Assembly (NCBI GenBank): GCA_007119965.1
Contig: SKOR01000037.1
Location: 1 to 32,594 of the forward strand
Reading direction: 5' to 3'
Source of the DNA: Syntrophomonadaceae bacterium
GTDB lineage: Bacteria > Bacillota > Dethiobacteria > DTU022
Length of the DNA stretch: 32,594 nucleotides
In this document: positions 1 to 32,594 of the stretch, piece after piece
Layout: each line of letters starts with the position of its first letter
Position numbering within the stretch: position 1 is the first letter of the stretch
Notes under the pieces: generated by a model
What the model was told of the DNA's origin: nothing
Databases searched by the model: none
What the model saw: only the letters and a program-made list of their open reading frames with translations
Made by a program: the position numbers and the translations under genes

Positions 1-144
1 GAGCAGGCCGGCCCGCATGGAGGCGGGCCGCCGGGACCTGAGTCACGGAGGGCGAATGTCCCGGGCAGCCTAAAGCGGAGGGCTGAAGTTGAACCGCTGC
101 CGCTACCTGCGACAGAACCCGCAAATAACGGCGCTAACTGAACC
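1..144 (+). repeat. Right-hand part of a MITE-like dispersed repeat
   Basis: Positions 1 to about 122 match the reverse complement of about 3852 to 3972 at roughly 85 to 90 percent identity by eye, and the similarity continues weakly to about 144. The element ends in CGGCGCTAACTGAACC (129-144), which is the inverse of the start of the related fragment at 226. Inside are hairpin-forming blocks, for example GCCCGC/GCGGGC and CGGGAC/GTCCCG. The left end lies outside the window. No coding potential is evident. Confidence 0.75.
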
Positions 145-241
145 ACCCCATACCCATTCTGTTGACTGGGTAAAGGTTTTTTACTTGTCTTTACCCGGCC
201 CACTTTTTTCGTTAACACGGTTCAGTTAACGCCGGCATTTG
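129..241. repeat. 113-bp inverted-repeat unit with nested hairpin
   Basis: The ends CGGCGCTAACTGAACC (129-144) and GGTTCAGTTAACGCCG (226-241) are inverted repeats with one mismatch. Inside is a second inverted repeat, GGGTAAAG and CTTTACCC, followed by a GGCCCAC-T6 stretch that resembles a terminator. It may be simply the junction between two head-to-tail MITE copies, or a short element of its own. Confidence 0.5.
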
Positions 242-275
242 ACGTGTGGCGGAGCAGTTTTTAATGGCCGGGCAA
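226..275 (+). repeat. Left-end fragment of the same MITE-like repeat
   Basis: This stretch starts GGTTCAGTTAACGCCG and continues with CATTTGACGTGTGGCGGAGC, which is identical to the reverse complement of the segment around 4000-4021. Similarity stops at about 275, so this is a truncated left end. It has the same orientation as the right-hand part at 1-144. The 276-346 stretch after it holds only AT-rich DNA before the tRNA promoter. Confidence 0.7.
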
Positions 276-346
276 ATACATTGTTTAAATGATTGGATCC
301 TTTACACAATAAGAGGCGGGATTGTTTAATTAAAGCCTAAATATAA

Positions 347-375
347 TTGACAACCGCGGTCAAATCGAATAAAAT
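347..375 (+). promoter_or_regulatory. Sigma-A type promoter of tRNA-Trp
   Basis: A perfect -35 box TTGACA (347-352) is followed by a 17-base spacer and TAAAAT (370-375). Transcription should start near 382, just before the mature tRNA 5' end at 386. Confidence 0.8.
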
Positions 376-385
376 ACATTTGAAA

Positions 386-461
386 AGGGGAGTAGCTCAA
401 CTGGCAGAGCAGCGGTCTCCAAAACCGCAGGCTGCGGGTTCAAGTCCTGTCTCCCCTGCCA
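386..461 (+). tRNA. trnW: tRNA-Trp (anticodon CCA)
   Basis: A full 76-nt cloverleaf can be drawn. The acceptor stem AGGGGAG (386-392) pairs with CTCCCCT (451-457). The D stem is GCTC/GAGC, the anticodon loop carries CCA within GGTCTCCAAAACC, and the T loop is GGTTCAAGTCC. The discriminator is G and the CCA end (459-461) is encoded in the DNA, as is common in Firmicutes. The anticodon CCA reads UGG, tryptophan. It has its own promoter upstream and a hairpin downstream, so it is a single-gene unit. Confidence 0.97.
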
Positions 462-472
462 TTGAATACAGT

Positions 473-504
473 GAGATGCTGCAACACTATGCAGCATCTC
501 ATTT
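473..504 (+). terminator. Hairpin after tRNA-Trp, probable terminator
   Basis: GAGATGCTGC (473-482) and GCAGCATCTC (491-500) form a perfect 10-bp stem with an 8-nt loop, followed by ATTT. The short T tract makes it a weak but plausible intrinsic terminator. Confidence 0.65.
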
Positions 505-522
505 AAATGTATAAGTATTTTG

Positions 523-556
523 TATCTGCTTAGCTGACCTGCAGAACCGGACCCCC
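523..556 (-). repeat. Short dispersed palindromic repeat, copy 1
   Basis: Read on the minus strand this is GGTCCGGTTCTGCAGG followed by TCAGCTAAGCAGAT. It matches the family whose best copy is at 13321 (GATCCGGATC, TGCAGG, TTAACTGAGCAG). It lies in the gap between tRNA-Trp and rocD; nothing else is recognisable between 505 and 700. Confidence 0.6.
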
Positions 557-728
557 TGGAAACGCGAACAGATAATTAATTTATAACATCCACAGCGGCG
601 CCCTGTTTTGCATACTCGGGCAGAGTAATATAACGGCTTTCCCAAAGTGTTAAAAAGAAATTGAAAAACCATTTAAACAAGTATAAATCGTTAAGTTGCT
701 TCAATAACCTGAGGAGGTGCTGAAAGAT

Positions 729-1919
729 ATGGCTAACACTAATGAAATTATCAGTTTAACCGAAAAGTACAGTGCCCGTAATTACCTGCCTCTGCCTGTT
801 GTTCTTTCAAAAGGTGAGGGCGTCTGGGTCGAAGATCCCGAAGGAAATCGCTACATGGATATGCTTAGCGCTTATTCTGCGATGAACTTTGGTCACCGTC
901 ACCCCGAAATCATTAAAGCGCTGAAAGAACAGGCCGATAAAATAACGGTTACTTCACGGGCATTTCACAGTGATAACCTGGGCACTTTCTGCCGGATGCT
1001 GGCCGATTTAACAGGGAAAAGCAAGGTATTGCCAATGAACACAGGCGCTGAAGCAGTTGAAACGGCCATCAAGGCCGTACGGAGGTGGGCCTACAGGGTT
1101 AAAAATACTCCCTCCGATCAAGCTGAAATTATTGCCTGCAGCGGAAATTTCCACGGCAGGACTTCGACAATTGTTTCATTCAGTTCCGACCAGAGCTACA
1201 ATGCCGATTTTGGCCCTTTCACACCGGGTTTCAAATTGATCGAGTACGGCAGCATAGAGGCCCTGGAAGAAGCTATCGGCCCGAATACAGCCGGTTTTCT
1301 TGTTGAGCCGATCCAGGGTGAAGGGGGAATTATTATTCCACCTGAAGGGTACCTCAGCGCTGCTTATAAACTTTGCCGTGAAAACAACGTTATGTTTATC
1401 GCTGACGAGATTCAAACCGGATTTGGCCGCACCGGTAAAATGTTTTGCTGCGACTGGGAAGACGTTAAGCCTGATCTTTATGTCCTCGGTAAAGCACTTG
1501 GCGGGGGCGTCCTGCCTATTTCAGCAGTAACCGCCGATGAAGAAGTCCTGGGAGTATTTGAGCCCGGCTCACATGGTTCTACTTTTGGCGGAAACCCCCT
1601 GGCCTGCGCTGTTGCAATCAAAGCCCTGGGAGTCCTAAATAAAGAAGAACTGGTTAAAAAATCTGCCGAGCTCGGCAAATACTTTACAGATGAACTGAAG
1701 AAAATAAATAACCCTGTTATTGCCGATGTCAGGGGCAAAGGTATGATGGTCGGCGTTGAACTGACCGGGAAAGCCAGGCCTTACTGCGAACACCTGATGA
1801 AACTGGGTATTCTGGCCAAGGAAACTCACGATAATGTGATCAGGCTGGCACCGCCCTTAGTGATCAGCAAAGATGACCTGGACTGGGCCCTGAAAGCGCT
1901 TAAAGAAGTTTTCGCCTGA
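729..1919 (+). CDS. rocD: Ornithine aminotransferase
   Basis: This 396-residue PLP enzyme converts L-ornithine plus 2-oxoglutarate to glutamate-5-semialdehyde (which cyclises to P5C) plus glutamate, in the cytoplasm. It aligns along its whole length with Bacillus Roc[21 protein letters not shown] near the N-terminus, [13 protein letters not shown], the [11 protein letters not shown] motif with the PLP-contacting Asp near residue 226, and the Schiff-base Lys near 255 in VLGKALGGG. Length is normal for the family. I chose ATG 729 because GAGGAGG at 711-717 is a proper ribosome binding site for it; the GTG at 717 lies inside that site. A terminator follows directly, so it is a single-gene unit. 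Its product feeds pruA, the redox operon and proC downstream. Confidence 0.95.
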
Positions 1920-1944
1920 TTATAAAGATATTTAAGCCACAGCA

Positions 1945-1975
1945 AAATGCCGCATTATTAATGCGGCATTTTTTT
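1945..1975 (+). terminator. Rho-independent terminator of rocD
   Basis: AAATGCCGCAT (1945-1955) pairs with ATGCGGCATTT (1961-1971) around a 5-nt loop and runs into seven or more Ts. It lies 25 bases after the rocD stop. Confidence 0.92.
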
Positions 1976-2005
1976 GCGCATTTTTGTATCCGCTCTCGTC
2001 TCTAA

Positions 2006-2037
2006 AGAGATCCGGATCTGCAGTTTGGCTGAACAGA
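2006..2037 (+). repeat. Short dispersed palindromic repeat, copy 2
   Basis: AGAGATCCGGATCTGCAG followed by TTTGGCTGAACAGATC. It contains the 12-bp palindrome AGATCCGGATCT and the CTGCAG box of the family. It sits between the rocD terminator and pruA. Confidence 0.65.
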
Positions 2038-2130
2038 TCCTATATTATTAGAATTTATACCTTTTTCAGGCAGGATCGAGTGTTTCAATGAAGAACATAT
2101 TATTAGACAACAAACAGATAGAACGTCTAT

Positions 2131-2159
2131 TTACTTATTATAAGAATTATTGTAAGTAA
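2131..2159. promoter_or_regulatory. AT-rich palindrome upstream of pruA, operator candidate
   Basis: TTACTTA (2131-2137) and TAAGTAA (2153-2159) are perfect inverted half-sites around an AT-rich core, about 100 bases before pruA. This could be an operator or just a chance AT-rich hairpin. No convincing -35/-10 pair was found between 1976 and 2262. Confidence 0.3.
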
Positions 2160-2262
2160 TGGCTTTAATCCGGGCTGCCAACGCTGCCCTGACTAAACAA
2201 TCACGGGATACTTTCAGACTGTCTAAATTAGAATATACCATTAATTTCATGGAGGGTTTAAA

Positions 2263-3810
2263 ATGATTCCTGATTTCAAGAACGAAGCTCCGACAGACTT
2301 TTCAGATGAAAAAAACCAGAACGCCATGCTGCAGGCAATCAAAAAAGCTAAAAATGAGTATGGCCGGGAATATGAACTGGTAATTGACGGCAAGAAGGTA
2401 AAAAGCGACGATAAGTTCGCATCGATTAATCCTTCAAACCCGGACGAGGTTGTAGGTTACGCCTTCAGTGCCAACAGGGAAATAACCGAACGGGCGATCC
2501 GGGCTGCCTCAAAATCTTTTGAAGAATGGAAGTTGGTTTCCCCCGGGATCAGGGCCCGTTACCTGTTCAAGGCGGCTGCATTAATGCGTAAACGTAAAGC
2601 CGAACTGACGGCAGCTATAGTCCTGGAGAACGGTAAGAATTGGGTCGAAGCTGACGGAGACGTTGCCGAAGCGATTGACTTCCTTGATTATTATGCCATA
2701 AGGGCCCTTCAACTGGCTGAAAGGCAGCCGTTAGCCCGGATTAAAGGGGAAGACAATGAACTGTACTATATACCGCTCGGTGTCGGTGTGGTTATTTCAC
2801 CCTGGAACTTCCCCCTGGCCATTTTAACCGGGATGACAGTCGGGCCCCTGGTGATGGGCAATTCAATTGTTCTCAAGCCGGCCAGCAACACACCCGTAGT
2901 TGCAGCGAAGTTTATGGAAATAATGGAAGAAGCGGGTGTGCCCGATGGGGTGATTAACCTTGTTTACGGCAGCGGCAGCGATATCGGTCACTACCTGGTC
3001 AGCCATCCCGGGATCAGGTTTATCAACTTTACAGGATCGAGGGAAGTGGGCCTGTATATCGTGGAAGAGGGAAACAAGATTCGGGAAGGGCAGAAATGGA
3101 TCAAGCGGATCAGCGCTGAAATGGGCGGTAAAAATGCGATCATAATTGACAGCGAAGCCGAAGTGGATTCTGCAGTCGCCTGTGTTATAGCCTCTGCTTT
3201 CGGTTACCAGGGCCAAAAATGTTCTGCCTGTTCAAGAGCAATAATTGATGAAAAGATCTACGATTATACTGTACAGCAGCTTGTTGAGAAGACCAAAGCA
3301 ATCAGGATCGGGCCGGCAGAGGACAGGGAAAATTTTATGGGCCCGCTGATTGATCAGGCCGCCCTTGACAAGTTTCTAAAATATGTTGAAATCGGAAACA
3401 GTGAAGGAAGAATCCTGTGCGGAGGCAGCAGGCTGAATAAAAGCGGCTACTATGTTGAACCGACCATATTTGAAGGTATCGAACCCCGGGCCCGCCTGGC
3501 CCAGGAGGAAATTTTCGGCCCCCTGCTGTCGTTGATCAAAGTAAAGGATTTTGACCAGGCTCTGGATGTGGCCAATGATACAGAATATGGGCTGACGGGA
3601 TCGGTATATTCAAATAACTGGTCCAAACTGGAGAAATCACGCCGGGACTTTCATGTCGGCAACCTCTATTTCAACCGTAAAAGCACTTCAGCGCTGGTCG
3701 GGGTCCATCCCTTCGGGGGCTACAATATGTCGGGTACGGGCGCAAAAGCCGGTGGAAACGACTACCTGTTACTCTTTAGCCAGGCCAAGGCAGTATCTGA
3801 AGAGCTTTGA
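2263..3810 (+). CDS. pruA: 1-Pyrroline-5-carboxylate dehydrogenase (L-glutamate gamma-semialdehyde dehydrogenase)
   Basis: This 515-residue aldehyde dehydrogenase oxidises glutamate-5-semialdehyde/P5C to glutamate with NAD+. The length equals Bacillus RocA. Visible motifs are the Rossmann NAD-binding region with SPWNFPLAILTG, the FTGSREVG loop, the EMGGKN segment and the catalytic Cys near residue 320 in GYQGQKCSACSR. The C-terminal GGYNMSGTG matches the RocA subgroup. It is the single-function form without a fused proline dehydrogenase (PutA) domain. ATG 2263 has GGAGGG seven or so bases upstream. Together with rocD it completes ornithine to glutamate conversion. A MITE-like repeat begins about 22 bases after the stop. 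Confidence 0.95.
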   Translation: MIPDFKNEAPTDFSDEKNQNAMLQAIKKAKNEYGREYELVIDGKKVKSDDKFASINPSNPDEVVGYAFSANREITERAIRAASKSFEEWKLVSPGIRARYLFKAAALMRKRKAELTAAIVLENGKNWVEADGDVAEAIDFLDYYAIRALQLAERQPLARIKGEDNELYYIPLGVGVVISPWNFPLAILTGMTVGPLVMGNSIVLKPASNTPVVAAKFMEIMEEAGVPDGVINLVYGSGSDIGHYLVSHPGIRFINFTGSREVGLYIVEEGNKIREGQKWIKRISAEMGGKNAIIIDSEAEVDSAVACVIASAFGYQGQKCSACSRAIIDEKIYDYTVQQLVEKTKAIRIGPAEDRENFMGPLIDQAALDKFLKYVEIGNSEGRILCGGSRLNKSGYYVEPTIFEGIEPRARLAQEEIFGPLLSLIKVKDFDQALDVANDTEYGLTGSVYSNNWSKLEKSRRDFHVGNLYFNRKSTSALVGVHPFGGYNMSGTGAKAGGNDYLLLFSQAKAVSEEL

Positions 3811-3831
3811 TTAATCGTGTCTGATTCAGTG

Positions 3832-4040
3832 GGGGTCAGTTTGCCGACTTTAGCTGGTTCTGCTGCAGGTAGCGGCAGCAGTTCAACTGCAGTCCTCCGC
3901 CCAGACTGCCCGGGACATTCGCCTTCCGCCGCCCAGGTCCCGGCGGCCCGCGTCCATGCGGGCCGGCCTGCTCCGGCCTTTGTTTCACCGGCCATTAAAG
4001 CTGCTCCGCCACACGTCAAATGCCGGTTCAACTGAGCCTC
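3832..4040 (-). repeat. MITE-like repeat, complete copy in inverted orientation
   Basis: The minus-strand reading from about 4040 to 3852 contains both blocks seen at 226-275 and 1-122, in that order, with a 30-base linker. Its ends (GGGGTCAGTTTGCCGAC at 3832 and, read inward from the other side, GGCTCAGTTGAACCGGC) are imperfect terminal inverted repeats. Total length is about 209 bp. It is GC-rich with several hairpins, including GCCCGC/GCGGGC and CGGGAC/GTCCCG. Open frames across it are not conserved-looking and I regard it as non-coding. It lies in inverted orientation to the copies at the left edge, so the two flank tRNA-Trp, rocD and pruA. Confidence 0.75.
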
Positions 4041-4096
4041 GTCAACAAAAATAAGCGGGCCGGGAAAAGATAATTATTTAAATATTGCAAAAGGTA

Positions 4097-4127
4097 TTGA
4101 CAAATTTTAATTACGGATCAATAATAG
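4097..4127 (+). promoter_or_regulatory. Promoter of the candidate ncRNA
   Basis: TTGACA (4097-4102) is followed by ATAATA (4121-4126) after 18 bases. Start of transcription would be at about 4131-4134, exactly where the 5' strand of the terminal helix of the RNA candidate begins. Confidence 0.6.
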
Positions 4128-4130
4128 TAC

Positions 4131-4436
4131 CCCAGGTTCCGAGAGACTGGATAGCGAACCAGACCTGGTTTGCAGGGAAGGCCGAAGTTGGTTAAGGGCT
4201 TACCAGGATCCGTGTTAGGGATATTACCTGTAACCAGGCGGCTGTGTGAACCGGGAATTGAAGGCCCCAGGGTCATTAAATTCCGGGCAGGCAGCACGAA
4301 AGAGCAGTAGCGAACTGAGGTTGGGCGAAAGCCATCCGGAGGTGGTGGCGGAAACTCAGCTGGTGAAGGATTCGCGAAGGAATTTCGTCGGGTATGCTAA
4401 AAGGCCTGTTGGAACCTGGCTCTTTATTGGCCAGGC
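4131..4436 (+). ncRNA. Candidate structured non-coding RNA, family unknown
   Basis: CCAGGTTCC (4132-4140) pairs perfectly with GGAACCTGG (4411-4419), closing a domain of about 290 nt in the manner of stand-alone structured RNAs. Inside are local hairpins: CTGG/CCAG (4147-4162), CCTG/CAGG (4164-4176), CTGAG/CTCAG (4315-4359) enclosing a GGC-GAAA-GCC tetraloop stem (4324-4333). The 3' strand CCTGG (4415-4419) can alternatively pair with CCAGG (4431-4435), so the terminal helix competes with a downstream hairpin, as in a switch. It has its own promoter and lacks a long T tract. It shows none of the signature sequences I know for RNase P RNA, tmRNA, SRP RNA or 6S RNA, and no riboswitch class I could match. 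A 70-codon open frame across it (4246-4458) is probably incidental. Confidence 0.5.
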
Positions 4437-4501
4437 ACCGGTAGGGCTATACAACTAATAAACACTCTTATAATCATTATTAAGATATCTTATCTATATC
4501 G

Positions 4502-4531
4502 TTGACAGCGTTAAACAGTCAATGATATAAT
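4502..4531 (+). promoter_or_regulatory. Promoter of the redox operon
   Basis: TTGACA (4502-4507) and a perfect TATAAT (4526-4531) are separated by 18 bases. TTGAC (4502-4506) and GTCAA (4518-4522) form an inverted repeat overlapping the -35 box, so a repressor or activator could bind here. The leader carries AAGGAG (4543-4548) with no start codon close by and a weaker AAGGAATAAGG just before the ATG at 4586. Confidence 0.75.
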
Positions 4532-4585
4532 TTTTGTGTGCAAAAGGAGATATTTCAGCAGTCCAATAAAAAAAAGGAATAAGGT

Positions 4586-6961
4586 ATGAACAACCATACA
4601 ACGCAGATCGATTCGATTATCAAGCAGCACGACAGCGATCCCGCCAACCTGATCATGATTTTGCAGGATATTCAGGCCCAGTTAAGTTACCTTCCTTCAG
4701 AAACAATAGAGCAAGTAGCAGGACAATTAAACATCCCCCTCTCTCAGATTTACTCAGTATCCACATTTTACAAGTCCTTTTCTTTAAAACCCCGCGGAAA
4801 ACATAAAATTGATGTATGCGAAGGAACCGCCTGCCACATCAGGGGCGCAGGTGTGCTGATGAGCCAGCTTTCGGAAGAGCTCGGTGTTTCTGCCGGCGGA
4901 ACCAGCGAAGACGGCGAGTTTTCATTAAATTCCGTTCACTGTGTCGGAGCCTGTGCTATGGCTCCCGTAGTGGTTATAGACGGGGTTTACCACGGCAGCA
5001 TAAACTCATCAAAGCTGATGAAAGAAGTAAAAAAATGCTGTTCTGCCGAACGGAAGGCTGCCGGCCCGCCCGGGAGCGACGAAGAGACGCCTGCCGTAAT
5101 TACCGATAGGATAGATTCACCCGAAGAGTTATTGGAACTTAATAAAACAATCAGCAAAAGATCACCAGTAGACGAACAAAAGATACTGGTCTGTGCCGGG
5201 ACAGGATGCCTGGCTAAGGGCAGCCTGGCAGTTGCCGGTGCTTTGAGTCGCGAACTTGAAGCCTGTGGCCTCGATATTCCCGTGAAAACCGTGCTCAAAA
5301 AAGTCGGCTGCCAGGGCTTCTGCGAGCAGGGACCGCTGGTAATCATCTCCCCCGATAATCTATTCTACACCGGGGTCACTGTTGATGACGCCCGGGACGT
5401 GATCCGGGATACGGTAATCAATAAGACCATAATAGAAAAACTGCTTTATCACGACCCAAATACGGACAGGGGTATCGACAGGTACGACGAGATACCTTTC
5501 TTTGCCGGGCAGCAGAGGATTGCCCTGCGCCATGTCGGGACAGTTAACCCCCTGGATATATACGACTATATTGTGCACGGCGGTTACAGTGCCCTTTTTA
5601 AAACTCTCTATTCAATGGAACCGGGGCAGGTTATCGATGAAATTGAAAATTCCGGCCTTCGCGGCAGGGGAGGGGGAGGATTCCCCACCGGCAGGAAGTG
5701 GCGGACTACAGCTTCGGTTAAAGCGGATATTCGCTATGTAATCTGTAACGGCGATGAAGGTGACCCGGGGGCGTTTATGGATCGCAGCATTATGGAAGGC
5801 GACCCGCATTCAGTAATTGAGGGAATGATCATCTGCGCCTATGCCGTCGGTTCTTCCCGGGGCTATATATATGTCCGCGAGGAGTATCCGCGGGCCTTAA
5901 AACATCTCCAGGGCGCTATCGACCAGGCCCGCGGAGCGGGCCTGCTGGGCAGTAATATCGGCGGAACCGGCTTTTCTTTTGACATTACCATTAACCGCGG
6001 GACCGGCGCCTTTATCTGCGGCGAATCAACAGCCCTGATGCAGTCAATCGAGGGCAGGGTCGGAGAGCCGCGGGCGAAATATATCCGTTCAGCAGAACGG
6101 GGACTCTACGATCAACCGACTGTTCTCAATAATGTCGAAACCCTGGTCAACATTCCCGCTATTATCGAACATGGAGCAGAATGGTTTGCCGCCACCGGTA
6201 CCCCGGGAAGCCCGGGAACCAAGGTATTTTCGGTAGTCGGCAAGGTTAAAAACACGGGCCTGGTAGAAGTTCCGATGGGGACAACGCTCAGGAGCGTGAT
6301 TTACGACCTCTGCGGAGGCATTTTGGCGGACAGGCAGTTTAAGGCCGTTCAAACAGGAGGCCCCTCGGGCGGCTGCCTGCCTGAAAGCAAATTAGATCTG
6401 CCCGTTGATTTCGACACACTTACCCGCGAAGGTTCGATGATGGGATCCGGCGGGATGATCATAATGGATGAAGATACCTGCATGGTAGATGTAGCCCGTT
6501 ACTTTACTGACTTCTTAACCCAGGAATCCTGCGGAAAATGCGGGGCCTGCAGGATCGGGCTGTCGAGCCTGCTGGCTGTTCTGGAAAAAATCTGCAGGGG
6601 TGAAGGCGCCTCAGGTGATATTGAAGATATTGAAAAACTGCTTGACGTTCTGGAACAGGGATCATTATGCGGGCTTGGAAAGTCTGCCCCAAACCCCGTC
6701 CGCAGCACATTGGCCCACTTCAGGGCGGAATACCTGGCCCATATCGAAGAAAAAAGGTGCCCGGCAGGAGTCTGCAGGGGCCTGATTAATTTTGAAATCA
6801 ACGATTTATGCACCGGCTGCCGGCGCTGTGCCGGGGCCTGTCCTCAAAAAGCAATTCAGGGCGATAAAAAAGAGAAGCATATTATAGACCAACAGCTCTG
6901 CAACCAGTGCGGAATCTGCAAAGCAACCTGTACCTTTGAAGCAGTAAGCATCATTAAGTAA
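4586..6961 (+). CDS. NuoE-NuoF fusion: NADH-oxidoreducing FMN/Fe-S subunit
   Basis: A 791-residue electron-input/output subunit. Residues 1-150 are a NuoE-type thioredoxin-like domain with [2Fe-2S] ligands C78, C83, C119 and C123. Residues 190-275 are a second thioredoxin-like [2Fe-2S] domain (C193, C198, C232, C236). Residues 300-700 are NuoF: the FMN/NADH loop GRGGGGFPTGRKW at 350-362, an SLBB region and the N3-type [4Fe-4S] ligands C639, C642, C645 and C685. The C-terminus adds a 2[4Fe-4S] ferredoxin (C732-C742, C762-C772). NuoF with an extra N-terminal [2Fe-2S] and a C-terminal ferredoxin is the layout of HydB in bifurcating [FeFe]-hydrogenases and NADP-reducing hydrogenase HndC, not respiratory complex I. 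NuoE is normally separate, so the fusion is notable. It starts an operon; the next gene begins 12 bases later. Confidence 0.9.
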   Translation: MNNHTTQIDSIIKQHDSDPANLIMILQDIQAQLSYLPSETIEQVAGQLNIPLSQIYSVSTFYKSFSLKPRGKHKIDVCEGTACHIRGAGVLMSQLSEELGVSAGGTSEDGEFSLNSVHCVGACAMAPVVVIDGVYHGSINSSKLMKEVKKCCSAERKAAGPPGSDEETPAVITDRIDSPEELLELNKTISKRSPVDEQKILVCAGTGCLAKGSLAVAGALSRELEACGLDIPVKTVLKKVGCQGFCEQGPLVIISPDNLFYTGVTVDDARDVIRDTVINKTIIEKLLYHDPNTDRGIDRYDEIPFFAGQQRIALRHVGTVNPLDIYDYIVHGGYSALFKTLYSMEPGQVIDEIENSGLRGRGGGGFPTGRKWRTTASVKADIRYVICNGDEGDPGAFMDRSIMEGDPHSVIEGMIICAYAVGSSRGYIYVREEYPRALKHLQGAIDQARGAGLLGSNIGGTGFSFDITINRGTGAFICGESTALMQSIEGRVGEPRAKYIRSAERGLYDQPTVLNNVETLVNIPAIIEHGAEWFAATGTPGSPGTKVFSVVGKVKNTGLVEVPMGTTLRSVIYDLCGGILADRQFKAVQTGGPSGGCLPESKLDLPVDFDTLTREGSMMGSGGMIIMDEDTCMVDVARYFTDFLTQESCGKCGACRIGLSSLLAVLEKICRGEGASGDIEDIEKLLDVLEQGSLCGLGKSAPNPVRSTLAHFRAEYLAHIEEKRCPAGVCRGLINFEINDLCTGCRRCAGACPQKAIQGDKKEKHIIDQQLCNQCGICKATCTFEAVSIIK

Positions 6962-6973
6962 GAAAGGAAAAAT

Positions 6974-9900
6974 ATGAGCGATAAGGTTAATATAACTGTT
7001 GACGGACGGACAGTAGAAACCGAAAACAGGGTTATGCTTTTACCCATTCTGAACGAACTGGGGATTCAAATCCCGCAGTTGTGCAACCATCCCTCATTAA
7101 CCCCCAGCGGGGCCTGCAGGCTCTGTGTCGTCGAGATAACAAAAAAAGAATGGAACGGCAGCACAAAAATAGTTACCTCCTGCCTCTACCCTGCAGAAGA
7201 CGGCCTGATTGTTTCCACCCGGACGGTAGATGTCTTAAAAACCCGCAGGAGCCTGCTTGAACTCTACCTGGCCCAATGCCCGGAATCAGAAGAGGTCAGG
7301 GCTATGGCCAGGCTTGAGGGGATTGACACCACTGCATTTACGACCCCCGGTGAAGATGATAATAAATGTGTAATGTGCGGCCTGTGTACACGGGTCTGCC
7401 AGGATTTTGGCCCGGGCGCAATATCGACCCTGGGCAGGGGCATCGACAAGCAGGTGGGGCCGGGTCCTGACGGGGTAGCTGACAGCTGCACCGGCTGCCG
7501 GGCCTGCACTTATGTCTGCCCGACCGGCGCAATTCCTTTTGAACAGAAGGAAGGCACGCTAAATATCTGGAACCGCAGCTTTGATATTCCGACCTGCTCT
7601 GTCCAACCTGAACTGTGCAGGGGCTGCGGGCGTTGTGAAGAAGTCTGCCCCTATTCTATCCCGAGGGTTGTGATCTACAAAAACGGCCTCTCAACAGCGC
7701 AGATTTCCCAGGATGCCTGCGTAGGTTGCGGTGTATGCCCCGGTACATGCCCCACGGGGGCGATCAAACAGAAAACAACAGGCGCTCTCACTGATTATGA
7801 ATCGCTGCTCTTTGAAGAAGATATAACCGGAAAAGACCTTGTGTTTGCCTGCCCGCGCTCCCCGATGCCTGCCGCTGCTGATGGGCACGTTGTCAGGGTC
7901 AGCTGTATCGGCAGTATTCACATATCAACACTGCTCTATGCCCTGACTGCGGGCGCAAACAGCGCAGCCTTAGTCTGCAGAGACAGGGCCAGCTGCCCGT
8001 ATTACCGCGGGGGCGATTTGGGCGAGAATAGGTTTGCTGCCGCGCGGGACCTGCTCGAATACTGCGGCCTCGATTCGGACAGTATCGCCCTGCTCACACC
8101 GAATATGGGACAGGACGGCCCTTTCAGGGCCTGGCAGGAATACAGGAAGCCGTTGCAGGGGCGCACCCCTGTTTTAGAGTCATTTTATAAACCTGAAAAG
8201 CGCCCTGTCCCGGGTATGGACCTGGCGCTTGATATTACAGCCTGGTTGAAGAGCAGGCCTGAACTTAAAGTTAAGCTGCCTGCTGCGGTTACAGGCATGT
8301 TTACCGTAGCGTCAGCAGACGATGACGCACCGGTCCTTTACCTGGACAGACTGCCTGAGCTGCATATCCTGATGTCCCTGACCATGGAAGAGCCTGTGGT
8401 GTTAAATATACTGGCGGAAGCGGCGCGCGTTTTGGAAAACAGGGGTATTGCTGTGCGCTGCGCAGCGGCTGAAAAAGAACTGAAAGAATTCAGGGGCCGG
8501 CAAATAATTACTTTTGACTCCGGAGTTCCGGCAGAGCTTCCTGAAGGCACTTCCCCGGTTACGCTTAATAGCATTGCCGGTTTAACCGCTGACGGCAGCG
8601 AAGAGCGGTTCTATTTTACACTCAGCCCTAAAACACGCAAAAGTTTGCTTGATGATTACATAAACAGCAGCGGCGGACAGCCGATTTTATGCGCCACTGC
8701 CGAGCATTACCTGCAGTATGCCCTTCTACTGCGGCAGGGTACCTGGATGCAGTCCCTGGCTGAAAAACCGAAATTACTGCTAAGTACTGCCGCATCTGTT
8801 GAACCAAAGGCAGCCGGAAAGCAGGCCAGCCTGCGCCGGATTAAGAACCACCCGATTCTCCCTCCGCTGGAAGGAGTTCAATTGGAGTTTACTTTTAATG
8901 GCCGAACATACCTGGCCAGGAAAGGTGAAGTGATCACCTCTGCCCTTTACGCTGCCGGTATTACCGTTTTCGGACACCACCACCGCGATGGAGGGGCCCA
9001 GGGCGTTTACTGCGTAAACGGCCAGTGTTCACAGTGCATGGTTGTTGCCGACGGAAAACCGGTCAAAGGGTGCATGACGCCCGTAACACCCGGTATGGCT
9101 GTGCTGAGCGCTGAAGGACCCCCTGTTCTGTCCGATGTCGAAAATCCCCGGGAGATGACTGTAGAGCCTGAAACGGTGCAGGTTGATGTATTAATAATCG
9201 GAGGCGGCCCGGCAGGAATCAGCGCAGGGATTGAACTGGGCAACGCCGGCGTTAAAGTTTTAATCATAGATGATAAGCAGGAGCTTGGCGGGAAACTGAG
9301 CCTGCAGACCCATAACTTTTTCGGTTCTGTTGCCGACTGCTATGCGGGGGCCCGCGGGGTCGAAATCGGCCATATCCTGTCCGGTGACCTGTGTAAACTG
9401 CCGACAATCGATATCTTGCTTAATTCAACTGTAGTCGGTGTTTTCAGTGACGGTAAATTCGGCGTCGCCGGCAGCGGCACTTACAAACTGGTTGAAGCGA
9501 AAAAGGTCCTCTTTTCAACAGGGGCAAGGGAGAAGAGCCTTGCTTTTCCGGGAGCTGACCTGGCCGGTGTATATGGTGCAGGCGCTTTTCAAACCCTGGT
9601 CAACAGAGACCTGGTCAAGTGCGCACAGAGGCTCTTTATTATCGGCGGCGGTAACGTCGGCCTGATCGGTGCATATCATGCCCTCCAGGCAGGAATCGAT
9701 GTTGTCGGCCTCGTTGAGGCCCTGCCCAGGTGTGGGGGCTACAAGGTCCATGAAGATAAAATCAGGCGTCTCGGCGTTCCTGTTATGACATCGCACACTG
9801 TGCTGCGCATAGAAGGCGAAGAGAATGTGGAAAGAGTGGTTATCGCTGCAATTGACGATAAATTTATACCGATCGCCGGAACAGAACGCACATTTGAGGT

Positions 9901-10933
9901 CGATACTGTATTAATGGCTGTCGGTTTAAGTCCTGTGAACGAACTGCTCCAAAAAGCGCAGGAATACGGTATCGATACATACGCCGCCGGGGATGCCATG
10001 GAAATTGCAGAGGCCTCTGCTGCCATATTCTCAGGAAAAATAATTGGTCGCAGAATTGCCCAGGATATGGGAATTGATCTTCCCGTGCCCAGTGACTGGG
10101 AAGCATTCGGCGATACATTGAAGCAGCATTCTGCTGAAAGCAAACCGTTCACAGCGGAAGATTCGGAGGCTCCCGTATACCCGCTAATTCGCTGCATGCA
10201 GGAAATTCCCTGCAATCCATGTATCGAAGCATGCCCTAACAAATGTATTACGATGCCAGGTTCGATTCTGAGCCTGCCCGAGTATGGTGATCAGTGCATC
10301 GGCTGCGGGGAATGTGTCCTGGCCTGCCCGGGCCTGGCGATCAACCTGGTTATCAATGATTACGATCCCGACCGGGAAAAATCCCTGCTGGTAATGCCCT
10401 ACGAGTTTGTTAATGATATTATTCCCCTGGGCCGCGAAGTTACCACCACCGACATGGAGGGTAACGTAGTCGGCAAAGGGAAGGTTATCGCCTATAAAGA
10501 ACGGGAATCTCAGAACAGCAGGAGACTGCTGCTATTAGAGGTGCCTTATGAGCATAAGCTGCAGGTGGCAGGGTTTATGATCCGTGAAATTGAAGAAGGC
10601 CTTCCGCTCGACCCTGCACCAGATCTTGATGAAGACCCGATTATTTGCCGCTGCGAAAGGATCCGGAAAAGTGAAATTGTTCAGGCCATTCGCTCGGGAG
10701 TGCGTGATATGAACCAGCTAAAAGCTGCTGTCCGAGCCGGTCTTGGCGGTTGTAACGGCAAAACCTGCAACGATCTGATCCTGCGTTTGTACAGGGAGGA
10801 AGGCATTCCACTTTCTGAAGTAACCATGCCTACGCACAGGCCCCTGGTTGCCGAGGTTCATCTCGGTGATTTCATTGCCGGTGGAGGACCTGATCGGGCA
10901 GAAGGAACAGAGGAGGCTGACAATGCCGGTTAA
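6974..10933 (+). CDS. NuoG-like / MvhD-like / proline dehydrogenase alpha-like fusion flavoprotein
   Basis: A 1319-residue electron-transfer protein. In order: NuoG-type [2Fe-2S] ferredoxin (C37, C48, C51, C70); two 2[4Fe-4S] modules (C132-C142 with C172-C182, and C215-C225 with C249-C259); an MvhD/FlpD-like region about 288-376 with Cys at 293, 311, 335 and 341; a poorly recognisable linker about 377-620; a second [2Fe-2S] domain (C680, C685, C688, C700) of the kind fused to sarcosine oxidase and dye-linked proline dehydrogenase alpha subunits; an FAD/NAD disulfide-reductase fold (GGGPAG at 743-748, second Rossmann GGGNVG at 891-896); a 2[4Fe-4S] ferredoxin (C1080-C1091, C1108-C1118); and a BFD-like [2Fe-2S] C-terminus (C1225, C1227, C1260, C1265). 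The usual NuoG His-Cys cluster between residues 95 and 125 looks lost: one Cys remains. RBS AGAAAGG precedes ATG 6974. It overlaps the next gene by 11 bases. The substrate is inferred, not seen. Confidence 0.85.
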   Translation: MSDKVNITVDGRTVETENRVMLLPILNELGIQIPQLCNHPSLTPSGACRLCVVEITKKEWNGSTKIVTSCLYPAEDGLIVSTRTVDVLKTRRSLLELYLAQCPESEEVRAMARLEGIDTTAFTTPGEDDNKCVMCGLCTRVCQDFGPGAISTLGRGIDKQVGPGPDGVADSCTGCRACTYVCPTGAIPFEQKEGTLNIWNRSFDIPTCSVQPELCRGCGRCEEVCPYSIPRVVIYKNGLSTAQISQDACVGCGVCPGTCPTGAIKQKTTGALTDYESLLFEEDITGKDLVFACPRSPMPAAADGHVVRVSCIGSIHISTLLYALTAGANSAALVCRDRASCPYYRGGDLGENRFAAARDLLEYCGLDSDSIALLTPNMGQDGPFRAWQEYRKPLQGRTPVLESFYKPEKRPVPGMDLALDITAWLKSRPELKVKLPAAVTGMFTVASADDDAPVLYLDRLPELHILMSLTMEEPVVLNILAEAARVLENRGIAVRCAAAEKELKEFRGRQIITFDSGVPAELPEGTSPVTLNSIAGLTADGSEERFYFTLSPKTRKSLLDDYINSSGGQPILCATAEHYLQYALLLRQGTWMQSLAEKPKLLLSTAASVEPKAAGKQASLRRIKNHPILPPLEGVQLEFTFNGRTYLARKGEVITSALYAAGITVFGHHHRDGGAQGVYCVNGQCSQCMVVADGKPVKGCMTPVTPGMAVLSAEGPPVLSDVENPREMTVEPETVQVDVLIIGGGPAGISAGIELGNAGVKVLIIDDKQELGGKLSLQTHNFFGSVADCYAGARGVEIGHILSGDLCKLPTIDILLNSTVVGVFSDGKFGVAGSGTYKLVEAKKVLFSTGAREKSLAFPGADLAGVYGAGAFQTLVNRDLVKCAQRLFIIGGGNVGLIGAYHALQAGIDVVGLVEALPRCGGYKVHEDKIRRLGVPVMTSHTVLRIEGEENVERVVIAAIDDKFIPIAGTERTFEVDTVLMAVGLSPVNELLQKAQEYGIDTYAAGDAMEIAEASAAIFSGKIIGRRIAQDMGIDLPVPSDWEAFGDTLKQHSAESKPFTAEDSEAPVYPLIRCMQEIPCNPCIEACPNKCITMPGSILSLPEYGDQCIGCGECVLACPGLAINLVINDYDPDREKSLLVMPYEFVNDIIPLGREVTTTDMEGNVVGKGKVIAYKERESQNSRRLLLLEVPYEHKLQVAGFMIREIEEGLPLDPAPDLDEDPIICRCERIRKSEIVQAIRSGVRDMNQLKAAVRAGLGGCNGKTCNDLILRLYREEGIPLSEVTMPTHRPLVAEVHLGDFIAGGGPDRAEGTEEADNAG

Positions 10934-12098
10934 TAATCATTACGATGCCATAATCGTCGGCTGTGGAAGCGTAGGCAACCCCACAGCATACCAGCTTGCT
11001 GAAGCAGGGTTGAAAGTTCTGGTTTTGGACAGGCGCCCTTCTGCAGGCCAGGGTGAAAACAAAACAGCTATCGGCGGTGTCAGGGCAACGCATTCAGACC
11101 CGGGTAAAATCTCTACCTGCCTGTTCAGCATAGACATATTTTCAACCTGGGAAGAAAAATACGGGTTTGATATCGGGTGGAAACCGGGCGGTTACTGTTT
11201 TCCTGTCTATGATTCCGGCACAGAGGCGACCTTAAAAGGTTTAATCCCATACCAAAAAGAGTGTGGCATGACAATAGACTGGGTCAGTCCCGAAAGGGTG
11301 CAGCAGCTAATCCCGGGTGTTAACCCTGAAGGTTTGCGAGGAGGGACCTATTCACCCAAAGATGGCCAGGTATCTTCTATCCTGGCCCCGATCGCTTTTC
11401 AAAGGGAAGCGGAAAAAAATGGCGCGATATACCACTTTAACGAGCGGGTTACCGGTTACCTGAGAAAAGGCAGCCGGATAACGGGAGTTAAAACCGACAG
11501 AACCACTTATAACGCCGAATGGGTTGTCCTGGCCGCTGGATCTGACGCGGCAGAACATGGGCCCCTGCTCGGTATTGATATACCGGTTACTCCCGATTCA
11601 CACGAAGCAGGCATCTCAGCGCCGATTGATCATTTTCTGGAGCCCCTGGTTGTTGACCTGCGCCCCGGCCCCGAAGGGAAAACAGCAAACTTTTACTTTG
11701 GCCAGAACAAAGAAGGGCAGATAATATTCTGCTATACGCCAAAAGAACTTTTTCCAGGTACCGATCGTGAATCGCTTTCCGAATTTTTACCCGTCCTGGC
11801 CAGCAGGATGATTTCACTGATTCCCAAATTTAAAAACCTGCTGATCCGCCGGATCTGGCGGGGCTGCTACCCGATGACGCCTGACGGTGTCCCGATAATC
11901 GATTACGCGCCGGGACTTGAAGGTTTAATCCTTGCCGTGGGTATGTGCGGCCAGGGCCTGATGCTCGGTCCGGGCGTGGGCAGAAATATTACTTCGATGA
12001 TCGTCGAAGGCAGTTCATGCCTTTCCACGGAAGCGCAGAGCTGCTTCCGCTACGAACGCGATCTTCTGGAAGCTGCTAAAACCGAAACCCTGAAATAA
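10923..12098 (+). CDS. DAO-family FAD oxidoreductase, probable proline dehydrogenase beta-like catalytic subunit
   Basis: A 391-residue flavoprotein of the D-amino-acid oxidase/glycine oxidase/sarcosine oxidase-beta superfamily. The FAD-binding GCGSVG is at 13-18, followed by the acidic end of beta-2 (VLDRR); the C-terminal FAD contact GMCGQGLMLGPGVG lies near 340-353. Proteins of this fold paired with an alpha subunit bearing a [2Fe-2S] domain and an FAD domain, as here, oxidise secondary amines such as proline, sarcosine or hydroxyproline. ATG 10923 has GAGGAGG at 10909-10915 and overlaps the upstream stop, which implies translational coupling and a stoichiometric complex. Proline/P5C is the favoured substrate because rocD, pruA and proC surround the operon; glycine, sarcosine or a D-amino acid are alternatives. 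Confidence 0.82.
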   Translation: MPVNNHYDAIIVGCGSVGNPTAYQLAEAGLKVLVLDRRPSAGQGENKTAIGGVRATHSDPGKISTCLFSIDIFSTWEEKYGFDIGWKPGGYCFPVYDSGTEATLKGLIPYQKECGMTIDWVSPERVQQLIPGVNPEGLRGGTYSPKDGQVSSILAPIAFQREAEKNGAIYHFNERVTGYLRKGSRITGVKTDRTTYNAEWVVLAAGSDAAEHGPLLGIDIPVTPDSHEAGISAPIDHFLEPLVVDLRPGPEGKTANFYFGQNKEGQIIFCYTPKELFPGTDRESLSEFLPVLASRMISLIPKFKNLLIRRIWRGCYPMTPDGVPIIDYAPGLEGLILAVGMCGQGLMLGPGVGRNITSMIVEGSSCLSTEAQSCFRYERDLLEAAKTETLK

Positions 12099-12133
12099 CA
12101 GGCGCCAAATGCGGCTTTACATGCATACAAGCA

Positions 12134-12168
12134 GAAAGCGGTTACTGCCGGGTAGCCGCTTTCGTTTA
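12134..12168 (+). terminator. Terminator of the redox operon
   Basis: GAAAGCGGTTAC (12134-12145) pairs with GTAGCCGCTTTC (12152-12163) with one mismatch and is followed by GTTTATCTTT. It is 35 bases after the last stop codon of the operon. Confidence 0.8.
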
Positions 12169-12330
12169 TCTTTGGGCTTTGTTCAAATCTACGGGCAGAG
12201 CCTGGCTGGCGGGAACAGCAGGTTTAAGCCCCGGTTTGTTTGCTGATGAAGTGCAAAGAGCTAAACTACCGGTAAACGGCCTGTACTTTTTAAAAGCAGG
12301 GCATTAAAAGCTGTCTTCCTTATGATATAC

Positions 12331-12359
12331 TTGCATTCAAGTTATGATTCAGATAGAAT
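12331..12359 (+). promoter_or_regulatory. Promoter of proC
   Basis: TTGCAT (12331-12336), a 17-base spacer and TAGAAT (12354-12359). Between the operon terminator and this promoter (12169-12330) I see nothing recognisable. Confidence 0.6.
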
Positions 12360-12392
12360 ATTTTCTAAGATCTCAGCTAAGGGAGAATTGTT

Positions 12393-13205
12393 ATGGAGAA
12401 TAATAATATCGGTTTAATCGGCTGCGGCGCCATGGGTTCTGCCCTGGCCAGGGGAATGATCAGCAGGGGAGGCATCGATCCGGCCTCGGTATACCTTTAT
12501 GATTTAAATGAAGCAAGAAAAAAGCAGCTTGCTTCAGAAGTCAACGCTAATAGCGCTGAAAGTCTGGATGAATTTATTCCTCACTGCAGGTTTATCTTCC
12601 TAGCTGTAAAACCACAGGATACAGAAGGACTGCTCTATGCAATCAAACCGATGGTCCAAGACGGGCAGATCTACGCTTCAATTGCCGCGGGGATCACGAT
12701 CAACTACATTGAAAGCTGCCTGTATTCCGGAACTAAAGTAGTGCGATTAATGCCGAATACCCCCTGCCTGATCGGTGAAGGCGCTATCGTAATTAGCACC
12801 GGCGATGCGGTAACCGAAGATGAGTGCAGGGAAGTAGAAAAATTATTGGAACCACTGGGGATGACCATTCGCCTGCCGGAAAATTTAATGGATGCGGCGA
12901 CCGGCTTGAGCGGCACAGGCCCGGCCTATGTTTACCTGTTTATTGAAACCATGATCGATGCAGGCGTATCGGTCGGCATACGCAGGGATGTATCCTCTAA
13001 ACTGGTCATTCAAAATGTAATCGGGGCTGCGAAAATGCTTGATTCGAACGTTCAGCACCCAGCAGAATTACGCAATATTGTTACTTCACCGGCCGGCACG
13101 ACGAGCTCAGCAATGCTTATTCTTGAAGAAAACGGGTTTAGAAGCTGCCTGATTAAAGCCGTCAGGGAAGCGACAAAACGTTCTGAAGAGCTGCGCATGG
13201 GGTAA
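12393..13205 (+). CDS. proC: Pyrroline-5-carboxylate reductase
   Basis: A 270-residue cytoplasmic enzyme reducing P5C to L-proline with NAD(P)H. The N-terminal Rossmann motif GLIGCGAMGSALARG, AVKPQD at about residues 71-76, MPNTPCLIGEG and the C-terminal dimerisation segment with GLSGTGPAYVY and TSPAGTTSSAM are all present; the family's length is normal. ATG 12393 follows AAGGGAG. It has its own promoter and is separated from the redox operon by a terminator, so it can be expressed without the complex. Its presence next to a proline-dehydrogenase-like complex means the cell has two routes between P5C and proline. Confidence 0.96.
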   Translation: MENNNIGLIGCGAMGSALARGMISRGGIDPASVYLYDLNEARKKQLASEVNANSAESLDEFIPHCRFIFLAVKPQDTEGLLYAIKPMVQDGQIYASIAAGITINYIESCLYSGTKVVRLMPNTPCLIGEGAIVISTGDAVTEDECREVEKLLEPLGMTIRLPENLMDAATGLSGTGPAYVYLFIETMIDAGVSVGIRRDVSSKLVIQNVIGAAKMLDSNVQHPAELRNIVTSPAGTTSSAMLILEENGFRSCLIKAVREATKRSEELRMG

Positions 13206-13230
13206 CATGGGGCAAGAATCATTCCCGGCG

Positions 13231-13312
13231 CCAGCCCGCGCTTTCAGCTGCTTTTTACGCGGCTGATTTCTATTATCTGCAGGGCCTGTAGTATAGAGTG
13301 CCTGCACAGGCC
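13231..13312 (+). terminator. Two hairpins after proC, possible terminator region
   Basis: CAGCCCGCG near 13232 can pair with CGCGGCTG near 13258-13265 with one bulge, and GGCCTGT (13283-13289) pairs with ACAGGCC (13306-13312). Neither has a clear T tract, so the terminator role is tentative. Confidence 0.35.
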
Positions 13313-13318
13313 TCCAAA

Positions 13319-13350
13319 TTGATCCGGATCTGCAGGTTAACTGAGCAGTT
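13319..13350 (+). repeat. Short dispersed palindromic repeat, best copy
   Basis: GATCCGGATC, TGCAGG and TTAACTGAGCAG follow each other directly from 13321 to 13348. The three palindromic cores (GATCCGGATC, CTGCAG, GTTAAC) are intact. It lies about 80 bases before the nifV-like gene. A TATAAT at 13350-13355 follows but no matching -35 is clear. Confidence 0.7.
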
Positions 13351-13428
13351 ATAATTTTTACATTTAACAGCTCAATTAATTACATTTGTGTAAGGTAAAG
13401 AAAAATATACATGCGGGGAGATGTACAG

Positions 13429-14607
13429 ATGAAACGTTTTCAGGATGCCTTAATTAATAAGCTGCCCATGCTGGTGGACACCACTTTACGCGATGGCGAG
13501 CAGACTGCCGGGGTTGTATTTTCGAACAGGGAAAAACTGCGCATTGCCAAGATGCTCGATAATCTTGGTGTGCACCAGATCGAAGCGGGGATTCCCGTTA
13601 TGGGTGGAGATGAAAAAGAAGTTATCAGGGAAATAGTTTCCTACAAACTCCAGGCCAGTATCATGGCCTGGAACAGGGCCAACCTGGAGGATATAAAACA
13701 CTCTGTTGACTGCGGCGTGGACGCAGTGGCCATATCTATATCGACATCAGACATCCATATTACCCATAAGCTGAGGACTTCAAGGGAATGGGTCCTCGAG
13801 AATATGATCGCGGCCGTGGAATACGCCAAAAAAGAGGGCCTCTACATTTCTGTCAATGCCGAAGATGCTTCCCGCACCGATATGGATTTCCTGGTCCGGT
13901 TTGCCAGGGAGGCCAGGACGGCCGGGGCAGACAGGCTCAGGTTTTGTGATACGATCGGTGTCCTGGAGCCTTTTAAAACCCACCGCATTATAACCGAGTT
14001 GATCGAAAAAACCGACATGGATATAGAAATGCACACCCATAATGATTTCGGCATGGCGACGGCCAATACCCTGGCCGGTTTAAAAGCAGGGGCCCGGTTT
14101 ATGGGCGTAACTGTAAACGGGCTGGGTGAGAGAGCCGGCAATGCAGCGCTCGAAGAAGTAGCCATGGCCCTGAAGCATCTCTACGATGTTAACCTTGGCA
14201 TGCAAACTAAAGATTTTCGCAACCTCTGCGAATATGTGGCGCGGGCTTCCGGGCGGCAGCTTTACCCGTCCAAGCCAATTGTCGGGGCCAATACCTTTGC
14301 CCATGAATCGGGCATCCATGCTGACGGGGTCCTTAAACACCCTGAAACCTATGAAATATTTAAACCTGAAGATGTCGGCCTGGAAAGACAAATTGTAATC
14401 GGCAAACATTCGGGCTCAAAAGCGATCAAGATGAAATTTGTGGAATACGGTATCGACCTTTCTGATGAAGAGGCCGCCGATTTGCTGAAATCGGTCCGGG
14501 CGGTAACTGTTGATTTAAAGCGGACTCTCTTTGATAAAGAGTTAATGTATATTTACGAAGATTACCTGTATGAAAAAAAGATTGCCTTTTCATCCGAAAA
14601 ACCGTAA
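13429..14607 (+). CDS. nifV: NifV-like homocitrate synthase (DRE-TIM metallolyase)
   Basis: A 392-residue Claisen-type acyltransferase expected to condense acetyl-CoA with 2-oxoglutarate (or a related 2-oxoacid). It has the DRE-TIM start VDTTLRDGEQTAG, the HTHNDFGMA metal site and the GLGERAGNAALEEV motif, plus RFCDTIG typical of NifV. It lacks the C-terminal LeuA allosteric domain that the leuA product in this window carries. ATG 13429 is preferred over ATG 13411 because GGGGAG at 13414-13419 is then correctly spaced. No nitrogenase genes are visible, so the role may be outside nitrogen fixation; citramalate or another 2-oxoacid chain extension is possible. It heads a tightly packed run of genes (15 bases to the next). 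Confidence 0.8.
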   Translation: MKRFQDALINKLPMLVDTTLRDGEQTAGVVFSNREKLRIAKMLDNLGVHQIEAGIPVMGGDEKEVIREIVSYKLQASIMAWNRANLEDIKHSVDCGVDAVAISISTSDIHITHKLRTSREWVLENMIAAVEYAKKEGLYISVNAEDASRTDMDFLVRFAREARTAGADRLRFCDTIGVLEPFKTHRIITELIEKTDMDIEMHTHNDFGMATANTLAGLKAGARFMGVTVNGLGERAGNAALEEVAMALKHLYDVNLGMQTKDFRNLCEYVARASGRQLYPSKPIVGANTFAHESGIHADGVLKHPETYEIFKPEDVGLERQIVIGKHSGSKAIKMKFVEYGIDLSDEEAADLLKSVRAVTVDLKRTLFDKELMYIYEDYLYEKKIAFSSEKP

Positions 14608-14622
14608 AAAGGAGTAAGTGTA

Positions 14623-15576
14623 ATGAGTGATCAAAACTACTGCGTTGTTGATATCGGTGGAAGCAAAATACTGCTGCTGTTGATAGACGATAAAGGCGGC
14701 ATTTTGTTCAGGGAAAAAACAGCCACGCCCAAACCCGAAAAACCGGGTGATATTATCGGGTCAATCCAATCCCTGCTGGGTAAAGGGTTCAGCGCAACCG
14801 GAATGGCCGCCGACAGCAAGCCCCGGGGAATCGGGGTCTGCATTGCCGGTTTTTTAGATCATAAAAGCGGCCTGGTTTACCAGTCCCCTAACCTGCACTG
14901 GACCAGTCCCGTCCCATTCGGCGAGCTTTTGTCAGAAGCTTTTGAATGCCCTGTCCTGATCGAAAACGATGCCAATGCTGCCGTAGTCGGTGAAGTTATT
15001 TACGGAGCGGCCAAAGGCCATCGTGATGTAGTTTATGTCACCATCAGCACCGGGATTGGGGGGGGCTTATACTTAGACGGTAAACTTTACCGCGGAAGCA
15101 GCGGTTTTGCAGGAGAGATCGGGCATATTAAACCCTTCGGCAAAGGCAGGCCCTGTAAATGCGGCAAATATGACTGCCTGGAAACCTGGGCTTCCGGAAG
15201 CGCTATTGCCCGCAGCGCCAAAGCTTTGTGGAACGAAAACGAGGTTGAAGGCGGCGAGATTACTACCGCATGGGTATTTGAACAGGCGGATACAGGAAAC
15301 AGCATGGCCCAAAAAATAATCGAGCGGGCAGTAGAAAATACCGGGCGGGGTCTGTCCAACCTGATTAACTTGTTCAACCCTTCATGCCTGGTAATTGGCG
15401 GTGGAGTAGCGGGCAGCAGAAGCGATTACAGGGAAAAAGTTGCCGCCGTAATTAAAAAAGAGTCAATCAGGCCGTCTGTGGAAATTACTCCCCTAAAAAT
15501 AATGCCGGCCAGCCTTGAACCCGAAGCAGGCATATGGGGAATGTATGCCCTGCTGACTAACCGGGTGGAGGAATAA
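14623..15576 (+). CDS. ROK-family sugar kinase, probable glucokinase
   Basis: A 317-residue cytoplasmic kinase that should phosphorylate glucose or a related sugar with ATP. The phosphate loop DIGGSK is at 10-15, the catalytic Asp at 116 in ENDANAA, the STGIGGG nucleotide-binding segment at 132-138, and the ROK zinc signature C178-x-C180-G-K-Y-D-C185-L-E with H168. AAGGAG lies about 10 bases before ATG 14623. Downstream DedA begins three bases after its stop. Sugar specificity cannot be read from the sequence; N-acetylmannosamine or fructose are alternatives. Confidence 0.88.
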   Translation: MSDQNYCVVDIGGSKILLLLIDDKGGILFREKTATPKPEKPGDIIGSIQSLLGKGFSATGMAADSKPRGIGVCIAGFLDHKSGLVYQSPNLHWTSPVPFGELLSEAFECPVLIENDANAAVVGEVIYGAAKGHRDVVYVTISTGIGGGLYLDGKLYRGSSGFAGEIGHIKPFGKGRPCKCGKYDCLETWASGSAIARSAKALWNENEVEGGEITTAWVFEQADTGNSMAQKIIERAVENTGRGLSNLINLFNPSCLVIGGGVAGSRSDYREKVAAVIKKESIRPSVEITPLKIMPASLEPEAGIWGMYALLTNRVEE

Positions 15577-15579
15577 GCG

Positions 15580-16338
15580 GTGAGTAACAGTGAAACTTTA
15601 GAACAGATCGAACAGATAGAAACATTAGAACCGATCTATGATCTGCTTGAACTGCTGATTTCCCGTTACGGCACTACCGGGATAGCAGCTGCCATGTTTG
15701 CTGAAAGCGCGGGGGTTCCTTTTGCCTCAATAATAGTGCTGCTTACCGCCGGAACGCTGATCCTGAGGGGGACCGTTTCATTTTGGTCTCTCCTGCTTGC
15801 CTCTACAATCGGAATTACCCTCGGCAGCATTTTCAGCTACATGGTAGGACTGCTGGGAAGCATGGTCGGGACTGCTGTCAGATCAGGTATATTTCACCAT
15901 CACCCGGAAACAGCCGAGGAAGGCCGGGCTGAAAAAAAGAAATCCAGGATCATGCGCCTGTGGGACAGGTACGGCCTATTTTCTATTTTTATGGCCCAGT
16001 TGTGGGGTTTTACCCGCACTTTTGGTTCTTTTCCCGCCGGGGCTATGCATATGAATTTTATATTGTTTGTTGTCTATACCTTTCTCGGCGGCGCGCTTTT
16101 CAGTTTCGTATATATTGCCTCCAGCATAGCGTTAACCGGCACTATGGGAGCAACGCTAAATATATTAATGGCTATCCTCGAAAGATCGCCCTGGTTGTTC
16201 GCCGTGGTGATCCTGGCCCTGCTAGCCGTAATATCTTTCATAATATACTGGAAGAAAAAGGGGACGCTTCCCGGTCTGAACCAAATATGGCGCCGGTTAA
16301 AAGGAGTTATCAGATGCAGGAAGATCAAAAAAACATAG
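15580..16338 (+). CDS. DedA/VTT-family membrane protein
   Basis: A 252-residue integral membrane protein of the DedA (SNARE-associated/VTT) family; members act in lipid scrambling or undecaprenyl-phosphate recycling and membrane homeostasis. Sequence features are the conserved FAESAGVPF near residue 40, a glycine-rich re-entrant segment around 76-95, and the RYGLFSIFMAQLWGFTRTFGSFPAG block with the conserved Arg, followed by hydrophobic segments near 155-215. The GTG start at 15580 is preceded by GGAGG (15566-15571). Its 3' end overlaps the next gene by 25 bases, indicating co-translation. Confidence 0.85.
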   Translation: MSNSETLEQIEQIETLEPIYDLLELLISRYGTTGIAAAMFAESAGVPFASIIVLLTAGTLILRGTVSFWSLLLASTIGITLGSIFSYMVGLLGSMVGTAVRSGIFHHHPETAEEGRAEKKKSRIMRLWDRYGLFSIFMAQLWGFTRTFGSFPAGAMHMNFILFVVYTFLGGALFSFVYIASSIALTGTMGATLNILMAILERSPWLFAVVILALLAVISFIIYWKKKGTLPGLNQIWRRLKGVIRCRKIKKT

Positions 16339-17438
16339 TTTCAATTGACCGCTGTAAAAATTACCATATTGATACTGTCAGGGCTTCTTTGCTGAACCTG
16401 TTAAAACCGTGGGGCGGCATCGCCACTTTTGTAAAACCGGGTCAGAAAGTCCTGCTTAAACCGAACCTGCTAGCCGCAGTCAAGCCTGAGGAGGCCGTTA
16501 CAACACATCCAGCTATTATCAGGGTATTAGCCGATCTTATCCGCGAAGCGGGGGGAATAGTTTTTATCGGTGACAGCCCGGGCAACGACAGCCCTGAAAA
16601 GACTTACAGAATAACGGGCATGCAGGCAGCAGCGGAAAGTTCCAATTCAACGTTAATATCGTTTGACCGCTTCAACAAGAAAGACTATTATAGTAATAGC
16701 AATAAGTATGAACTTGAATTGGCTGCAATACTCGATGAAATGGACGTAGTGATCAACGTTGCGAAACTTAAAACCCACCCGCTTACAGGTCTGACAGCGG
16801 CAGTCAAAAATATATTCGGCTGTATTGTGGGCACAAAAAAAGCGCTGATGCATTATGATTTTCCACTGCCCCGTGATTTTTCGAGAATGCTGGTTGAAGT
16901 GTACCTGGCCGTTAAGCCGGAGCTTTCAATCATCGATGCGGTGATCGCACTGGAAGGAATCGGTCCGCGCAAGGGTAATCCCAGGGATGCGGGCCTGCTT
17001 ATGGCTTCACCGAATGCTGTTGCCCTGGATACAATTGCTGCTGAAACAGCCGGCTTCAAACCGGAGCAGGTCACGACGCTGGCAGCAGCCAGGGAAAAAG
17101 CGCTATACGGAACGTATTTGTCTGAAATAGTAACCAGTGGGCTGTCCCTTGCGGAAAGCCGGATCAGGAATTTCGACATGGGGACAGCGGCAGAAGGTAA
17201 AATAGGCAGGTTTATTGCCCGTTTTCCACTGGCCTGGTGCAGGGGGTGGGTCGAAAGAAGGAGACCCTACCCGATTATTGACCCGCAGGCCTGCAACGGG
17301 TGCGGAAAATGCCGGGATGACTGCCCGGCTCAAATTATCAGCCTGGTTAACGGTGTACCCGATATAGATTACAGCGGCTGTATCCGCTGCTATTGCTGCC
17401 GGGAGTTTTGCTCCCGGGGGGCAGTAAACCTGAAATAA
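16314..17438 (+). CDS. DUF362 domain protein with C-terminal 2[4Fe-4S] ferredoxin
   Basis: A 374-residue protein. Residues 20-290 match the DUF362 family (KPGQKVLLKPNLL, THPAIIRVLADL, GDSPG, VAKLKTHPLTGLTAAVKN, VALDTIAAE), whose function is unknown; residues about 327-372 hold two ferredoxin motifs (CNGCGKCRDDCP and CIRCYCCREFC). The second motif is followed by SRGAV rather than the usual P. The frame is open far upstream, but AAGGAG at 16301-16306 picks ATG 16314; the upstream part lies over the DedA gene. It is expected to be soluble and to take part in electron transfer or Fe-S chemistry, an inference from domain content only. Confidence 0.85.
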   Translation: MQEDQKNIVSIDRCKNYHIDTVRASLLNLLKPWGGIATFVKPGQKVLLKPNLLAAVKPEEAVTTHPAIIRVLADLIREAGGIVFIGDSPGNDSPEKTYRITGMQAAAESSNSTLISFDRFNKKDYYSNSNKYELELAAILDEMDVVINVAKLKTHPLTGLTAAVKNIFGCIVGTKKALMHYDFPLPRDFSRMLVEVYLAVKPELSIIDAVIALEGIGPRKGNPRDAGLLMASPNAVALDTIAAETAGFKPEQVTTLAAAREKALYGTYLSEIVTSGLSLAESRIRNFDMGTAAEGKIGRFIARFPLAWCRGWVERRRPYPIIDPQACNGCGKCRDDCPAQIISLVNGVPDIDYSGCIRCYCCREFCSRGAVNLK

Positions 17439-17497
17439 TATCATGAAATAATACTGTTTACTTGATCTCACTACGTTAAGAAAGGATAATATAACTT

Positions 17498-17707
17498 ATG
17501 GGAAAAGCAAAGTTTAGCTTAAAAGTATACAATGAACGCTGCAAGGACTGTGGTATATGCTTTGAATTTTGCCCAAAAAACAACTTGAAACCAGGCGAAG
17601 ACGGAAGTCCGGTCCTTATCGATAAGGATGAATGCACTGGCTGTAAGTTATGCGAATACATGTGCCCTGATTTTGCTATTCAAGTCCACAAAGATCAGCA
17701 GTCATAA
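17498..17707 (+). CDS. Small 2[4Fe-4S] ferredoxin (KorD/PorD-like)
   Basis: A 69-residue protein with two clusters: CKDCGICFEFCP (residues 15-26) and CTGCKLCEYMCP (46-57). The spacing and the KNNLKP segment resemble delta subunits of 2-oxoacid:ferredoxin oxidoreductases, which deliver electrons from the thiamine-dependent subunits. No alpha, beta or gamma subunit is within the window, so it could be a free ferredoxin. AAAGGA precedes ATG 17498. It is more AT-rich than its neighbours. Confidence 0.9.
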   Translation: MGKAKFSLKVYNERCKDCGICFEFCPKNNLKPGEDGSPVLIDKDECTGCKLCEYMCPDFAIQVHKDQQS

Positions 17708-17779
17708 TCGCCGGAGAGTGGATACATATATTTCCAGCGAAAACGATGACCGTCCGGCCCGGTAAAGCGAGGTATAATC

Positions 17780-18556
17780 ATTAATAATACTGCCTGGCAA
17801 AATTTTACGATAGATAACCAGAAAGGGCTGAAGCTTTCGGCCCTCTTGAGGGATACAGGACGCGGTGCGGTTGTAATTGTCTGCCATGGATTTACAGGAA
17901 CTAAAGAGGGAGGGGGGCGGGCCCTTGAAATGGGTGATGCCCTTGCCGAACGCGGTTTCAGCACCCTGCTGTTTGATTTTGCCGGGTGCGGTGAGAGCGA
18001 AGGTACCTGGCAGGATATTTCCCTGTCCGGTCAGACCGGAGATCTTGAATCTGCAGTCGCATGGTGCAGGCAAAAAGGTTACACTTCCTTGATCCTGAAC
18101 GGCAGAAGTTTCGGCGGCAGCACGGTATTGAACTACGCCTCCCGCGACAGGACAATTAAAGGAGTATGCACGTGGTCGGCGGTGGCCAGGCTTGAAGATC
18201 TCTTCAACCGGTTTGCCGGCGGGGAAGTAACCGGCCCGGCAGACAGCCTGGTGGCAATAGAAAATCAGGATGGCGGCGCGGTTTACCTGAAAAAAAGCTT
18301 CTTCTACGATTTAAAGCGGCACGACCTTATTAACAGCGCAGCTTCTCTCAGTCCCTGCAGCCTGCTGATTATTCACGGCTCCGCCGACGAATCAGTCCCG
18401 GCAGAAGATGCCCGCCTGTTATACAGGGCTGCCTCGGAACCAAAGATGCTGAAAATAATTGAAGGAGCCGACCACCGCTTCTCCGCCCACATCGAAACAG
18501 TATGGGAAGTATTTTTCAACTGGCTGGACTCCGATATTAACCCAAAATTAACTTAA
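17780..18556 (+). CDS. Alpha/beta hydrolase, probable ATT start
   Basis: A 258-residue serine hydrolase of the S33/dienelactone-hydrolase-like group (esterase or acyl peptidase; substrate unknown). The oxyanion HGFTGTKEG, the nucleophile Ser in NGRSFGGS (residue about 110), an Asp in ADESVP and a His in GADHRF form the expected triad. The only common start is TTG 17846, but the open frame upstream encodes NFTIDNQKGLKLSALLRD, the usual first beta strands of this fold. There is no ATG, GTG or TTG for it; ATT 17780 lies six bases after GAGGT (17769-17773), so I infer initiation at ATT. A sequencing error or frameshift from the small ATG frame at 17746 is the alternative. Confidence 0.75.
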   Translation: MNNTAWQNFTIDNQKGLKLSALLRDTGRGAVVIVCHGFTGTKEGGGRALEMGDALAERGFSTLLFDFAGCGESEGTWQDISLSGQTGDLESAVAWCRQKGYTSLILNGRSFGGSTVLNYASRDRTIKGVCTWSAVARLEDLFNRFAGGEVTGPADSLVAIENQDGGAVYLKKSFFYDLKRHDLINSAASLSPCSLLIIHGSADESVPAEDARLLYRAASEPKMLKIIEGADHRFSAHIETVWEVFFNWLDSDINPKLT

Positions 18557-18584
18557 AACGAGAGTTGCCTGCTCATGGCTCCAG

Positions 18585-18640
18585 GCGGATCCGGATCTTT
18601 AATTACAGCTGCCGGAGACTTGCAGGTCAGCTGAGCAGAT
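18585..18640 (+). repeat. Short dispersed palindromic repeat, copy with insertion
   Basis: GGCGGATCCGGATCTTT is followed by about 20 unrelated bases and then TTGCAGGTCAGCTGAGCAG. Both halves of the family consensus are present but split. It lies between the hydrolase gene and miaB. Confidence 0.55.
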
Positions 18641-18697
18641 ACAACGAAAGATAAGTATTATTGGACGCAAGCAAGGTGTAACCGGGAGGCTAATTAC

Positions 18698-20017
18698 TTG
18701 GATAAAAGGTACTATATAGTGACTCTTGGCTGCCAGATGAACGAACATGATTCTGAAGTTATGGCCGCCATCTTAGATAATACCGGCTACATATCAGCAG
18801 CAGCGCCCGAAGAAGCCGATCTGATTATTATTAATACCTGCGCCGTGCGCAAAAAACCTGAAGATAAAGTTGCTTCCCTGCTTGGTAAGTATGCTGCCCT
18901 TAAAGAAAGTAACCGCAACTTAATGATTGCAGTCGGCGGATGCATGTCACAGCAGGAGGAGGCGGCAAAATATATCAGAAGTCGCTTTCATTATGTAGAC
19001 CTGGTCTTCGGCACACATGCCCTGCCGCGTCTGCCTGACCTGCTTGAACAGGCCGGCGGCCAGCGGGATACCGTTATCGATATTGAGGAAGACTACTCCG
19101 GGCGGGAGGGCCTTCCTGTCGCTCACAGTGGGACATTCAAAGCCTGGCTGCCCATTATATACGGCTGCAACAATTACTGCTCCTATTGTGTCGTTCCCAG
19201 TGTCCGCGGGAGGGAACGCAGCAGGACCCTGGAAGACATTGTTACTGAAGCGGCCGATTTATCCCGCAGGGGTTACCTGGAACTGACCCTGCTGGGTCAA
19301 AATGTTAATTCATACGGACAGGATCTGCCCGGCGCAGTGACCTTTTCCGACCTGCTTGCCGAGTTAAACCGCATTGATGGGTTGGCCCGGATTCGCTTTA
19401 TGACCTCGCATCCCAAAGATTTATCAGATCAACTGATCGAGATTGTACGCGACGGGGACAAGATCTGCGAACACTTCCACCTTCCGGTCCAGTCGGGCAG
19501 TAACCGCATCCTGGAAAAAATGAACCGCCGCTATACCCGTGAACATTACCTCAACCTGGCCGGAAAAATAAAAGAAACCATAGAAGGCGTTTCAATTACC
19601 TCTGATATTATTATCGGTTTTCCCGGCGAAGAAGAAAAAGATTTCCTGGCCACGGCAGACCTCGTCGAAAAGGCACGCTTTGACAACGCTTTTTCCTTTA
19701 TATATTCACCGCGAAAAAAAACTGCGGCGGCTAGTTATCCGGACAATACCACCTACCGGGAAAAAGAATTGCGGCTGCAGCGTTTAAATGAAATTCAACA
19801 CCGGATCAGTAAAGAACTTAATGACCTGTTAACTGACCGGGTGGTTGAGCTCCTGGTCGAAGGGCCGAGCAAGAATGATCCAGAAGTCCAGGCAGGTCGG
19901 ACAAGGACCAACAAGCTGGTCCATTTCAGGAGCACCACAGACCGGACAGGAGAGCTGGTCAGGGTTAAAATAACTGAAGCCCGCACCTGGAACCTGGTCG
20001 GGGAACCGGTCGATTAG
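18698..20017 (+). CDS. miaB: tRNA-2-methylthio-N6-dimethylallyladenosine synthase
   Basis: A 439-residue radical-SAM methylthiotransferase that converts i6A37 to ms2i6A37 in tRNAs reading UNN codons. The N-terminal MTTase domain supplies Cys 12, 48 and 82 for one [4Fe-4S] cluster; the radical-SAM motif CNNYCSYC (C157, C161, C164) binds the other; a TRAM domain occupies the last 65 or so residues. Length is typical. The start is TTG 18698 with GGGAGG at 18683-18688; no ATG is better. It shares a cluster with miaA, which makes its substrate. Confidence 0.95.
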   Translation: MDKRYYIVTLGCQMNEHDSEVMAAILDNTGYISAAAPEEADLIIINTCAVRKKPEDKVASLLGKYAALKESNRNLMIAVGGCMSQQEEAAKYIRSRFHYVDLVFGTHALPRLPDLLEQAGGQRDTVIDIEEDYSGREGLPVAHSGTFKAWLPIIYGCNNYCSYCVVPSVRGRERSRTLEDIVTEAADLSRRGYLELTLLGQNVNSYGQDLPGAVTFSDLLAELNRIDGLARIRFMTSHPKDLSDQLIEIVRDGDKICEHFHLPVQSGSNRILEKMNRRYTREHYLNLAGKIKETIEGVSITSDIIIGFPGEEEKDFLATADLVEKARFDNAFSFIYSPRKKTAAASYPDNTTYREKELRLQRLNEIQHRISKELNDLLTDRVVELLVEGPSKNDPEVQAGRTRTNKLVHFRSTTDRTGELVRVKITEARTWNLVGEPVD

Positions 20018-20059
20018 TGCTGCAGCAAACTTATGTCCGCACAGCAGGGGGGGACGAAG

Positions 20060-22687
20060 TTGAACAAAATCAGCCCGATGATGGAACAATACAAAATGAT
20101 TAAAGCACAGCATCCCGACAAGTTACTGATGTTCCAGGTCGGTGATTTTTATGAGTTGTTTTACGAAGATGCTGAATTGGCCGCAAAAGAGATGGATATT
20201 GCCCTCACCACGCGGGACGGCGGCAGCGATAACCCGATTCCCCTGGCCGGGGTTCCGATTCACGCTGTTGAGACATACCTCAACAAACTGCTCAGAAAAG
20301 GTTACAAGGTTGTAATCTGCGACCAGGTTGAAAGTGCCGCCCAGGCGAAAGGCCTGGTCCGTCGCGAAATAACCAGAATTATGACACCGGGGACGATAAC
20401 CGACCAGGAGATGCTGGAGGAAAGCCGCAATAATTACCTCGCCGTGGTAATTAACCGGCATAATCGCTATTTCGGCCTGGCCGCAATCGATATCTCGACC
20501 GGTGATTTTCAAATAACTGAACATAATGGAGAAGGGGCCTGGGAGGTAATTTCCGATCGGCTGCGCAGGCTGCAGCCATCAGAGATTCTGTGTAGTTCCC
20601 CTGACCTCGAGCAGCTGTGCCGCGACCAGGTAAAGGTTAACAACAGCGGCCTGATTGAAACCCTCTCTCATATCCCCGATCCTGCTGAAGCAAAAAAACT
20701 TATTGCCGCCCAGTGGGGGGAAAAAACCTGGCAGGAACTGAACCTGGAGCGCTATCCCCTGGCTGCTGCAAGCGCAGCAGCCGGTCTCACTTACCTGCAG
20801 CTTCTCCAGCAGCTGCCAGGGGAAGGGAAACACTTCCACCAGCTTGAGCTTTACTTCAGCTATAAGAACATGGCGATCGACAGCATCACCAGCCGCAATC
20901 TTGAGCTGACCCAATCGATTCGTGAAGGGAGCAGGCAGGGCAGCCTGCTGGGGCTAATCGACCGCTGTATGACGGGAATGGGCCGGAGGCTGCTGCGACG
21001 CCGGGTCGAGCAACCGCTGCTGGAACAGGCTGAGATTGAAAAGCGGCTGGATGCCCTCTCCGAACTACTCCAGCAGCCCCTGCGGAGAAGAGACCTGCGC
21101 AAAAAATTGCAGGACGTATTCGACCTGGAACGCTTTTGCAGCAGGCTTTCTTACCAGCGAGTCAATGCCCGTGACCTGGTCGCTTTAAAGAAAACCCTGC
21201 TTCAGCTAAAACCGGTTAAAACAATCCTTGATGATTTCGAACCCGTCCTGATCAGGGAGATCAATAACAGCCTGCCTGCTTTTGAAGATTTAATCACCCT
21301 GCTTGACCGGGCCCTTGTTGAGGAACCACCGCTATCCCTGAAAGACGGGGGGTTGTTTAAAGAAGGCTATAACGAGGAAGTCGACAGGCTGAAAACAATA
21401 TCTGACGAAGGCAGCACCATGCTGCTCGATTTTGAAAAGAATGAGCGTTCCCGGACAGGAATCAAGTCCCTGCGTGTCGGGTACAATCGTAATTTCGGCT
21501 ATTTTATTGAAGTGACCAGGTCCAACCTCGAGCTGGTCCCTCCCGGGTATCACCGCAAACAAACTTTAGTCAATGCCGAGCGCTACACCACGGAAGAACT
21601 GAACAGCATGGAAGAGGAAATAGTGGGGGCCCGGGACAAGCTGGCCGCCCTTGAATATACCCTCTTCGAAGAACTACGCAGCAAGATCGGCACCTATACC
21701 GGGAACCTGCTATCCGCCGCTTTCGAACTGGCCAGGATTGACTGCCTCCAGTGCCTGGCAGAAACTGCTGAAACCAACAATTACTGCCGGCCGTATTTTT
21801 CAGATAAAGGAAGGATGGCTGTTAAGCAGGCCCGCCATCCGGTTGTTGAACAGCTTGCTTTCGAAAGGTTTGTGCCGAACGATATTACTGTTTATAAAGA
21901 GCAGCATTACCTTCTGGTGATTACAGGCCCCAACATGGCCGGAAAAAGCACCTATATCCGCAGCGCGGCGCTTATTGCAATCATGGCCCAGATGGGCAGT
22001 TTTGTCCCGGCCGATCAAGCTGAAATGCCTCTTTTCGACCGCGTCTTTGCCCGGGTCGGCGCCAGTGATGATTTGAGCAGGGGGCAGAGCACTTTTATGG
22101 TTGAAATGCAGGAAACCGCCGAGATATTGAGAGAATCAACACCCGACAGCCTGATCATTCTGGATGAAATTGGCAGGGGGACAAGTACTTATGACGGGAT
22201 GAGTATCGCCCGCTCCGTTCTGGAATATATCAGCCGCAAAATTAAAGCAAAAACCCTCTTTTCGACCCATTACCATGAATTGACCAACCTGGAAGGCGAG
22301 CTGCCGGGGATCAGAAACTATACAATGGCCGTTAAAGAAAAGGGTAAGCAGGTAATCTTTTTACGGCAGGTAATCCCCGGCCGGGCGGATAAGAGTTACG
22401 GTATAAATGTGGCCCGCTTAGCAGGGGTGCCGCTCGATGTGCTGGTCAGGGCAGAAGCTATCCTGACTGAACTCGAGCTGGCCGCGTCGACAGCTGCAGA
22501 ACACCAGCTGACCCTTCTGCCGATGGTCACCGAACCGGTTACCGGCTGCGGGGCTGAAATAGAGATCGTCGAACAGTTAAGAGAACTTGACCTTAACCGG
22601 ATCACACCGCTCGAAGCGATCCAGAAACTATATGAGCTGCAGAAGGCGCTCCTGGATATTGAACAGCCGGATGGGGGAGAGGGGTAA
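20060..22687 (+). CDS. mutS: DNA mismatch repair protein MutS
   Basis: MutS recognises base mismatches and small loops in DNA and recruits MutL. The mismatch-reading Phe-x-Glu lies in VGDFYELFYEDA near the N-terminus; connector, lever and clamp domains follow; the ABC ATPase has Walker A GPNMAGKST at about residue 623, Walker B LIILDEIGRGT and the STHYHEL switch. ATG 20033 would add nine residues but has no ribosome binding site, whereas TTG 20060 is preceded by a G-run (20047-20053) and gives the N-terminal length usual for Firmicutes MutS (SPMMEQY near residue 5); I therefore prefer 20060, with 20033 as the alternative. It lies 42 bases after miaB. Confidence 0.95.
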   Translation: MNKISPMMEQYKMIKAQHPDKLLMFQVGDFYELFYEDAELAAKEMDIALTTRDGGSDNPIPLAGVPIHAVETYLNKLLRKGYKVVICDQVESAAQAKGLVRREITRIMTPGTITDQEMLEESRNNYLAVVINRHNRYFGLAAIDISTGDFQITEHNGEGAWEVISDRLRRLQPSEILCSSPDLEQLCRDQVKVNNSGLIETLSHIPDPAEAKKLIAAQWGEKTWQELNLERYPLAAASAAAGLTYLQLLQQLPGEGKHFHQLELYFSYKNMAIDSITSRNLELTQSIREGSRQGSLLGLIDRCMTGMGRRLLRRRVEQPLLEQAEIEKRLDALSELLQQPLRRRDLRKKLQDVFDLERFCSRLSYQRVNARDLVALKKTLLQLKPVKTILDDFEPVLIREINNSLPAFEDLITLLDRALVEEPPLSLKDGGLFKEGYNEEVDRLKTISDEGSTMLLDFEKNERSRTGIKSLRVGYNRNFGYFIEVTRSNLELVPPGYHRKQTLVNAERYTTEELNSMEEEIVGARDKLAALEYTLFEELRSKIGTYTGNLLSAAFELARIDCLQCLAETAETNNYCRPYFSDKGRMAVKQARHPVVEQLAFERFVPNDITVYKEQHYLLVITGPNMAGKSTYIRSAALIAIMAQMGSFVPADQAEMPLFDRVFARVGASDDLSRGQSTFMVEMQETAEILRESTPDSLIILDEIGRGTSTYDGMSIARSVLEYISRKIKAKTLFSTHYHELTNLEGELPGIRNYTMAVKEKGKQVIFLRQVIPGRADKSYGINVARLAGVPLDVLVRAEAILTELELAASTAAEHQLTLLPMVTEPVTGCGAEIEIVEQLRELDLNRITPLEAIQKLYELQKALLDIEQPDGGEG

Positions 22688-22694
22688 CCAGATC

Positions 22695-24491
22695 ATGAGA
22701 ATCAGGGTTCTGGAAAAAAATACAGCAGAACAAATTGCCGCAGGGGAAGTAATTGAAAACCCGGCCTCTGTGGTTAAAGAACTGGTTGAAAATGCGCTTG
22801 ATGCCGGTGCTACAATAATTGAAGTTGAATTGGAAAATGGTGGTAAGAGCCTGATCAGCGTAACAGATAACGGCCACGGGATCAGCGCACCCGATCTGCC
22901 CCTGGCTTTCCAACGGTTTGCAACCAGCAAACTGACCCTCCTGGAAGACCTCGATCACCTGTCGAGCCTGGGCTTCAGGGGAGAGGCCCTGCCGAGCATT
23001 GCCGCCATAGCGCAGGTACAGGTTACCAGCAGGACAAAAGATGCCATCTCCGGCTCTTTAATTGCCCTGAAAGGCGGTGACGTGGTTGAACAGGGGGAAG
23101 CAGGCGCACCCTACGGGACAAGGGTGGAAGTGCGCAGCCTCTTTTACAATACCCCGGGACGCTTAAAATTCCTGCGTGCGGATGCAGTCGAATCAGCCCG
23201 GATCAGCGCCCTCTTGTCGGAGCTTTCCCTCGCTCACCCCGGGACAGCATTTACCCTGAAAAGCGGGAGAAGGACCCTGTTCAGTTCAACAGGTGACGGG
23301 AAACTGCTTCATGCAATCGGTTCCCTTTACGGCACCGAAACGGCGGAAGCCATGGTGAAGCTTAAAGGCAGCGATAAAGAAAGCGGCTGCAGCCTGTCCG
23401 GCTATACTTCAGCCCCCCATCTGACCAGGTCTTCGCGGCGCTGGATAACCCTGGCCGTAAACGGGCGCCTGATCAAAAACCCGGTGATCGTCAACGCCCT
23501 GGAAAGAGCGTACAGCGATCTACTGCCCAGGCAGCGCCATCCCCTGGCGGCCCTGTTCCTGAGCGTGCCGCCTGAAAAAATCGATGTTAATGTCCATCCC
23601 GCTAAAATAGAAATCCGCTTCCAGGAACCTGAAACCATTAAAAGCCTGGTTTACCGGACAGCCAGGCTGGCCCTTCAGCGTGAGCATAAACTCCCTGACT
23701 GGCCTGATAGGAGACCGCTTAGTGTCAACGAGGGAGTCAGTAGCCCTGCTGCAGCCGGCCGGGATTGGCAGGAAACCCGCCTTTTTGATCAAACGGCCCC
23801 ATATGAAAGCAGTACGGTCCGAAAACGGGACCTGGGTAAAATTGTTTTTCAGCCTCAGGCAGAAACTGCTGCTGCAGAGGGTTCAGACCATCAAACCGGA
23901 CGCCTGCGCCTGATTGGCCAATACCTGCAGAGCTACCTGGTTGTCCAAAAAGACGATCGTCTGCTGCTCATAGATCAGCATGCCGCGCATGAACGGATTA
24001 ATTATCATCAGCTTCAACTGACAGAAAATAGTGTCAAACAAGAAGAAAGGGTCCAGCTGACAATGCCCATGACCCTGAACCTGCCGGCTACCTGGCGCAG
24101 CGAGATGCCCCGGCTGCTTCCGCTGTTGGGCGAAACGGGTTTCGGTTTGGAACCGCTCGGCGAAGACAGTTATGTGATCAGGTCTGTGCCTTTTATGATG
24201 CGCCGTGACATTGAAAGCTCTCAGCTTTATGATCTTCTCGAAAGCCTGGTCACCGCTGATTATGATTCGGAGAGCGATTACCGCGATACGATTCTTAAAA
24301 CTATAGCCTGCCACCGGTCAGTAAAAGCTAAACAAGCCCTGACCAGGGAAGAGATGGAACAACTGCTCGAACTCTGGGAAAACACCCCCAGTTCTGAATA
24401 CTGCCCCCATGGCCGGCCGACAGTGATCAGTTTCGACCGGGCCCAGCTGGAAAAGGGATTTCACCGCAGGGGGGCTACCAGTGAATCCTGA
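22695..24491 (+). CDS. mutL: DNA mismatch repair endonuclease MutL
   Basis: A 598-residue GHKL ATPase acting with MutS. N-terminal ATP-binding motifs ELVENALDAGA, DNGHGI and GFRGEALPSI are intact. The C-terminal dimerisation domain carries metal-binding endonuclease motifs: DQHAAHERINYH, ACHRSVKA, CPHGRPT and the terminal FHR. The first differs from the DQHA-x2-E-x4-E consensus, having His at the last Glu position. The start is ATG 22695; the longer open frame runs into mutS. It overlaps miaA by 11 bases. Confidence 0.94.
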   Translation: MRIRVLEKNTAEQIAAGEVIENPASVVKELVENALDAGATIIEVELENGGKSLISVTDNGHGISAPDLPLAFQRFATSKLTLLEDLDHLSSLGFRGEALPSIAAIAQVQVTSRTKDAISGSLIALKGGDVVEQGEAGAPYGTRVEVRSLFYNTPGRLKFLRADAVESARISALLSELSLAHPGTAFTLKSGRRTLFSSTGDGKLLHAIGSLYGTETAEAMVKLKGSDKESGCSLSGYTSAPHLTRSSRRWITLAVNGRLIKNPVIVNALERAYSDLLPRQRHPLAALFLSVPPEKIDVNVHPAKIEIRFQEPETIKSLVYRTARLALQREHKLPDWPDRRPLSVNEGVSSPAAAGRDWQETRLFDQTAPYESSTVRKRDLGKIVFQPQAETAAAEGSDHQTGRLRLIGQYLQSYLVVQKDDRLLLIDQHAAHERINYHQLQLTENSVKQEERVQLTMPMTLNLPATWRSEMPRLLPLLGETGFGLEPLGEDSYVIRSVPFMMRRDIESSQLYDLLESLVTADYDSESDYRDTILKTIACHRSVKAKQALTREEMEQLLELWENTPSSEYCPHGRPTVISFDRAQLEKGFHRRGATSES

Positions 24492-25440
24492 ACCGAAAAC
24501 AGGCAAAATACCGCTCTTGATTGTGGCCGGACCAACTGCCACTGGTAAATCTGCCCTGGCTATGGAATTGGCCGTCCGGTTGAATACCGACATTATCAGC
24601 GCCGATTCGGCCCAGGTATACCGGGGCCTCGATATCGGTACCGCCAAACCGGCAGCAGAAGAACAGCGACAGGTTAAGCATCACCTGATCGATCTTGTAG
24701 ATCCCGATCAGGGCTTCAGCGCGGCAGACTTCCAAATGGAAGCTGACCTGATTATCGGGCAGCTCTGGCAGGGCGGCAAATTGCCCCTCATGGCCGGCGG
24801 GACCGGGCTATATATTAAAGCGGTTACCGATCGCTTTGCTTTCGGCCCGAAAGGCGCCGACCCGGAAATAAGGGCTGCTTTAGAAAAGCAAACCGGCGCT
24901 GAAGGCCTGGATTACCTGTACAGCAGGTTGAAAAGAATCGACCCGCAGGCGGCGGAAAGAATACACCCCCATGACCGGAAAAGGATTACCAGGGCCCTGG
25001 AAGTTTATGCCCTGGAAGGCAAACCTATCTCCGAACAGGTTGCGCAGACGAAAAACCGCGAATCGCCGTACCGCTTGATCTATTTCGCCCTCAGCATGGA
25101 GCGCGGAGCGCTTTATGAAAGGATCGACAAAAGGGTCGATACCATGATGGGGCAGGGTTTCCTTGACGAGGTGCGTGGCCTTTATGCCAGGGGTTACAAT
25201 CAAAAAAGCCCCGGGATGCAGATTCTCGGCTACAGGCAGCTGTTGAGCTATTTACAGGGGATAATGAGCCTTGAGGAAGCAGTAGCCGAAATCAAGAAGC
25301 AGACCCGTAATTTTGCAAAACGCCAGCTGACCTGGTTCCGCCGGGAAAAACGGATCGAGTGGGTTGAAATTAACGAAATGATATCTTTTAATGATCTTGC
25401 AGAAAATATTTACCTGAAAGTGAAGGATATAACCCAGTGA
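24481..25440 (+). CDS. miaA: tRNA dimethylallyltransferase
   Basis: A 319-residue prenyltransferase adding dimethylallyl to N6 of A37, the substrate of MiaB. It has the P-loop [11 protein letters not shown], the [18 protein letters not shown] signature and GGTGLYIKA. The start is GTG 24481 within the end of mutL, so translation is coupled. The order mutL-miaA-hfq is a classic bacterial arrangement. Confidence 0.95.
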
Positions 25441-25490
25441 CGGGCGAATATAAACAGCTGAAGGCAACAGAAATGAAGGGAGCCAGATAT

Positions 25491-25760
25491 ATGAAAGGCG
25501 CAGTTAATTTACAGGATACTTTTCTTAACCAGGCTCGCAAAGAAAACATGTTAACCACGGTATTTTTGGTCAACGGGTATCAAATTAAGGGGGTTGTCCG
25601 CAGTTTTGATAACTTTACCCTGCTTTTGGAAGTAGAAGGCAAGCAGCAGCTTGTTTACAAGCATGCTGTCTCTACGATCATACCGATGCGCAACATTAAC
25701 CTGAGAACGACGGAAGATGAAAATGGCGGGGAAGAAGCTCCGGCAAACGACGCAGAATAA
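25491..25760 (+). CDS. hfq: RNA chaperone Hfq
   Basis: An 89-residue Sm-like hexameric RNA chaperone that mediates small RNA-mRNA pairing. It begins [14 protein letters not shown], contains Sm1 ([13 protein letters not shown]) and Sm2 ([10 protein letters not shown], the Hfq YKH signature), and has an acidic C-terminal tail rich in Glu and Asp, longer than that of Bacillus Hfq. ATG 25491 is chosen because AAGGGAG at 25476-25482 precedes it and it matches the family start; an open frame from 25437 is artefactual. It is followed by a strong terminator, ending the miaB to hfq unit. Confidence 0.95.
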
Positions 25761-25779
25761 ATAAGTTTTTATAGACTGA

Positions 25780-25814
25780 AAAAAAAAGACACTTGGCAAG
25801 GGTGTCTTTTTTTC
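25780..25814 (+). terminator. Strong terminator after hfq
   Basis: AAAAAAAGACAC (about 25781-25792) pairs with GTGTCTTTTTTT (25802-25813) around an 8 to 9-nt loop. The A tract on one side and T tract on the other would let it work in both directions. Confidence 0.92.
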
Positions 25815-25851
25815 AGTATCAGGCAGATTTCACAGCGGAGAGGGGTGGCTG

Positions 25852-27132
25852 ATGAATAACAAGGAGAAAGCAATATTGGTCGGCTTGAACACAGGCAGGA
25901 GCAGTCCTGGTATTGAACAATCCATGGAAGAGTTGACCCTGCTGGCTGACACTGCAGGCGCCCTGGTTCTCGATCAGGTAATCCAGAACAGGGAGACGCC
26001 CGACAGGGCTTATTATATCGGCAAAGGCAAAGCCGAAGAGCTGGCTGCTTTAGTCCAAATGCATGATGCAGATATGGTTATCTTTAATGAAGAGCTTTCA
26101 CCGTCCCAGATTCGCAACCTTGACCGGGTAATCGAGGTTAAGGTAGTCGATCGGACAGCCCTGATTCTCGATATATTTGCCCGCCGCGCGCTGTCCCGTG
26201 AAGGTAAGCTGCAGGTTGAGCTGGCCCAGCTGCATTACCTGCTTCCCCGCCTGATCGGGCTGGGCAACCAGTTGTCGCGCCTGGGGGGCGGAATCGGGAC
26301 CAGGGGCCCCGGGGAAACCCAGCTCGAGGTTGACCGCAGGGTTATCCGCCGCAAGATCAGCGACCTGAAAAAAGAGATCACTTCGTTAAGGAAACAGCGC
26401 CAACTGCACAGGCAGAAGCGCAAGCGAAACCGTTTTAGCGTGATCAGCCTGGTCGGTTACACGAATGCAGGTAAATCAACACTGCTCAATACTATGACCG
26501 GGGCTGATCTTTATACTGAAGACAAAGTTTTTGCCACCCTTGATCCGATGGTCAGGCGGGGCTCAGTCGACAGCGGCAAGGAAGTGCTCTTCACTGACAC
26601 CGTCGGCTTTATCGAGAAATTACCCAGACAGCTGGTCACTGCATTTCAGGCTACCCTGGAAGAAATAGCCGAAGCCGATGTTCTGCTACACATCATTGAT
26701 TTAAACCACCCTGACCATGTTAACCAGATCAGGGTTGTCCGTGAGCACCTGGCCAAAATTGACCCGGACTACCATCTGCGTGAAATACTGGCCTTTAATA
26801 AAACCGATCTTGCCGATGACGAAACCCAGAGGGCTTACCTTTCCCGGGAGTTTCCCGGGGCTGCTTTCGTATCGGCCCGGACGGGGGAAGGGGTGGAGTC
26901 CTTAAAAGAAAACATCGCCGCTTTTTTAAGCAAGCAGCGATGCCGTTTAAAGCTATATCTCCCTTACAGCGAAGGGAAGCTGTATGCTGAACTACAGGAG
27001 CGGGGTGATCTTCAAAGTGTTCAGTACAGGGATGAACATATAGAAATTATCGCTGTCGTTGAGCAGGATCTGGCTGATAAGGTTAAGCCCTATATTACTT
27101 CAACCGGTAAAAACAGGGGCTGCCGGCCGTAA
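25852..27132 (+). CDS. hflX: Ribosome-associated GTPase HflX
   Basis: A 426-residue GTPase that binds the 50S subunit and splits or rescues stalled or heat-damaged ribosomes. The N-terminal HflX domain (residues about 1-180) ends in the GGIGTRGPGETQLEVDRR signature; the coiled-coil linker follows; the G domain has G1 GYTNAGKST, G3 DTVGF and G4 NKTD. ATG 25852 is preceded by GGAGAGGGG. It is separated from hfq by the terminator, so it needs its own promoter, which I could not find in the 38 bases between. It converges on lexA. Confidence 0.95.
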   Translation: MNNKEKAILVGLNTGRSSPGIEQSMEELTLLADTAGALVLDQVIQNRETPDRAYYIGKGKAEELAALVQMHDADMVIFNEELSPSQIRNLDRVIEVKVVDRTALILDIFARRALSREGKLQVELAQLHYLLPRLIGLGNQLSRLGGGIGTRGPGETQLEVDRRVIRRKISDLKKEITSLRKQRQLHRQKRKRNRFSVISLVGYTNAGKSTLLNTMTGADLYTEDKVFATLDPMVRRGSVDSGKEVLFTDTVGFIEKLPRQLVTAFQATLEEIAEADVLLHIIDLNHPDHVNQIRVVREHLAKIDPDYHLREILAFNKTDLADDETQRAYLSREFPGAAFVSARTGEGVESLKENIAAFLSKQRCRLKLYLPYSEGKLYAELQERGDLQSVQYRDEHIEIIAVVEQDLADKVKPYITSTGKNRGCRP

Positions 27133-27161
27133 TAAAAGAGGTTCTTTTGCATAGGCCTTAA

Positions 27162-27770
27162 TCAAACCCTGCGGAATAAGCCGATTACCTTACCTAATAT
27201 TTTTACTTCGCTGACCAGCATAGGCTCGTAAGCTTCATTTTCGGGCTGGAGGCGGTAGCTGCCATTTTCACGGTAAAAGCGCTTCACCGTGGCCTCATCA
27301 TCGAGCAGGGCGGCAACAATTTCTCCGTTTTCAGCCGTAGTCTGCTGCCTGATGATCACGTAGTCACCGTCATTGATTCCTGCGCCGATCATGCTTTCCC
27401 CCGAGACTTTCAGGACGAAACAGTCTTCGCCGGTTGATAAGTGTTCGGGAACGGGAAAGTAGCCTTCCCTGTTTTCTTCAGCCAGGATCGGCTGTCCCGC
27501 GGTAATACTGCCGACCAGGGGGGCAAAAGAGCATTTCATTTCAGGATCTCCTGCAGCATTTTTGAGCAATTTGATCGCCCTCGGTTTTGTCGCCATTTTC
27601 GAAATGTAACCTTTTTCCTGCAAGATGTCCAAATAGCTGTGAACGGTAGCAGTTGACCTGATATTAAGAGCTTTGCAGATTTCCCTGACAGATGGAGGAT
27701 AATTCCATTTTGCCACTTCCTGCTCGATAAAATCGAGCACCCTTTTCTGCTTATCAGTTAGCGGCTCCAA
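27162..27770 (-). CDS. lexA: LexA repressor
   Basis: A 202-residue SOS repressor and self-cleaving S24 peptidase. The N-terminal winged helix (residues 1-65, PPSVREICKALN, STATVHSYL) binds DNA; the cleavage site is A91-G92 in GSITAGQP; the catalytic dyad is S126 (SGESM) and K163 (ATVKRF). The start is TTG 27770, supported by AAGGGGTGAT just upstream on the minus strand, nearly the full anti-shine-dalgarno complement. The last bases are 29 away from convergent hflX. Confidence 0.94.
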   Translation of the reverse strand: MEPLTDKQKRVLDFIEQEVAKWNYPPSVREICKALNIRSTATVHSYLDILQEKGYISKMATKPRAIKLLKNAAGDPEMKCSFAPLVGSITAGQPILAEENREGYFPVPEHLSTGEDCFVLKVSGESMIGAGINDGDYVIIRQQTTAENGEIVAALLDDEATVKRFYRENGSYRLQPENEAYEPMLVSEVKILGKVIGLFRRV

Positions 27771-27802
27771 ATGATCACCCCTTTTGGTATAATTTGTAGA
27801 TC

Positions 27803-27808
27803 ATTATA
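27803..27808 (-). promoter_or_regulatory. Likely -10 box of lexA
   Basis: A perfect TATAAT on the minus strand, with only a weak -35 (TTTTCT) at 17 bases. I found no CGAAC-N4-GTTCG type SOS operator in this 88-base gap. Confidence 0.4.
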
Positions 27809-27858
27809 TCACAATATTTCTGAAAAGAAAACTCCTGTTTGCTTTTAACTCCGCTGCT

Positions 27859-29412
27859 TTACTTTCTTGTTTCACCGTCACCGTTGATCCTGAGCAGCTT
27901 GTTTAAACCGTTCAGGTAGGACTTGACACTGGCTTCGATGATATCGGTGCTGGTGCCGCGCCCGGTTATTGTGCGGTCCTGGTAAGACATTTCGACCTGG
28001 ACTTCACCCAGTGCGTCGCGTCCCTGGGTGACAGCATTGAGACGGTAGTTATCAAGTCCGATACTCAGCCCGGTTATCTTATTTATGGCATTGTAAGCGG
28101 CATCGATAGGCCCTGCTCCGATTGCGACTTCTTCTATGGTACCACCGTCCTCTTTTTTTAACCTGACGATAGCAGCCGGAATGCTGGTGCTTCCGCTGAT
28201 TGTCTGCAGGTAATCAAGCTTGTACCTCGGTTCGGTGAAAGAGAGGTGGTCTAACACAAGAGCTTCTATGTCCTCCGGGTAAACTTCTTTCTTTTTATCA
28301 GCCAGCTCAACAAAATAGCCGTATATTGTCTCCAACTGCCCGGGAGTCAGGGAGAAGTTCAGCTTGTTTAACTGATCCATTACCGCATGCCTTCCGCTGC
28401 GTGCCGTAAGGCACATCTGGGCAGCCTTGCCGCCAATTAATTCAGCATCTATAATCTCGTAGGTTTCTTTATTCTTTAATATACCGTCCTGGTGAATACC
28501 TGAGGAATGAGCGAAAGCGTTCAGGCCGACCACAGCCTTGTTAACCGGGACAGCAATACCGGTCAGCTTGCTGACCAGGCGGCTGGTCCTGTATATCTCA
28601 GAAAAATTGAGATCCGTGTAATAGGAGAAGTGGTTTTGCCTGATACGCAGGGCTACAGCTATTTCCTCCAGGGCAGCATTCCCGGCCCGCTCACCAATGC
28701 CATTAATGTTGCATTCAATCTGACGGGCCCCGTTTTTAACAGCTTCAAGTGAGTTTGCCACGGCCATCCCCAAATCGTCATGGCAGTGGACGCTGATAAT
28801 AACTTTGTCCATGCCGGGCACGTTTTCCCTCAGGCGCCCGATCAGGGCCCCGAATTCCTCGGGAACGGCATAGCCGACAGTGTCGGGAATGTTAATTGTT
28901 GTCGCGCCTGCCTTAATTACCGCTTCTAAAAGCTCATAGAGGTATTCTTCCCGCGCCCTGGTGGCGTCTTCAGGGGAATACTCAATATCGCTTGTAAAAC
29001 GGCCGGCATATTTGACTGCTTCAACAGCCTGTTCCATAAGCAGGTGCGGATCTTTTTTCAGTTTATGCTCCATGTGGATATCAGAAGCCCCTAAAAAAAC
29101 ATGAATGCGCGGTCGTTCAGCTTCCCTGACCGCTTCCCAGGCAGCATCAATATCGCCCTGAACAGCCCTGGCCAGTCCGCAGATGACCGGGCCTTTGACC
29201 TCCCTGGCAATATCCCGGACAGCCTTTTTTTCACCTGGCGAGGAAACAGGGAAGCCGGCTTCAATAATGTCAACACCCAGGCGGGCCAGCTGCCTGGCCA
29301 CTTCAAGTTTCTCTTCGTAGTTCAGGCGCGCACCGGGTGTTTGTTCACCGTCGCGCAAAGTGCTGTCAAACAGGTAAATCTTCTCCGACCCAATTTTTCC
29401 CGTCAATTGCAT
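27859..29412 (-). CDS. leuA: 2-isopropylmalate synthase
   Basis: A 517-residue cytoplasmic enzyme condensing acetyl-CoA with 3-methyl-2-oxobutanoate, the first committed step of leucine synthesis. The DRE-TIM barrel starts with DSTLRDGEQTPGA; HCHDDLGMAVANS and NGIGERAGNAALEE complete the metal site; a C-terminal LeuA allosteric dimer domain (residues about 380-510) mediates leucine feedback. ATG 29412 follows CGGAGTGA. Upstream lies a leucine T-box leader. Unlike the NifV-like paralogue at 13429 it has the regulatory domain, which supports the assignment. Confidence 0.94.
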   Translation of the reverse strand: MQLTGKIGSEKIYLFDSTLRDGEQTPGARLNYEEKLEVARQLARLGVDIIEAGFPVSSPGEKKAVRDIAREVKGPVICGLARAVQGDIDAAWEAVREAERPRIHVFLGASDIHMEHKLKKDPHLLMEQAVEAVKYAGRFTSDIEYSPEDATRAREEYLYELLEAVIKAGATTINIPDTVGYAVPEEFGALIGRLRENVPGMDKVIISVHCHDDLGMAVANSLEAVKNGARQIECNINGIGERAGNAALEEIAVALRIRQNHFSYYTDLNFSEIYRTSRLVSKLTGIAVPVNKAVVGLNAFAHSSGIHQDGILKNKETYEIIDAELIGGKAAQMCLTARSGRHAVMDQLNKLNFSLTPGQLETIYGYFVELADKKKEVYPEDIEALVLDHLSFTEPRYKLDYLQTISGSTSIPAAIVRLKKEDGGTIEEVAIGAGPIDAAYNAINKITGLSIGLDNYRLNAVTQGRDALGEVQVEMSYQDRTITGRGTSTDIIEASVKSYLNGLNKLLRINGDGETRK

Positions 29413-29684
29413 TCACTCCGTTTCTTTCTGAAATTAACAGATATAATTTGTAAACCAAATATGTAAATTTGTCGGACAGGCACAGGCGGCCTGTGCATTT
29501 CCGGTAGTTTTAAGCCAGACAGTTTTGCACTTCTCTGCCGTATGGAGCAGCGGCTCCGACGGCCACCGCTGCCTGACCTCCCGCGAACCGGGAAAACTGC
29601 TTCGCTAACGGCTGAGGGAAGATCCGGATTCTACCTGGGGCGCCGTGAGCAGATGGAATCTGTTTGAGCAGGGCGGGGAAGAGG
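29413..29684. other. 272-base gap between T-box leader and leuA; hairpins only
   Basis: No gene is seen. The gap holds a small hairpin GCACAGGC/GCCTGTGC around 29479-29496, a longer one GCAGCGG (29547-29553) with CCGCTGC (29566-29572), and a degenerate copy of the short dispersed repeat at about 29619-29655 (GATCCGGATT, later GTGAGCAGATGG). It would be an unusually long spacer within the leuA mRNA. Confidence 0.5.
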
Positions 29685-29948
29685 AAATAAAAAACTTCCG
29701 CCTAAGAGACGAAAGTATATTTCCGTGGTACCACTCTTCTTAGCAGCATAAAATCTACCGCCCACTCTTTATAATAACGGAAGTCTCCGGCCAGGCCTAT
29801 TTTTGATCTAACCCGATCAATTTCGGTTGGCGGCTAACGGAGGAGTTCACAGTATTTATCATGCCGCCTCGCACCTAACGGCGGCTCTCTGTTAATGACG
29901 CATCCTGCTAATAGTTCCGATCATTGCCTTTGTTGGTATTCAGCTTTT
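29685..29948 (-). promoter_or_regulatory. Leucine-specific T-box leader of leuA
   Basis: On the minus strand the T-box core AAGAAGAGTGGTACCACGG is at 29741-29723. Stem I has ACAGAGAGCCGCC and the GGTGCGAGGCGG distal block, then GAACTCC with CTC (29845-29843) in the specifier position, a leucine codon read by tRNA-Leu(GAG). Past the antiterminator region, CTAAGA and TCTTAG arms and a T6 tract near 29690 form the terminator. Uncharged tRNA-Leu should stabilise the antiterminator and allow leuA transcription. Confidence 0.9.
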
Positions 29949-29952
29949 ATAA

Positions 29953-29981
29953 AGGTTACCTAATAACGGTAAGCTTGTCAA
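29953..29981 (-). promoter_or_regulatory. Promoter of the T-box/leuA unit
   Basis: On the minus strand TTGACA (29981-29976), 17-base spacer, TAACCT (29958-29953). Transcription would begin at about 29946, just before stem I. Confidence 0.65.
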
Positions 29982-30009
29982 GTATTTTTAAGCGCATGGG
30001 AATCAAAAC

Positions 30010-30038
30010 TTGACAAAAGTGCGGAAATCACTCAGAAT
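30010..30038 (+). promoter_or_regulatory. Promoter of the recombinase gene
   Basis: TTGACA (30010-30015), 17-base spacer, CAGAAT (30033-30038). It is back-to-back with the leuA promoter, with 28 bases between the two -35 boxes. Confidence 0.5.
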
Positions 30039-30109
30039 ATAAATATAATTCCATTATTTAGTGCTTAGTTCCGCAGGCCCGTTAATTGGTATTAAATGGA
30101 TGGTGAACT

Positions 30110-31180
30110 ATGAGCACTCCGAAAAGGGTACCTTCGGTACTAAATAGCTATGAACAGCTTGCCCTGTTAAAACAGCCCAATCCCAGGGCCCCAACAGGGC
30201 TTAGAAACCTTTGTATAATCAGCTTGATGCTTAAGATTGGTTTGCGGGTCAGTGAAATAATCAATCTCAAAAGCGTTGATCTTGACTGGGAAAAGGGGGA
30301 GGCCTGCATCAGGGGCAGCGGGGCAGCAAAAGAACGCACGCTTTGGATAGACAGCCCGGAATTAACGCTGCTTAAAAGATGGCGCCAGGTTAAACCGCAG
30401 GAAAGCGAGTTTCTCTTTACGACCCTCGAAGGTTCCCGGCTTAAAGACCGCTATATAAGGGAAATGGTCAAACGCCTGGCCCGTAAAGCAGGCATTGATA
30501 AGGATGTTTACCCTCACCTTTTGAGGTATACTTTTGCCGTAGAATTTATGCGGGAAACCAGGGACATTAACCTGCTCCAGGACGCCCTGGGCCACAGGGA
30601 CTCGACCGCTACCCAGGTGTATACTAAACTATTATTCAATGAATATAAAGACGCCTATATGTCAGACAATTTACTCAAACGCAGCGGAATGCCTGTAAAA
30701 AGCGATCAACAGCAGCGCATTACGGTAAATGAAAACATTTTCAGCCGTGGAGGACAAATAAATTCTCCCGCTGACCAATCTGAAAGCGCACTGTGCAGCG
30801 ATCATGCCTGCACAAGTATAACTGCTCACCGACAAGCCGAAACGGGCCTGAAAAATATACCTGGTCATAAAGCTGAAACTGATCCCGGGGAACCAGGCAG
30901 AAGAGAGCCGGCTGGAGAAGGAGTACTTGAGAAGGGCTCAGGTATCCGGGCAGGTGTTAATAAGCCCGCAGGGGCCGAATACTTACCCGGGCTGCAGAAA
31001 ACTGATATGCCTGAACCAAGTATTATGCTGGATGATGAAGAAAATGCCGGGCAGAAGAAAATCAGAATACCGGCCATAAAATGCAGCAGCTGCAATTATA
31101 TTCTGCGTATCAAAGCTGATTGTCCTCAATGCGGAGTAAAATTTACCGAAATATTGGAACACTGGCGCAGGAATATCTAG
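30110..31180 (+). CDS. Minimal tyrosine recombinase with C-terminal zinc ribbon
   Basis: A 356-residue protein. Residues about 10-180 are the catalytic domain of XerC/D-type tyrosine recombinases: R46 in GLRVSEI, H136 and R139 in HLLRY, H152 in LGHRDS, and the nucleophile Y161. The box usually written HxLRHTFA has Tyr for the second His (LRYTFA). The N-terminal SAM-like core-binding domain is missing; only about 20 residues precede the catalytic fold. Residues 190-310 are low-complexity and probably disordered, and 315-345 form a C2C2 zinc ribbon (C315, C318, C328, C331) with the hydrophobic CxxC core. I know of no well-characterised Xer enzyme with this tail; role (mobile element, site-specific inversion or regulation) is open. 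No att sites are recognised. ATG 30110 has only a weak upstream ribosome binding site. Confidence 0.8.
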   Translation: MSTPKRVPSVLNSYEQLALLKQPNPRAPTGLRNLCIISLMLKIGLRVSEIINLKSVDLDWEKGEACIRGSGAAKERTLWIDSPELTLLKRWRQVKPQESEFLFTTLEGSRLKDRYIREMVKRLARKAGIDKDVYPHLLRYTFAVEFMRETRDINLLQDALGHRDSTATQVYTKLLFNEYKDAYMSDNLLKRSGMPVKSDQQQRITVNENIFSRGGQINSPADQSESALCSDHACTSITAHRQAETGLKNIPGHKAETDPGEPGRREPAGEGVLEKGSGIRAGVNKPAGAEYLPGLQKTDMPEPSIMLDDEENAGQKKIRIPAIKCSSCNYILRIKADCPQCGVKFTEILEHWRRNI

Positions 31181-31250
31181 GGGGGAGGATGTTCTACAAG
31201 TTAAAATAAACCTTATGCAACTTCCGATAATACATCTTATGTTAACTAAA

Positions 31251-31290
31251 AAAGGGAGGCCTGTTTTTGTAAAGGTTTGAGCCTCCCTTT
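31251..31290. terminator. Hairpin after the recombinase gene
   Basis: AAAGGGAGGC (31251-31260) pairs perfectly with GCCTCCCTTT (31281-31290) over a 20-nt loop. On the plus strand the T tract is limited to the stem end; on the minus strand the stem leads into T6. It may terminate either strand. Confidence 0.6.
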
Positions 31291-31384
31291 GAGATGTTAA
31301 ACAGGCTTTTTTGCCCTTATATCTATATAAGTGAACTGCTTATTGTTATAATGGTATTTGAACCTGTTCACGTTTCTGAAGTTA

Positions 31385-31415
31385 ACCGCACAGCTGCAGG
31401 TTAACTGAACAGAAC
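31385..31415 (+). repeat. Short dispersed palindromic repeat, copy near lipoprotein gene
   Basis: CAGCTGCAGG (31391-31400) is followed by TTAACTGAACAGAACCGG. The right half of the family is intact, while the GATCCGGATC half is replaced by GTTAACCGCA. Confidence 0.55.
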
Positions 31416-31463
31416 CGGTAAAGTATTTTGTTCGCAAGGTTTTTACCTGGAGGTAATTTAAAA

Positions 31464-32384
31464 GTGCTTAAAATGCCGCTTCTGAAAATATACTTAAAAA
31501 TATTTGTCCTTGCCTCCCTCCTCCTTCTGAGTTCCTGTGCCGGACAGCCTTCCGGTCCGGGCCGGGCAGAAGGGCAGGCCACCGGGGAGGAAAAGGCCGG
31601 CGCTGAAAACGGCGCGGGAAACACGGAACAGGATTTGAAACAAGAACCTGACAATACAGCAGCCGAACCGGCACAAGAAGAGCTGATCGCGATTCCACGT
31701 GTCGGCATCTACAGCGGCCGTGGCAGCTGGGATGTCAACGTGGAGGCTTTTAAAAACTTTTTCAGCCATTACGGGATCGACTACGCAGTATTCGACGAAG
31801 AGGAGGCCGCCATGCTGGATTTCAGGGAACATTTTGAAATAATTCTCTTCCCGGGCGGGTTTGCGGCTGAATACAAGAATTTTATCGCCGATCACGGCAA
31901 TATACGCGCTTTTATCGAAGAAGGCGGATTATTTGTAGGCAGTTGTGCCGGCGCATATTACGCTTCTGATATTCTACGCTGGCAGGGCACTGACCACGAA
32001 TACCCCCTGAAGCTTTTTGACGGCAGGGGAGTCGGCCCTTTATCCGGCCTCGTGGGCTGGGGGGAAATTGCCGCCTTCAACCTGGAGCAGGATCACCCGG
32101 CCAACGAAGGCTTTGAGCAGTCTCTTGACTTCTACTACTTCGACGGGCCCTATTTTGAACCATATGGCGGCAGTGTTACAATCGAAGTCCTGGCCCGCTA
32201 CGATATAAATGACGAGCCGGCTGTCATTGCCGGCCGCCTGGGTGAAGGCAAATACCTTCTCCTTGGCCCTCACCCTGAACTGGGAGGCTACTCTTCCGAC
32301 TCCCCTGACTTCAACAAGGCAGGGGGGGAAGGAGCTGTGTGGCCATGGCTCCATTCCTCCCTCCTCTGGCTTGCAAACTGGTAA
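31464..32384 (+). CDS. Lipoprotein with BPL_N/glutamine-amidotransferase-like domain
   Basis: A 306-residue protein with a lipoprotein signal: Lys-rich start, hydrophobic stretch and lipobox LSSC with Cys 25. A Gly/Glu/Ala-rich linker (26-78) follows, then a class-I glutamine-amidotransferase-like domain from about 80 to 300 resembling the N-terminal domain (BPL_N) of yeast-type biotin-protein ligase: VGIYSGRGSW, ILFPGGF, and GGLFVGSCAGAYYAS holding the nucleophile-elbow Cys near 161. A His within GPHPE near 275 is a candidate partner. Substrate unknown. GTG 31464 has GGAGGT nine bases upstream. Such domains are usually cytoplasmic, so surface anchoring is unusual. Confidence 0.8.
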   Translation: MLKMPLLKIYLKIFVLASLLLLSSCAGQPSGPGRAEGQATGEEKAGAENGAGNTEQDLKQEPDNTAAEPAQEELIAIPRVGIYSGRGSWDVNVEAFKNFFSHYGIDYAVFDEEEAAMLDFREHFEIILFPGGFAAEYKNFIADHGNIRAFIEEGGLFVGSCAGAYYASDILRWQGTDHEYPLKLFDGRGVGPLSGLVGWGEIAAFNLEQDHPANEGFEQSLDFYYFDGPYFEPYGGSVTIEVLARYDINDEPAVIAGRLGEGKYLLLGPHPELGGYSSDSPDFNKAGGEGAVWPWLHSSLLWLANW

Positions 32385-32515
32385 CGCCGCCTTGATGCCG
32401 AACCGGGCCTGCTGTTGTTGTTATGAGCCGACCGTAGCATAAAACTGGCCCAAAATGTTATAATTGTCATGATAACCGCAGCGAAACGGATAAACCTGCT
32501 CTGGTTTACTGCTTA

Positions 32516-32540
32516 AAACCCGGCAGGGGTTATTTTTAAA
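32516..32540 (+). terminator. Weak hairpin after the lipoprotein gene
   Basis: AACCC and GGGTT, with a loop of about six bases, followed by ATTTTT at about 32532. Short stem; low confidence as a terminator. Confidence 0.35.
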
Positions 32541-32571
32541 GAAACTTAAACAGGATGGTGACTTATATATT

Positions 32572-32594
32572 ATGCGCCGCATCTACTTTATTGC
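32572..32594 (+). CDS. Start of a gene truncated by the window end
   Basis: ATG 32572 begins the frame MRRIYFI and runs off the window. AGGATGGTGA about 15 bases upstream is a fair ribosome binding site, and a TATAAT at 32459-32464 may belong to its promoter. Too short to identify. Confidence 0.4.

Follow-up and report, generated by a model that had tools for sequence, protein, structure and literature searches.

A family of standalone structured RNAs in Bacillota with an invariant G.G mismatch in the terminal helix and a putative protein partner

Organization of the locus

The window, i.e. the whole stretch of DNA analysed here (32,594 nucleotides of contig SKOR01000037.1, from a Syntrophomonadaceae bacterium of the class Dethiobacteria), contains on its forward strand a structured element at positions 4132 to 4419, preceded by genes for a class-III aminotransferase and an aldehyde dehydrogenase and followed by a redox operon that includes a pyrroline-5-carboxylate reductase gene. 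The first gene of this operon (4586 to 6961, forward strand) encodes a fusion of NuoE with a NuoF-like protein and is a neighbour lying outside the element, in agreement with the first-pass annotation, which had placed the element directly before a redox operon. We infer that this copy, designated type A below, arose by duplication and came to lie between genes that would fit ornithine/proline breakdown, a position from which cis control need not follow.

The operon (4586 to 10933) encodes two large redox fusions, a NuoE-NuoF-ferredoxin protein of 791 aa and a ferredoxin/FAD protein of 1319 aa, together with an FAD oxidoreductase and the pyrroline-5-carboxylate reductase, and is perhaps a proline-linked electron-transfer system. 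Its separate, perfect promoter (TTGACA-18-TATAAT, 4502 to 4531, forward strand) is embedded in an inverted repeat, ATATCgTTGACAG ... CAGTCAAtGATAT (4497 to 4529), which resembles repeats in several relatives and is likely a repressor operator. The window also holds a T-box leader on the reverse strand at 29702 to 29933 (RF00230, 121.6 bits).

Ends, promoter, and coding potential of the element

The two ends of the element are perfectly complementary, CCAGGTTCC (4132 to 4140) pairing with GGAACCTGG (4411 to 4419) over an end-to-end span of exactly 288 nt, which confirms the nine terminal base pairs described at first pass. Upstream lies a promoter on the same strand (4097 to 4125) composed of TTGACA (4097 to 4102), a 17-nt spacer, and AATAAT (4120 to 4125), which matches the consensus at 11 of 12 positions and ends 6 nt 5' of the helix; from its position the transcript start, and hence the RNA 5' end, is placed at the terminal helix, as the first-pass annotation had proposed. 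The 3' end is set by the terminal helix and by the U-rich tail that follows it (4420 to 4428, forward strand), a probable transcript end whose sequence, typically TTTTATTATGTAC in relatives, has a degenerate form in the window copy. The predicted fold of the region outperforms 100 of 100 dinucleotide shuffles (z -2.7).

An open reading frame of 70 aa (4246 to 4458, forward strand) overlaps the element, and its conservation as protein would have spoken against an RNA. The frame has no Pfam match, and of 19 homologues 18 carry in-frame stops and 16 a net frame change; it encodes no conserved protein, and the RNA reading survived this test. Judged from its sequence, the stretch 4132 to 4419 is a gene for a noncoding RNA, is served by a sigma-A-type promoter of its own, and belongs to a new RNA family as its type A.

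Homologues and conserved fold

A DNA search found the element in 19 of 60 relatives, several of which carry more than one copy, and the oriented copies can be aligned from the -35 box through to the 3' end. They split into two types: type A, of 276 to 292 nt, with the promoter block GATCAATAAT, and type B, of 304 to 313 nt, with the extended -10 sequence TGnTATTATA. Type B is a paralogue of type A with the same fold, and its two neighbouring genes are both on the other strand.

Covariation analysis, a check suggested at first pass, gave strong covariation across the 20 type-A homologues (alignment A4): 70 pairs with 93.8% of cells paired, two-sided changes in 32 of the 70 pairs, and 91 two-sided cells against a shuffled mean of 29.3, with 0 of 500 shuffles equalling the alignment on any measure. 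When the partners were slid by 1 to 3 columns, pairing fell to 26 to 50%. The 16 type-B sequences (alignment A5) support 80 pairs, of which 28 are two-sided, with 96.6% of cells paired. In both types the layout is the same: a terminal helix (P1) encloses arms P2 and P3 and, on the 3' side, the large arm P4.

In the window copy (forward strand throughout), P1 is formed by a 5' strand, CCAGGTTCCGAGAG (4132 to 4145), and a 3' strand, CTGTTGGAACCTGG (4406 to 4419). P2 (4163 to 4239) is closed by helix 4163-4169/4233-4239, with two-sided changes in 7 of its 7 pairs, and P3 (4242 to 4294) comprises helices 4242-4244/4292-4294 and 4252-4254/4282-4284 with a hairpin at 4264-4267/4271-4274. P4 (4297 to 4387), the best conserved interior domain, contains helices 4297-4300/4384-4387, 4310-4316/4368-4375, and 4319-4325/4355-4361 and a hairpin at 4331-4337/4342-4349. 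The GNRA-capped hairpin of the first-pass annotation, GGGCGAAAGCC (4323 to 4333), does exist in the window sequence, but its pairs are not kept among homologues, and its right arm pairs with GGTGGTGGC in the conserved fold.

Relationship to the downstream operon

The same annotation had described the terminal helix as switch-like, its 3' strand being able to pair instead with a downstream CCAGG, and had implied cis control of the redox operon. Such a leader, either a riboswitch or an attenuator of a redox/proline operon in which the helix switches against a downstream strand, would agree with the arrangement at most type-A loci, where RNA and operon share a strand and are separated by 70 to 253 nt, and with the presence of CCAGG downstream of the RNA in the window. 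While the alternative pairing can be drawn for the window, the competitor strand is found in only 2 of 20 type-A sequences (one of which is the window copy), and the helix itself is kept throughout; the conserved alternative pairing expected of a riboswitch or attenuator was thus not found, and the switch-like interpretation of the helix was dropped.

The promoters point in the same direction. In ten genomes the RNA is followed by the NuoE/F-type operon (cluster c7), and in 10 of 10 a perfect TTGACA-17/18-TATAAT promoter (12 of 12 consensus matches) lies between the two. Furthermore, the operon behind the RNA varies by genome, being either c7-c8 or c6-c13, the latter beginning with pyrroline-5-carboxylate reductase (c6), and type B, which folds in the same way, runs antisense to the genes around it. 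Since the operon has a separate promoter, the downstream operons vary, and type B is antisense, the RNA is most simply an independent gene; a leader was rejected on this sequence test, and we regard cis control of the operon as very improbable.

The terminal helix

Across 72 distinct RNAs of the family, P1 is paired almost throughout and carries a single G.G mismatch in 72 of 72 (G4143 and its partner G4408 in the window copy), with a G.U pair close to it, likewise in 72 of 72 (G4141 with T4410). The core of the helix reads 5' CCGAGAG and 3' GGUUGUC, with the mismatch held between fixed pairs. The outer pairs covary, pair 1 occurring as C-G, A-U, or G-C, pair 5 as G-C or A-U, and pair 7 as U-A or C-G. 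That the outer part varies and the inner part is fixed in sequence suggests that P1 is recognized by a protein.

Distribution of the family

The type-A covariance model (R1) detected the RNA in 44 of the 97 genomes of the class, and a pattern combining promoter and 5' motif in 55 of 97, the union of the two being 58. Members from families other than that of the window have in common the promoter, a 5' end of NAGRTYCCGAGAGR, a 3' end of GGYCTGTTGGR, and the U-rich tail, and differ in their interiors; similarity clustering separates several architectures, and several RNA types may occur within one genome. The window copy itself displays P1 as CCGAGAG/CTGTTGG with the G.G mismatch, the promoter just upstream, and the U-rich tail in degenerate form.

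Beyond the class, scans with the covariance model and the motifs place members in three further families of the phylum, and motif scans of a 398-genome phylum sample found members outside the class only in families f40 and f54. Nothing similar was found in plasmid and phage collections. A scan of 85,000 named genomes gave eight further matches, in Nitrospira, Woesearchaeota, and others, which lie outside the family and were dismissed as chance matches by reading and profile search. The genomes are mostly draft metagenome assemblies, and the named relatives are mostly metagenome assemblies labelled 'Syntrophomonadaceae' or Bacillota; judging by sample names, many of them probably come from soda-lake sediment.

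Comparison with known RNAs

The window was compared with Rfam 15, as suggested at first pass, and gave no match at gathering score; relaxing E to 10 returned unrelated chance matches only. Members from several families, distant ones included, likewise had no gathering-score match, and for three of the members searched relaxed E also gave only chance-level matches. We found no description of such an RNA in the open-licence full-text literature. Together with the strong covariation, the lack of a match in Rfam 15 bears out the original designation of the element as an unassigned structured RNA.

Several known RNAs have a similar length, a standalone promoter, and a terminal helix, and the element could in principle be a strongly diverged 6S RNA, RNase P RNA, OLE RNA, or other Rfam family. 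6S RNA is a standalone RNA with its own promoter and paired 5' and 3' ends, sometimes present as paralogous copies, all of which applies to the new RNA; the latter, however, is multi-armed and has no 6S match, and true 6S genes (RF00013) are found separately in 44 of 50 relatives, including contig C34 of the window's genome (G000). RNase P RNA (RF00010) is also encoded separately, in 27 of 30 relatives, including G000 contig C87. OLE RNA, which occurs in anaerobic or alkaliphilic Bacillota, is likewise structured and standalone and probably acts with protein partners. The new RNA resembles it in being a standalone structured RNA of Bacillota with a putative protein partner, but is approximately half its length, has other neighbour genes, and lacks an Rfam match. 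GOLLD, ROOL, and OLE RNAs are reported to form homo-oligomeric complexes (PMC12286853). Like GOLLD and ROOL, the new RNA is a large, ornate bacterial RNA; unlike them, it is chromosomal, often syntenic with hpt, tied to one protein, and without an Rfam match. Given that members of several families have no Rfam match and that 6S and RNase P RNAs exist as separate genes in the same genomes, we give almost no credence to a diverged known RNA. As far as sequence comparison can place it, the family matches nothing in Rfam 15 and belongs, at the broadest level, with standalone structured RNAs such as OLE.

Association with the k0 protein

In families f1 (type B), f5, f6, f7, f8, f40, and f54, the RNA adjoins, on the opposite strand, a gene pair consisting of hpt and a gene for a protein referred to here as k0, and this site flanking the hpt-k0 operon looks ancestral. 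The N-terminus of k0 is a cytidylate-kinase-like domain (PF13189). Its C-terminal domain is strongly conserved, with motifs including PDFYLP and E.TTQ, and shows a weak profile similarity to the phage T7 endonuclease I family: three diverged k0 homologues have sub-threshold matches to PF05367 (phage endonuclease I; E 6e-5, 0.02, and 0.04), and comparison with PDB entry 3cae (T7 endonuclease I) gave E 0.015. The k0 domain differs from that family in being fused to a kinase-like domain, in scoring below the Pfam cut-off, and in having ELTT where the usual motif is ExK, and we describe it only hesitantly as endonuclease-I-like. An AlphaFold2 model of k0 (mean pLDDT 44) was too poor for a fold search.

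k0 was found in 56 of the 97 genomes of the class. Loci were inspected in six k0 genomes in which the RNA had not been detected, revealing the RNA in three and its 3' end at a contig end in a fourth. With these four genomes scored as carriers, which they became only after inspection of the k0 locus, 54 of the 97 genomes have both RNA and k0, 8 the RNA only, 2 k0 only, and 33 neither (Fisher 5e-16, phylogeny ignored). The corresponding counts before inspection were 50, 8, 6, and 33 (Fisher 1.6e-12, phylogeny ignored), and by genus they are 26, 2, 1, and 19 (Fisher 3e-10, phylogeny ignored). Three genomes that are at least 96% complete (G010, G013, and G078) have the RNA without a k0 match; contig ends near the site may explain the missing k0 in G010 and G078, though not clearly in G013. 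Since k0 stands beside the RNA at the ancestral site, part of this co-occurrence could reflect linked inheritance. Linkage alone would not readily explain why type-A copies, which are unlinked to k0, are also mostly absent from genomes without k0.

Contig C71 of the window's genome ends at k0 and hpt, so that the type-B site of this genome falls outside the assembly. Contigs often end at or close to the junction of hpt and the RNA (e.g. G000:C71, G061:C76, G085:C24, and G018:C96), perhaps due to the RNA being a repeat within the genome.

Homologues of k0 outside the class occur in families f18, f38, f69, and f83. Three f18 genomes have, in the gap upstream of k0 and on the opposite strand, a conserved element of 330 to 332 nt with the ends AAGCTCCAAGGA...TTCGTTGGRGCCTT, a T-rich tail, and a promoter with 10 of 12 consensus matches (scored in two genomes). 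Its P1 keeps the G.G mismatch, and three neighbouring pairs have changed (G.U to A-U, A-U to G-C, and G-C to A-U). Applied to Markov-shuffled loci, the same scan gave an equally good match in 0 of 20 repeats. k0 alone had predicted a diverged candidate RNA in another lineage, and the prediction held in f18; no RNA with the motif was recognized near the k0 homologues of f38, f69, and f83.

Proposed function

We propose, with a probability of roughly 0.6, that this is a new standalone RNA that acts in trans and forms the RNA component of a ribonucleoprotein. The RNA would be abundant, as its strong promoter implies, and its closed ends would protect it; P1 with its G.G mismatch would be the handle by which a protein binds, k0 would be the most likely, putative partner of that handle, and the variable arms would determine the role of each paralogue. 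More tentatively, and at somewhat less than even odds, we envisage a previously unknown ribonucleoprotein system in which fast-evolving RNAs, several paralogues to a genome, share one fixed G.G handle and an obligate kinase-endonuclease-like partner, encoded next to hpt in a section of the Bacillota.

The nearly obligate pairing with a kinase-nuclease-like protein, and interiors that change fast around a fixed handle, could also be expected if the RNA restrained or guided a k0 nuclease, as the inhibitor or guide of a defence or toxin-antitoxin-like pair. We consider this unlikely, as stable chromosomal synteny with hpt across several families looks like housekeeping, several unlinked RNA copies exist per k0 gene, and defence genes were not noticed around the RNA in the neighbourhoods inspected. 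The RNA could also regulate the hpt-k0 operon as an antisense RNA with copies elsewhere, which would account for its place opposite to and flanking hpt-k0 at the ancestral site. This we judge decidedly unlikely, given that the RNA lies mostly beside genes and not across them, the type-A copy has no antisense partner, and the conserved multi-arm fold is unlike that of simple antisense RNAs.

New families of large structured RNAs usually mark an unknown cellular function. For the family described here, the recognition-like motif, several architectures, a strong candidate partner, and one prediction that held make the biochemistry directly testable.

Additional observations

A second, more distant RNA copy is present in the window's genome (G000:C57, 2244 to 2557; locus L181), between a beta-lactamase-family gene (PF00144) and a response-regulator/histidine-kinase pair. 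At two other loci (L193, 3953 to 4559, and L250, 1537 to 2154), two different family RNAs stand in tandem beside tRNA genes. At locus L127 (916 to 1987; G005:C72), a HepT/MntA toxin-antitoxin cassette is found at the 3' end of a type-B RNA, bounded by a 34-nt direct repeat of that 3' end and with a PIN-domain-like gene beyond; the cassette is placed as if it had integrated at an att-like site.

Follow-up and report, generated by a model that had tools for sequence, protein, structure and literature searches.

A predicted Bfu-type complex joining a bifurcating core to a proline-type amino-acid dehydrogenase in an uncultured soda-lake bacterium

Three adjacent genes from an uncultured soda-lake bacterium appear to join the coupling core of a bifurcating hydrogenase to a proline-type amino-acid dehydrogenase. 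We found no published list of such enzymes that contains this pairing. The genes lie at positions 4586-12098 of a 32,594-nucleotide stretch of DNA (the window). We propose that their products form a single soluble, electron-bifurcating complex of the Bfu (HydABC) type with its third substrate at a proline/P5C dehydrogenase, a reading to which we would give about an even chance.

A single fused chain

The central open reading frame (ORF) is uninterrupted over 1319 residues. A search for homologues with the same domain order, suggested with the original prediction, found the same fused frame in 17 loci, each from a separate MAG, at 60-75% identity, and further partial copies sit at contig ends. 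Because the identical fusion occurs in 17 loci of separate MAGs, chance and assembly error are ruled out as its source, and the single chain with all of the domains first named in it is real, as the Pfam matches also show. Its parts are as follows.

6974..10933, +: fused chain of BfuA, HdrA-type ferredoxin, FlpD, an unmatched domain, and alpha, gamma, ferredoxin and BFD parts of a DAO-type dehydrogenase
6974..7282, +: BfuA/NuoG N-terminal [2Fe-2S] domain (C37, C48, C51, C70), with no His-Cys cluster after it
7355..7543, +: BfuA dicluster [4Fe-4S] domain (C132-C142, C172-C182)
7583..7777, +: HdrA-type dicluster [4Fe-4S] domain (C215-C225, C249-C259), from HdrA2 alignment
7835..8101, +: FlpD/MvhD domain with [2Fe-2S] ligands C293, C311, C335 and C341 (PF02662, MvhD profile matches, fold)
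8102..8833, +: domain without known family, residues 377-620
8879..9109, +: Fer2_4 [2Fe-2S] domain (C680, C685, C688, C700), resembling the gamma subunit found in hetero-oligomeric dehydrogenases of the DAO family
9182..10075, +: domain of the SoxA/proline-dehydrogenase-alpha type, containing two dinucleotide folds (TIGR01372, PDB 2gag_A, 1y56_A)
10181..10345, +: second ferredoxin, two [4Fe-4S] (C1080-C1091, C1108-C1118)
10640..10786, +: BFD-like [2Fe-2S] domain (C1225, C1227, C1260, C1265; PF04324, match to 1y56_A C-terminus)

Pfam places Fer2 at residues 7-61, Fer4 pairs at 128-190 and 204-268, and FlpD at 303-375 (E 3e-9) in the N-terminal half, and Fer2_4 at 636-712 (1e-35), Pyr_redox_2 at 738-996 (2e-27) and Fer2_BFD at 1223-1271 (1e-8) in the C-terminal half, with the cysteines of an additional dicluster ferredoxin at residues 1080-1118. 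The FAD domain does hold the two dinucleotide folds originally read in it, at GGGPAG (743-748) and GGGNVG (891-896), and the C-terminal half, BFD domain included, is similar to 1y56_A. All Fe-S ligands of the chain are invariant across the 17 MAGs. They make up six [4Fe-4S] sites, as estimated at the outset, and four [2Fe-2S] sites; the earlier count of three becomes four once C293, C311, C335 and C341 of FlpD are included. An AF2 model of residues 120-1319 was poor (pLDDT 57, pTM 0.47) and too weak for cluster distances.

The bifurcating core

The adjacent upstream ORF, of which the original prediction made no mention, encodes the core typical of the electron-bifurcating HydABC/Bfu family.

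4586..6961, +: BfuC-BfuB fusion, 791 residues (Pfam; PDB 8a6t_B match; 7t2r_B ligand mapping)
BfuC/NuoE-like part: C1 [2Fe-2S] (C78, C83, C119, C123)
BfuB part: B5 (C203, C208, C242, C246), FMN domain, B1 (C649, C652, C655, C695), B2 (C632, C670, H719, C725, C730) and B3/B4 ferredoxin (C742-C782)

Its best PDB match is the bifurcating HydB 8a6t_B (5.9e-222). The five B2 ligands align with C438, C476, H525, C531 and C536 of A. mobile HydB (7t2r_B), and the ligands of B1-B5 and C1 are invariant in the 17 orthologs. The B2 histidine is absent in non-bifurcating homologues (PMC9304861). This complete BfuBC core, with every diagnostic ligand including that histidine, argues strongly for predicted membership in the Bfu family.

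Since the adjacent ORF encodes the whole BfuC-BfuB bifurcating core, the N-terminal "NuoG" is read as a BfuA subunit; in other words, the original reading of NuoG, MvhD and proline-dehydrogenase-alpha domains stands as a domain reading, but its NuoG is BfuA. The A1 site and two [4Fe-4S] sites are kept in this part and there is no His-Cys motif. The His-Cys [4Fe-4S] site, reported at first as reduced to one Cys near residue 100, is indeed down to C102 in 16 of the 17 orthologs, and the closest solved relative, 9mqx_A, likewise has no His-Cys cluster. In Type 2 Bfu enzymes, BfuA lacks the A3 (His-Cys) and A5 clusters and depends on A4 (PMC9304861); the loss is a defining trait of that type (PMC9304861) and no anomaly. 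On these motifs, the N-terminus of the chain is assigned as a Type 2 BfuA. An ordinary NuoG was rejected, as the chain has no His-Cys N5 motif and Pfam and Foldseek gave no molybdopterin-like C-terminal domain. The DAO subunit is separate while BfuA carries the other dehydrogenase parts on its own chain, as Type 1 does, and the predicted subunit layout is a hybrid of Types 1 and 2.

The FlpD module and the domain after it

The PF02662 HMM and the fold agree that residues 288-376 are FlpD-like, as first proposed; the contrary result named with that proposal, a region unlike FlpD, was not what emerged. The FlpD profile alignment matches solved MvhD/FlpD chains, and an AF2 model of the region matches MvhD 5odc_D (E 1.2e-5, prob 1.0). 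With a model of residues 272-640, MvhD chains alone rise above noise in Foldseek. The module has the same fold as MvhD/FlpD and the same four cysteines for [2Fe-2S], and residues 204-373 align to HdrA2 positions 568-746 (NF040770, 6.5e-24), so that the C-terminal ferredoxin and MvhD part of HdrA2, an HdrA-MvhD fusion, is shared. Unlike MvhD/FlpD and HdrA2 systems, this chain comes without the HdrA flavin domain and without a hydrogenase. HdrA-type bifurcation was rejected, because the flavin domain with the bifurcating FAD is missing and the FAD domain present matches SoxA/PDH alpha.

Bam complexes have an MvhD-like BamF. Together with the known MetFV-HdrABC-MvhD complex (PMC6295475), this places MvhD-like modules beyond hydrogenases. 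The usual role of MvhD as a link between hydrogenase and HdrA, on which the original prediction based its surprise, is therefore not exclusive, but the surprise itself holds to this extent: our literature search found no precedent for MvhD joined to an amino-acid dehydrogenase. We infer that the module would act here as the inner wire of such a dehydrogenase.

Residues 377-620 are predicted to be ordered alpha/beta. They are variable (30-47% identity), and the region is about 60 residues shorter in two orthologs. It was said to match nothing recognisable, and it still does: Pfam scans of all 17 members matched no family, Foldseek gave no convincing PDB match, and neither showed a sign of a degenerate NuoG molybdopterin domain, the ordinary explanation considered beforehand.

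The DAO subunit and the gene neighbourhood

10923..12098, +: DAO-family flavoprotein, predicted catalytic (beta) subunit
4502..4531, +: promoter-like site TTGACA-18-TATAAT, 12/12 consensus, 55 bp upstream of the first gene
12134..12163, +: terminator-like hairpin, 13 bp stem and T-rich tail, closing the three-gene unit
717..1919, +: rocD, ornithine aminotransferase, neighbour (NF003145, 675 bits; cut-off 656)
2263..3810, +: rocA, glutamate semialdehyde (P5C) dehydrogenase, neighbour (NF002852, 770 bits; cut-off 648)
12393..13205, +: proC, pyrroline-5-carboxylate reductase, neighbour (TIGR00112, 271 bits; cut-off 197)

The DAO gene (PF01266, 5e-54) lies directly downstream of the fused ORF in every one of the 17 loci that reaches so far. 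We place its start at ATG 10923, which follows AGGAGG and overlaps the preceding stop; the listed ORF begins at TTG 10848. Every orthologous locus keeps the order BfuCB, fused chain, DAO, including loci that have no other neighbour in common, and the promoter-like and terminator-like sites enclose exactly these three genes. Promoter-like matches number 13 in the region against 8.8 expected; the site at 4502..4531 is the sole 12/12 match, by consensus only.

The unit occurs in 23 of 43 genomes of the family and is missing from all 55 genomes taken from the rest of the class. Neither a profile of FlpD plus residues 377-620 nor a DAO subunit search (E <= 1e-55) found a homologue outside the family among 398 genomes of the phylum, and when 84,980 species genomes were scanned by pattern, all matches belonged to this group.

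In a PDB comparison set without HCN synthase, opine or D-hydroxyproline dehydrogenase structures, the DAO subunit comes nearest to 1y56_B, the beta subunit of archaeal L-proline dehydrogenase (3e-44; next best 3e-21). Because this relation is only distant, the substrate cannot be read from the sequence. Annotated DAO relatives in a plasmid search matched below about 31% identity and were named 'FAD-dependent oxidoreductase'. The DAO beta subunit is common to hetero-oligomeric dehydrogenases such as archaeal PDH1 (1y56), D-hydroxyproline dehydrogenase and the opine dehydrogenase OdhABC. Also common to them are a Pyr_redox alpha subunit with a BFD domain and a Fer2_4 gamma subunit; both partners are present here, in the order of the five-gene C62 operon. 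Those enzymes have separate subunits and are dye-linked or of unknown acceptor, whereas in the present system the non-catalytic ones are fused with a bifurcating core.

It is the gene neighbourhood that points to proline/P5C as the probable substrate. In orthologous loci, hypD (hydroxyproline dehydratase; 1340-1369 bits, cut-off 1100) lies upstream of rocD. It is found in 20 of the 23 genomes with the unit and in 2 of the 11 genomes sampled from family members that lack the unit (Fisher p 2e-4, uncorrected for kinship). Canonical proline dehydrogenase (PF01619, the Pro_dh TIM barrel) is absent from the window and from all 45 relatives searched, with a positive control search, and no PrdA of D-proline reductase, a possible proline sink, passed the cut-off in 45 relatives including the window's own genome.

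The same Bfu complex might instead act on another DAO-type substrate, for example D-hydroxyproline, an N-methyl amino acid (sarcosine, N-methylproline) or an opine. The DAO subunits of L-proline, D-hydroxyproline and opine dehydrogenases and of HCN synthase have a common subunit make-up (PMC4575208), these genomes carry genes of the proline-racemase/hydroxyproline-epimerase family, and in genus g2 the unit has no P5C genes nearby (two g2 genomes, G011 and G012, also lack hypD). Nevertheless, the subunit clearly matches 1y56_B better than any other solved DAO protein, and most loci have P5C genes nearby, which makes this somewhat unlikely.

Energetics and direction

Proline oxidation by confurcation seems the most likely direction: L-proline, reduced ferredoxin and 2 NAD+ would give P5C, oxidised ferredoxin and 2 NADH. 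The FAD of the DAO subunit would take electrons from proline, giving P5C. The electrons would then pass through the FAD, [2Fe-2S], ferredoxin and BFD parts of the C-terminal half of the chain, next through the FlpD [2Fe-2S] and the HdrA-type ferredoxin, then through the BfuA clusters, and finally reach BfuBC, whose FMN and clusters would exchange them with NAD(H) and ferredoxin; this path follows the domain order. P5C could go on to glutamate (RocA), to ornithine (RocD) or back to proline (ProC). A point against proline oxidation is that proC beside a proline-oxidising enzyme would permit a futile cycle.

The P5C/Pro potential is -123 mV at pH 7.5, falling about 90 mV per pH unit (PMC7642206), and E' is -280 mV for NAD and -500 mV for ferredoxin (PMC9304861). 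From these values, confurcation gains about 63 mV at pH 7.5 and 93 mV at pH 8.5, and reduction of ferredoxin by proline is impossible. Only tentatively, and at less than even confidence, do we suggest the fuller arrangement in which proline/P5C is the high-potential and NAD(H) the middle partner of a single-FMN core, with MvhD and residues 377-620 as internal wire. The Bfu enzymes characterised so far use NAD as the partner of high potential; NAD as the middle one would be a topology undemonstrated for the Bfu core. A functional likeness exists in the lactate dehydrogenase-Etf of Acetobacterium woodii, where reduced ferredoxin drives the oxidation of a donor whose potential is too high for NAD+ (PMC12630350), although its proteins are unrelated (Etf-type FAD bifurcation).

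The complex could also run in reverse, with P5C (made by HypD from hydroxyproline or by RocD from ornithine) as an electron sink reduced to proline with NADH, either yielding reduced ferredoxin by bifurcation or consuming it. HypD and RocD do provide P5C in the same neighbourhoods, electron flow from NADH to P5C is exergonic (PMC7642206 potentials), and HypD of gut Clostridiales supplies P5C for reduction to proline (PMC7077986). However, ProC in the same cluster already reduces P5C, about 63 mV is lacking for the reduction of ferredoxin at pH 7.5 (E' -280 NAD, -500 Fd), and ferredoxin consumption would waste energy; we regard the reductive direction as unlikely.

A plain NAD- or ferredoxin-linked dehydrogenase, in which bifurcation has been lost and the Bfu core is a simple NADH dehydrogenase, is very improbable: non-bifurcating NuoEFG-type homologues exist (PMC9304861), but they lack B2-B5, whereas B1-B5 and C1 are all kept here and invariant. 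Two separate enzymes encoded next to each other, with the Bfu part working for some other process, are scarcely credible when in 17 loci BfuA is continuous with the dehydrogenase alpha, gamma and ferredoxin parts in a single polypeptide, whose gene always lies between those for BfuBC and DAO.

Relation to known Bfu systems

The proposed proline-oxidising complex most resembles the Type 2 enzymes Wor-Bfu and Bam-Bfu (Schut et al. 2022, PMC9304861), with which it shares a complete BfuBC core with all ligands, a BfuA without A3 and A5, and extra modules that supply the third substrate. Bam-Bfu also has an HdrA module (PMC9304861). It differs from both in that BfuC is fused to BfuB, BfuA is fused to FlpD and four dehydrogenase parts, and the third-substrate module is a DAO amino-acid dehydrogenase. 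Schut et al. predict that the Bfu core can be combined with many third substrates 'yet to be discovered' (PMC9304861); the words proline, sarcosine, MvhD and FlpD are absent from that paper, and no amino acid appears in its Table 1. Nothing found in the literature ties Bfu or confurcation to proline dehydrogenase.

If correct, a proline/P5C-linked member would bring ferredoxin-coupled bifurcation or confurcation into imino-acid metabolism. It would also suggest how anaerobic alkaliphiles oxidise proline, a major compatible solute and a product of hydroxyproline, with NAD+, a step about 160-210 mV uphill at pH 7.5. The order of potentials would be ferredoxin < NAD < proline, unlike that of hydrogenases, and the complex would therefore make it possible to test directly if a mid-potential third substrate is required for Bfu catalysis.

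The C-terminal half of the chain corresponds to four fused proteins, which this genome also encodes at another place as individual genes arranged in that order; as a possible route of origin, a four-gene dehydrogenase cassette may have been fused end to end after BfuA and FlpD.

Domain composition of the fused chain

The ORF at 6974-10933 (+) encodes 1,319 residues in one uninterrupted frame and has 17 full-length orthologs (60-75% identity), in agreement with the original prediction of a single chain. HMM scans found a NuoG/BfuA-type [2Fe-2S] domain and then two [4Fe-4S] clusters in the N-terminal part; a second [4Fe-4S] pair, an FlpD domain and an unmatched stretch in the middle; and Fer2_4, a pyridine-nucleotide-disulphide-type flavin domain, a [4Fe-4S] pair and a BFD-like [2Fe-2S] domain in the C-terminal half. 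All 17 orthologs keep every ligand of four [2Fe-2S] and six [4Fe-4S] sites unchanged; the [4Fe-4S] count had been predicted as about six, but only three [2Fe-2S] sites had been claimed. The proposed FlpD/MvhD-like module was borne out: Pfam detects FlpD in 17 of 17 members, a profile search retrieves solved MvhD chains, and the top PDB matches of a confident predicted model of residues 272-640 (pLDDT 83) are MvhD.

Within the chain, conservation is lowest at residues 377-620 (30-47% across the 17 orthologs). Two genomes have about 60 residues fewer here, and the region is predicted to be ordered. As the original prediction had it, it resembles nothing recognisable: neither Pfam scans of the 17 members nor a PDB fold search with the 272-640 model gave a convincing match for this region.

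A predicted three-gene Bfu-type enzyme

In the upstream ORF (4586-6961), BfuC and BfuB, subunits of the HydABC-type electron-bifurcating (Bfu) family, are fused into one protein, which among solved structures is closest to subunits of electron-bifurcating hydrogenases and of related Bfu enzymes. The BfuC-BfuB core defines the family, and a His ligand of the B2 cluster is found in virtually all BfuB but is missing from non-bifurcating homologues (Schut et al., PMC9304861). Aligned to A. mobile HydB (7t2r_B), the window BfuB has all five B2 ligands and those of B1, B3, B4 and B5, and the ligands of B1-B5 are invariant in 17 orthologs. Because a complete BfuC-BfuB core adjoins it, we assign the first 200 residues of the fused chain to BfuA. 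This part lacks the His-Cys cluster, as had been noticed when it was read as NuoG-type; since that loss is the published hallmark of Bfu enzymes of Type 2 (PMC9304861), it is ordinary in a BfuA subunit.

The gene downstream, which overlaps the fused chain's stop codon, encodes a DAO flavoprotein that among solved structures best matches 1y56_B. Literature cited in PMC4575208 identifies 1y56_B as the beta subunit of L-proline dehydrogenase from P. horikoshii; the deposited 1y56 entry labels this chain 'sarcosine oxidase'. The C-terminal half of the fused chain matches the alpha subunit, 1y56_A, including its BFD domain, as expected of the proline-dehydrogenase-alpha type part predicted there, and also sarcosine oxidase alpha. 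On contig C62 of the same genome, a stand-alone five-gene operon (L058, 6322-9650) carries Fer2_4, flavin, 2x[4Fe-4S], BFD and DAO as separate genes, in exactly the order of the matching parts of the fused chain plus DAO. Judged by this order and similarity, the fused chain looks like a four-gene dehydrogenase cassette attached to BfuA and an HdrA-type ferredoxin-MvhD piece. The C62 operon, which has MttB-like methyltransferase genes, an AOR gene and a sigma54-type regulator on its flanks, probably encodes a dehydrogenase for sarcosine/N-methyl amino acids or a related one.

Sequence comparison gives good support for membership of the predicted three-gene enzyme in the Bfu family, of which it would be a new variant; the fused chain is remarkable as part of this machine, not as a lone polypeptide.

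Conservation and distribution

Order and orientation of the three genes are constant in every orthologous locus examined, and genus g2 keeps them together though all other neighbours differ. Two features at the boundaries in the window are consensus matches only:

55 bp before the BfuC-BfuB gene: promoter-like site (12/12)
36 bp past the DAO gene: strong terminator-like hairpin

Within one family, 23 of 43 genomes have the unit; it is absent from all 55 other genomes of the class, and a sample of 398 genomes from across the phylum added none. When 84,980 species genomes were scanned, it was likewise confined to members of this group, many of which carry the name Syntrophomonadaceae and several of which are soda-lake MAGs.

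Substrate

The assignment to DAO-type amino/imino acid dehydrogenases is well supported. Neighbours of the unit in the window are rocD (717-1919), rocA (2263-3810) and proC (12393-13205), all (+), each exceeding its curated cut-off. In orthologous loci a trans-4-hydroxy-L-proline dehydratase gene (hypD) lies upstream of rocD, as does the hypD activase in the one locus checked for it. The window's genome has its hypD on contig C42, at the contig's end. Because the terminal 39 bases are identical (window bases 1-39 are the reverse complement of G000:C42:1-39), the two contigs probably join at the hypD end. The products of rocD, rocA, proC and hypD all make or consume pyrroline-5-carboxylate (P5C). 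By raw counts, uncorrected for relatedness, hypD is present in 20 of 23 genomes with the unit; of 11 sampled family members that lack the unit, 2 have hypD. Canonical proline dehydrogenase was absent from the 45 relatives searched. Proline/P5C is the best substrate candidate, with moderate support for proline specificity; other imino or amino acids are possible substrates, compatible with the sequence itself.

Contig C42 also carries a second glycyl radical enzyme (L125, 3752-6094), divergent from hypD and under every curated equivalog cut-off (closest, CutC/HypD-like), which adjoins a proline-racemase-family gene at 7076 and which relatives keep beside hypD. A family member with hypD and without the proline-type unit (G032) has a PrdA-like D-proline reductase fragment, below cut-off and with an in-frame TGA (C210:3388-4635).

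Direction of coupling

The P5C/proline couple has an E0' of -123 mV at pH 7.5, dropping by about 90 mV per pH unit (PMC7642206). By simple arithmetic on published potentials, with physiological values of -280 mV for NAD and -500 mV for ferredoxin, reduction of ferredoxin by proline is impossible, and reduction of two NAD+ by proline plus reduced ferredoxin is favourable by about 63 mV, more at higher pH. We infer the latter direction, in which proline and reduced ferredoxin would jointly reduce two NAD+ (confurcation), a scheme matching the precedent of lactate confurcation (PMC12630350). The enzyme could possibly run the opposite way, with P5C supplied by HypD and RocD as an electron sink, but ProC already covers that step.

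Other Bfu-type sets and window features

In two relatives (G026 and G027; L046 14264-17888, L048 1166-5269) the contig that bears the proline-type unit also carries an aldehyde ferredoxin oxidoreductase-like gene and a second Bfu set, whose BfuB is 51% identical and whose BfuA has 651 residues. The window's genome (2.3 Mb) encodes six further NuoF/BfuB-type proteins (contigs C10, C34, C50, C61 and C8); several are of full-BfuB size, and the organism therefore has several Bfu-type complexes.

The window contig begins in a GC-rich repeat, with a related hairpin near 3960. After proC lies a second LeuA/homocitrate-synthase-like gene (13411-14607), found in the same place in relatives at 85-88% identity, and a T-box leader (29702-29933, -) lies upstream of a 2-isopropylmalate synthase-like gene (27859-29412, -).
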